From the NCBI GenBank assembly GCA_032622095.1, contig CP136061.1, positions 34,725,797 through 34,789,796 on the forward strand: a stretch of 64,000 bases of DNA, written 5' to 3'. The notes beneath the pieces were generated by a model. The model did no database searches. It was given only the letters and a program-made list of their open reading frames with translations, and was not told where the DNA came from. Every line of letters starts with the position of its first letter. The first letter of the stretch is position 1. Of the stretch, positions 1 to 64,000 are shown piece after piece. The translations under genes and the position numbers were made by a program. This DNA comes from Siphonodentalium dalli (taxonomy: Eukaryota; Mollusca; Scaphopoda; Gadilida; Siphonodentaliidae).

Positions 1-165
1 CCCAACTAAATAATTTTTTGGGAAAATCAAACTGCCAGAATAATTTCAACCTTGTTTTGGTGTGAAATTTCCAACTGACGTGCTAGGTATATGAATATTT
101 CAACTGTTGAACAATTTTACAACAGTTGAAGTGAAACACCGCACCCCCATCGTCACGTCTCTGTA
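1..165 (+). repeat. Interspersed repeat family A, partial copy
   Basis: The stretch contains the family core in which the phrase 'gtgtgaaatttccaac' is followed by 'tttcaactgttgaaca'. It ends in a C-rich segment followed by 'gtcacgtctctg'. The same order of phrases recurs near 1,790-1,905 and 44,664-44,810, and in reverse near 61,920-62,000. The copy runs off the left edge of the window. No coding capacity is seen and the family's class is unknown. Confidence 0.7.
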
Positions 166-544
166 TCGACCCTTTGTGCATGAGCATAAACATATCGTGA
201 ATGTATTACACTTTTGAATACAACCGCTTAGTTATTTTATCCTATGTGGGTGGTAGCTGATTCTCATTTTAATATAGATTATATATTTACCATTTGAACG
301 GACATGGCTCATTTGAACATCAAGACTGTTCTATATTGTAGTGGTGGAGATATATAGGTCGACAATGACACGAAATACCGATATACACACCTTATACTCT
401 ACACAACATTACCCTCGTCAAAGCGACTTTCAGCTGTTTTGGTTTTTGTTTCGTATAGAAGTGAAGCAAACGCTCTTTATTTATATTTATATTAACATAA
501 CATTTTAGGCCTGTGATTGAAGGATACAATATAATGACACGGCT

Positions 545-860
545 GGTTTTTATCTAGTATCTGTATATTTTCGAATATGTGTCTGTCTGCATGTCCACTA
601 TTTTTTAGAAAATAATGAGGCCATCTATAGCTATATGACTAATAGAGATAATATTTACCAGAAATGTAACGGTGTGGTTTATAGAACTAGTAAAGGTGTC
701 TCTATCTTTATGGCGCGGATGGGGTTCGGGGCTCTTTACAAAAAATATTAAAAGAAGTATTTGACGTCGGTTGCCACAAAACATGTAAATACACATCGTG
801 ACACAGTGAAAGAATGCAAGTGTATCAGGCATTTATAAGACATAATATGTTTTACATTTG
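545..860 (+). repeat. Diverged relic of repeat family B
   Basis: A 'gtctgtctgcatgtcc' run, a 'ggtgtggttta' phrase and a 'gttgccacaaaac' phrase occur in the same order as in the family B elements at 41.7 kb and 58.2 kb. The minus-strand translation near 780 (CGNRRQ) also recurs in the minus-strand frame near 41,940. Similarity is patchy, so this is an old copy or a chance resemblance of low-complexity parts. Confidence 0.35.
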
Positions 861-1384
861 CACTATATATGTATCGATAATTGGTCTCATTCATGGTCCA
901 CTTATCAATACCTGCTATTGTGCCCATGCATGTAGTTGCATTGAATTCAACAAAATACACGTGAACGGGTACGGGTAAATCGATGAACATCGTCGTGGTT
1001 ACTTGGGTACTTTCAATGCAGCTCATAAAGCAATAGCGATTTAGAACGGGCAGATGTGTCCCATTGACAGGTAACCTTTCACTACGATTTCTCACTCAAA
1101 GGTTCATGAATTACACGTAATTCCAGTCAGCTATGCGTTAACCTATATATTGCAAGATTTCATGGGCACACATCATGCATTGATAAAGTTGTCATTTTAA
1201 ACCAGGTTCTATGTTCAAATTCTCGAGGCGGCTTCTAGCACTTTTTTCACTACATTAATGAGAGGTTGTGGTTGATAGAGTGAGTAGATGGTGCTATAGA
1301 CGCAGTCTCGACCCATTGTAGGGACGTGTCTATAGATTGTATCCGCGTTAGGAGGGGCGTTCACATTCTAACTACACCCCATTT
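860..1384. other. Anonymous sequence, no gene seen
   Basis: Short open frames on both strands resemble nothing I recognise. There is no clear tandem or inverted structure. Confidence 0.5.
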
Positions 1385-1905
1385 TCACCCCCTCCCCATC
1401 CCGTTGTGCTTTGATTTTCCCAACTGGTCCCCCACATCCGCCTGAATGGTAGCAAATTATAAATGAATCTTTTTGTCACTAGCCGGGGTGGGTATAATCC
1501 ATTAGACCGACCAGTACAAGAAAATGTGTAGATCTGAGCCTGAACATGGTTCGTCCCGGTGTGAGAAATATTTGAAATCTGAACATGACATTTTCTAAAT
1601 CCTAGCATCCAGACTGGCATCAAACGTTCCATTTGTTGGACATTTTGATACCTGACACCCCCCAAAAGTTTGAAAATTTTCAACAGTTTCTGATAGCCAT
1701 TTCAGTCCAAATGTTTTACCAAAAATAGGAAAATATGCAAATGTTGGTCTAAAAACTACAAATTCTCCACTAATAAATTGATGGAATATTAAACTACGGG
1801 AACAATTTCAACCTATTGTTGGTGTGAAATTTCCAACAAATGTTTTGTCAAGAATATCATATTTCCAACTGTTGAACATTTGACAAAAGTTTGGGGGGGG
1901 GGCTG
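1385..1905 (+). repeat. Interspersed repeat family A, longest plus-strand copy
   Basis: The copy runs from a 'tgtgctttgattttccc' region through 'cccggtgtgagaaa' and 'aaatcctagcatc', then 'ggaaaatatgcaaat', to the 'ttggtgtgaaatttccaac' core, and ends in a G run near 1,893. The reverse complement of this order is found at about 61,915-62,475. Partial copies are at 1-165 and 44,030-44,810. The unit is therefore about 0.5-0.6 kb. No terminal repeats or reading frame were recognised, so its class is open. Confidence 0.7.
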
Positions 1906-3170
1906 AGACACTATTATAGGAAACAAGGTCACAAGTCTTTGTAATTCATCCTATGTCACAAATACACCTGAAATATTCAATTCAGAACAACTAAAGTTGA
2001 ATGAAATACTGTAATACATTCTTATATGAGCATGTTTATACTTTCGGGTAGTTGCCTAGCAACCGTTGCTAAGCAGGGCCAAATCTCGATGCGGTCTATT
2101 TTGAAAATGATCAGTAAGGTCCAAGGAACATATGTGGATGTTTCATGCTTTTATCAATATTTGTGCAATTCTTACATTTCCATGCACCAAGCGCCTGGAC
2201 TACACAGAAGCATGATATATTGGGAAATAACCGATTTTCACCCATTTTGGAAAATGGTCACCAAGTTTAAAGACATATTTCTCATGACTGAGTCACTGAC
2301 ATGTCTTTTTCGACAATAACGAATTTCTCCATGTAGCATATACGCTACAGATTATTTAGGAGCAAAGATAACGTATTCAAAACTGATATATAAAATCAGT
2401 GGGTAGAAAATATAAGACCCGATATGAAAAAAGCTAATATTTTGGTGAATGACCTTGACCTTTGTGTGTGACCTTGACCTCTAGAGGTGAAATCCCCGCG
2501 TCAAAATAAAGCCCACCAAGGGTGCCACCCCATATTAGTGTAAGGATAGAGTTACTGCATTAAACTTTCTAGTAGTAGACCATTATAAGTATATTTTGAA
2601 AACTGGCCAAAATCACCCTTCGTTGCCATGGAAACACAAATTTTGCACACTAAGCTACACTGCCACAGTGCTCCCCAGCACTCAGATGAATTTCAGATTA
2701 TAAGCTTTGAGAAAAATGTTGATAGAATTTTCCCACCAAAATGGTACCATTCTCGGTCCTGGCTCATGGACTATTGGTCCCGCTCAGCTCAGTTTCGAAG
2801 TTCTGCATGGCATGCATGCCCATTTCCCTTAAGAAACATGGCCAGAATCTCAAAAGACGTTTTTTAGGCAAACTTCCATACTGCATCCTTTAAACAGAAT
2901 TTGTCATGCCTCATAATGTACTGGGAGGACAACCATAATACAACCTAGAGTTTTCACTTGATTAAGTAACATGTTTAATAACCCAGCAGATCACTACCTT
3001 GCTACCTTTTCGGAACAGCAGAGAATAATGTTTGGGATATATATGAACAATTAACTTGTTAGGTGCATAAGAAATGTTAGTATTCAATCTAAATAACACA
3101 TAATAGTCAAACTTTGTCATCATCCACAACTTGTATGTGGTTGCATGGCACGCAGCATGGGCAATATTTA
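1906..3170. other. Noncoding sequence with two X-box-like palindromes
   Basis: No gene is seen. Two sites resemble RFX X-boxes: gttgcctagcaac at 2,051-2,063, and a gttgccatggaaac form near 2,622-2,635. The region also has a short doublet of 'gtgaccttgacc' near 2,450-2,480. Short open frames here resemble nothing I know. Confidence 0.5.
2051..2063 (+). promoter_or_regulatory. X-box-like palindrome (RFX-type site)
   Basis: The 13-mer gttgcctagcaac matches the general RFX X-box form, two half-sites GTNRCC and RGYAAC with no spacer. A second looser copy lies near 2,622-2,635. No gene is recognised nearby, and motifs of this kind also occur inside dispersed repeats, so function is doubtful. Confidence 0.3.
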
Positions 3171-4215
3171 CCATTTTTCACATTTTTGCCGCCATTTTGA
3201 GCCAAAGTGACAATCTTGGAACCAATGAACTGGAATATGCATAATATATGGAATGTTTCACTAAAATTTCTTGATGAAATATAACTAGAAATCACAATGG
3301 TGTCAAATCGAATTTTTGAGAGATCAGTAGGGTTTCTGACTTCATGAATGGCATATTTCATTTCTCCAATGGTCAGTTAACATGAATAGCACAACATAAA
3401 GTGAGAATTCTCAATCAGTACCAAATAGCATAAACTGATCTTAAAGATATTAGAGACAAAATTTTCCACTTCCTACTGCCATTTTGGCAGCCATTTTTCA
3501 GCCATTCTGAGCCAATGTGACAATTTTTGTACTAATGATTTGGAATATGTATCAAAAATGGAATGCTTCACTAAAATTTCACAGTTCTGCCCAGTTCTTG
3601 ATGAAATAATACTAGAAATCTCAATGGTAATTTTTGGTAATATTTTATACCACTTTCTGTAAAATCGAATATTTGAGGGATCAGAAAGGTTTATGATCCC
3701 ATGAATGGCATATTTCATTGCACCAATGGTCAGTTAACTTGAAAATACAACATAAAGTCACAATTTTCAACCAGTACGAAAATCATAAACTGATCTTAAA
3801 GACATTAGAGAAAACAAATCAAATTTTCCACTTCCGGCTGTCATTTTGGGTGCCATTTTTTCAGCCACTTTAAGCCAAAGTGACAATTTTTGTACTAATG
3901 AGTTGGAATATGCATAAGAAATGGAATGTTTTACTAAAATTTTACAGTTCTGCCCATATCTTGATGAAATATGACTAGACATCCCAATGGTGATTTTTGG
4001 TAACATTTGAAACCGCTTTCTGTAAAATCGAATTTTTGAGGGCTCAGAAGGGTTTCTGAATGGCATATTTCATTGCTCCAATGGACAGTTAACATGAATA
4101 ATCCAACATAAAGTCACAATTATCAACCAGTACCAAACAGCATAAACTGATCTTAAAGATATTAGAGAAAAAAATTAAATTTTCCACTTCCATCTGCCAT
4201 TTTGACGGCCATCTT
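3170..4215 (+). repeat. Tandem repeat, unit about 356 bp, about three copies
   Basis: The phrase 'cataaactgatcttaaag' starts near 3,430, 3,787 and 4,142, which gives spacings of 357 and 355 bp. Each unit holds 'gccattttg', 'gagccaatgtgacaat', 'ggaatatg', 'aaaatttcacagttctg', 'gtaaaatcgaat' and 'catgaatggcatatttcatt' in the same order. The first unit (about 3,170-3,430) lacks the segment around the 'cagttctgccca' phrase. Unit divergence suggests moderate age. Confidence 0.9.
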
Positions 4216-4517
4216 GGACGGTGAGTTTCAATTTTAGCCTATTATAGTGGCATTTTGTCTTATCTTCACACAAATGTATACATTTGTATATATATGACAA
4301 CTTGACAAGACTGCCTCACTATAATTTGCATCAAACTGATTTAGTGAACCGTCTGAAAAACGGCGGCCATGTTGGGCGCCATCTTGAATTTAACGGGTTT
4401 CACTTAACCGAAAGCTGGAACCAGCTGGATTATGATCAGGGATATAGTGCACAAAATAACTATGTGCGAAGTTTTGTGCTTCTATCCGGAAGTGAACGAT
4501 TCTTCTATTATTGTAAG

Positions 4518-4994
4518 TTAAAGGTACTCAATCCGTAAAGAGGGTCCCCATCTCAACAGATTCCAACAACAACAATCCGATCAGATGGTCCTATATTACT
4601 ATTTCTTTGGCTTTGGGGGTAAAACATATTTGATTCGAGTCGAGGAACCCATCAAACAAAGCTCAGAGTTATTAGATATTGATTTTTGAAATTTGTTATT
4701 AACTCGAGATGAGTACTAATAACTGCCGTAATCTGCTCTGGATGTGTACTCCAAATCTATTCAAACAGACAAGAATGGATAACTCTAAAATCAAGTGGTA
4801 ATTTTAACGCAATTTTGACTGAGTTCTGGGCCAGATAGTATTCCCGATAATGAAAAATAATAGATTTCTAAAATCGATATCTAACAAATCTGAGCTTTGA
4901 TGGGTGACTTCCTCGACTCGAATCAAATATTTTTGACCCCCGAAGCCATTGAAATAGTAATTGAGAGGAGTTTTATCGGATTGAGTACCTTTAA
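4518..4994. mobile_element. TTAA-bounded foldback element (MITE-like)
   Basis: The element begins ttaaaggtactcaatccg and ends with its exact reverse complement. Both ends carry TTAA. The inverted arms continue imperfectly for roughly 170 bp through 'tttgattcgagtcgagga' and 'gagttattagatat'. At the left end a 'ccaacaacaacaatccg' segment repeats the terminal motif. TTAA ends suggest a piggyBac-type target, which is an inference, since no transposase is present. Partial relatives are at 6,188, 9,652 and 10,560-10,830. Confidence 0.75.
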
Positions 4995-6010
4995 GTGACT
5001 CCACTAAAACAGTGAACAACTCAATCAAATTATTAAATTTGACCGAGAGCAGTAAAATATACGAATTTCAACTGTCGCCAAGTCCCTGCTTTTGGGGCAC
5101 TTCGGGGGAATTATCTAGGGGTCTTAGTAAATACCAATACACTGACACCCCCTCCCCCCCATTCTGAACTCCTCGACCTGTGACCTCTGGGGGCCAAGGT
5201 GAAACGGTGACTGAATCTGACGAGGTTTGCCGAATGCCCCTCCCCCGAATAGGTCTATAACCATACAGACTCCATTGAAGTTTGCCGATCCGGCGAATTA
5301 GATGTTAACATATCTGTATTCCAGACAATAAGAGATAGTAATAACTAAATAAACATTAAAAATTATAATTAAGCTAATGATGGAAGTTCTTCAAATGGTC
5401 TTATAAACTGATATTATTGCAACAGTTTACATAAATTGAGTTCTATTTTGTCGTAAAAATAAACAAAATGTCGTAAAAGTTTGCCGCGAGAAAACAGTTA
5501 GTTCAAAAATGTCTTAAAACTTAAAATCGCTAATATCCTCTCCAAACAGCAGTGGCAAATTACAATGCACTACGCACAGACCGTACCAGTTCTCTCTCAA
5601 GCTTCCAGTTCAGCGCCCGATTCCAAATAACAAAATTAAGGAAAGATATTAAGTTTTTTGTCTCTCCTGTAAAACATGGAATTTGCCAAAAAATGATTTT
5701 TACGACATTTTTGAATTTCACCGACGATATAATATAATCGCAATAGGCTGAAATAGGGTAAAATTTGCGTATTATCGTATTTTGGCCGCCATCTTGGAAG
5801 CCATCTTTGATTAAGTTGACAGTTTATGGATCCAGTTAGATGTAAATACCTTATGTAATGATCCTAATATGATTACGTCAGTACGTATGGACAACCCAAA
5901 ACACGTCCATCCATCTATAAAATGATAAATGTATGTTTCATGGGAGTGCCTGGCGTGTATTTCTGGCCAACTTGGGATATATGATCACGTCAGTACGTAT
6001 GGACGGCGAC
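4995..6010. other. Noncoding sequence with a family C fragment
   Basis: No gene is recognised. A segment near 5,199-5,240 (ggtgaaacggtgactgaatc and following) recurs in reverse orientation near 34,845-34,885, so it is part of a dispersed repeat. A 'gccgccatcttggaagccatc' type phrase near 5,785 resembles similar phrases near 4,362 and 40,790. Confidence 0.5.
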
Positions 6011-6014
6011 ATGT

Positions 6015-6110
6015 CTCTATTCCGAAGGTTCGCTATTCCCAAGGTTCATTATACCGAAGGATCGCTATTCCGAAGGTTCTCTATTCCTCGCTATTCAGAA
6101 GGTTTTTGTT
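6015..6110 (+). repeat. Short minisatellite, unit about 15-16 bp
   Basis: The motif 'attccgaaggttcgct' recurs about six times with small changes. A reverse-orientation set of the same motif (gaaccttcggaata) lies near 6,465-6,530, so the two could form a stem about 350 bp apart. Confidence 0.8.
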
Positions 6111-6187
6111 ATTTTGAAATTTCATTCGATATTCTAAAGTATTGAGAGGGTTCTTTATCATAAGACTCTTTTTATGAAGGATATATC

Positions 6188-6304
6188 TTAAAGGTACTCA
6201 ATCCGATCAGACGCTCCTAAATTACTATTACTTTCGGTGGTAAAACAATATTTGATTCGAGTCGAGGAACCCACCCATCAAAGCTCATGTTATTAGATAT
6301 CGAT
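6188..6304 (+). mobile_element. Partial TTAA foldback element, left arm
   Basis: The end ttaaaggtactcaatccg is followed by the same arm as in the 4,518-4,994 element, including the 'tttgattcgagtcgagga' phrase. The matching right terminus is not found nearby. An inverted piece of the element's interior ('ccacttgattttagag') is near 6,410. Confidence 0.65.
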
Positions 6305-6464
6305 GTTTGCTATTTCTATTGTTTATGGGCCTGATCTTGTCAGAATAAAAGGTCAAACGGGCGGTCTTGCAGATATGGATAACTGTTAAATCGTGGTAAT
6401 AATAACCACTTGATTTTAGAGTTGTCCATCTTTTCTGGATAAATAAGCCCATAATAGCAAATCT

Positions 6465-6530
6465 TCTGAATAAAGAACCTTTGGGATAGCGACTCTTCGG
6501 AATATGGAACCTTCGGAATAATGAACCCGA
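6465..6530 (-). repeat. Inverted copy of the 15-16 bp minisatellite
   Basis: The motif gaaccttcggaata and close variants occur about three times. It is the reverse complement of the repeat at 6,015-6,110. Confidence 0.7.
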
Positions 6531-6892
6531 TCCTATATGAAGAGCCCACGACACGTCCATCAATAAATGTATACATTTCTCTAATTTCCAGACTGATATT
6601 CATGGCGCCAGTCAAGAGATATTAGCCATATAACACATGTTACTATATTTGTTCAAAATGCTATCATCAGGTGAAGGTTGAATCTAGCCCAGTGACCAAT
6701 TTTCAAGGCAAAATTATTTTCTTTAATTTTTGCGAGTTTCAGCGAGTTACATGGATGGGACACAATGACTCAATGAGACACAATTTCTGGCCGGTGGTAG
6801 GATCCAACTTCAGTAGATGATAGGCACTTCAAAAAGGATTGACATAATTTGCCAAATGACTTTTGTTTTGGGGCTGGAGTGGATAAATACCC

Positions 6893-7005
6893 AGAACGAC
6901 ACGATGTGTAAATGGGTTTGTCGATACGACAGCGCCTCGAGTCCTATCCTTCCGCGACAGCACGAGTGCCGTATCGACAAACCCATCTACACATCGTGTC
7001 GTTCT
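6893..7005. repeat. Long hairpin, 36-bp arms
   Basis: The arm at 6,893-6,928 is the reverse complement of 6,970-7,005 with one mismatch. A 41-nt loop lies between them. The arms read agaacgacacgatgtgta and onward. No coding role is evident. Confidence 0.9.
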
Positions 7006-7009
7006 GTGT

Positions 7010-9651
7010 TTATTACACGCGTCGCGTCCTATAATCCGTGCATTAAAAATACAGGATTAGAAGGTTTATTTAGGCTCATACAGGGCGTGTTTGTCATGTG
7101 TGATGATTCTTTTATTTAAATAGTTCCAGTTTCATGGTTGAGGCGAACGTCATGTACGTCATTTTACGTCAACGAGATGCATATGGAACGTACGTTCCAT
7201 ACGGATTTGTAAATATGGAACAGCAATAACACTGTAGTTCTAGGAACAAGCGTGTAATAAATAATTTATATCAAACAAACTGATGTCATTGTGCAATACC
7301 GGTAGTTGTATGTTCGGGGCGTTTCATATACGGTTACTACTCATTAATCAGATGTGCATACCATATGCATGTTTACGGAATTCACCTTAAAAGACTATCG
7401 AACCACAAAAAGTGCAAGATCATGTCATGAATCTCTACACTAACTATGACCGTACTATAGACCATATACACCAATTGCACTGTGTAAATTTATGAAAAAT
7501 TAATAAACATGCAGGGAATATATTCTTTTTATTGTTAATACTTGTTCCTCAATAATCTACTTCACAGTAGGGGTGGTCCCAGCTCGAGATTGCATGCTTG
7601 TTTGTGACGTTTGTGAGCTTATATCATACCCTCATATGTCTAATCATTGTGATGGTCAATAATAGTGATAGCGGAGACCTAGAGTGAAATTAATAATAGT
7701 GATGGAAATTTAATTTAATTTAATTCTATTTCAATTTAATTCTATATATGTCTCTATGCCAAATAACTTAATGATCATTGAGAATTGTATCTAAAATTAA
7801 TAATCATGCGGCACATGCTGAAACTATTGTTAGGCATCTGATAGTATATAAACATTTAAATAATTGCCCGGGAGGAATTACATTAGTGTAAGGGACGCAA
7901 AGCAAAATCAACCACAAAGTCACTTAAATCTTGCAATTTCAAAGCTGGATCTTCACATTCTATGACACACATTATAATAATAAAAGGTATTTCATAATTT
8001 ATTAACTGTACTGCTTTTTCATTGTTACAAACTTCCGTATCGCAACAGCAAAAACTGTGTACTGGTGGAATATATCATTCTCCAATCTCGACGGGCATAG
8101 ATATATACATAGAGATTCATAGCATGGTTTAAGAAAATGATACCAGATTAAACATTTATATGATCATCTGCGATTGTCTCATGCGTCATGTACATGTATA
8201 ACTAGAAGGTCATGACAGTTCGACCAAGTTGGCCTGGGATTATTATGTTTAGCATACAGATTATTCCAATCTCAATGTGTCAAGTCGACAATAGCAAGTA
8301 CGCAGGGCTATATTTAATAATTTTTCCAGAAATAACCATTATGCAATGTAAATGTGTATTCGCTAGCCATGCTGACCGAGCTGTATATATTTTTGTGTTC
8401 CTTCTGTTAATGCCGATTTGGACAAATATAAATATTTCTGCAACAAACGCCGCCCGTCCCTTTAGCCTCTGGTGTTCCTACTAGCAAGTCCACTCGTCTG
8501 CTTACAGTGTTAAATGTATTCCAAGCTACATCGACCAACACTTATAATACACATGAAATATTGAGCAACAGTATAAAACTAGGCGGCTATCCGGGTGGAT
8601 ATGCTGATCTATTCGACTTGACACTGATATTAACACACATGGCGGTCAAATGCAGTGGATTTCTGCCAGTCATTATTCATCATCAAAGAAGCATGGAATT
8701 CCGCGCTGTCTGTATAGGCCAGAAATTCCCACCAGATGATACATTACGTAATACGAACGCCCCGATGCTTGAAGGTTGCTCAATGTGTTGAGCAGATGTT
8801 TCTGCATTGGAACGCCGGGCTTTATTAGCTTCCGTTTTGTGTCTGTCTTTCATGAAAGTTATCCGACCTCCTGATATTTTAATTATCACATAAGAAACTA
8901 GATCGCACTATCGACTTCAAATGAGCCTTCTCAAATTAAATTATATTGTGTATATATGTCACAAGTTAACTTTTGTATATGTATATACATGTATTGTACA
9001 ATAATGGTCCCCATATTTGGAGGAATAAATATCTCTCTCGTGGTATGGCATTACACCTGAATGGTAAGCCCTAATGAATTAAACCAAACGGATCAGATTA
9101 ATGGCAATGACATATAACAGGCAAGTATATTATTTATATTGTAAATACTGTTCATATATTATAATGTATCATTTGAAAATTTATGATGTAAGTCATGTTC
9201 ATAAATGTAATATATGTTATCTTAATATCTATGTATTATTGGTCGATAAGATTAAACAAATTGAATTGACCGGTGGAATAGAAAGTAGATTGCAGGACTG
9301 GGAAGTATATCATATATAGGCAAATTTGAGAACGTTCTAAACATTCATAAAATGGCAGTTAAAACAGTTTTTAAAAAACTCTTGCCAGTGTGACTCCCAC
9401 CCCCCCCCCATATTGCGTGCAAACAACAGTCGCTATCTTGGAACAGCATACCACAACTATAAGCACTGATCTCAGGTTATAATATGAAAGGATCAATTGT
9501 GTTAATGCCATACTGACTAATATTATTGACAAAATTAATGCTGTGCCAGCGTAACACAACACAGCCGACCCATAGCTATAATTATACAGTATTTCTCGCA
9601 TTGTCGTTTATTTGTATGCCGTGATAATGGGTGGCTGAACACAACAGTCGG
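7010..9651. other. AT-rich sequence, no gene recognised
   Basis: The stretch includes a perfect 20-bp palindrome at 7,182-7,201 (tatggaacgtacgttccata). Short open frames between 8,212 and 8,889 on both strands have no motif I recognise. A C run lies near 9,400-9,410. I see no tandem structure. Confidence 0.5.
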
Positions 9652-9770
9652 TTAAAGGTACTCAATTCGAATTAACGCTCGCAAATTAAGATTTCTCAGG
9701 CTCCGAGGTTAAAACATATACGATTCGAGTCGAGAAGACTAAATTGTCTAAAATCAAGTGGCTTTTTGTG
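9652..9770 (+). mobile_element. Partial TTAA foldback element, left end
   Basis: It begins ttaaaggtactcaattcg, one base off the family terminus, and contains the shared 'cgattcgagtcgaga' and 'aaaatcaagtgg' phrases. Right-end sequences of the same family appear at 10,605-10,624 and about 10,805-10,830. I cannot tell whether they belong to the same insertion. Confidence 0.55.
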
Positions 9771-9827
9771 TCAGATACTTGACAAACTGGCAGAATTTCG
9801 TTGAACAAAAAAATTATAAATAACAGG

Positions 9828-9848
9828 GTATATATATATATATATCTT
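9828..9848. repeat. (TA)n microsatellite
   Basis: A short run of alternating T and A. Confidence 0.85.
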
Positions 9849-10248
9849 TATTAACCTCCATTAACGGAGATCATACATCAATACATTGTATGTGTTGTAT
9901 AAACGAATTGGAGCGTTTTGTACACATAAAGGTGAGAGTGGTATTTATAAACATTATTTAGTATATATACAAACAACATTTGAGCATAGAAAATGGCGGC
10001 AAAAAGTAACAACACTGAATTCCAGTACATTACAGCCGTATGAGCCGTATGGTCTATGTACCATATTAGAGTTTGATCACATTTAGATAAGGAAAGTGTA
10101 TATCGCATGCGTATAGATGTTGATCTTATGTTCACTAAGCCATGCTCCTTTTCACCCTCAAACATTTTAATGTCAACAAGACTTGCTTTTCTGGCAGGCA
10201 GCAAGCACACGCAAGCAATCGGGTATAGTCTTAACGGGCATTGTTTCG

Positions 10249-10760
10249 TCAAAGTTGGCATCCTTTGTACATGAATTTCGCGGCGAATGTGAGAATATCT
10301 CCCCAAGCATTGATGACAACGAGTGGAGGAACGAAGGCTGTGCCGCCGATTAGGAAGTCACATAGATGGTTTTGCGAGAGTGAATCGAGAAACATAAAAC
10401 ATTCTACCCCAAAGAAGTCAATGGTGATTGACCAGAAACTGTATCTCAATTGATGCATGGCTGGCACATTACATGTAAATAATACATGTTCAATTTCTTT
10501 GTGATACGTTGATCTGCAGGCACCGCAATTCGAGTTGTTATTGAACATCGATCTGGCTTTTCAAAAAATGTTGTTGTTGGAATCGGATGATATGGGGACC
10601 ATCGAATCGGATTGAGTACCTTTAATCTGGGTGGAGGAAATAAACCGGGGATCAATCCACGTTCTTTCTCAGAATATTGCTTCATTGCCGCGAGATATGC
10701 CACTACTGTGATCTCAATGGCGAGGCATGACAATTGTGCCAGTATGACAACTGAAGCGGC
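10249..10760 (-). pseudogene. LINE ORF2 C-terminal relic, copy 1
   Basis: The minus-strand frame at 10,548-10,249 contains a C-x2-C ... H-x4-C cluster (CGAC, then EHVLFTC), the knuckle commonly found at the C-terminus of LINE ORF2 proteins after the reverse transcriptase. Upstream on the minus strand, in another frame near 10,740-10,690, 'CLAIEITVVAYLA' matches the corresponding segment of the relic at 11,256-11,790. Between the two pieces lies a right end of the TTAA foldback family (10,559-10,624), so a mobile-element end interrupts the LINE piece. No reverse transcriptase core is present. Frameshifts and the insertion make it non-functional. It is on the opposite strand to the LINE at 42.8-50.7 kb and is clearly a different copy. 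Confidence 0.7.
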
Positions 10761-10900
10761 ATTTCAAAAAATGTTGTTGTTGGAATCGGATGATATGGGG
10801 ATCATCGCATCGGATTGAGCATCTTTAAATTGGGTGGAGGTAATAAATCGGGTTCAATCCACGTTCTTCCTCAGAATATTGCTTCAATGCTGCGAGGAAT
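10559..10900. repeat. Direct duplication, period about 205 bp
   Basis: The segment starting 'caaaaaatgttgttgttgg' near 10,561 repeats near 10,766. Each copy holds a right end of the TTAA foldback family followed by LINE-derived sequence ('aatccacgttctt', 'cagaatattgcttca'). The duplication therefore copied a junction between an element end and LINE sequence. Confidence 0.8.
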
Positions 10901-10904
10901 TATG

Positions 10905-11255
10905 ATATGATATTTATTAGCATAAAACACTCATGTGAGCCGTATGCATTACATAATAATAATATAATTTACACATACATAGTTCATATAATAAACTTTC
11001 CACATATTCACACTACAGTTATACAATGACTTAGTAGAGCTCAATAATATAAGCATGCAAATAAACTGTATGCAGGCCTATGATATCGTGTGGAATAGAA
11101 ATTAATTATTAATTTATTCATCAACTTCGGGCTTCTTTTCTCATTTCAAAGAATTCTTTGAAAGCTCGACTGATCACATTACTTGTATTTGGTTGGTCGT
11201 TTCGCATTATGTATATGCATTTTGAGATACTACTGGCCCTTAGAAATTTAGTGAT
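10905..11255. other. AT-rich sequence, no gene recognised
   Basis: This lies between the two LINE relics on the minus strand and may include 3' sequence of copy 2. No motif supports a gene. Confidence 0.4.
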
Positions 11256-11790
11256 TCATTTAGGCCTTTTTCTCAATTTGTCGTATTTGATACAATGGAG
11301 AACAAAATGCTTCTCGTCTTCCACTGAGTTAGTATTGCACATCTTGAATATCCGATCATTGGCTGGCGTCGGTGGGCGTTTGTGTTGGCCTTTTTCTATT
11401 TCTAATGAATGACAGCTGATTCGAAGTCTACATAATTGTTCACGGTCTTTGATAGAAATTGTATGTATTAGATATGGTTCGAGTCGAAAAATGGTTTTGA
11501 ATTGTTTGTATGGCCTTCGTTTACTGTGCGGATCGTCTGCACTGATAATATACTTATTTATATATTCATCCTTCAATCGTTCTGTGACGAGATTAATATA
11601 TGCCACTACTGGGGTATCAATGGCGAGGTAGCTGCCAGTATGCCCTGTGGAGCAGCTTGAAACTAAATCAGTTACATTAATTAGTCCTGAATAGACAATA
11701 ATGATTTGACGGTTAAGGCGCTGCATGACGTCGCTTCTAATGGCTCATACTTTGGTCTCCCAGGGTCGATGGAAAAATTATAATAAGCTG
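11256..11790 (-). pseudogene. LINE ORF2 C-terminal relic, copy 2
   Basis: The minus-strand open frame of 156 codons (11,726-11,256) has the layout usual for the end of a LINE ORF2: an 'LAIDTPVVAYINLVTERL' segment, then 'REQLCRLRISCHSLEIEKG', then a knuckle 'KMCNTNSVEDEKHFVLHC' and 'YDKLRK'. The first cysteine of the C-x2-C pair appears to be phenylalanine (RIFKMC). Sequence upstream to 11,790 matches 13,115-13,290 in DNA. There is no reverse transcriptase or endonuclease in the vicinity. It is a 5'-truncated copy, the usual outcome of LINE insertion. Clade not determined; the arrangement is like the 49,564-50,175 C-terminus but the residues differ widely. Confidence 0.75.
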
Positions 11791-11799
11791 ATTGTGTCA

Positions 11800-12960
11800 T
11801 AACGTGAACAGACGAAAGGCCAAATTTCAATTTGGTCAGAACGTCACAGTCTTTGGTCAAACGCCACCTATTTTAATCACAGATTCTGACCCGCTTTCCG
11901 TCATCCAAATAGGTATAATTTGGAGAAACTATTATGTCATGTACAAAAGACTTATTCGCGATATCGAATTTAGAAGCAATAAAGAGCGTTTCTATGCCAT
12001 TTATATGCCATTTGATTGATTTATGTGAATATGTTAGAATAGGGCCCTTCGGTCATTTCACATTTAACAATTAAAGCTGAAATTTCTAGAGTAAGCACGC
12101 ATGACATTTTTTCTCTCGAAACAACTCCAAAATTCGACTCGAATAAATAACCAACAACCACATGCGTGTAATTGGCCCATCGTGTCACTTATCCCACCCG
12201 ATCACATCAAACCGAAGCCAATCAGGTTTATATGCGCTTCTTTCATAGAGATATGATAAGGTACGGGAGCTTCCACGTTCGTTCTGACTTCACATCGCCA
12301 TCATTGGCTCATTTAGTAACTTCTACAGTCGTTCCGGGTCTGTATAATCAGGGGGAGTTTCCTGCAATATGTCCATTAACCACTAAAAAGTTATTGAAGA
12401 ACACACTGATAAAATACACATATTCATTGCAAGTGGCAGAAACACAACGAAACTGACTTTTGTTCCTTCTGGCTATTTTCCCGTGAAATAAATATAGGTA
12501 TAAATACACGAAATACTATTATGATGACTATATATGCCATAAACAAACGACTTATTCTAGATATAGAATATAGAAAAGTCGAGATCAGCACGAAGCAGTA
12601 AAAAGCGTTCGTTGCTAACACATTTATGGTATGGATACAGATAGGTAATTTTAATGATTTTTGTCATGTAGTTAGACACCCGATCAAATACCACTCACTC
12701 CTTTTAAAATTGTTATTTCAAATTTATTTCTATGTATATAAAGCACAGGACTCTTTTTCTTGAAACAAACCCAAAATCCGTCCTACCCAACTGGCCGACA
12801 ACCGAATGGGTGCAATTGGCCCAGCGTGCCAATTATCTGCCCCATGACAAATTTTGTCAAAATGTTAGAATAGGGCTCTTCTTTCGTTACATATTTCGTC
12901 AACAAAACATCATGGTGGCCGCGGACCAAGGTTGTACGATAAATGCCAAATAGGGTCAAG
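11800..12960. repeat. Diverged duplications related to the satellite-embedded cassette
   Basis: A 'gttagaatagggccctt' phrase occurs at about 12,032 and 12,858. 'caattggcccagcgtg'-type phrases occur near 12,170 and 12,815. The segment 12,269-12,350 (cttccacgttcgttctgac, then 'gttccgggtctgtataatc') matches the cassettes at 19.4, 21.2 and 21.6 kb inside the minisatellite. The period is roughly 0.6-0.8 kb and strongly diverged. No reading frame is convincing. Confidence 0.6.
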
Positions 12961-13099
12961 CAAATGGTATGTTATAGGTTGTTTCTAAGCCGAAGACACA
13001 TCAAAACACACCCGATCAACTCAAACACCAGGGGGGGGGGGGTTCAAATATCGCACCCATGCCATTTCTGGTCCCCTTGTACGATTTAGTGAAATCAAA

Positions 13100-13290
13100 G
13101 GATGCTGATGGCTGGCCCCACGACGATGCGCGTGCCACTATGCCCTGGGGATCCTCGTTACACTAAATCAAATACATTAACTAATCCCTTAGTGTATCAT
13201 TTGCCAATTAAGCCGCGGCATAGCATTAATTGTAATCTCTCATGCTCAGGTTTCCCAAAAGTCGATGGAATAATTCAGTTGAAACCGTGT
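13100..13290 (-). pseudogene. LINE ORF2 fragment, copy 3
   Basis: The DNA matches 11,635-11,790 over about 150 bp ('atgccctg', 'aaatcaaatacattaa', 'gtcgatggaa'). No open frame is retained. It is a decayed piece of the same LINE family, immediately left of the minisatellite. Confidence 0.65.
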
Positions 13291-15126
13291 ACATTGAGTT
13301 GTCGGTATTATTCTCATAACGTCACACCGATAGAAATGTCACATTTCAGAACTGTGTCTGGCATACACGAACGTCATACCCCGTGCTACCCCGAGGGGGT
13401 GAAAATGGGGTATGGACCATCTTCGAGAACCGTAGGGGTTTCGACCGATTTGACTGCATGGGTGGGTAGCCCGCCCCACATACCACACAGAAACTCCCAT
13501 CCCCACCCATTACCCACGGGGGTGCCACCCCGATTGGGTAACAATTGGGTATGGACCATTTTCGAGAACAGTATTGGATTTAAACCGATTTAACGGCACG
13601 GTGGGTGGCCCACCCCAAATACTCCCTAGAAACAACCGACTCCCTTCCAATCACTTCGGGGTATGGACCATTTTCGAGAACAGTAAGAATTTGGACCGAT
13701 TTGACGGCATGGGTGGGTGGCCCGTCCCATATATCTCTCAGAAACACCCCAAATCTCTACCCAATCACCCCGGGTGTTACCACGCGATTGGGTGAAATGG
13801 GGTATAAACTATTTCCAAGAACGGTAAGGATTTCGACCGATTTGACGGCATGGGTGGGTGGCTCGTCCCAAACACCCATAGAGACGACAGACCCCCACAC
13901 AGCAAACCCGGTGATTGCCACCCCGACGAGGTGAAAATGGGATATGGACCATTTTCGAGAACAGCATCGACCATTTTCGAGAACGGTACAGATTTCGACC
14001 AATTTGACGGAACGGTTCGGTGGCCTGCCACAAACACACCGACCCCAACCTATCACCACCGGGGGTGCCACCCCGAAGGGGTGAAATGGGGTATAAACCA
14101 TTTTCAAGAACAGTTGGGATTTCGACCGATTTGATTGCATGCTGGGTGGGTGGCCCACCCCAAATACCTACTAGAAACACCAGACTCCCCACCCATCACC
14201 CCCGGGTGGTGACAACAGAAGGGGTGAAAATGGGGGATGAACCATTTTCGAGAACGGTAAGTATTTCGACCGATTTGACGGCATGGGTGGGTCGCTCGTC
14301 CCAAATACCCCATATAGACACCAGACCCCCGCCCACCAACAACGAAGAGGTGAAAATGGGGTATGGACCATTTTCGAGAACAGTATCGACCATTTTCCAG
14401 AACGGTAAGAATTTCGACCGATTTGACGGCATTTGTGGGTGGCCCGCCCCAAATACCCCCTAGAAACACCAGACCCATCCCATCAACCTCTGGGGCGGCA
14501 CCCCGAAGAGGTGAAAATAGGTTATGAACAAATTTCGTGACGGCATGGGTGGATGGCCCGCCCCAAATACCCCATACAAACACCCCAGCCACACCACCCC
14601 GGGAGTGACACCCCGTAAGTGTGAAAATAGTGTATGGACCATTCTCGAGAACGGTAAATATTTTTACCGATTTGACGGCATGGGTGGGTGGCCCGCCCCA
14701 AATACCCAATAGAAACACCCGACCCCCACCAATCACATTGGGTGTGCGACCCAGGGGGGGGGGGGGTGAACATGTGGTATAGACAACTTTCGAGAATGGT
14801 AAGAATTTCAACCGATTTGACCGCGTGTGTGTGGGTGCCCCACCCTAAATACACAATTTAAACACCAATTTGAAACACCCCCACCCATCACCCCGAGGGG
14901 GTACAAATGGTGTTTGGACCATTTTCGAGAACGGTAAGGTTTTCAACCGATTTGACGACATGGGTGTGTGTCTCGCCCATATACTTCCCAGAAACACCCG
15001 ACCCCCGCCCATCACCCCGGGGGTGCCACACAGAGGGTAGAAATTTAGACCGATTTGACGGAATGGGTTGGTGGCCCACCCCAAATACCACATAAAACAC
15101 CCCGACCACCCACCCATCAACCCGGG

Positions 15127-15915
15127 CCCTATACTATAGAACACAATTATTGTAATCACAAGCTTCAGTGGAGCACACAAAAGGTGTCGATTACCATAGA
15201 CCTCCACTCTTATTCTAACAGTGTATAGGCGACTTCTTGTAATTCCGCTTTCACATGCATGTTGACCAATACAATAATTGGTGACCAATAAAATAATACT
15301 TTTTTCACATGTGACTTGATTGACCAATGAAAAAAATGATTCCTCGGAGACACTCATTGATATGTTATCGCTAGTGCATGGGTGAGCGCTAGCCGTGTTC
15401 AATTTGATTAGTGGTAATCGGTATCCTTTAAATAATCGCCCAGTGAGTACACCGCAACCGTTCGTGCATTGTGTTATATTTCATCAATGGTTATCGTCTG
15501 TTCCAACAATTCAAGTCGTACGATGTATTTAATTTCTAGTTGGTTTGTCATTCAGAATCGCTGCAGTATTCTATTGATAATATGTACAAGAGACGTAGCT
15601 AGAAGGTCTCAGGTGCAGGTTTAAACTCCAAGTTGTGTACCCACAAAGGAGACCCTCTAACAACATCCCTGCACGAATGTCATAATTGGTCAATACTCCA
15701 ATACAGACTTTAGGTTGTTTGCCACGAGACAACCGCTTGATTGCCGCAGTGTGAATGCCATTCTGATCAAACCCAATCACACATCGGCAATGAGCCCACA
15801 TGCACACGGGTATAATCTACACTATTACAATACAGTGGTCTATATTGCACTTGCCCGCCTCCTGTGTACCCCCCTTAACCTTGTGATTACAATTATTATG
15901 GTCCATAGTACAAGG
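15127..15915. mobile_element. Inverted-repeat DNA element inside the minisatellite
   Basis: The left end ccctatactatagaacac is mirrored at the right end (ccatagtacaagg) over about 39 bp, with 'ttgtaatcacaag' at the inner side of both arms. Satellite sequence with 'cccggg' abuts each side, consistent with insertion into the 'ccccgggg' part of a unit and a target duplication of about 6-8 bp. The palindromic target makes exact borders uncertain. No transposase frame is present, so it is non-autonomous. Superfamily unassigned. Confidence 0.75.
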
Positions 15916-16689
15916 CCCCGGGGTGCCACCCCGTGGGTGTTAAATGGGGTATGGACAATTTTGGAGAATGGTAAGGATTTCGAGCGATCTGCCCCAAATA
16001 CCCCCTAGAAACAGCACAATGCCCCATCCATCAACCCGCGGGTGCCACCCCGAGGGGGGTAAAATGGTGTAAGGACAATTTGGATAAAGGTAAGGATTTC
16101 TACCGATTTGACGGCCTGGGTGGTGGCCCGCTCCAATTATCCCATAGAAACACCCCGACCCCACCCATTTCCCCGGGGTGGCACCCGAGGGTGTGAAAAT
16201 GGGGCATGGATCATTTTCGAGAACGGTAAGGATTTTGACCGATTTGACGGCATGGGTGTGTGGCCCGCCCCAAATACCCATCAGAAACACCCGGCCTCCA
16301 ACCATCAGCTCAATGGTGCCACCCCGAGGGGTGAAAATGGGGTATAGACTATTTTCGAGAACGGTAAGAATTAGCACCGATTTGACGGCGGGGGTGAGTG
16401 GCCCGCCCCAAGTACCCCATAGAAACAACCCGAACCACCAATCACCTCATGTGGGTGCCACCCCATGGGGTGAACATGGGGTATGGACAATTTTTCGAGG
16501 AGAGTAATAATTTCCACTGATTTGACGGCACGGTGAGTGGCCCACCTCAAGTACACCATAGAAACACACCGATCCCATACCAATCACCTGCGGGGGTGCC
16601 ACCCCGAGGAGGTGAAAATGGGGTATGGATCATTTTCGAGAACGGTAAGGATTTCGACCGATTTGACGGCATGGGTGAGTGATCTACCC

Positions 16690-18615
16690 AAAATACCATA
16701 GAAACTCCCGGATCACCCACCCATCACCCGGGTTGCCACCCGAGGAGGTGAACATGGGGTAAGGACCATTTTCGAGAACGGAAAGGATTTCGCCCGATTT
16801 GATGGCATGTGTGATGGCCCACCACAAATAACCCCTAGAAACACGCCGACCCCCGAGGCATCAACCCCAGTGGCTGCCACCCCAAGGGGGTGAACATGGG
16901 GTATGAACCATTTTTGAGAACGGTAAGGATTTCGACCGATTTGATGGCATGGGTCGGTGGCTTGCCCCAAATAACCCCTATGAACACCCAATTCCCAAGC
17001 CATCACCACGATGAGTGCCGCCCACAGGGTGGGTGGCCCGCCCTAAATACCCACTAGAAAATCCCCACACCCACCCATCACTCCGGTGGGGGTGTCACCA
17101 TAGGGAGTGAAAATGCCGTATGGATTTGACGGCATGGGTGGGTGGCCCGCCCAAATACCACCTAGAAACACCCGACTCCCACCTATCACACCGGTGGTGC
17201 CACTCCGCAGGGGTGAACATGGGGTATGGACAATATTCGAGAATGGTAAGGATTTCGACCGACTTGACGGCGTGGGTGGCTGGCCCGCCACAAATACCCC
17301 ATATAAATACCCGAACCCGACATCACCCCTGGGTGGTGCCACCAGAAGGGGTGAAAATGGGGTATGGACCTTACTCGAGAACGGTAAGAATTTCCACAGA
17401 TTGGACGCCATGGGTGAGTGGTCCGCCCAAGTAACCCAAAGAAACACGTCGATACCCCACCAATTACCTCCTGGGGGATGCCACCCCAGGGATGAACATG
17501 GGGTATAGATAATTTTCGAGAAGGGTAAGAATTTAGACCGATTTGATGGTGGGTGGCTCGCCCAAAATACCCCCTAAAAACACTCGACCCCACCCATCAC
17601 CCGGGGTGCCACCCAGGGGGTGAACATGTGGTATAGACAACTTTCGAGAAGGGTAAGAATTTCAACCGATTTGACCGCAGGTGATGAAAATGGGGTACGG
17701 ACCATTTTCAAGACCGGTGTGGATTTCGACCGATATCACGGCTTGGGTGGTTGGCCCGCCCCAAATACCCATAGACACACCATACCCCCACCATCACTCG
17801 GGGGTGCCACTTCGATGGGGTAAAATGTTGGTAGCCCGCCCCAAATACCACCGATTGGACGACACGGATGGGTGGCCCGCCCCAAATCCCATCTAGAAAC
17901 ACCCCGAACACGACCGATCACACCGGAGTGACACTCCGTATGGGTGTAAATAGGGTATGGACAATTTTAGATAAGGATTTCGACCGATTTGATGGCATGG
18001 GTGGGTGGCCCGCCCCAAATACCACCTATACATTCACCGAACCCATCTATCACGCCTGGGGGTGCCACCCCGAAGGGGTGAATGGGGTATGGACCATTTT
18101 CGAGAACGGTGAGAATTTCCACCCATTTGACGGTATGGGCGAGTGACCGCCCAAGTACTCCATAGAAACACACTGACCCCCCCCCCCCACCAATCACCTC
18201 CATGGGGTGCCACCGAAAGGTGAACATATGGTATGGACAATTTTCGCGAAGGGTACGAATTTTGACCGATTTTACGTCATGTGTGGGTGGCCCGCCTCAA
18301 ATACCACCTAAAAACACCGACCCCACCCATCACCCCGGGGGTGCCACCCCGATGAGGTGAAAATAGAGTATGGTCCTTTTTTCGAGAACGGTGAGGATTT
18401 CGACCGATTTGACGGCCAAAAATACACTAGAAACTCCTGGATCCCCCACCATCACCCCCGGTGTGCCACCAGGAGGGGGGGGGGGGGGTAAAAACGGTAT
18501 GGACCATTTTTAGAACGGTAAGGATTTCGACCGATTTGGTGGCATGGGTGTGTGGCCAGCCCCAAAAACCTACTAGAAACACCCGGACACAACCTATCAC
18601 CCCGGGGGTACCACC
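16690..18615 (+). repeat. Higher-order copy 1 of a satellite block
   Basis: Unit variants here recur in the same order at 23,580-25,960. Examples are 'ggcatcaaccccagtggctg' at 16,857 and a variant at 23,747, 'cgaccgatatcacg' at 17,728 and 24,928, and 'ccagccccaaaaacct' at 18,555 and 25,897. The offset grows from about 6.9 to 7.35 kb, so short insertions and deletions followed the duplication. Confidence 0.75.
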
Positions 18616-19332
18616 ACGTAGGGACCCTTTTCGAGAACCGTAGAGATTGCGACCGTTTGACGGCATGGGTGGGTGGCCCACCCCAAATACCCCATAGGAA
18701 CACCCGAACCCCCATCCATCACCCTCGGGGTGTGCCAACCGATGGGGTTAAACTGGGGTATGGACCAGTTACGAGAAAGGTAAGGATTTCAACCGATTGG
18801 ACGGCATGGGTGGGTGGCCCTCCCAAATACTCATGGAAACACCCGACCCCAACCATCACCCCCAGGGGTGCCACCCCGAGGGGGTTAAAATGGAGTAAGG
18901 ACCATTTTCGAGAAAGGTAAGGAATTCGATCGATTTAATGGCATGGGTGGGTGGCCCGCCCCAAATAGCCCATATAAAGACCCCGACCCCGCACGTCACC
19001 CACGGGAGTGCTACCCGGAGGGGGTGAAAATGGGGTATGGACATCTTCGAGAACCGTAGGGGTTTTGACCAATTTGGCTGCATTGGTTGGTAGCCCGCCC
19101 CAAACACCACCTAGAAACACCCCAACCCCCACCCATCACCCATCACCCACGGGGGTGCCACCCCGACGGGGTAACAATGGGGTATGGACCATTTTCGAGA
19201 ACAGTAGTGATTTAGACCCATTTGACGGTATGTGTGGGTGGCCCACCCCAAATACCCCATAGAAACACCCGAACCCCCATCCATCACCCTCGAGGTGTGC
19301 CACCGAGTGGGATAAACTGGGGTATGGACCAG

Positions 19333-20045
19333 TTTCGAGAAAGGTAAGGATTTCAACCGATTTGCGTCTCTCACCAAGACAAATATGTTAAGGTATGGCA
19401 ACTTCCATTTTCGTTCTGGCCTTTCATCGCCACGATTGGCGCATTTGTTGAACTTCCATAGTCGATCCGGGACTGTATAATCAAACTCAAATCGACTTAA
19501 ATATTATAAGTCATTATTATTACGAAGTTGAATTTTTGTGGGATCTTTTTATTTTTGGGACAAACAAACACAGGAAGTCATTCGAAGTGTTAGTATAGGA
19601 TATGTTTTCGAAAGACAAATTTATGTCAAAATGTTACAATAGGGCCCTTCGGCCAATTCACATTTGCGTCTCTCACCAAGACAAATATGTTAAGGTATGG
19701 CAACTTCCATTTTCGTTCTGGCCTTTCATCGCCACGATTGGCGCATTTGTTGAACTTCCATAGTCGATCCGGGACTGTGTAATCAAACTCAAATCGACTT
19801 AAATATTATATGTTTTCGAAAGACAAATTTATGTCAAAATGTTACATCTGACCACTAAAACATTATGATGACCGTCGCCCAATGTTTTTGGAATAAGACC
19901 AAATATGGTCAAAAAAATGGTTCCTAATGGTGCCCCCAAACCGAGGAAAATTCAAAACCCACTCTATCATCTCAAACGCTATCAAATGAATGCATATATA
20001 CTTCTTTCTGTCTCTCCCCAAGACAAATTTGATAAGGCTGGTGGG
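19333..20045 (+). repeat. Non-satellite cassette in the array, copy 1
   Basis: After 'aaccgattt' the satellite unit breaks off into 'gcgtctctcaccaagac', followed by about 300 bp ending 'cggccaattcacat'. A truncated second copy (19,664-19,845) and a 'ctgaccactaaaacattatg' segment follow. Satellite sequence resumes near 20,040 with 'ctggtgggtggcccgcc'. Related sequence lies outside the array at 12.0-12.9 kb. Confidence 0.85.
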
Positions 20046-20880
20046 TGGCCCGCCAGAAATACCCCATAGAAACACCACGATCCCCCACCTTTCACCTTTC
20101 ACCCACGGGGGTGCTACCCCGAGGGGGTGAACATTGGGTATAGACCATTTTCAAGAACCGTAGGGGTTTCGAACGATTTGACTGGATGGGTGGGTGGCCC
20201 CAAATAAACACCCCGACACCCCACCCATCCAGCACACCGGGTGTGCCACCCGAGGGGGTAAACATGGGGTATGGACCAGTTTCGAGAAAGCTAAGGGTTT
20301 CAACCGATTTAACGGCATGGGTGCATGGCCCTCCCAAATACTCCAGAGAAACACCCCGACCCCACCCTTCACCCACGGGGTGCTACCCCAAGTGAGTGAA
20401 AATGGAATAAGGATCATCTTCGAGAACCGTAGGGGTTTCGACCGATTTGACTGCATGGGTGGGTGGCCCGCCCCAAATACCACATAGAAACTCCCCAACC
20501 CACACCATTACCCACGGGGGTGCCACCCCGAGGGGGGTAACAATTGGGTATGGACCATTTTCGAGAACAGTAGGGATTTCGACCGATTTGACGGATGGGT
20601 GGGTGGCCTGTCCCAAATACTCCCTATAAACAACCGACTCCCTTCCAATCACTTCAGGGTATGGACCATTATCGAGAACGGTAAAGATTTGGACCGATTT
20701 GACGGCGTGGGTGGATGGCCCGTCACATATACCTCCCAGAAACACCCCAATCCCTGCCCAAATACCCAGAGTGGTGCCACCCGAAGGGGTGAAATGGGGT
20801 ATAAACTATTTCCGAGAACGGTAATGATTTCGACCGATTTGACGGCATGGGTGGGTGGCCCCAACTACCTCATATAAACA
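20040..20880 (+). repeat. 2.05-kb higher-order duplication, copy 1
   Basis: Together with the end of the preceding cassette, this stretch reappears at 22,090-22,930 with a constant offset of 2,051-2,052 bp and very few differences. Confidence 0.85.
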
Positions 20881-21120
20881 CCCCGACACCCGACACCCAT
20901 CCATCACCCCGGGTGTGCCACCCCTCGGGGTGAAAATGGGGTATGGGCCCTTTTCGAAAACCGTAGGGATTTCGACCGATTTGACGGCTTGGGTGGGTGG
21001 ACCACCCCAAATACCCCATAGAAACACCCGAACCCCCATCCACCACCCTCGGGGTGTGCCACCGAGTGGGATAAACTGGGGTATGGACCAGTTTCGAGAA
21101 AGGTAAGGATTTCAACCGAT

Positions 21121-21540
21121 TTGCGTCTCTCACCAAGACAAATATGTTAAGGTATGGCAACTTCCATTTTCGTTCTGGCCTTTCATCGCCACGATTGGCG
21201 CATTTGTTGAACTTCCATACTCGATCCGGGACTGTATAATCAAACTCAAATCGACTTACATATTATAAGTCATTATTATTACGAAGTTGAATTTTTGTGG
21301 GATCTTTTTATTTTTGGGACCAACCAACACAGGAAATCATTCGAAGTGTTAGTATAGGATATCTTTTCGAAAGACCAATTTATGTCAAAATATTACAATA
21401 GGGCCCTTCGGCCAATTCACATCTGACCACTAAAACAATATGACGACCGTCGCCCAATGTTTTTCGAATAAGACCAAATATGGTCACACAAATGGTTCCT
21501 TATGGTGCCACTAAGTCGAGGACAATTCAAAACCACCAAC
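21121..21540 (+). repeat. Non-satellite cassette in the array, copy 2 (partial)
   Basis: The 'gcgtctctcaccaagac' start, 'gatccgggactgtat', 'cattattattacgaag' and 'ctgaccactaaaaca' follow in the same order as copy 1. It is cut short near 21,535, where a satellite-like stretch resumes. Confidence 0.85.
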
Positions 21541-21603
21541 GCACCCAAGTGGGTTAAACTAGGGTATGGACCAGTTTCGAGAAAGGTAAGGATTTCAACC
21601 GAT

Positions 21604-22090
21604 TTGCGTCTCTCATCAAGACAAATATGTATGGCAACTTCCATTTTCGTTCTGGCCTTTCATCGCCACGATTGGCGCATTTGTTGAACTTCCATAGTCG
21701 ATCCGGGACTGTATAATCAAACTCAAATCGACTTAAATATTATAAGTCATTATTATTACGAAGTTGAATTTTTGTGGGATCTTTTTATTTTTGTGACCAA
21801 CAAACACAGGAAGTCATTCGAAGTGTTAGTATAGGATATGTTTTCGAAAGACAAATTTATGTCAAAATGTTACAATAGGGCACTTCGGCCAATTCACATC
21901 TGACCACTAAAACATTATGATGACCGTCGCCCAATGTTTTTGGAATAAGACCAAATATGGTCAAACAAATGGTTCCTAATGGCGCCCCTAAACCGAGGAC
22001 AATTCAAAACCCACTCTATCATCTCAAACGCTATCAAATGAATGCATATATACTTCTTTCTGTCTCTCCCCAAGACAAATTTGATAAGGC
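21604..22090 (+). repeat. Non-satellite cassette in the array, copy 3
   Basis: This is a near-complete copy of the cassette, beginning 'gcgtctctcatcaagac'. It lacks the internal partial duplication seen in copy 1. Confidence 0.85.
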
Positions 22091-22930
22091 TGGTGGGTGG
22101 CCCACCCGAAATACCCCATAGAAACACCACGATCCCCCACCTTTCACCTTTCACCCACGGGGGTGCTACCCCGAGGGGGTGAACATTGGGTATAGACCAT
22201 TTTCAAGAACCGTAGGGGTTTCGACCGATTTTACTGGATGGGTGGGTGGCCCCAAATAAACATCCCGACACCCCACCCATCCATCACCCCGGGGGTGCCA
22301 CCCCGAGGGGGTAAACATGGGGTATGGACCAGTTTCGAGAAATCTAAGGGTTTCAACCGATTTAACGGCATGGGTGCATGGCCCTCCCAAATACTCCAGA
22401 GAAACACCCCGACCCCACCCTTCACCCACGGGGTGCTACCCCGAGTGAGTGAAAATGGGATAAGGATCATCTTCGAGAACCGTAGGGGTTTCGACCGATT
22501 TGACTGCATGGGTGGGTGGCCCGCTCCAAATACCACATAGAAACTCCCCAACCCACACCATTACCCACGGGGGTGCCACCCGAGGGGGTGACAATTGGGT
22601 ATGGACCATTTTCGAGAACAGTAGGAATTTCGACCGATTTGACGGATGGATGGGTGGCCTGTTCCAAATACTCCCTATAAACAAACGACTCCCTTCCAAT
22701 CACTTCAGGATATGGACCATTATCGAGAACGGTAAAGATTTGGACCGATTTGACGGCGTGGGTGGATGGCCCGTCAGATATACCTCTCAGAAACACCCCA
22801 ATCCCTGCCCAAACACCCAGAGTGGTGCCACCCGAAGGGGTGAAATGGGGTATAAACTATTTCCGAGAACGGTAAGGATTTCGACCAATTTGACGGCATG
22901 GGTGGGTGGCCCCAAATACCTCCTATAAAC
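22090..22930 (+). repeat. 2.05-kb higher-order duplication, copy 2
   Basis: Near-identical to 20,040-20,880, offset 2,051-2,052 bp. The similarity ends near 22,930. Confidence 0.85.
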
Positions 22931-23579
22931 ACACCGACACCCGACACCCATCCATCACCCCGGGTGTGCCACCCGAGGGTGCCACCCGTGGTGTTAAAAT
23001 CGGGTATGAACCATTTTAGTGAACGGTAAGGATTTCGACCCTAGAAACACCCCGGCCCCCACCCATTACCCCGGGAGTGCTACCCGAGGGTGTGAAAATG
23101 AGGTATGGACCATTTTCGAGAACGGTAAGGATTTGACCGATTTGACGGAATGGGTGGGTGGCCCGCCCCAAATACCCCTCATAAACACCCGACCCCAACC
23201 ATCATCCCAATGGTGCCACCCCGAGCGGGTCGAAATGAGGTATGGACAATTTTCGAGAACGGTAAGGATTTCGACCGATTTCACGGCATGGGTGGATGGC
23301 CCACCCCAAATCCGCTCTAGAAATACCCCGAACCCACCATCACCCCGAGGGGTGCACATGGGGTATGGACAAGTCGAGGAGGGTAACAATTTCCATTGAT
23401 TTGCCGGCATGGGTGAGAGGCCTACCTCAAGTACACCTTAGAAACACCCCGATCCCATAACAATCACCTGCGTGTGGGGTGCCACCCAGAGGTTGTGGAA
23501 ATGGGGTATGGTTCATTTTCGAGCACGGTAAGGATTTCGACCGATTTGACGGCATGGGTGGGTGATCCACCCAAAATAC

Positions 23580-25960
23580 CCTAGAAACTCCCGGATCCCT
23601 CACCCATCACCCCGGGTTGCCACACCGAGGGGGTGAAAATGGGGTAAGGACCATTTTCGAGAACATAAAGGATTTCGCCCGATTTGATGGCATGTGGGTG
23701 AAAATATGCCACCCCAAATACCTCCTAGAAACAAGCCGACCCCGACGCATCAACCCCAGGGGCTGCCATCCCAATGGGGTGAACATGGGGTTTGAACCAT
23801 TTTTGATAACAGTAAGGATTTCGACCGATTTGATGACATGGGTAGGTGGCTTGCCCCAAATACCCCATATGAACAACCGATCCTCCCACCCATCACCACG
23901 AGGAGTGCCGCCCACAGAGTGGGTGGCCCGTCCCAAATACCCACTAGAAAAACCCCACCCCACCATCACTCCGGTGGAGTGAAAATGCGTATGGATTTGA
24001 CGGCATGGGTGGGTGGCCCGCCCCAAATACCACCTAGAAACACCCCGACTCCCACATATCACACCGGTGGTGCCACTCCGTAGGGGTGAACATGGGGTAT
24101 GGACAATTTTCGAGAATGGTAAGGATTTTGATCGATTTGACGGCATGGGTGGGTGGCCCGCCACAAATACCCCCTATAAATACCCCGAACCCGCCATCAC
24201 CCTGGGTGTTGCCACCCCGAATGGGTGAAAATGGGGTATGAACTGTATTCGAGAATGGTAAGAAATTCCACCGATTGGACGTCATGGGTGGTTGGCCCGC
24301 CCCAAATACCCCCTAAAAACACGCGACCCCACCCATCACCCCTGGGTGCCACCCGAGGTGGTCAGAATAGGGTATTGACCATTTTCGAGAACGGTAAGGA
24401 TTTCGACCGATTTGACGGCATGGGTGGGTTATCAGCCTAATATACCCTAGAACTCCAGGACATCACCCGCCCCTCCTGCCCCCGATGTGCCACCCCAGGG
24501 GGTTGAAAATGTGGTAAGGACCAAGTTTTAGACCAATTTGACGGCATGTGTGGGTGGCCCGCACCAAATTCCCCTATAAACACCCTACCCCCACCATTAC
24601 CCCGCGGATGCCACCCAATGAGGTAAAAATGGGGTATGGACCATTTTCGAGAACCGATTTGACGGCATGGGTGGGTGATACGTCCAAAATACCCTATAAA
24701 CTCCCGAATCACCCATCCATCATCCCCGGATTGCCACCTCGAGGGGTGAGAATGGGCTATGAACCATTTTCGAGAACGGAAAGGATTTCGACCGATTTGA
24801 CGGCATGAGTGGTTGGCCCGCCCAAATACCCCTAGAAACACCCCGATCCCTACCCATCACCCCGGGGTGGCAACCCTTGGAGTAGGAAATGGGGTACGGA
24901 CCATTTGCAAGAACGGTGTGGATTTCGACCGATATCACGCCTGCATGGGTGTGTGGCCCGCCACAAATACCGCTAGACACACCATACCCCCACCATCACT
25001 CGAGGGGGGGGGGTTGCCACTTCGATGGGTGAAAATGTGGGTAGCTCGCCCCAAATACCACGTATTGGACTACACGGATGGATGGCCCGCCCCAAATACC
25101 ATCTAGAAACACCCAGAACCACACAGAACCTGACCGATCACACCGGGTGTGTCACTCCGTAGGGGTGAACATGGGGTATGAACAACTTTCGAGAACGATT
25201 AGGATTTCGACCGATTTGATGGCATGAGTGAGTGGCCCGCCCCAAATACCACCTAGGAATACACCGAACCGAATGGGGTTTGGACCATTTTCGAGAACGG
25301 TGAGAACTTCCACCCATTTGACGGCATTGGCGAGTGGCCCGCCCCATGTACCCACTAGAAACACCCTGACCCCACCAATCACCTCCTTGGGGTGCCACCC
25401 GAAGGGTGAATATATGATATGGACAATTTTCTAGAAAGTACGAATTTTGACCGATTTGACGTCGTGGGTGGGTGGCCCGACCAAATACCCCCTAAAAACA
25501 CCCGACCCCACCCATCATTCCGGGGATGCCACCCCCACGAGGTGAAAATGGGGTATGGACCATTTTCGAGAACGGTGAGGATTTCGACCGATTTGACGGC
25601 ACGGGTGGGTGATTCGCCTAATATACCCTAGAAACTCCCGGACCCCCACCCATCACCCCCTGGGTGCCAGCCGAGGGGGTTGAAAATATGGTAAGGACCA
25701 TTTTCGAAAACGGTAAGGTTTTCGACCGATTTGACGGCATGGGTGGTTGATCCGCCAAAAATACCATAGAAACTCCCGGATCCCCCACCATCACCCCCCC
25801 CCCCGGTGTGCCACCCCGATGGGGGTAAAAACGGGGTATGAGCCATTTTTAGAACGGTAAGGATTTCGACCGATTTGATGGCATTGGTGGATGGCCAGCC
25901 CCAAAAACCTCATAGAAACACCAGGACCCCACCTATCACAACGGGGTGCCACCACGAGGG
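23580..25960 (+). repeat. Higher-order copy 2 of a satellite block
   Basis: Collinear with 16,690-18,615, with offsets of about 6.9-7.35 kb. Confidence 0.75.
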
Positions 25961-26821
25961 GTGAAAATGGGGTAAGAAACATTTTTCGAGAACGGTAAGA
26001 ATTTCGACCGATTTAACGGCATGGGTAGGTGGCCGGCCCTAAATACCACTGGAAACACCCCCGAACCCTACCCATCACCCTCGGGGTGCCACCAATTGCA
26101 AGTGGGGGAGGTGGGTATGGAACATTTTCGAGAACCATAAGGATTTCGTGGGTAGGCCGCCATAAATACCACATAGAAACACCCCGACCCCACCGCCACC
26201 CATGAGGGTGCCACCCGAGGGTATTAAAATGGGGTATATACCATTTTCGAGAACGGTAATGATTTCGACCGATTTGACAGTATGGGTTGGTGGCCCGCTC
26301 AAAATACCGCTAAAGACACCACGACCACACCAATCACCCCTGGGGTGCTAGCCATAGGGTGTAAACATGGGGTATGGACAATTTTCGAGAAAGATAAGGA
26401 TTTCGACCGATTTGACGGCATGGTTGAGTGACCCGTCCCGAATGCCACATGAAAACATCCGACCGCCACCAATTACCTCCGGTGATGGCACAGCGAGTGA
26501 GTAAAAACGGGGAATGGACCATTTTCGAGAACGGTCACGATTTCGACCGATTTTTCGGCATGGGTGGGTGGCCCGCCTCAAATACCACACAGAAACACCC
26601 GATTCCCCACCCTTAACCCCGAGGGTGCCACCACGAAGGGGCGAAAATGGGGAATTTATCATTTTCGAGAATGGTAAGGATTTCCACAGATTTGACGCTA
26701 ATGGTGCATGGATGGCCCGCCCCAAATACCCTTAGAAACACTCGACCCCAACAATTGTTATCGGGGGCGGGGTGAACATGGGGTATGGACCATTTTCGAG
26801 AAGGGTAAAAATTTCGACCGA

Positions 26822-29800
26822 TTTTGGATGCTTTTGGTTTGGCGGAAAGTCAATTTCTTGCAACATGACTTGGAATCGGCGGCGGCATATCGTCGTCTAC
26901 TTATTCTCCGGTTTCTTCAACCCCCTCTCACGACCGCATCCCTGTCAATGTCGTGTTTCATTTCAGCTCGAATATTCCTAATGCATCCCTTCTATTGATA
27001 GCATAGCACCAGACAGGTTATGGTGCTAAACATATATAAATGTCAACTAGAGGTGTTTTTTATTATCGAGTTATAACATGTATCAATATAAGGGATGCAC
27101 TAGAACGACCTAGAATGGAATTTCGTCTACTTTTCTCCCTATCTTTTAACCCCTCCCCTACGCAGGTCAGATGATTCGCCCTTTCGTCATACCTACCGAA
27201 AATACTCCTGTGACAAATGGAACCGACGGAAATGAAGTATATGGTGCTAAACATATTAAAATGGCGACTAGGGGTGTTTTTTATTATTGAGTTATAACAT
27301 GTAAGTTGCCTTTTTACGAGACATAAATCCCGTTGTGAGCTCTCTTGGGATACCATGACAATTATCCTGTCTGTGCTACCATGCGTGTCAATTAGCTTAA
27401 CCGATTTAAAGAACAATAAATCATTTTGGATGTTTTTGGTTTGCAGGAAAATCAATTTCTTGCCAGGCGACGATATATCGTCGTCTACTTATTCTCCGTT
27501 TTCTTCAACCCCCCTCTCACGGCCGCATCCCTGTCAATTTTGTGCTTGATTTCAGCTCGAATATTTCTAATGCATCCCCTTATATTGATAGCATAGCACC
27601 ATTCAGGTAAACGCGCCTCAATTTGTATGGACACCGAGCCTGGAACGGTCTGGAACGACCTAGAATGGAATTTCGTCTACTTTTCTCCCTATCTTTTAAC
27701 CCCTCCCCTACGCAGGTCAGATGATTCGCCCCGTTCGTCATACCTACCGAAAATACTCCTGTGACAAATGGAACCGACGGAAATGAAGTATATGGTGCTA
27801 AACATATTAAAATGGCGACCAGGGGTGTTTTTTATTATTGAGTTATAACATGTAAGTTGCCTTTTTACGAGACATAAATCCCGTTGTGAGCTCTCTTGGG
27901 ATCCCATGCCAAATATCCTGTCTGTGCTACCATGCGTGTCAATTAGCTTAACCGATTTAAAGAAAAAAAAATCATTTTGGATGTTTTTGGTTGGCAGGAA
28001 AATCAATTTCTTGCCAGGCGACGATATATCGTCGTCTACTTATTCTCCGTTTTCTTCAACCCCCTCTCACGGCCGCATCCCTGTCAATTTTGTGCTTGAT
28101 TTCAGCTCGAATATTTCTAGTGCATCCCTTATATTGATAGCATAGCACCAGTCAGGTAAACGCGCCTCAATTTGTATGGATACCGAGCCTGGAACGGTCT
28201 GGAACGACCTAGAATGGAATTTCGTCTACTTTTCTCCCTATCTTTCAACCCCTCCCCTACGCAGGTCAGATGATTCGCCCCTTTCGTTATACCTACCGAA
28301 AATACTCCTGTCACAAATGGAACCGACGGAAATGAAGTATAAGGTGCTAAACATATTAAAATGGCGACTAGTGGGGGTTTTAATTATTGAGTTATAACAT
28401 GTAAATTGCCTTTTTACGAGACATAAATCCCGTTGTGAGCTCTCTTGGGATCCCATGACAAATATCCTGTCTGTGCTACCATGCGTGTCAATTAGCTTAA
28501 CCGATTTAAAGAAGAAAAAAAATCATTTTGGATGTTTTTGGTTTGCAGGAAAATCAATTTCTTGCCAGGCGACGATATATCGTCGTCTACTTATTCTCCG
28601 TTTTCTTCAACCCCCTCTCACGGCCGCATCCCTGTCAATTTTGTGCTTGATTTCAGCTCGAATATTTCTAGTGCATCCCTTATATTGATAGCATAGCACC
28701 AGTCAGGTAAACGCGCCTCAATTTGTATGGATACCGAGCCTGTAACGGTCTGGAACGACCTAGAATGGAATTTCGTCTACTTTTCTCCCTATCTTTCAAC
28801 CACTCCCCTACGCAGGTCAGATGATTCGCCCCGTTCGTCATACCTACCGAAAATACTCCTGTGACAAATGGAACCGACGGAAATGAAGTATAAGGTGCTA
28901 AACATATTAAAATGGCGACTAGGGGGGTTTTTAATTATTGAGTTATAACATGTAAATTGCCTTTTTACGAGACATAAATCCCGTTGTGAGCTCTCTTGGG
29001 ATTCCATGACAAATATCCTGTCTGTGCTACCATGCGTGTCAATTAGCTTAACCGATTTAAAGAAAAAAAAATCATTTTGGATGTTTTTGGTTTGCCGGAA
29101 AATCAATTTCTTGCCAGGCGACGATATATCGTCGTCTACTTATTCTCCGTTTTGTTCAACCCCCTCTCACGGCCGCATCCCTGTCAATTTTGTGCTTGAT
29201 TTCAGCTCGAATATTTCTAATGCATCCCTTATATTGATAGCATAGCACCATTCAGGTAAACGCGCCTCAATTTGTATGGACACCGAGCCTGGAACGGTCT
29301 GGAACGACCTAGAATGGAATTTCGTCTACTTTTCTCCCTATCTTTTAACCCGTCCCCTACGCAGGTCAGATGATTCGCCCCGTTCGTGATACCTACCGAA
29401 AATACTCCTGTGACAAATGGAACCGACGGAAATGAAGTATATGGTTCTAAACATATTAGAATGGCGACTAGGAGTGTTTTTTTTATTATTGAGTTATAAC
29501 ATGTAAATTGCCTTTTTACGAGACATAAATCCCATTTTGAGCTCTCTTGGGATCCCATGACAAATATCGTGTCTGTGCTACCATGCGTGTCAATTAGCTT
29601 AACCGTTTCAAAGAAAAAAAAATTCATTTTTGATGTTTTTGGTTTGCCGGAAAATAATTTTTTTGCCACACAGCTTGGAATCGGCGACGACATAACGTCG
29701 CCTACTTATTCTCCGTTTTCTTCAACCCCCTGTCACGGCCGCATCCCTGCCAATTTTGCGTTGGAATTCATTGTTGATACTCATAACGAACCCCTTCCGT

Positions 29801-29830
29801 CGATAACGTTGCATTTTTCCGAATAAAGTG
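26822..29830 (+). repeat. Tandem array, unit about 550 bp, five to six units
   Basis: The phrase 'catgcgtgtcaattagctt' occurs near 27,382, 27,931, 28,482, 29,030 and 29,581, spacings of 548-551 bp. Inner units are nearly identical. The first (26,822-27,170) is shortened and rearranged, and the last, from about 29,637, is diverged. Each unit holds a palindrome gacgatatatcgtc and the phrase 'ggaacggtctggaacgacc'. Short open frames repeat in each unit but differ by single-base A-run length changes, and no domain is recognised. The array abuts the 140-bp minisatellite directly. Confidence 0.95.
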
Positions 29831-30183
29831 TCTCGTTGCCTGGATATCGAACCCGGAACGGGCCGGAACGACCCAGAACGGATGGAAAAAAGGCGAATTT
29901 CGAGTGACAATGCAAATTTTACTCGGGAGAAAACAATTTCAGGAAGTTTTTTTTTCGAAACGTTAGTTAGGTCGAGTTTGATGCTCTCCATCAACGGTTT
30001 TTTTTTTTCGGTCTGCCATTGTTCGTTCCGGAACGAGTAGGTACTTCCACCCTCGTTCCGGACTTTCGGACCCCCGGAACGACCGGAAAAAATAATTTGC
30101 CGCCAAAACGGTTGCCAGTTTGTCACACTTATTTTTCGAGTTCTTTCAGATTCCGTCGAAACCCCGAAGTTGGAAGTTCTGTA
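29830..30183 (+). repeat. Diverged right edge of the 550-bp array
   Basis: Phrases such as 'cgaacccggaacgggccgg' parallel 'cgagcctggaacggtctgg' of the inner units, and 'gttccggaacgag' motifs continue. Similarity fades before 30,184. Confidence 0.5.
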
Positions 30184-30219
30184 TATACTTCCTTGGTTAC
30201 ACCATGGAAGTATAATAAT
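30184..30219. repeat. Near-palindromic element end, copy 1
   Basis: The sequence atacttccttggttacacc followed by atggaagtat folds on itself and recurs at 31,916-31,951. Confidence 0.7.
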
Positions 30220-30379
30220 AGGAACAATCATGAGTGGAAAGAATCGCAGTTTATGGAAGGAAAATATGAAGTATGGTGATTATATGTTGTCCTAATATGT
30301 GTAGGTTGATCTCAAGTGTTTGGACGTGACCCCACCCCTGTCTCGAAATTGGGTGACGGGATTGGGAAAACATCAACCC

Positions 30380-31210
30380 CTGGTACAAAATGCTAAGTTT
30401 GAGGCCCCGTAACTCCGTTAATTTCCAACGGATTTTAAAATTGTTTCCAGTTTTGTGAGTTGCTGCTGACATAGATTGCATAGTGTAAATTTCATCTGAT
30501 TTGGAGACGGATAACACTTTGATTATTGGAAAGCATATGGGCCCAAATTCAAACTTGACGGCTAAAATCTCCGCCATTTTCCAACGGATTTACGATCTGT
30601 TTTCAGCTTCGAGATCGGCTGATGTTGCAGATGTTATATTCCAAGTTTCATCTGATTCGGAGAAGAATAAAAAATTGGTACCACGGACCACCCCTCCCCA
30701 GACCCACAATAATGAGCCGACACTGTCAAAATTTGGCCCAACGCGTGCCCTCTTCAGTCCGCACACATTTGCATTTCAGATGACATCGTATGTTCGATAT
30801 CTTCGGAGGAGATGTGGTCACAAGCACATGGGCCCAAAATTGCAAAGTTTGACGGCCTGCAATTATTTCAGTTTTCGATGGATTTTCGAAATTCTTTCAG
30901 TTTCTAGATCGGCTGATGTTGCAGATGATATATTTCAAGTTTCATCTGATTCCGAGAAGAATTAAAAATTGGTACCACGGACCACCCCTCCCCAGACCCA
31001 CACTAATGAAGCGAAACTGGCAAAATTTGGCCCACCGCGTGCCCCCTTCCGTCCGCACACGTTGGCGTGTCAGATGTCATCCTATGTTCGATATCTTCGG
31101 AGGAGATGTGTACACAAGCACATGGGCCCAAATTGCAAACTTTGAGGGCCCGTAACTCTTGCATTTCTTCTCGGATTTCAAAAATCCTTTCCGGTATGGG
31201 TTTGTTTTCG
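30380..31210 (+). repeat. Tandem repeat, unit about 293 bp, about three copies
   Basis: 'atgggcccaaa' occurs near 30,538, 30,830 and 31,123. 'ggtaccacggaccacccct' occurs near 30,676 and 30,971. Each unit carries 'gatcggctgatgttgcagat' and 'ttcatctgatt'. A shorter related piece precedes the first unit. Confidence 0.9.
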
Positions 31211-31429
31211 TTCGGGAAATACATAAACTTAAATAGATGAATGTCAATCAAAATTTTATTTTGCGAAAATGTTGGCCCCCACCCCAGTGTCAAAATATAT
31301 GTCCGACCCTGTCAAATTTTCCTTCTCTGACTAAACTGACAACTGTCAACACGACTATGAAAACCACATGCAGTTATCTGGAATGATACAAGAGGACAAC
31401 AGAGTACAATCAAATAGAGGTTTGCCAAC

Positions 31430-31665
31430 TATGGGCGGTAACTCCTCAGGGAAAGCGCGGACACAAGTTTTGATGCCCGTGGGCAGTAGGGCATATCGAG
31501 GTGTGCATACGGTCCAATTTTCGATGCTCTGCTCCTTATAATTTCCGAGATAATAAAATGACATTTTTTCAGATAAAGGGAGATAACTCCTCGGGGAAAA
31601 CGCGGACAATATTCTTTATGCGACGATGGCATACAACTCTTTGACCCCAAGATACGTGCCAAGTT
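31430..31665 (+). repeat. Two related units of about 150 bp
   Basis: 'ggtaactcctcagggaaagc' near 31,437 and 'gataactcctcggggaaaac' near 31,582 begin two copies. 'gggccataactctg' follows near 31,758. Strings of this kind are, in my experience, common in molluscan noncoding DNA. That is recall, not a search. Confidence 0.6.
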
Positions 31666-31915
31666 TTAATGTGCTACTCCTGGTACTTTTCGAGTAATAA
31701 GGGTTGCAAAAGTGTCCAGTATAATAATAATAATAACAATGAAAAACTATCGAAAAAGGGCCATAACTCTGTCAAAAGATATTGGACCAACATCCGGATA
31801 CCATTATTTCTAGTAGACCTTAGATGCCTATATTCGCTAGAGATTTCGCGGTCCTCCTCCCATTAGTGTCTGAGTATTTCCAATTAAACAGAAAACGGCC
31901 GCAGTAGAAAAACAA

Positions 31916-31951
31916 TATACTTCCTTGGTTACACCATGGAAGTATAATAAT
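31916..31951. repeat. Near-palindromic element end, copy 2
   Basis: Same motif as 30,184-30,219. The two copies could bound a 1.77-kb unit holding the 293-bp repeats. Confidence 0.7.
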
Positions 31952-33780
31952 TATGCAAAGCAACAAATTATGGTAACATCGACGGTGTTGAAATACTTGT
32001 AAGAAATATACATGTGCCAGGCCGAATGTGCACGAAAGTACGCACCCTGTTACCAACGCTACATGCAGTGACACCATGACCAAACAGGCTGAATTATTTA
32101 TGCCAACACAACCCTCAGCCAAGTGTTGATTTTTGTTCTAAGTCAGCTGTAGTTTTACTTTTTTCGAGTTTATTCCAATGATGTCTTTAAGACTCTTTAA
32201 CTATTTCAATTGAGTATCACTGAGAATAAGTATTTGGAGCATATAAACACACATCTTGACAACAGATTGATGATGCAGTCATGTTTTACATGCACGGTGT
32301 GAATCCGTCATTATTGTGATTAATATACACATGTATTATCAGGAACGATTAAGAACTGAAACCGTCACCAGATCCAAAACTTTTAGGAATATATTGTGCG
32401 CGAATTCAAAACCAAGTGAAATATAGTACCGCGAATTTAAATAGGAGTAAGGTAGATGTTTTTGTTTATTTTCGAGATGATGTGACGTGCGAATGGTTGT
32501 GATTGGCTGATTGCAGATATTTTTTGTCAGTGTTCGTATGGTAAAATTCTCGAATAGATCTTGTATGGTATTATATAAGCAGATAGTATGAAGATAACTA
32601 AACATTGGTTTGAAAATAATTATTCGAATTTAGAGAGCGTATAGTGATTAAGCATGTGCCCACTATTTGCAGCTACACGTTACTCTGGATCATAAATGCG
32701 TAATTTCACAGAAAGTATATATAGAAGGCCGGGGTTTACCTGTATATAGAATAAGTCAAATACAGTTTGTTCATGTATATAGTACATGTATAGGAAAATA
32801 AATACGCAGGACATTCCAGGCTTTACATATCATGTTATACATGCATATAGATCTAACGAGAATGGGCTATATGCAATGAGTGATTGACTGTCGGTCAATT
32901 CCATATATTATATAGCCCACTTCAGCCAATAATATAACAATTTTGAGTGTAGGCCTTCATAAAATAACTTCATAATATCGCAAAGGGATATATTACGCAG
33001 ATTATATCTGGGGATGGTTGGGTTTTGTCATCTTTCTTTATTATCAGAGTCGATACTACACGCGGTAACGGACCCATACATGGAGAAAACATTAGTACAT
33101 AAAACTTGATCATGTATGAAGACAAACACTGCCATGTCATATATTCTCACATAATCGGTAGATCAAATCCAATACATTATTATCTCTCCAATATACGTGC
33201 AGATGTTACACAAATAATCGTCAAATATGCTCCAGATTCGCGGTCGATGACGATGGGTTCAATTTTTTAATGACAATTTTTTCCGGGGGAGGCCCATCGG
33301 ACCCCCACCTGCGATAAAGGGACACCCTCTCCTGCATCTTCACACGCGCCGCGATCGGAGCGTTTTACCTGGGCCCTGTGCCCCTCAAGTTAATGTTCGA
33401 ACCCGCCTTTTACAAATGCTGGCTACGCCCATGGTTATATCCCATCAATGTCATCAGTGTCTAGATATCATTTGACCAAATTTCTTGACATGAAACCGCG
33501 ACAGACACGGCGTGAAATACATCGCATTGAGTAAACAATTTCCCATTGTTTCAATTCAACTTCAAGTTCGCGGTAAAATCAAAACCGCAATTTGTAAGTG
33601 ATAAAATTCTGAAAAAGACATCGATAAGAGCGATGTTAATTTGGGGACTATATCTTATCTAGCGCATTAAATTTCAAATAAAAAGTCGTGAATTGACTGA
33701 GTGTTTTCTATGGCCGCACATTTCGTTGATAATTACGAGGCATTTGTTTGTCTAAAAAACGTTTTAAGTTCGAAGAGCAT
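31952..33780. other. Noncoding sequence, no gene recognised
   Basis: It is mostly AT-rich. A GC-rich patch at 33,280-33,430 ending 'ctggctacgcccatgg' looks like the end of an unclassified dispersed repeat. No frame is supported. Confidence 0.45.
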
Positions 33781-33783
33781 TAG

Positions 33784-33932
33784 AACGGGGATAACAGTGT
33801 GTGTTTTGTGATTTCGGAAAGCTACAGGGCGAACATACTGTGGCAAATACCCGTTAATGGGCTAAACTAAATTTGCCACAGTATATTCGCCCTGTACCTT
33901 TCCGAAATCACAAAACACCACCCCGTTATCCC
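33784..33932. repeat. Foldback, arms about 60-65 bp
   Basis: 33,784-33,848 and 33,871-33,932 are inverted copies ('tttgtgatttcggaaag', 'cagggcgaa', 'actgtggcaaat') with a few mismatches. The 22-nt loop itself holds cccgttaatggg. A short direct repeat of 'cgttatccccccaaaa' follows. Confidence 0.9.
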
Positions 33933-33989
33933 CCCAAAACGTTATCCCCCCAAAAGACGACACTCTGTTCATAACGTGCACAACTTTCC

Positions 33990-34790
33990 AAACAATAATA
34001 TTAACCAGTTCACACACTCATGCCATGTCGTTCTATCTACATCTTTTCTGCATTAATATTTTATCTGATTAAAAATCATCCTCTTTTGTGGAAGTAAAAA
34101 TTGTCTCCTCTTGCATTTAGTTGCGTAAAGCGCCCCTGGTGTGTTCCTTAACTGTCCTGGAGAAGCCCTTCTATTTGGTGATGACCGAAGTGTATGGCTC
34201 TGTTTATCTGAACTATTTTTTATTAAATAAATAAAAAAAACAATTAAAATAATCTCACTGTGGGCCTCGCAGTGGGTAAATGTGCAAAAATTATAATTCT
34301 GTAAATATATCACAAATAAGAAATTTGGAGAAATAGATCACATCTGTTATTATATTAATTGGCGTACAAAAAAATACCTTTAGTATCCCCTGAAAAGGGT
34401 TTTATGTTCGGCTGCACATATCCATGGATCTGTGTAGAAGTAATTGGTGTAAAGATGCTAGCAATCCTCGTCATGAGATAGATTAGAGCAACCATGATCA
34501 CCGCCGTGGCAAACGCGATAAACTTTTCATTAAACTGCATCGTCTGAAAAATAGTTCAGATAAACAGAGCCATACACTTTGGTCATCACCAAATAGAAGG
34601 GCTTCTCCAGGAAATTTAAGTAACCCACCAGGGGGCGCTTTACGCAACTAAATACAAGAGGAGACAATTTTTACTTCCACAAAAGAGGATGATTTTTAAT
34701 CAGATAAAATATTAATGCAGAAAAGATGTAGATAGAACGACATGACATGAGTGTGTGAACTGGTTAATATTATTGCACTGGTTTGGTGTA
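33990..34790. repeat. Inverted repeat, arms about 200 bp
   Basis: 33,990-34,216 is the reverse complement of about 34,549-34,780 at high identity ('attaatattttatctgatt', 'gcgtaaagcgcccctgg', 'ccttctatttggtgatga'). A third copy is in plus orientation at 38,330-38,548. The loop holds the minus-strand ORF at 34,540-34,355. Confidence 0.9.
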
Positions 34791-35790
34791 ACACGATTGT
34801 AAAACGAGAACCTTTGGTTCGAGTTCTACATCGCGGCCATTCGGCAAACCTCGTCAGATTCCGTCACCGTTTCAGACTCGGCTTTGATACGACGACATGA
34901 TTGGTTCGAACTATTTCACGTTATGTTTAGGTCAGTGCCTGTGTCAAGTACAGGCGCGCCAATTTGAATTAAGTTGTATTCCGTCGGTTCATGGGTACGA
35001 AAACATTTACATTTAACGTCGAATTAAACAATATAAAAGTGTTGTCTTACAACACTGATATAGAATAGTCCACAAAATATCTATATGAAATTACCGCATG
35101 ACCTAAATTGACTTTTGTAGACAGGTCCAATAGCACAATTGTTGCGAGATGACACAATTGGTACGATGTGATGCAGATTTGCCGTTGTCGGTCATAACAT
35201 ACACCGTAAATTATCAATTGCATTAAAATCGGATGGTTGACCCATGTTTCCGGATATTTGGTGATCAAAGAACACGACCATACATAACTATTGGATCGAG
35301 TAATTCGTCAAATAACACAACGCGTAAACGGACTATTTTATGCGGAACGTCGGACATAGAGTAGTGACATATTTCTTCTGGATATAATCATCCGCGAAAA
35401 ATGAGTTCTAATTGCACCCGAGAGCTTGGCCCCAGATGTCATAGGTCGAGGAGTCCAGAAGGCATCGGTGCCTGACAAATGAGTGTGATAACGTTAACAT
35501 TTTCATATAACTGTTCTGTTCTATGTTTATTGCACACTCTGAAGATTGTAGCTTGTGATACGCTGATATTTAGGTCGATATGTGCTCTAAACGGTTTACA
35601 AGGTAAATGTTGGTACACACCTTGCGATAAAATAAGTACATGCAAGTAATCTAAAATAAATACATAGCATATAAGATCATCTCCATGTAAGTGCTAACAG
35701 TTAAAAACAATAGCAAAGGAAACAGTTTGCGGATGTGAGAAATAAATACAAATCAGTGAAAAATAATTGGGAAGAAGTATGAACCAAATT
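34258..35790 (-). repeat. Left arm of a large inverted duplication
   Basis: Read on the minus strand, this segment is collinear with 37,955-39,300, with two differences. It has about 0.6 kb extra (about 34,830-35,440) that includes a family C fragment, and it lacks about 0.48 kb corresponding to 38,700-39,177. Confidence 0.85.
34355..34540 (-). pseudogene. Fragment of a type II membrane protein-like gene, copy 1
   Basis: This is a 61-codon minus-strand ORF. It begins MQFNEKF, followed by a hydrophobic stretch (about residues 8-30, with AVIMVALIYLMT), then a Ser/Thr- and Pro-containing stem (ITSTQIHGYVQPN). A short N-tail, one membrane span and a stem is the layout of Golgi type II enzymes, but no catalytic part is present, so that is only a suggestion. 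The ATG is preceded by 'ctatttttcag' in the paralog and a similar tract here, resembling a 3' splice site. Compared with the copy at 38,552, three extra codons (an in-frame 9-nt difference) and a few substitutions are seen. After 'KPFSGDTK' the frame runs into sequence that in the paralog lies 0.48 kb downstream, so this copy has an internal deletion. Confidence 0.4.
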
Positions 35791-35809
35791 TTTTCCGTTT
35801 TTTGCAAAT

Positions 35810-36245
35810 TTGTTCCAAATTAGATTGGATGAATATTTGTTATACGCCCTTTTGAAAAAAGGTCGTATTATGTAATCAGTCCGTCCGTCTGTCCGTCCGT
35901 TAACATTTCTTGTTTCCGATCGATAACTCCAGTTTGGATTATTTATCTGAACCAAAGCTGCTATGTATATTTCACAGCTAAAAATACAAGCCAAGTCCGA
36001 ATATGGGTTCCGTCCGATCATTTTTACATGAGTTACGGCCCTGTTTCGACTTAGAATTTGACCGATTTCATAAACATTTCGGTTTCCAACTGATAACTCC
36101 TGTTTTCATTATTTTATCTGAACCAAAGTGGATATGTGTGTTTCCCAGCTAAAACTTCAGGCCAAGTTCGAATATAGGTTATGTCCAATTATTTTCACAT
36201 GAGTTACCACCATTTTTCGACTTAGAATTTGACCGCATTTTGGCA
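35810..36245 (+). repeat. Repeat family F, two units of about 165 bp
   Basis: After 'acgcccttttgaaaaaaggtcgt' (a short hairpin) and a 'ccgtccgtctgtccgtccg' run, two units share 'gataactcc', 'attatttatctgaaccaaag', 'cacatgagttac' and 'cgacttagaatttgaccg'. Confidence 0.8.
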
Positions 36246-37329
36246 ATGAAATTCGAGGTATGTCAGATATTCTTTGTAAGCTCAAATTATTATTTTATTT
36301 TGCGGTAGTACAATTCGAAATGGCTAAAATGCGTATTTTACCACGCCCTAGCGATTATCCTGTTACACATTATATTACTAATGGGAATGACGTAATCCAC
36401 GAAGACTCCCCCTACCTTCATATTCTGTATCTCTCGTGTGGTATCCGAACTCTATTGTAGATTCAATTTTAACTGAAACATATCAAAGGGATGTTGTGTG
36501 TAATAATACAAAACGAATGAGTGTAAGAACTGAGAAGCAATCTACATAACTCACAGAAACTAAATAATCACATTTCGCTCGAGCTTGAAAACACTTTCAT
36601 CTGAACAGTGGACATTAAGATGGAGATGCACGTTTTGCATAAATACAGCCAAATATGGCAAGGGATTTTCAACAAAGAATTTTCTGGATCAATCTGGCGA
36701 AAAATCTTGAATTTCACATATCATCATCTTCATTGTTTTCAGAAGCTGGTCAATTATTAAGATGTGACAAAAACAATGGATTTTAATACATTTGAGAGGT
36801 TGAAAATATTATTTTCTTTGTTGTCCCTTTCGGTACCGAGAACTGCTAGAATAATTAATAATTTCACACAAAACTCCAATCACCAAACAGCTTATTGTCT
36901 TGGCTCCATGAGAGGAGGCTTCATTTGTATCATTATGTGGAGTTCGATTTTTAATAATTGCATAATATAGTGTCATACCCCCATATATTAAATGAAGAAT
37001 AAAGCAGTCACAAATATTCCAGCCCAATGAAAACAAATGTTGATATGCTGTGTTGTCCACTCAAGCAGTGCACAATCAACTGGAAATTAGGCCACTGTGT
37101 TAAGATATATGGTGGTCAGCTTTAATTTGGTTATTAAGTCATGACCTAGAACTCATCTCAGCCCAATTTTTCATTGAACAACATGAATGACATGAAAATT
37201 CTCAAATATTGAAAATGATGTGTGAGTAGTTGTCTTTCTACGTGAAAATAATCATAAAATTTCATGAATCAAGAAAAATGAAGTCTCCTCTCATGATCTT
37301 CAGATATAATATCATGGATATATGGACTG
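36246..37329. other. AT-rich sequence in the spacer of the inverted duplication
   Basis: No gene is recognised. Around 36,600-36,860 there is faint similarity to family D ('gcacgttttgc', 'ggtaccgagaactgc'). Confidence 0.4.
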
Positions 37330-37570
37330 CACTTTTGAAACAAATCTAATTTACAGAAGTTCTTGGTACCTGAAAACGGTGAAATTTTAAATATTTCCCA
37401 TGCCATAAAAGTGAAGTAAATGAGTTTATAATAACCAATTGTTTGATGGTTCTTAAATATTGTATCAAAATAATCGCTTTTACCAAATTCACAAATAAAT
37501 TCCATGTAGATTTTGAGAAATTCCATTTAGAAATACCAGGAAATTTTGGCATCTGACCCTTAATATATAC
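37330..37570 (-). repeat. Interspersed repeat family D, copy 1
   Basis: The minus strand shares the phrases 'ccaaaatttcctggtattt', 'caattggttattataa' and 'ttttatggcatg' with the plus strand at 50,686-50,910, over about 220 bp. Confidence 0.8.
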
Positions 37571-37954
37571 AACAATACAGCCTGAGTAACTAATGACACT
37601 GAACTTTTATCTTCCCAATGCAAAATGAATTATGATATCTTACACCCAAATTCAAAGCTGTTGATTGATTGATTTGAAATGTAAATTATCTGAAACTGAG
37701 TTGTGGCACAAGAAATTTCTTATTACCTGACTGATTGAAACCATGAGCTCAAGCTAGACCAATATCTCATTAGTTGATTCTATTGCGATATTAGTGTATT
37801 TATTATTTCTCTTCTAATACCATCACATACAAATGGGTGAATCCCATATATGGTCAAAAGCAAAACATTATCATACGTGCCTGAACATTTGTTCCTTGAT
37901 CTTAACTAATTCCGTTTCATATGGCTCAGTGTTTTAGTACTCGCGTGCATATTG

Positions 37955-39300
37955 TTTCATACTTTTTCCCAATTTGTTTTCACTGATTTGTATCGATTTC
38001 TCACATCCGCACACTGTTTCCTTTGCTATTTTTTTTAAGTGTTAGCACTTACACGGAGATGATCTTATATGCTATGTATTTATTTTAGATTACTTGCATG
38101 TACTTATTTTATCGCAAGGTGTGTACCAACATTTACCTTGTAAACCGTTTAGAGCACATCTCGACCTAAATACCAGCGTACTACAAGCTACAATATTCAG
38201 AGTGTGCAATAAACATAGAACAGCACATGTTACCGCTGTCACACACTCATTTGTCATGCCGCTAGGTAGAAATCGAACCAAAGGTTCTCGTTTTACAATC
38301 GCGATACAACAAACTTGTGCAATAACATTAACCAGTTCACACTTATGTCGTGTCGTTCTAACTACATATTTTCTGCATTAATATTTTATCTGATTAAAAA
38401 TCATCCTCTTTTGTGGAAGTAAAAATTGTCCCCTCTTGCATTTAGTTGCGTAAAGCGCCCCTGGTGGGTTCCTTAAATGTCCTGGAGAAGCCCTTCTATT
38501 TGGTGATGATCAAAGTGTATGGCTCTGTTTTACTGAACTATTTTTCAGACGATGCAGTTTAATGCAAAGTTTGCCACGGCGGTGATCATGGTTACTCTAA
38601 TCTATCTCATGACGAGGATTGCTAGCATCTTTACACCAATTACTTCTACACAGATCCATGGATATGTGCAGCCGAACATAAAACCCTTTCCACGGGATAA
38701 CAAGAAAACCATAATCAGAAATGGTAACGCCCTCAAGATTATATTATTACGGATAAATATAAATTATAAAAAAAAATGTTAAATATATTGGTTACATGAA
38801 TGCACGCCTCAGAATTCAGTTAAAACAACTAATACTTCAAATTATTACAAAAAACTACGTCTTATTACTGCAGGTTTCTAATTCACCACACCAGAAGTCT
38901 CTAAATGCGGATCAAAAATCGGAGTCATTGTGTTCCCGCCATAAAATCTTCAACAGTGGTCCAACCATTGTTGATATCTAAACATTGAAAGCAATTAATG
39001 CGGTCATAATAGTTACATACTGCAACTATCAATCCAGCGAATATGATATGATTGATAGAACAAACCACTATTATGATGATCGTGTCAAAACCGGAAAAAC
39101 CGATTATCTATTTATAACACGTCCACAGACACACAGCGATCTAAAATTTGCCCACCAGTATACACCCGATTGGCGTTAATAAAGGTATTTTTTATACGCC
39201 AATTAATATAAGAACAAATGTGATCTATTTCTCCATTATCTTATTTGTGGTGATATATTTACAGAATTATAATTTTTGCACATTTACCCACTGCGAATGC
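37955..39300 (+). repeat. Right arm of a large inverted duplication
   Basis: Collinear with the minus strand of 34,258-35,790, about 95% identical by eye in the best parts. This arm keeps the longer version of the gene-like part (38,552-39,180). Confidence 0.85.
38552..39180 (+). pseudogene. Fragment of a type II membrane protein-like gene, copy 2
   Basis: The first piece (38,552 to about 38,724) encodes a membrane-anchor start like that of 34,540-34,355 (MQFNAKFATAV, then LIYLMTRIASIF). It is preceded by 'ctatttttcag', a good 3' splice site, and followed by a possible donor in 'aaatggtaacg'. A second piece begins at 38,874 after 'cttattactgcag', again splice-like, reads VSNSPHQKSLN and continues in one frame to 39,179 with a single TAA at 38,979-38,981. 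If the apparent sites were used, the pieces would join out of frame, so I read it as a decayed gene fragment. Part of the second piece recurs at 59,258-59,600. I do not recognise the protein. Glycosyltransferase or sulfotransferase is possible from the anchor-plus-stem layout alone. Confidence 0.4.
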
Positions 39301-39555
39301 ATTGGTCCTCTTAAAATGTTCAACCATAAGGTCCGATTATTTAATATCTGATGGGCTAACATCGGCCAGTGTGATTGTTCGAACGAGAGGAAATAAGATA
39401 ATAATTCAACCGATGAATCTATACACAACGGAACAAAACAAAAATGACAAACAATTGATTAGGATATATATCCTCGTGAAAATAGGTCCATATTGGACCT
39501 AAATATTGGAATTGGCTCATACTGGACTCATTTGATTCTGGAATAAGCCCATAGT
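39300..39555. other. Short noncoding stretch
   Basis: Nothing recognised. Confidence 0.4.
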
Positions 39556-39557
39556 GG

Positions 39558-39660
39558 GGAGGGGAGATGACGTATAAATAAAGTAATCCGATCCCCTCTG
39601 CATTGCATGGATGAATGAAGAGGGGATTGGATAACTTTCTTTTATACGTCGTCTCCCCTC
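39558..39660. repeat. Hairpin, arms about 42 bp
   Basis: 'gaggggagatgacgtata' at the left mirrors 'tatacgtcgtctcccctc' at the right. The inner parts 'atcccctct' and 'agaggggat' also pair, leaving a loop of about 18 nt. Confidence 0.9.
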
Positions 39661-40082
39661 TAATTATACGCGTCCAGTGATAACAGATAAAAACGAAAAA
39701 GTTGGGAGAACAACAAAAAATAGAAGAGATGCACATCTGTGTATGATTACCATCCAGGTGAAATAACTGTAATAGTCGGAAGAAAATAATATCGGATGGA
39801 GATAATAGTGAATGAAGGCAGGATAGTGAGAATAAGAAAGATGGGAGAGAGATAGAGCAGAGAGGAAGAGTGAGTTAAGTGTCAGACTGAAGACACGAAG
39901 AACTATGGGAGATACATCTGCTGTTAAGTGAAGTTATATTCTTTCATAGTCACTTTTATATAAATGTCACATTTCATCAATTAATTTTGTATCGGTATGT
40001 GGTAATAATAAATAATGCGATTTTGTTTAGTCTGAGTTAGACTGGACAGGTTCATTGTTATGCAATTGCCACATTTGTCTAC
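39661..40082. other. Noncoding sequence, no gene recognised
   Basis: A purine-rich stretch lies near 39,830-39,910. Nothing else stands out. Confidence 0.4.
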
Positions 40083-40260
40083 GCTAGTAGTAAGGGCGGT
40101 CACTCTGGGTCACCCCGCCCTCGATGTCACTCTGGGGCATGCCCTGAGTGACCGCCGAGGAGGGGGTGCCCCAGAGTGACAGGGCCAGAGTGGCCAGGGG
40201 TGCCCCAGAGTGACATCAGGGAAGGGTGCCCCATAGAGACCACGAGCCAGGGACAATGCC
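40083..40260. repeat. GC-rich cluster of direct and inverted 'gtgccccagagtgaca' motifs
   Basis: 'gtgccccagagtgaca' occurs twice and, with changes, a third time. 'tgtcactctggggca' occurs once inverted, together with 'ggtcactctgggtcacc' and 'tgagtgaccgcc'. The set can form several alternative hairpins. Confidence 0.8.
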
Positions 40261-40299
40261 CCAGATCCCCACAAAACATAAATATGATTATACTCAGGT

Positions 40300-40345
40300 G
40301 CGCGAGGGTGTGCGCGCGCGTGTGTGCGTGTGTCGCGCGCTACAT
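40300..40345. repeat. Alternating purine-pyrimidine tract
   Basis: A run of gtgcgc, gcgcgc and gtgtgcgtgtg type dinucleotides, about 45 bp, with potential to form Z-DNA. Confidence 0.8.
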
Positions 40346-41208
40346 TCATTTGTTAGATATACGCAAAGGTATGCGCTTCAGTTTCTGCGACATTTGTATT
40401 TAGGCCTGACAGTTGGATGTTGGATAAGCAGAAAACACACGACGTAAATCACTGGGGGTTTGACTTGAGTTGCACTGACCGATAAATTCTTAAGGATCTG
40501 TTTTAATGATATACGTGTACCTTTAAAGATAGTTAACAACAAACTTGTATATTACCAATAGGTATTTTCACTCCTATGTGGTTATCCTATATGTTGCTTT
40601 CTCCGTGGTAGGGCTTGGAGTTGCGGCCATTTTGACAGCCATTTGATGGCCGCGGTTGTATTAGTTTCTGTCCGTGTCACTCTATTCGCTCCCGTACTCT
40701 AATTTCACACAAACTGGTATAACGGCGTAATTACGATACCACAATGTATCGTATAATAATTTATTTCGATAACTGCTGCAACAAAGAAAGCCATGTTGGA
40801 CGCCATCTTGGATAACAATGTTTCCTCAAAGCGGATTTTTTGGATATGCTGTTCGTGAAGCTTTTCTCATGGAATGGCATCAACATCAGCTTGTATCCAA
40901 TTTCTTCCGGGTTGATCCCCAAATTCGTCTTCAACGACCACGCTAACGTATGATATCAGACATAGACATATAGTGTGTTGTTGTCCTGCATGTCGCCGCG
41001 GGCGATAGAGCTTTTAACGGCCCTTGTAATTCATCATAATGTCTGTCGTTTTGACGTGAAGTATTGGCGGCCTCAGGTGAAGAAGTATTATTAGGTAGTG
41101 TAATTAAGGTGGCACGGAGGTGGAAATTTTGTCCAGTTTCACAAAATATCATGCAGCTTTCAATCACAGGCACCAGCACAAAAATTTACCCCACCCTCAA
41201 TACAATTG
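40346..41208. other. Noncoding sequence, no gene recognised
   Basis: The segment contains 'gccattttgacagccattt' near 40,624 and 'gccatgttggacgccatcttg' type sequence near 40,790, similar to 4,362-4,392. It may be part of a dispersed repeat. Confidence 0.4.
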
Positions 41209-41416
41209 TCACTGAGTCGCGGCCATATTGGATACATCCAGCTCCGTTCCGTGGTTTTAGTGCTACGTGTCAAAGTTCTGGAGTAGCATTTCCATATATG
41301 GAAGTCATGAATATTCAAAAGCTCCATATAAGGAATAGCTACTCCAGAACTTTGAACGGTAGCACTAAAACCACGGGGCTTTATGGATCCCATGCACATG
41401 GCCGCGAGTTAGTGAT
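41209..41416. repeat. Foldback element, arms about 95 bp
   Basis: 41,209-41,305 is the reverse complement of about 41,322-41,416. 'ccgtggttttagtgctac' and 'caaagttctggagtagc' occur in both arms. The ends are tcactgagtcgcggcc and its near mirror. No target duplication could be fixed. Confidence 0.9.
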
Positions 41417-41720
41417 TAAACTTATATTACTTAATCCTGGTTTATTGTGTGTGGGGTAATTTTTTTGTTCTGGTGACCTATGCTTGCAATTAGTAATACC
41501 TGACGCCACTGATTTGAAAAATAATCTGGACATCGTTTCTAATTATAGCCACAGATAGATTTCAAAGGAGATAATGCGTACCTCAGAACCAGCTATAAAT
41601 AGCTATAATTATGTGACATATTTTTGAAAAGAAAAATTATTTATATAACATTTTTTCTATTTCAAATATTGTTTAGCCCTAGCATATCTCTATCAAGGGG
41701 TGGGAGAAGCTTCTTCTACA
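41417..41720. other. Noncoding sequence, no gene recognised
   Basis: AT-rich spacer before the family B element. Confidence 0.4.
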
Positions 41721-42815
41721 TCTATATCTATATTTGCGAATGTCTGTCTGTCTTTCTGTCTGTCTGTATGTGTTCTATATAAATGTACAGGGGACCATCT
41801 AGGTGGCACCAAAGGGGTCTACTAGGGGTAACTTTTTACGAGAAAGATAATGGTGAGGGTTAAGATTTTCTAAAATGAGCCGTTGTTGTCAGGGGCAGAA
41901 AAGTGGGATCGGCAGAAAAAAAAATTGTCGCCGATTGCCACAAAACTTATATATAATCATCCCCATGATATAAGGAATCTGATGGTGTGGTTTAAATGTG
42001 TCATGAGTGGCGCCGTTCGAGTCAGGGATGCACGGAAGGGGAGAGGGACACCAAAATGTATCAACTAAGTTTAGCGTCGAGGGACCATCTAGGTGGCACA
42101 AAACGGTCTACTAGGGGTAAATTTTTACGAGAAAGATATTGGTGTGGGTTAGAACTTTCTAAGTGACGCCGTTGTCAGGGGCAGAAAATGGGGAGGGGTA
42201 GAAAAAGTTTTGCCGCCGATTGCCACGAAACTTTTATATAATCATTCCCATGGTATGAAGAATCTAATGGTGTTGTTTAAATATGTCAAACGTGCGCCAT
42301 TCGCGTCAGGGGTGCACGGAAGGGGAGAGGGGCACTAAAATTGATCAAACTAATTTTAGCGCCGATTTCCACCAAATTGATATCTATTCTTCTCCATGAT
42401 ACAAGGAATCTAATTGTGCGATTTAAAGACTCCAAATTGCTGTCGTTTGGATAAAAGATTGTGGGAGGGGCACTCAATTTGATAATAATGTGCTTAGTCG
42501 CCGATTGCCACCACACTTATACAATATCATCCCCATGGTATGAGGAGTCTAATGGTGTGGCTTAAATCTGTCAAAAGTGGCGTCATTCGAGTCAGGATTG
42601 AACTGAAAGGCAGAGGGGCACCAAAATTGATACGCAATAATTTTAGCGCCAATTTCCACCAAATGATATGCAATCTTATCCATAATACGCGGAGTCTGAT
42701 CGTGTGATTTAAAGACGCCATGTTGGTGCTGTTTGGGTGAGAGATGGGGGTTAGTGGGCACTAAATTTGATCAAAATTGGTTTACCAAACTTATCAATAA
42801 TTATCTCCAGGATAT
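41721..42815 (+). mobile_element. Family B Helitron-like element, left part, copy 1
   Basis: The start is 'tctatatttgcgaatgtctg' plus a run of tctg, a typical look for a Helitron 5' end, preceded by A. It is followed by tandem monomers of about 145 bp of two alternating kinds: 'cgccgattgccaccaaactt' and 'cgccgatttccaccaaattg'. The element resumes at 50,656 after the LINE. No Helitron 3' end was found for this copy. Confidence 0.65.
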
Positions 42816-43453
42816 CTCCAGGATAACTGTACGCATGCGTGTCGATTATGCGGGTGAATTTCTGAATAGTGAGCTTTCATCGACAAAAAACACCCATCAA
42901 AGTCAATTTTGTGGATACATTTTTATACATCAGGGTGCTTCATGCAATCGGACATCGGATTGGTGCTTCGTTTCTTACGATCGGATTCTTATGGACTTAT
43001 TATAGGATTTTATCTCTGAATTTGGAAGGTGACACACCCAAAACAATAATGACCGAAAGTTTTGTTGACAACACAGAACGCGACTCAGCGGAAAATGATA
43101 CCCCACCCATATCGGAAGCTGTATATAAAGGCCTCACGACGATCATTAATGGTTCGCAAATTATCGATAACACTATTGAACACCAACAGAGTGACTATAT
43201 TCCACAATCACAGTACCAATCGCATGCATATGTTTCATCAAATATGTACGCAGGACCAATCAACACAGGTAACGGATTAGATCCGATCAATGCCACGCCC
43301 ACCAATTCAGCGGGTGATTGCGCTATACAAATGACTCAGAGTGTGAATTACGACCAGCGATTTCTAACGGGATCAAGTTACATTCCTAGCCCAGTTCTCA
43401 ATCATTCCGACTTGACGTCACAACAACAACAACAATACAACACCGCGATACTA

Positions 43454-45411
43454 GAGACCTTTCGCATCCTCACGTTTACGATTACGAATACGGATAGCTA
43501 TTCGTAGTCGTAAGTCTATCCGCATGGCCAAAAAGTCCTTTCGCAAAACGACTACGCGTAAGAGTTTTGACGAACACGTACCATCATTATTTCGTACCAC
43601 TTTTACAATTCAAAGCGTGTGTTTGGTATACAGTCCCTTAATACGTCACTTATCGTCTCATATGCAACAATGCGATAATCATGACCTGTTTATATTGTCA
43701 ATAATTCGACCAGTCACAACGTACGACCCGGGATTCTCGTGATATATTATGGCAATACAGGTATAAATGCCAGGTCATATGTGGTGGAAATTCAGTTCGT
43801 TGTTATCATATGGATGACCTGATAGGCGTTATGCTGATGGGGGAAGAGTGGTTCCTAAATTTGGACCTCACATCAACCACGACGCCACCACTTCAAGACC
43901 CTTTCAGTCCGTAATTTCATTTCAACGCGAGTTCTGCAGAAAGACAGTCTAGCCAGATTATGCCATCCCCCACAATTTACGACAGAATTATCCATAATTG
44001 TCATCATTATTATGTAATATGTATGTGCAAGGACGTGGCTAGAGGGTTTCCGTTGGGGGTGTGCACACGACTACGGGCAATAGACCAGGACACACCGGGC
44101 CGATCATGGTTGTTCGGCCCGGTGTGAGAAAATTGTGAAAACTAAACAAGAAAATCGCAAAATCCTAGCATCTAGACTGACCTCAAACTTTCCTAGTGTT
44201 GGAAATTTCAAACCTCATACTCTCCCTTGTTCAGTCAACGATTTTAACCAAATGTAGTAAAATATTGTTTTCTTAAACTCATTAGCAGTTTTTTATTGGC
44301 CACGGGGAGGGACCAGGACACACCGGGCGAAAGTTTTTTTTAAACGTGAACAAGAAAATCGCAAAATCCTGGCATCTAGACTAGCCTCAAGCATTCATAG
44401 AATTGGAAATTTCCAACTGATGACAATTCCAGTGACAATTTTGACCAAATGTAGGACTATATTATTTTCTTAAATTAACTAGAAGTTTTTGACTGGCCAC
44501 GGGGAGGGACCAAGACACAAGCTTTCCCAGTGTTGGAAATTTCCAACCTGACACCCCTAAGGTTGGAAAATTTCTAACTGATGGCCATTTCAGTCCAAAA
44601 TGTTTATCAAAAGAAGGAAAATATGCAAATAAATTCCCCACAATAAGTTGTTTGAAAATCAAACTACAAGAACATTATCAACCTATTGTTGGTGTAAAAA
44701 TTTCCAACTAATGTTGTGTCAGGTATGAAATTTCCAACTGTTGAAAATTTTGACCAAAGTTGGAGGGTGAGAGACCCCTCACCCCCCCCCCTGTCGCCAC
44801 GTCTCTGTGTATGTGTATTGGGAATCAAATATCCTATCCTATCCAGGCCTATCACCTCTTTGGGTTTAGGAAATCAGACATAAGTTTGCTGTGCTCGCTG
44901 ATGTGCATCACTTCTGATTTGTCCTATCAAATCGTAACAAAGTCGACACGGTGATGTTGGTGGGTGTGCCAAATATTCTTTTAGTACCACCAAATCCATG
45001 TCAGTCGTGTATTTTTGGCGACTGGTTTCATAGTGTACTTCTATATAGTACTGCAAAGTGTTGTGTCGCAGCCAGCGATTACTATCCGTTGTGAATAGCG
45101 ATCTTATTTCGCGGGAAGCTCGAGATTCACGACGACGAGTACAGTGATTGTCAATCTAAACAGCACACCGAGGTTGTAGCTCAATACAACTAGATGGTTT
45201 ACATGATATACATATACAGTCTCGAACCGAGTAAAGTGATATATTGCAGAAAATAAATTTCAGGTGTTATTTGAGCTTATTAGAAACCATGAAATCGTAA
45301 CCGTTATTGCGGATAGTAAAATACGACAACGATTAGAAAGTACACAAAGGTTGGTGACGTAGTACCCTATCCGTATCCGTAATCGTAAACGTGAGTTTTG
45401 CGAAAGGTCTC
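43454..45411. mobile_element. 1.96-kb inverted-repeat element with TA target, inside LINE ORF1
   Basis: The left end gagacctttcgca and following bases are mirrored at the right end over about 46 bp (both contain 'cacgtttacgattacg' and 'tacggatag'), with a few mismatches. TA flanks both ends (43,452-43,453 and 45,412-45,413). A TA duplication is typical of Tc1/mariner and some other DNA transposons. No transposase frame is seen, so it is non-autonomous. It contains a family A copy with an internal duplication (44,030-44,810). Confidence 0.85.
44030..44810 (+). repeat. Family A repeat nested in the TA element, with internal duplication
   Basis: 'cccggtgtgagaaaa', 'aaatcctagcatctagact', 'tgttggaaatttc' and the 'ttggtgtaaaaatttcc' core follow the order of 1,385-1,905. 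A block of about 198 bp is duplicated ('ggccacggggagggacca' near 44,298 and 44,496). It ends in a C run and 'gtcgccacgtctctg'. Confidence 0.75.
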
Positions 45412-46669
45412 TACTGTCTCTAAATGATCAACGCGTACCAACTGACATAAAACTTTATCAAGTTATATCAATGTTGCGGGACATAACAGTTAAGGTAAAT
45501 TCAATCGAGGATGTCAAGAGCGAGGTCACCGCCATAAACTACAAACTCTCTGATATGAATTTTGCGGTCGGAGATCTGCAAAGTAGAGTCGGCTGGCTGG
45601 AATCCAAAAATAAAAAGATCTCCGACGAACTGGCCGCTCTGTCAGAATTTAAAGCCAATGTCGCGGATGATATGTGCACGCTGTTCGAAGAAAAATGCTA
45701 AGCTCGATTTGTTGGACGAACGTACCAAATTCGTTCTGGAAAAAGTTACGAACGTCGAAACAAATGTGATGAGAGATGAGCTAGTGTTTACGGGTATACC
45801 ACACGACGAGGATCAGACCACAGATGTGACGACCGAAGACACCTTGGTCGATTTTATTGGCGATAAACTGCGATTAACCAACCACATGGATTTCCACTCG
45901 GTTAGGAGGATTGGGAATTCTAGCATCTACCCCAGAGCAATTCTTGCTAAATTTGTGCGGCAGAAAGATCGGGACATGGTAAAAAGGCAAGCGGCTCGCT
46001 TAGGGGGACAGACTGTTACATACATCAATGAGAACCTTCCAGAGGTAGTCAATACATATAGACAAACAACATTGCAGCCACTAGCAAAGGAGGCTCGCAA
46101 AAAAGGTCTAAAAGCCAATATCCCTCAGGAGATAAACTATTTATAGACAACAAGCTTTTCAGGCCAGAAATCCCTCCACCCTACAGGAGATCAAAAACTC
46201 TGAGTAAGGGGGTCGAAAATAGGCCACATCGTGTCAACCGCCAGAACCGCGGAAGACGGGGAACAACACATCGAGACAGATCCAATGGAAGGAATCTGCA
46301 ACACCAACCAACTGACTTTAATCAGCACCAGCAATCAACTGACTTTAATTCGCGATACCAATCAGCAGGCTACGCAACACATGGATACCCACAACACCCA
46401 ACGAGACATACTCAACCCCCTCATCATTCTCCACCCCACCGCCACTCGTCTTGGCCGCCCCGCTTCCCACTACCTCCACACAACACCCCCTCTGGACAGC
46501 CTCGCTTTCCATCACCCCAACACCCTCCCCTCCCAATCGTACCCAATCGGACCCCGCGCTGACGGAGCCAACACGGACACATCCTAACCCAGGAGGCAAC
46601 CCTCTGCCTGATAACCAGATTGATATAGATCAACCGTTGGGTGACAGGCATCAGGCTGACTCGGGGTAG

Positions 46670-49600
46670 GTGTGCCCGGGAGGGTTCCACCTTAAAGTAC
46701 TGTCCCTAAATGTATGTGGACTATCATCCAGGCTAAATGATCCAGAATTTCTGAGCTATATAACAAACTTCGACATAATAATGTTCCAAGAAACAAAAAC
46801 AGACAACATCGATATAGTCTCGATTTCAATACCAAATTTCCATATCCTTGGCTTCAAAAACAGATAAAAAACGACAATGAAACGCAGATCAGGCGGACTG
46901 TGTATAGCTATTAAAAACGCATACACGGAACATTTCACCCTCATAAATGACGAATGTGAAACCATTCTCTGGTGCAAATACCAGAACGAGAAAGGACACT
47001 CTTACGCAATTGGAAATGTTTATGCACCCTGTGAAACATCAAAATACCATAATGAAAACATTTTCGATTATACACACATTTCAATAATGGACAAATATAT
47101 TTTATTCGATAATGTCATTATAGTAGGCGATTTTAATTCGTGAACCGGCACACTGCATGATAGTACGCACGCAGAAAGACTAATCACAGAGCACTCAGTT
47201 AAATCAGCCCACCCCAAAAGGTACAACCCTGATACTACTGCAAATACATCCGGGGCCAAATTCACCCAACTTTGTAATGATATTGGTATACTTATTTTAA
47301 ATGGCAGGAAAGACGACATTTATACAAACGCGAGATACACGACGACAAACAACAGTGTCATTGATTATCTAGTATGCAGTCCAAAAGTCACCGACAGTAT
47401 AGTAAATTTCCAGGTCAACCATTATAACTGTTTGTTCTCCGACATCCACTCAGCCTTGACATTCGGTATCAACATAATCCGCACCAATAATCCGACCGCG
47501 AGACCTATTGTCAACACGAACAAGCACATACTCAAAAGATACAATGTAACCCACAAACCGACAAGACGAACCGTAATCCGAAATTGGGACAAACAAAAGT
47601 GCGACTCATTCAATGAACGAATTGATCCAACCGCCGTGAGTAAACTTTATTCACAAATGCATGGCAATGAAACCCCACTAACATCTAGTTCTACGGACAT
47701 AGCAAATAAACAAAATAAATAAGTACCATATATGAAGATCTGACATCTATATTAATGAACGCTAGCATAGACGAGAGAAAAAGACCACAGCGTAAGAATA
47801 CCAAAACAACCAGCATGAAGAAGAAACCTCTAGGTATGTCGTGGTTCACGCATGACTGTACACAAACAAGAACACGGTACAGAAAGGCACGGAAAATGAA
47901 CAGAACAAACCCCTGCTCCGAAAATAGAAAAAAAATATTAGAATGTAGAAAAATTTATAAATTGACTCAAAATAACAGTAAACAAAAATTTAGAATTACA
48001 TTTAGGAAGAAAGTACACAATTTAAAGGGTAAGTCTAGTAGGGATTTTTGGCGAGTTATTAGAGAATTAGGCGAAAAAAGGGAAGAATGCCAACCCCAAT
48101 CGAGTGAATTTCAAGAATACTTTGAATCCATGGAGAAAAGTGGCAACGAAACAATAATGGCAAATCTTATCCCTATTTCTGAATTGCCGACAGCGCTGAA
48201 ATTAGATTCGTCCCCCTTAAATATTGAAATAACTTTAGCGGAAGTAGAACATGCAGTAACAAAATTGAAGAATAATAAAGCACCAGGTTATGACTCGCTA
48301 GTAAATGAAATGATTAAGAGTAGCTGGGGAAAGATGGCATTTTTATACACAAAACTTTTAATGAAATACTCGATTCAGGGGAGATCCCAGCAGACTGGGA
48401 GATCGGGATAATACGCCCCATCTACAAAAATAAAAATGACCCACTGAACCCGGATAACTACAGAAAAATCACATTATTATGTACACTATCAAAATTATTC
48501 ACGAGTATACTTACTACCCGATTGAATAACTTTCTGACCACCAACGCCATCCAAACAGAGGCACAGGCAGGCTTTCGCAAAGGATATTCAACAATAGATC
48601 ATACCTTCTCTCTATACGCCCTGACCCAGATTATGAAGATGAAAAATAAAAACCTCTTTTGCACCTTTATCGACTTCTCAAAAGCATTCGATTATGTATG
48701 GCGCGACGGCCTATGGTCAAAACTCATGCGCATTGGAATCACAGGGAAAATTCTGAATGTTATCAAACGCCTATACACAAACCTCAAGATGACCGTGTTA
48801 ACCGATGATTTTTCCGGATACTTCCATCTTCAACAGGACTAAAACAGGGAGATGGGTTGTCCCCGATACTTTTTGCGCTCTACGTTAACGACCTAGAAGA
48901 CTACCTTAAACGGCACGAATGTAACAGTCTGATATTTGGCAATGAAAATGACAATGACGCGGAAATATTACTGAAGCTATTCCTACTGATATACGCTGAC
49001 GACACGGTCCTGTTCTCAAATTCATCACAAGGTTTACAAAACGCGCTTGATTATTTTGCTAATTACTGTGACATATGGAAATTAGATATAAACATACTGA
49101 AGACAAACGTCATGATATTCGGAAGAAAACCAAAAGCGAAAAAAACAATCACTTTTAAAATTAATCGCAACGATATAGAAATTGTTGATAACTTCCGGTA
49201 TTTGGGCACCTGGTTCACGAAACAGGGCACTTTCAGTAAGGACAGAAACATGCGATGCAAAGACGCAAAGAAAGCAATGTATGCCCTCCTGAATAAAGCT
49301 CGGAGATATAGCCTCTCATTTGACTGTATCCTTGAAATATACCAAAAATCCATTGCCCCCTTGATGATATATGGCTCCGAAATTTGGGGATTTGAAATCA
49401 CAACATGCTTCGAAAAACTCGAACGATGGTTCCTTAAATTCAGCCTCCGTCTACGGAAAAATACGCCAACTGCATTCATTTATGGGGAAACAGGCATCCT
49501 ACCAATAAATATAATGATTAAAATCAGGTTTATCTCATACTGGGGAAAAATAGTGAATATGACATGTCAACGGATGCCCCTTCTCTTATATCGCATAATG

Positions 49601-50175
49601 CTAAAAACCCAAAACGAAACACAAAAGAGAAATCCATGGCTCGAATACGTACAAAAACTCTGAATGAACTAGGAATATCGAACATCTGGATTTACCAGTC
49701 AGTACCGAAAATAAATACGTACAACCGATTAATCAAGAACAGAATTAAGGATACTTACCTCCAAGAATGGCGAGGAAGCATTATATCATCGAATAATGGG
49801 ACATTTTATAATATCATTAAACTAGATTTTAAAAAGGAGACATACTTCTCACTGAGAAACCAAAGTGTAGTATTGCGGCTCGCCAAATTCAGAACTAAAA
49901 ACCACCGCCTCCCCATAGAAACCGGATCATGGACAAATGAAAGCAGATCAGATAGAAAGTGCACGTTATGCAAAAGGGAGCTTGGTGACGAATACCACGT
50001 AATACTTAAGTGCCCCATATTGAGCGAACCAAGAACAAAATATTTAAAAAGCTATTATTATACTCGGCCGAACATCTGCAAACTGAACGGCCTTTTCACA
50101 TCAAATAATAAAAGAACAATAACGAATCTGGCGAAATTTATATACGAAGTCCAGCTGAAAATGGAACCTCCCTGA
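46670..50175 (+). pseudogene. LINE ORF2: endonuclease, reverse transcriptase, C-terminal knuckle
   Basis: The APE-type endonuclease is at 46,685-47,480: LSLNVCGL, FQETKTD, NVYAPC, IIVGDFNS and SDIHSAL. It carries in-frame stops at about 46,865 (TAA) and 47,142 (TGA, directly after GDFNS). The reverse transcriptase follows: NNKAPGYD (about 48,275), IIRPIYKNKNDPLNPDNYR (about 48,408), GFRKGYST, motif A CTFIDFSKAFDYVW (about 48,660), GLKQGDGLSPILF (about 48,835), the catalytic IYADDTVLFS (about 48,990) and FRYLGTWF. The C-terminus at 49,640-50,175 has a C-x2-C-x8-H-x4-C knuckle (CTLC to HVILKC). Frame changes occur between 47,722 and 47,755 and near 48,355, 48,825 and 49,645. No ATG begins the frame, and a TAG lies at 46,667-46,669. 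ORF2 would nick target DNA and copy element RNA, but this copy cannot make it. The clade is not assigned. Confidence 0.9.
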
Positions 50176-50655
50176 GGCACAACTCCAATCCAATCTATAT
50201 ATATGTTTATACAGTGTCGAGTATATATGACTCGGAACTTTATTTATTTCCATTGCTACTCGTACTTGTAGGTACATGCTACCCCCCCCCCCCCCCCACG
50301 CACACACAAACAAAACCGCTCACATGTTAAGGAAATTGTCCACTCTATATGACACTCCAAACACATGATTCTCGGCAATCAACTTCCCTATGTATATATC
50401 CAATATAGCGCTGATTCACCCCCCCCACATACTATCCTCAATCTGACGACCCTTTGATCTACCCCCCCCCCCCACATAGTCGCACTCGACTTTCCGCGCT
50501 ATTGATAAGTTTAACATAATTTGTATAAACCTTAATGAGTATATACGCACGCATGTGCAATATCAATATGAATATGATTATGCATGTCCACATCTATATA
50601 TATCTCTATTATGTCAACATGTACGACGATTTGAGATTAATTAAATTCTGATTCT
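50176..50655 (+). other. LINE 3' region and tail
   Basis: Noncoding, with C runs near 50,282, 50,420 and 50,462 that may be assembly-sensitive. It ends 'ttaaattctgattct', a short repeated tail like those that terminate many LINEs. Confidence 0.65.
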
Positions 50656-50910
50656 GATATCAATAGTCTAATTGTGTGGTTTAAGGGTCAGACGCACGTT
50701 TTGCCAAAATTTCCTGGTATTTCAAAATGTATTTTCTCTAAATCTATCAGGAATATCTTTCTGAAATTTTGTACAAGAGATAATTGTGATACCATACATA
50801 AGAATCATTGGACAATTGGTTATTATAATCTCATTTACTTGACTTTTATGGCATGAAAAATCTTTAAAATTTCACTGTGTTCAGGTACCGAGAACTACTG
50901 TAAAACATAT
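50656..50910 (+). repeat. Continuation of family B copy 1, then family D copy 2
   Basis: 'caatagtctaattgtgtggt' continues the family B monomer cut by the LINE. From about 50,686, 'ccaaaatttcctggtattt' begins the family D segment shared with 37,330-37,570 in reverse. Confidence 0.75.
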
Positions 50911-52130
50911 TTTTTTCATATATACACAAGAAAAGAAGATGCATGCATCAGATCGCCCATGAATTATTTTACAAAAAAATAGTCACATATATACATTGGG
51001 GAAATGTTATAAAGTTAATATTATAAATCCATATTTATGAATCTATCAGAACGAGATATCTGATGTACTCACGACCAAGCACACTATGCTTGCATGGTCA
51101 AATTACCCCTAGATATGAAGCGTGATCGTGCATCTACGTGACAATTTGACAATTACATGCTCATAAACGTGGGCTATATGGTTTGCCGATAGATTCAAAT
51201 CATGACATCCAATATGCAGTCGGACAGATGCATGAGGGCTGTACATACCGTATTCCGAAGACTTGAATGATGCAAAGACTAAAATCCAAGACGGATGCTG
51301 AGAAAAGAAACGTCAGCTTATCAAGTTGTCACCACAAATACACATATGCAATTCAAGATATATCAAATAGAACATGCTACCTATATAATCCCACTAGAAA
51401 GAAGAACTCTTGTGTAGTTAATTATATTTATTGCCAAAATTGTGGGGAGCAATGCTCCCCGATGAATTAAAATTCACAATTCGTAACATTGACAATGCAG
51501 TTATAATTAACAGTACTTAGTCACAGTCAGTGAATAAATAAGTAATAAATTGAAGGTTACACACATGTTAGATGGGATGTATTATATGTAGAACCTGTCA
51601 ATTCAACTTACGGTATATAGGAATGAGTAACATAGTAATATATTAATATTACAATCCATGAATTTTTTGGCAAATCTGCCAATACCGAAGGTCGGCCAAA
51701 AAATAAAGTTAAAGTCTATCCTACCTCTACATGTAGGTTGGCGCATCAGAGTTACCATACATAACCGGACGTACGACATGTATGTCGACAACATCTCTCT
51801 GCTCCAAGAAATTAATAATTGTGGCAAAATACATGTAGATGCAAACATAATATAAATGATACATATCATATGATATAACATTAAACCATATATACCGGTA
51901 GATCCTCACAATTGAGTTGAGGAAGGAAATCTATTACTTGCACGAGTTAGACCCTCGAGTCTCACCAAATGGAATTTCCGGCCCGAGGTATCTAACTCCA
52001 GGTCGCTCTCTCACACTACAGTGAAAGAGTCAACCCCAGCAATGAGATACCACCTCAACGCGAAAGTAAAGGCAAAAGTTGTTGAACATACTAGTAGATG
52101 TATACTGATTCTACTGATTCTATTATTACG
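50911..52130. other. Noncoding sequence; hairpin near the retroelement
   Basis: Short frames have no known motif. ggggagcaatgctcccc near 51,443 is a near-perfect palindrome. 'gagttagaccctcg' and 'cgaggtatctaactc' near 51,945-52,000 can pair. This may be the flank or terminal repeat of the retroelement at 52.1-56.7 kb, which is not established. Confidence 0.45.
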
Positions 52131-52131
52131 A

Positions 52132-52650
52132 TTATATCTGCTTTATTAATTGTATGAAGAAATTTCTAAGAATTGATGTGCCTATAAAGTAATTTAGATG
52201 AAGTCCACCGTCCTTTCTTGCATACTTTGACCGATCGGGAATCCCAAACTTTTTCAGAAAGGGTCTATAAGTGTGTCCAAAAGTAACATGTCGTTGTTGG
52301 CAAATTTCTCGTAATTTCTTATTAACTAAGATTACTCTATCCTTGGTAAGGTCATAGTCACAGGGTCTAGGCAGAATAGAGGACATGATTATGTCGACGT
52401 TCAATCCTTGAAGAACACCGATGAGGTTGCCGAAGGCTGACTCAAAGTATCCAATGTTCATGTTCGTAGGAATATCATTGGTGCCTATATGAATTAACAC
52501 ACAATCAAAGGCTTGAATGAATGTCTTGTTTTTCTGGATGAAGGCCGTTAAAAAGTCTATTCTGGCACCTCTAAGACTGTCACAATAGGTCCCATCAATA
52601 TCTGATATATACTTAACGATGGAATCTCCCAATAGATAAATTATCTTCCC
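52132..52650 (-). pseudogene. SGNH hydrolase domain of a YR retroelement
   Basis: The frame reads IIYLLGDSIVKYI (block I with the catalytic serine in GDS), VLIHIGTNDIP (GTND, block III) and KDGGLHLN near the C-terminus (block V with the catalytic histidine). The usual spacing between the catalytic Asp and His is D-x-x-H. Here a second glycine puts Asp one residue further away. The frame has no ATG upstream; it opens after 'tttaattgcag', which resembles a 3' splice site and lies about 18 nt after the recombinase stop. A spliced fusion is therefore possible. The role of the hydrolase in these elements is not settled. The domain itself is intact from GDS to the C-terminus, about 165 codons. Confidence 0.75.
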
Positions 52651-52666
52651 TTTACCTGCAATTAAA

Positions 52667-53437
52667 TCAAAACTTATTTAAGGCAGAAGCCATCATTTTA
52701 GAAACTGAGAGTTTATCAGATTGTGAAAATACCAAATAGGCTTTATAGGCGTCACTAAGCCAGTCACCATGCAGTTGAATTAATTCTGAGGGGACCTGTC
52801 TCTGAAATGCACAGGTAGCTCCGCCTCTCCTAAATGAATGTGAAGAATAAAGCTTAGGGTCCCGATCGGTCAGAGAAATCAAAGCTCGAAGTTTATCAGT
52901 TAGATCACTATAAGTGATCGGAACTAATCTACTCTTTAAGTATTTAACAAATACTGGAGAGCAAGTTGGTGCAGGTATCGATGAAATCATTTTATTATAT
53001 GATAACACTGCATGGACAGTATATAGAACCTGGGATGGCAGTAATGGGTATCTTTAATATTCTTTGTCCGAATTGAATTGTTTTTGACCACCGAATGGTC
53101 ACTACAATTCGGTCTGGGAAACATTGAATGTCACCTCTATGCAATATTTTCTCACAGTCTTTCACTGACCTTGTGGTTGGAACTAGGTTAGATTTTCTGG
53201 CCATAAGGAAAAAGGCTAAAAGAAACAAGCACCAAAAGGTGATATCTAAGTTACAAGTTAAATCCATAAAATATGAAAATTCACGTAGAATATCAGGCGT
53301 TATAGGTAAGGCTTGTTTTGTACAATGCTGTTTCAAGCGCGAAATGCCCTTAATCAAAAGTTTCAAGAAATAGGCATTGAACGCCTCGTAGTCATAATTT
53401 AGAACAATATGCAGATATTTCACTCCTGATAAGGCCT
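52667..53437 (-). pseudogene. Tyrosine recombinase (DIRS/Ngaro type), frameshifted
   Basis: The first part (53,437-52,995) contains LIKGISRLK, PITPDIL and FFLMARKSNLVP, where the arginine is the first catalytic residue. The second part (53,008-52,667) contains SSHSFRRGGAT (the H-x-x-R pair) and GDWLSDAYKAYL (tryptophan in the late position, then the nucleophilic tyrosine). The two parts are in different frames and join near 53,000-53,010. The frame opens directly after 'ttttttgtttag', a strong 3' splice-site look-alike, and runs into SGVKYLHIVLN without a usual start. The enzyme would cut and rejoin DNA through a 3'-phosphotyrosine to insert circular element cDNA. All core residues are visible, so the frameshift is the main lesion. 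Confidence 0.85.
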
Positions 53438-54359
53438 AAACAAAAAACAAAAAATTAATTTAGGTCCCAATTCATATCATAACAAGATGCAAAACATTTA
53501 TATATTTATCATATGACTCAATCATTATTTACGTTGGAACGTATGTCATAAATCAATTTCATATGAACTACTACATGTAGTTCATATCACCTTCCGATAA
53601 TTGGATTGGTTTGTTGACAAAAAGTGTGTTCTGATTGGCTGAATGGCAGCCTGGGCCGAGCCGCATCTCTAACTAAATGCAGGTCAAATTCGTGCGCGTC
53701 AATCAACGCGATGCCGAAATTCTCGCAATTATAATCTTGAAATATATACTTTTGGACATTGTTATATGATAAATAGAATATGTAATTCGTATTTATCTAA
53801 TAAACATACGATATAATGTCACAATCTGAGAACAGAATAGCGCACTATATCTTCGCGTGCATATTATTTCTGCTAGTTCACCAGGTGTAATTGGGCTTCC
53901 GGTGCAATGAAGTGACGTCACATTTTTTTAACCTTTTGCTGCCGATGTCATATAGGTATTTAGTGATTTGTGTGCGTTTTGGACATCATAATCAATTTAT
54001 AGGTGTCATATGATAAATAGAATATGTAATTCGTGTTTCTCTCATATGATATTTAAGTTTAACAGTTGCATGGAATCATACTGTAAAGTATGTTTGGCTT
54101 TATCTAGCTTTCATCTGTGAAAACTTCAAATAATTTGAGTTCAGGTATGTTATCATTCAGCGTTCAGACTTCAGTATTTCAATCAATTACAGCACAGGAA
54201 CATTAACAATTTGATCAAATCAACCTGGTTATCAAGTGGGATCTCATAATACCAAATGAAAAATTAACCTATTTGTACCATATATATTCATTACTACCTT
54301 AATACATGTACATTGTTTCTATACTACATGTACATGTAGTATTTCTGTACTACATGTAG
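53438..54359. other. Spacer replacing the RT/RNase H part of the retroelement
   Basis: About 0.9 kb with no recombinase or RT residues. 'aatagaatatgtaattcgt' occurs near 53,775 and 54,018. 'atatgaactac' and 'gtagttcatat' form a hairpin near 53,560-53,590. 'actacatgtacatgtagt' palindromes lie near 54,325-54,360. It could be an insertion, a large intron or the join between two different elements. Confidence 0.55.
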
Positions 54360-55582
54360 TACCTAATTCTGACCCATCATAAAGGGAATTATTGAAGAGA
54401 ATCGCTGAAAGATAAAGGCTGAGGTTTTTAAGCCCTAGGTAATGCAGTGTCAAAATATAGTTGATTATCCCATATAAACCCAAAATGATGGATATCTCCC
54501 GGATCCAAAAAGACTTGTCTGTAGGAATTTTTTAGATCTTTTTTGAAAAGGAGACAACCTCTGCCAAATTGTTTAACTAACTCTACTAAATCATCAACTG
54601 ATGGGTAAGATATTCTGACTGGATGGCCCAAGTGGGTATTATCTGGCATATGTTCGTTGATTGAGTGACCCAAGGGATAACTAAGATCAAAAATAATTCT
54701 CCTATCAGAAGAGCCTTTTTTTGGAACAGTATTTAAAGGTGATATATGAATATTGTTACTGAATGGATTGGTCTCAAAAGGTCCTATCACTGAATTATTA
54801 CTTAATTCTTTGTGAATATATTGAGACATGGCATGTGGAAACTGCCAGGCATCCCTGTGGTTAGGAGAAATTGTTTCCTGCATACAATTGTCACTGACTA
54901 GATCAGAAATACCAATTGGGAACCCATATTGTAAGAATTTTATCAACTGTGTATCAGCATATTCTTGTAACTGATTTCTGATAAAAGATATATTTAGCCT
55001 TGAGTAAATAGGGATTTTACACCCTATAAAATTGGGACAACTCGAGGCAGTGACCAGATGATTAGTCTCAATATAAAATTGCTTGGAAGGAATTTGACTA
55101 TCAGTGTTCTGATTGCACCCGCTCTCAATTGTCTCTTGTTGAGAACAGAGCTCAAATTTATCTGCTGGTGTGTATGTATACCTGTTTATGACTTCAGTAG
55201 GTAAAGAATGTTCAATGGTATCAATTGGTATAGAAGATTGTTGCCCTGTCTCTACTAAGGCATCACATGCTTTATTTATATTACAATCTTGAGCTGATAC
55301 TGTTATATCATTAACAATTAATTCCTCAGAATTAGTTATAAACAAAGTGGTATCTTCAACAGTTATTTCTTCACAATCAGTCCCTGATTCACAATTGAAT
55401 GACCTGTTTGTATCACTGACTTCCCAATTAAATTCTGAATCACTCTCCCACACACATGTTGAATTGTTTGTTTCATATTTATCAGTGTTTACAAAAGGAT
55501 CCACAGAATATGAAATTTTATCAGATATACATGTATCATTCAGCTCACGATCTACTGGTACATCTGTATTATATGAAATGAG
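54360..55582 (-). pseudogene. Pol, N-terminal half of reverse transcriptase, truncated
   Basis: The open minus-strand frame runs from directly after the gag TGA to 54,428 with no early ATG. The first 200 or so residues are acidic and Ser/Thr-rich (about 55,582-54,960). RT signatures follow: NTVPKKGSSDRRIIFDLSYP, SINEHMPD, then LLFKKDLKNSYRQVFLDPGD, with the first catalytic aspartate in KKDLKNSY, and LYFDTALP. The frame then stops at 54,428. A shifted frame continues GLKTSAFIFQRFSS to about 54,365, as expected for the family, so a frameshift adds to the truncation. The YxDD-type box, thumb and RNase H are absent. It would be a DIRS/Ngaro RT, usually made as a gag-pol product. Confidence 0.8.
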
Positions 55583-56742
55583 TCATTTATTACCAAAGTA
55601 AGGGCAGGCGGCAGAGCTTTCAGTGTGTGGTAGTTGGGTTTTCTCTTTATTGAAACAAGTTGCACAGAAGTGAAATACTGTATGTGGAACATGATTGATT
55701 GTTTTAGAATGGGGTGGGGATTCATTACACTTTTGCCTCTGAAAATCAGGGCAAAACCATTTGTAACTTGAACTATTAGTAGTATTACTGTTGGACATGC
55801 CTGTACTGGCATTCATATTTGAACAATGTGAAGATCTACCAGTAGTTATCTTTTTTGACCCCCAAGGCTGCCTGGCAGAACCGGTCAATAATGGTACCTC
55901 AATATCTGCCGGATTGTCGGACCAACTATTCTGACCATATTCAATTCTCCTGATCCAGGCAGCATAAAACCGCAAAAGGGCTTTCCAATCATATAACTCA
56001 TAGTAGTATGATATCTTTTTCAACAGATCTAACCTTCCATTCTTTTCTGCGGTATTCTTAGTAGTTGAGATTATTTCTAATTCACCTGCAACAAATTGAT
56101 TGAAAGTTAATTGATTGAATGTAACATCTTTAGTGACAAATTCAAGCTGTAACATTGTGTGTGGGCAACGCTGTGGGGTTTTAATGTATAATCTAACATT
56201 GGACTCAAGTCCTGATTTACTTTTCTTTTTGACTTGGAAAAGGTCTGTTCGTCTCTAGAACTAGATGTACTAGTACTACTATCAGTGTCACTTTCAGGAG
56301 AATCAAATAATTCTAAATGTCTTTGTAGCTCTTTGGCTTTCTTCCTTGAATGTTTGTCTCTTCTTAGTGTTTTTGTGTTAACTTTACCTGTTTTCTTTTC
56401 CGCCAATGAACCAAGCTGTCGCATCCTGTCTTTCTCTTCTTTTTTTTTTATCTTTTTTAGCATTACCTCCCTTTCTTTTTCTTTTTCTTTCATTCTTCTT
56501 TCGTTCACCAGAGTCTCATATTCCGATTTTAAATCGCCCATGGATATTTCTAGGTTTTCAAGTTCGCTGATACTGGTGCCGATTTGTTTAACAAATGTCT
56601 CACTGTCTGACGAATCACTGTTTGATTCTGGGCAATCTTCGTCTCCATCGAAACCTCTTTCATCCAGTTTGTTATAGTCGATCTGTTTTTTCTCTCTAGA
56701 CGAACGTTTATTATTAACGGCTGAAGCCATGTTAGCTGTCAA
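55583..56742 (-). pseudogene. Gag of a YR retroelement, one frameshift
   Basis: The N-terminal part (56,742-56,107) begins MTANMASAVNN. It is acidic and Ser-rich, then highly charged and probably coiled (LENLEISMGDLKSEYETL, RRMKEKEKEREV). A frameshift near 56,155-56,165 leads to the C-terminal part, which reads MLQLEFVTKDV, ISYYYELYDWKALLRFYAAW, then WFCPDFQRQKCNESPPH and VFHFCATCF. The C-x7-C and C-x2-C spacing resembles the Cys-rich end of Ngaro/DIRS Gag proteins. The frame ends CPYFGNK with TGA (55,585-55,583), and the same frame is open downstream into pol. It would coat the element RNA. Confidence 0.75.
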
Positions 56743-57261
56743 GATTCTATCAAATGTTTTTCAAAACATCAAAATATCAATATATCGTTCTTGGAAGAAT
56801 GTTGTTTTCTATACTATTACTATAGAGATCGCCATACTACTAGCTGTCAGATTCAGAAACATTGTAAAAGTTGAATGGAAATTCGAATTTCAAACGTAAG
56901 TTTCTTCAAATTCAAAATGGCGCTGCCATTATTAATCAAAATCGCTCGGTAGAGCATCAAAAGACGAGTTTAGTCGCGATCAAATGTAAAATTTCAAATG
57001 AATTGTCAAGAAAAAATATACCCTAATTAACCTATTTTTACGACTGTCAAACTCTGAACCAATGGGAAGCGTCCTACTAGTGATTTGCGCAATGCCTGTG
57101 TGGCCGCGATTGGATAATACGGTGGTCAAGGAACCAATCGAATTGGAGGTACTCGAAGGCCTTAGGAAACTTCTTCAAAACGTCGGAAACCAAAACAAAT
57201 CGTTCCTAAATTCCAGTAAGATTAAGTATTTTGAGAATGTAATTCCCAAAATAACCCAATG
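56743..57261. other. Upstream flank of the YR retroelement, no gene recognised
   Basis: May include the element's 5' terminal repeat, but no matching copy was found at the other end. A 66-codon plus-strand frame at 57,062-57,262 has no recognised motif. Confidence 0.4.
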
Positions 57262-57843
57262 AAATGCAATAAAAGTATGTATACCCAACCCATCGACTAC
57301 GCCGCTGTGACCAGCTATGAGGACATACACATGAAATATTCAAACCGACCGGACAGTGTTGCATGTAATATAAGTATACTTAACCCCACCCCCTGTGTCA
57401 CCCCTCTGTGACGATGTGATCAGCCTTGATGACATAGACACGAAATATAAAATAGACCAGACAACGTACAATGAAATATAAAGTACGCACACCCTAACCC
57501 CATGTCGCCACGCCTCAACATGCATGGGACACATTATGACATGTGACACATGCACATGAATGGTTCCAACAGACATGGTCCCATGCAATATAAATGCGCA
57601 CACGCCAATCCCATTTCGCCGCGTCACTCTATGTAACCAGTGGTGAGAACGTGCACATGAAAATGTAAAACATATCCGACAGTGTCACAATCGATATAAT
57701 AAAAAAAAGTACATACTGCTCCCCAACCGCATGTCGCCGTGTCAACACACGTGATGACCGGACGTGAAAACATGCACATGTAATAAAAGACATACAGTCA
57801 GATGCTCGTAGCCCGTTTATATATAACCATGGGTATATGCCAG
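57262..57843 (+). repeat. Family E array, five monomers of 95-115 bp, with terminal motif
   Basis: Each monomer has 'gcaatataagtacgcac' (variants), 'aaccccatgtcgccac', 'atgtgaccag' and 'catgcacatgaaata'. It ends in a 46-bp motif (57,799-57,844) that contains 'agcccgtttatatataacc' and is present, exactly inverted, at the start of the second array (62,882-62,927). The five monomers follow the same order as at 62,938-64,000. Confidence 0.85.
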
Positions 57844-58180
57844 ATATAACCGTACACAAAAAAAACGCCGTTCTTTTGACCGTGTATTTATCCATGGTGT
57901 GTGTGCTTGTGGTTGTCCGTAACCTGGTGCCCGGTGTTATTGCTTTGAAAGGTAATCATGTTCGACTGGTGTTGTTAGATTGGTAATGAGATTAGCGGTT
58001 TCCATGTCTTGTCTGGTCATATTTACTGTTTGAACTTTGTCTGAAATAGACGCACTTTTTATACTAGAATTTGCGCAACAGGAGCGCATGGAAATCGCCC
58101 GTCGAGTTGGTTTAAGGGTTTTTAGAAAAAAGCATTTATATGATATAGAGAGGCCAACAGAACTATACCATATATATATA
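57844..58180. other. Noncoding sequence, no gene recognised
   Basis: Spacer between the family E array and the second family B element, ending in a short (TA)n run. Confidence 0.45.
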
Positions 58181-59257
58181 TCTATATTTGCGAATGTATG
58201 TCTGTCTGTCTGTGTTCTATAGACATTCACAGGGAACCATCTAGATGGCACCAAATGGGTCTAACAGGGGTAACTTTTTACGAGAAAGATAATGGTGCGG
58301 GTTAGAATTTTCTAAAATGACGCCGTTGTTGTCCGTGGCAGAAAAGGGGGGAGGAGCAGAATATTTTTTTGTCGCCGATTGCCACCAAACTTATATATAA
58401 TAATCCCCATGATATTACGAATATAATGGTGTGGTTTAAATACGTCAAACAAGGCGCCGTTTGAGTCAGGAATGCACGAAAGGGGAGAGGGGCACCAAAA
58501 TTGATAAAAAATAATTTTAGCGCCGATTTCGACCAAATTGATACACATTCTTCTCCATGATACAAAGAATCTAATTGTTTGATTTAAAGGCGCCAAATTG
58601 TTGTCGTTTGAGAGATTGGGGGGTGGGCACTAAATTTGATAAGAATTGGTTTAGTCGCCGATTGCCACCAAACTTATACAAAATCATCCACATGGTATGA
58701 GGAGTCTAATGGTGTGGCTGAAAGCTACCAAAAGTGGCGTTCGAGTCAGGGGTGCACTGAACGGGAGAGGAGCACCAAATTTATATTGTGTATTTTTAGC
58801 GCCAATTTCCACCAAATTGATACACCTTCTTATCCATGATACGAGGAATATAATCGTGTAATTTAAAGACGTCATATTGGCGCTGTTTGTGTGAGAGATG
58901 GTATAGGGGTGGGGTAGGCAATATATTTGATAAAAAATGGTTTAGTCGCCTATTAGCACCGAACTTATAAATAATCATCTCCATGATATATCTTGAGTCT
59001 AATTATGTGGTTTAAATATGTCAAAAGTGGGGCCATTCGAATCAGGGGTGCACATAGGGTGAGAGAGACACAAACATTTATAAACATTATGTTTAGCGCC
59101 GATTTCCACCAGATTGATACATTTTCTTCTCCGGATCCGAGGATTCTAATCGTGTGGTTTAAATACGCCTAATTATATAATTATTAAAACAACTAAATGG
59201 TTGAGAGCATCCATGGCTTCCGATTATTGGAAACTAATTATTCATAATTCCTTCAAA

Positions 59258-59600
59258 GTTTCATGAATGAACCACCTCAGAATTCCGTTACAACAAATAT
59301 AATCCTTCAAATTATTACAACACCTATTGTTTATCACTGAATGTTTCTCATTCACCACACCAGAAAGGCCTCTAGATGGGGACCAAAATATACTAATCGG
59401 ATTAAATACACCCCTGATACTTCGCAACACGACCTTTAGTCTACATTCCAACTTAGACATAATTCAACAATGTTATCTGCTATATTCTGCATTGTATTAC
59501 CACAATAAACTTTTCATGAGTGGTCCAGCCATTGTTCACACTGAATATCGAAAACAATTAACGCGGTCATAAAAAAGTACATACTGCATCAATGAGACAT
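59258..59600 (+). pseudogene. Relative of the 38.8-39.0 kb gene fragment
   Basis: DNA phrases shared with 38,800-39,030 in the same order are 'cctcagaattc', 'ttcaaattattacaa', 'ttctcattcaccacaccagaa', 'agtggtcca', 'ccattgtt' and 'caattaacgcggtcataa'. The homologous frame reads GPAIVHTEYRK where the paralog reads GPTIVDI, and it has extra sequence and frame breaks. It is a decayed copy lying between family B monomers and a Helitron-like 3' end. Confidence 0.5.
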
Positions 59601-61478
59601 CCGCGAAATTACGTCCGCTAATAAATACATTCTGAAAAAAGTCTAACAGGTACGCACAATGTGAATATGTATATATTAAATGATATTTCCCCCTTAGCTT
59701 CATTGTCAGGCAAAAAAAAAACAGCCTAACGGAATACACCCTATAGAGGGCGTAATGGTTTAGCTCAATCATCGCCATCAAAACCGCCATATTCTCAGGA
59801 CTGCAAGCTTTTCAGCTATACAATATTAGGGGACATTTGTGCCTGATGTTTTCTTGCAGCTTCATGGGAATATGCCATTAGAGTGTACTGGCCTATATAT
59901 TTCAGAATAATTTGTATGAAAACAAAGTCCATCTATTTTCCCATGTTCTTCTTAATAGTGATAAATATAGTTAATCTTAATATAGTTAATTTCTCACGTT
60001 CACCTAGTGTGATTGCCTTACGTGTAAGAAAAGATAAAACGGTACAATCATAACTTTAAGAGTCTTATGTACATGTACAATGAAAAGTGCGTTGTTCAAA
60101 TACATGGCATACTCACGTCGTTCCCCACTTAAATATCGCGGTATTGAGTCTCATCGTCTTTCTCGCGGGTGCAGTCTGGGTTAAGAGTATATCTCAACAA
60201 ATATCTGACAACGTATACACAACACAACAACGGGCACAATAATTCGGACCTCGTTGATAGGATATACTATTTAATTTCCAATTTACACATATATCATTAT
60301 TGACAGTTATATTATATTAAAAATTCGAATGATTTTACATTTTTGGAATAAGTTACGCGAACAGAGCTTTATTTGCACACTTAGCTGTCATAAGGGAGTA
60401 CAATAAGAATTGTTGCGAAATCTCTAGACAGACGAATTACGTACGACCTCATGCATACTCTATTTGTTTACATAAAACAAAACTCCCGATTTAAACTGTC
60501 ATTTGACTGTAATACAGCATTTACGATATACTCGAGTGAGTTGTAAATTGGGTTGTTGACAGTATCCGCCCCAGGCCAAGTGGTCCTGCTAATATGCTAT
60601 GATTATGGTGGTCATGCAATGATGCGGGTAGGGCAAACTGTTGCCGTTATTTTATCTAAAGTTGTAATTTTCGCGGTGTTTTGGCTAATCCGAGCGATTT
60701 GAGAGAAAAAAATCAGTGTGTATATGTAACATTCAAGAACATATAAATATTTGAAAGGCATAATAATGCATGCGAATAACCATCTTGCTTATATTCGATT
60801 TTCAACTAACACAACCAGTACTAAAAATATTTCGCAATAACTATGGTTTTGTATGTTTGATAATCATAATGGCTTTTCCTGTATATGTTCAGATTATCAG
60901 AAAAACCGCGAAAAAGAAATTAAAAACAAAAAACGTAACTTTTTATTAACAGCATCAGTTTGCCATAACAGCATCATAGCAATTCAGCAGGACACAACTG
61001 CATCATAACACATTAGTAGGACCATTTGACCAGGGGTGGTATCACGTTTTTCTTCGAAATATATATTTTCTCAAATAGAACGATTTTCCAAAAAAATATC
61101 GCGATGTATCAACCAATATGATATAGACATAATTATATATCACCGGCATATTCATATAGTGCTGGTTCATGTATATAAGTGTCAGCTTTTCTACCGGAAT
61201 GTTCACAGCGGATATCCAGTAAATTCTGGAACTATGAAAAAAGAAATCCGCAGTTGTAAATAAATAAATACTTCTTTATTAGTGGGACGGATTAATCGCG
61301 ATAAACAGTATGACAATCGCTCCGATCCGACAAGGTGAGCCACTACTGATATTCCATGTTTTGTGATGCTAGTTGGATATACAATTTATGAGAATACGTG
61401 TAACACTTTGAGCAAGAGTATCCTCTATTCCCACCAAATATCCACAGTATGCAAAGGGTTTCACATCACTTTAACCTG
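59601..61478. other. Noncoding sequence, no gene recognised
   Basis: AT-rich. No frame has a recognisable motif. It forms the interior of the proposed family B element. Confidence 0.45.
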
Positions 61479-61502
61479 GGCAACGCCGGGTAACCCTGCT
61501 AG

Positions 61503-61914
61503 TATATACTATATGCGACTGCATCCAATTTGGGTTTATTGTGATATCTTTAGTGTAGTTTTGTGGTTATGAGAGCTCATTTCCCCCTGATTTATGCTCC
61601 ATATGTGGTCTTCTCCTTTAAAATTTATATATGATTTCAAACAGGGGTGGCGCCAGGATATCCCCGACGCAGGGGCTATTGGATTCTCCAAACAGGGGGG
61701 ACGGGCTTTAGCTACCGGGTTGACCATTGAAGATCTCAACGACGGGGGTGGCTATCCTTCCCTGACAGGGTTGGGGATGTAGCCCCCTGACTCCTCCCCG
61801 GGTGCCACGCAACATAGTTTAGTATCGATGATTTCTCGTCTCCAGTGAACACAAGACCGCGCTCTCAGCATGGTGTGCCAAGTAGGGACATGGGTGTTAT
61901 GCAGGGGTCTTAAC
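61503..61914. other. Noncoding sequence with a GC-rich repeat-like segment
   Basis: The segment 61,640-61,810 ('ggtggcgccaggatatcccc', 'gatgtagccccctgactcc') looks like part of a dispersed repeat. No gene. Confidence 0.4.
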
Positions 61915-62475
61915 CCCCCCCCCAAACTGTAGTCAAACCTAATGCAACATTAATTGGAAAATTCACACCAAAATTAGGTTGAAATTGTTCTCGTAGTTTG
62001 ACTTTCCAACAATTTATTAGTGACGAATTTGTTGTTTTTAGACCAACATTTGCATATTTCCCTTTTATTTGCAAAATATTGGACTGAAATGGCAATTTTC
62101 AAGGGTGAGTGTCAGGTTAAAAATTTCCCCGAATTGGAAAGCTTGAGGCCAGTCTAGATGCTAGGATTGTCTAATTTTCATGTTCAGATTTTCGAAATGT
62201 TCTCACATCGGGCCTGACCATGGGCCGACCCGTGTGTTCTGTGCCCTTGCCAGTAGTTACTTTCTAATTAATTTAAGAACAAATTAATCGGGGTGTAAAT
62301 TTGTCTGGCGTTATACGACTAAATGTTAGGATTTTTTAATCTCATACTGGACCGAACCATCCTTTTCATCCCCCTGGTGGCCAGTGGCCACAAGACTATT
62401 GGTCCATTTAGAATAGGCTACCATCTAGTAGTATGTGAGGGAACATTTGGGGGAAATCAAAGCACCGGGGGGGGG
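61915..62475 (-). repeat. Interspersed repeat family A, minus-strand copy
   Basis: The reverse complement of the family A order: the inverted core near 61,950-61,990, then 'gatgctaggattgtc', then 'gaaatgttctcacatcggg', ending with 'gggggaaatcaaagcacc' and a long G run at 62,467-62,482. Confidence 0.75.
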
Positions 62476-62880
62476 GGGGGGGTGTGCACATTGAATTACG
62501 CAAACTTGTGGTTAAATGGGGTGGGCCCGTGGCAGTTGGAAATTCCAAGGTGGAGACCACCCCAACAAAAACCCTCTAGCCAAGTCCCGAGTGCCAAATA
62601 TCCCAGACTCAACCAGGGGTGCCCCTCGCGACTTATAAAAATAGGCCTATTTGTTTTCTCTCCGAGAATACGTTGCACCGGCGGCAATACATTGACCATA
62701 CTCTGAATGAAAACGCTTCTGTTGCAATCACACGGTAACGTCGTGCTGCAAGTTGGACGATAATTGTGTTTTAGAAATGATACGGAAGACCGATTGTCAA
62801 AAAAGGCAACATCAAAATACACAGGGCAATGCTTATCGATCCAAACTGTGGAGTGTGTGTTTCATTGTGTATTTCTCGCA
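62476..62880. other. Noncoding sequence, no gene recognised
   Basis: Begins after the G run. Nothing recognised. Confidence 0.4.
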
Positions 62881-64000
62881 TATACCCATGGTTATATATA
62901 AACGGGCTACGAGCATCTGACTGATAGTCGTTATAATAAAATGCAATAAAAGTATGTAAACCAACCACCTTGTACCACGCCGCTATGACCAGCCATGATA
63001 ACATACACATGACATGTTCAAACCGACCATGCAGACAGCGTTTAATGCAATATATATACGTACACCCCAACACTGTGCCACCCCTCTGTGACGATGTGAT
63101 CAGCACTGATGACGTACACATGAAATAATCAAATAGACCAGCCAATGCCCCCTGCAATATAAGTACGCACACCCTAACCCCATGTCTCTACACGGGACAT
63201 ATTGTGACATGTGAAAATATGCACATGAATTGTTCAAACATACATGGTCCCATCTAAGATATAGTTTGGGACTTCTGTCTGTCTCTTTGGTTGTGTGTTA
63301 GCTATGGCCGGGAAAACTGTCCGACGGATTTTGACGAAATTTGATACCTAGGGTTAATTTTGTCCAGGGAGTGTTCTGGACGGGTCAAATCGTGACTCCG
63401 ACCTGACCTTGGCCTTCAAAAAGGTCAATTCAAGATCAAATCGGATAAAACGGCGTACTTTTGACCGGGGAGTGTTTTGGACGGTACAAATCGTGACCCC
63501 GACTGGACCTTGTCCTTCAAAATTGTCAATTCAATGTCAAATCGCGAATTTTGACGGGATTTCGACAACATTCGATACCTAGGGTTACTTTTGTCAGGGG
63601 AGTGTTTTCGATGCGTCAAATCGTGACCCCAACCTTACATTGACTTTCAAAATTGTCAAATCAAGGTCAAATCGGGTAAAACCTGATGGATTTCGACGTG
63701 TACGTTTGTCCGGGAGTGTTTTGGTCGGGTCAAATCGTGACCCCGACCTGACCTTGATCTTCAAAATGGTCAATTCAATGTCAAATCGCGCAATTCGCCG
63801 AAAAGCAGAGGGAAAACAGCCCGGGCGAAGTCGGGTCCACCAGCTAGTGCAATATAAGTGCGTACACGTCAATCCCAAGTCGCCGCTTCCCTACATATAA
63901 CCAGTCGTGAGAACATGCAATGAAATTGTCAAACAGACCCGGAAGTGCCACAATCAATATTGGAAAAGCAGTACATACGTGCACCCAAATAGCCCCTCGC
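62881..64000 (+). repeat. Family E array, copy 2, interrupted by a Helitron
   Basis: It starts with the 46-bp motif in inverted orientation (62,882-62,927). Monomers then follow in the same order as 57,262-57,843, broken at 63,253-63,847 by the Helitron, and the array continues to the window edge. Confidence 0.85.
63253..63847 (+). mobile_element. Non-autonomous Helitron, 595 bp, with empty-site support
   Basis: It starts TCTAAGATATAG after A and ends CTAG before T. The 3' hairpin 'gcccgggcgaagtcgggt' lies 8 nt before CTAG. The flanks join as 'catggtccca' plus 'tgcaatataag', exactly the uninterrupted sequence of the paralogous array near 57,573. The body holds four tandem units of about 100-130 bp beginning 'gggagtgttttggacggg' and including 'tcaaatcgtgaccccgacc'. 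No protein is encoded. Confidence 0.9.

Follow-up and report, generated by a model that had tools for sequence, protein, structure and literature searches.

The nesting of mobile elements has been described across eukaryotes and relative dating by nesting is published (PMC2672092); in the available excerpts of the relevant papers, insertion order is read from which element contains which, a standard method (PMC2672092, PMC5657132, PMC3014933), and interruption analysis has been described for mammals (PMC2517846, excerpt). For the HINEs of the oyster, the accessible text of PMC7492417 describes a left arrangement of a microsatellite followed by repeats, with central tandem repeats that are frequent, not universal. 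A Helentron-associated left part has also been described for mite and Drosophila (PMC4067079, in the part available); non-LTR families of gastropods are the subject of PMC11203168.

Here, we describe a nest of mobile elements in the 41,721-50,910 region of a 64-kb window (the whole stretch of DNA that was analysed), a pattern that is ordinary for repeat-rich genomes. The region 41,401-51,300 was read, compared with the rest of the window and scanned for internal repeats, and each proposed junction was tested; all sequence evidence comes from within the window itself. The nest is real, and its inner three levels are well supported, with small coordinate corrections; the only doubtful layer is the outermost one, the family B repeat regarded as an element. 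An earlier note had described four levels, with each junction backed by a duplicated target or a restored host sequence. The three insertions (the family A copy into a TA-flanked element, this element into the ORF1 of a LINE, and the LINE into family B) and their order were borne out, together with the junction evidence for each of them; the outer ends of B yielded no junction evidence for an insertion, and family B as a bounded Helitron-like insertion reaching to 50910 was not established. The most likely order at the locus is B, then the LINE, then the TA element, then the hAT-like family A copy, a reading that assumes that no inner element came in with its host. The features are as follows, by position in the window.

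41717-42816, plus strand: left part of family B, with an AT-rich start, a GTCT microsatellite and ~145/285-bp tandem repeats
42811-42816 (left) and 50656-50661 (right), plus strand: candidate LINE target duplication GATATC, 6 bp
about 42817-50655, plus strand: decayed LINE (non-LTR retrotransposon), ~5.9 kb without its inserts, with RVT_1 and frame breaks
42866-43453, plus strand: open frame of the LINE ORF1 on the left side of the TA element, 196 aa, counted from stop to stop
43452-43453, plus strand: TA target, left copy
43454-45411, no strand assigned: TA-flanked non-autonomous DNA transposon with 45-column inverted ends containing one gap
44020-44027, plus strand: left copy of the hAT target duplication TGTATGTG, exact 8 bp
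44028-44807, plus strand: family A copy, hAT-like and non-autonomous, 780 bp, with ends CAAGGACGTGGC / CAGAGACGTGGC
44808-44815, plus strand: right copy of TGTATGTG, exact 8 bp
45412-45413, plus strand: TA target, right copy
45414-45701, plus strand: continuation of the LINE ORF1 frame beyond the TA element, 95 aa open, in frame with the left part
46670-50175, plus strand: LINE ORF2 region with an endonuclease-like start, reverse transcriptase and a zf-RVT-like end, containing in-frame stops and frame changes
50656-50684, plus strand: resumption of family B after the LINE, GATATC followed by a match to the expected continuation at 58985-59018
50685-50910, plus strand: segment that the earlier note gave to the right end of B, here a candidate for that ownership, with one other clear copy

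The TA element interrupts the LINE ORF1, as had been proposed, and the restored host sequence is the strongest single proof that this element came later: when the flanks are joined with one TA kept, they form an open frame of 291 aa, stop to stop, in phase 0 only of the three phases. To the right of the junction, the other two phases stay open for 2 and 3 aa, and translation in the left frame straight across the insert meets 43 stops. The limits of the TA element, 43,454-45,411, are exactly as claimed, with TA on both sides and inverted ends whose alignment spans 45 columns, including one gap and three mismatches (score 68). This score was reached by none of 20000 control pairs, for which stretches from the same window at the same spacing were compared by gapped alignment, and the control maximum was 60. 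The gapped control replaced an ungapped TA-plus-TIR scan because the element ends contain a one-base gap; the ungapped scan picked up the element only at an inner TA (43477/45386) and was useless as a control, giving many other matches in the window, mostly in other inverted repeats, and 16 hits in 100 shuffles. The element measures 1958 bp; once the hAT-like copy and one of its 8-bp duplications are subtracted, 1170 bp remain, with no open frame longer than 95 aa, and the element is therefore taken as non-autonomous. A TA target duplication, a feature of the Tc1/mariner type, is present. TA targets are used by other superfamilies too, and the duplication alone is insufficient to fix the superfamily.

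The defining features of hAT elements are an 8-bp target duplication and short inverted ends. Inside the TA element, the family A copy had been placed at 44,030-44,810, and its limits were refined to 44028-44807, where TGTATGTG lies on both sides and the ends match, the terminal inverted repeats agreeing at 10 of 12 positions. Judged by duplication length and ends, we class it as a non-autonomous hAT-like element. A pair rule (an exact 8-bp duplication plus ends at least 10/12 alike, 300-2500 bases apart) was satisfied by five pairs in the whole window, the family A copy among them; three of the other four lie in tandem arrays at 16-22 kb and one at 57450/58044. Under the same rule, the mean over 100 dinucleotide shuffles was 0.14 pairs, 13 of them having at least one, and a shared 8-base run occurred in 29 of 5000 random pairs of 20-base flanks. 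BLAST and a profile, the latter derived from these very copies, place family A sequence at three more positions in the window: 61886-62600 (minus strand), 1311-1932 and 1-166. The match at 1311-1932 consists of two adjoining matches. The copy at ~61.9-62.6 kb, with ends set by eye, has a near duplication, TTTGGCAC / CTTGGCAC, alike at 7/8 positions.

The LINE, at ~42817-50655 (42,816-50,655 in the earlier note), lies inside the family B repeat, as the earlier reading had it, and this junction is carried by the restored repeat, not by the GATATC duplication. A shared run of at least 6 bases occurred in 288 of 5000 random flank pairs, placing the 6-bp duplication within chance, and its left copy sits in an 11-bp tandem, TATCTCCAGGA (42802-42823, by eye), because of which the 5' end of the LINE is blurred. 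The right flank takes up B within two bases of the point where the left flank stops. Of the 127,942 29-base stretches counted over both strands, 30 score at least as high as the 50656-50684 match, and all of these start either at 50656-50657, which is the match itself, or at 58974-59001 in the other B copy. Two gaps interrupt the alignment of the joined B site, one of 2 bases next to the junction and one of 14 bases within the left flank.

The LINE itself is decayed: pieces are cut off by in-frame stops at 46867 and 47143, and the frame changes near 45.70, 46.1, 47.72, 48.4, 48.8 and 49.6 kb; its 3' end consists of two ATTCTG repeats. In a first Pfam search of nine proteins, eight of them from the LINE, its reverse transcriptase was recognized by RVT_1 matches of two pieces (E 3.2e-15 at 56.8 bits and E 1.3e-14 at 54.8 bits; cut-off 29.6). 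A zf-RVT-like C-terminal stretch matched below the Pfam cut-off (E 0.002), one ORF1 piece gave eight weak matches, all below cut-off, and four LINE pieces gave no match. In a second Pfam search of four LINE pieces, three had no match, including two next to the 65-aa piece in which Exo_endo_phos was matched weakly and below cut-off (E 0.05). A PDB search gave no match for one ORF1 piece and one reverse transcriptase piece and a best match of E 0.27 for one endonuclease piece, an Rfam search gave no match at gathering score, and a single-sequence fold of an ORF1 stretch was unusable (mean pLDDT 37.7). By eye ORF1 appears L1-like, which we take as a candidate clade reading only. Outside the window, a pattern for the reverse transcriptase piece matched 4 stretches in viral contigs and 28 in genome contigs, with none confirmed in either, and exact-pattern searches of viral contigs with family B, the start of family A and the end of the TA element gave 0 matches each; the collections searched comprise viruses and prokaryotes, and this null result is uninformative for animals.

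We consider it very probable that a B array was entered successively by the LINE, the TA element and the hAT-like copy, which is the best explanation of the locus. Against it weigh the control rates for the 6-bp and 8-bp duplications, the four other pairs under the 8-bp rule, the two gaps in the joined B alignment and the right end of B, which is a candidate only. The family B repeat, being a short tandem array whose left module is Helentron-like, would already have been in the chromosome when an apparently full-length LINE inserted into one B repeat, presumably by target-primed reverse transcription. A non-autonomous cut-and-paste element would then have entered a TA in ORF1 while the ORF1 frame was still continuous, and a hAT-like non-autonomous element would subsequently have entered the TA element, duplicating 8 bp. 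Junction or restored-sequence evidence in the window documents the last three insertion steps; the mobilising enzymes are inferred, and B is a candidate for a transposed Helentron-like unit.

For the outermost level only, a serious though tentative alternative is that B is a satellite-like tandem array beside an unrelated repeat (50685-50910) and not a mobile insertion; the locus would therefore hold three insertions in an array and not four nested transposons. This alternative is compatible with the proposed insertion order. The two B copies speak on both sides. Identity is 82% for 41717-42080 against 58171-58526 and 81% for 42081-42818 against 58233-58992, two matches that overlap on the second copy since both are tandem. 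The K80 distance between the copies is 0.18 over 728 columns, and the tandem period is 286 at 42214-42771 and 279 at 58367-59174. The copies share a left edge (41717 in one, 58171 in the other), beyond which they no longer match, and the profile detected a diverged match to the B start at 558-803, which argues against a plain array. The second copy, however, stops at 59174 and lacks the right segment, and the other clear copy of that segment (37563-37336, minus strand) has no adjoining B body, both as expected of an array beside an unrelated repeat; a further, marginal profile match to the segment, at 36609-36851, had E 0.023, below the inclusion threshold.

Comparison with the described Helentron and HINE features is similarly divided. 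B contains a GTCY-type microsatellite, TGTCTGTCTG at 41741-41750, 41757-41766 and 58199-58212, and central tandem repeats, and the accessible text of PMC7492417 describes this order, microsatellite and then repeats, for the left part of HINEs, which speaks for a mobile element. In favor of the plain array, no subterminal inverted repeats were found between the B start and its proposed right end (41721-41900 against 50700-50930), a comparison that takes this right end as given and yielded only three exact 8-base matches, two of them overlapping, at left offsets of 120-141. The B start TATATTTGCGAATG had minus-strand matches only at 3 mismatches, none of them within 50685-50910, and a scan of the two right-segment copies for a 3' palindrome, by eye and for the proposed end only, gave weak folds and no common short hairpin. 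A Helitron-like element extending to 50910, as the earlier note had it, is plausible but unproven: the left module, with its microsatellite and tandem array, speaks for it, subterminal inverted repeats were not found for the proposed ends, and the right segment is a candidate end of B.

It is improbable that part of the nest moved as a unit, either as a TA-loaded LINE retrotransposed in trans or as a LINE-loaded B that was copied, in which case the inner order would not reflect what happened here step by step. BLAST detected only this one LINE and this one TA element in the window, which leaves room for preloaded copies, and Helitrons are, according to the available part of PMC7492417, prone to capture and spread genomic sequences. 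Against such a transfer, the LINE looks full length by eye, from ORF1 to the ATTCTG tail, as judged without a consensus, and the continuous 291-aa ORF1 fits an insert that arrived after a working ORF1, while being silent on where this happened. LINE enzymes prefer their own RNA (cis preference). A LINE with a broken ORF1 would therefore be a poor source, and a preloaded LINE is unlikely. Least probable of all, and in our view very unlikely, is that B was a mobile array carrying other elements, so that the LINE and its inserts were dispersed as Helentron-like cargo and not inserted here.

From this nest, one order of activity for four repeat families can be read in the sequence of a genome that, to judge by its repeats, is probably that of an animal, and two non-autonomous families receive base-level boundaries. 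The finding is ordinary and, in outline, sound, and the nest makes no new principle testable, nesting-based dating being already known. Like endonuclease-encoding LINEs, the LINE has a reverse transcriptase, an upstream ORF1, a repeat tail and a sub-cut-off zf-RVT-like stretch, and it differs from them in being decayed and in an endonuclease match that falls below the Pfam cut-off. The family A copy shares with hAT non-autonomous elements the 8-bp target duplication and the short inverted ends, and its class is read from these two features. Family B resembles the Pacific oyster HINE with satellite-like central repeats, as described in the accessible portion of PMC7492417, in its GTCY-type microsatellite and short tandem array, whereas neither subterminal inverted repeats nor a clear 3' palindrome were seen at its proposed ends. 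The classes at the locus are a tandem array or Helentron-like repeat, a LINE, a TA element and a hAT-like element. The containment logic that orders the insertions is the same as in REANNOTATE, TRANScendence and TinT and does not differ in principle, applied here to one locus with mixed classes.

The second long copy in the window of family A, the hAT-like non-autonomous element, lies on the minus strand (61886-62600), and its flanks, TTTGGCAC and CTTGGCAC, form a near duplication, the ends of the copy having been set by eye. Outside the nest of mobile elements, an open frame of 181 aa (52132-52677, minus strand) gave a GDSL/SGNH hydrolase match with an E value of 1.8e-07, slightly under the Pfam cut-off.

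An 11-bp tandem duplication, TATCTCCAGGA, was seen by eye to span the 5′ junction of the LINE inserted in family B (42802-42823). About 300 bases left of family B lies an imperfect palindrome of ~207 bp (41209-41415, 76%), and long inverted repeats are present within 33993-38699:

34384-34837 with 38258-38699, inverted repeat pair, 92%
35470-35787 with 37952-38259, inverted repeat pair, 89%
33993-34220, additional direct copy in this region, 93%

Between 16022 and 26755, a tandem unit of ~138 bp recurs in numerous arrays that are separate from one another.

The start of family B, a tandem-repeat family with a Helentron-like left module, was also matched in diverged form at 558-803 (E 5.4e-08). 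At 61476-61510 we observed CTGGGCAACGCCGGGTAACCCTGCTAGTATA, which we take to resemble the 3′ hairpin end of Helentrons.
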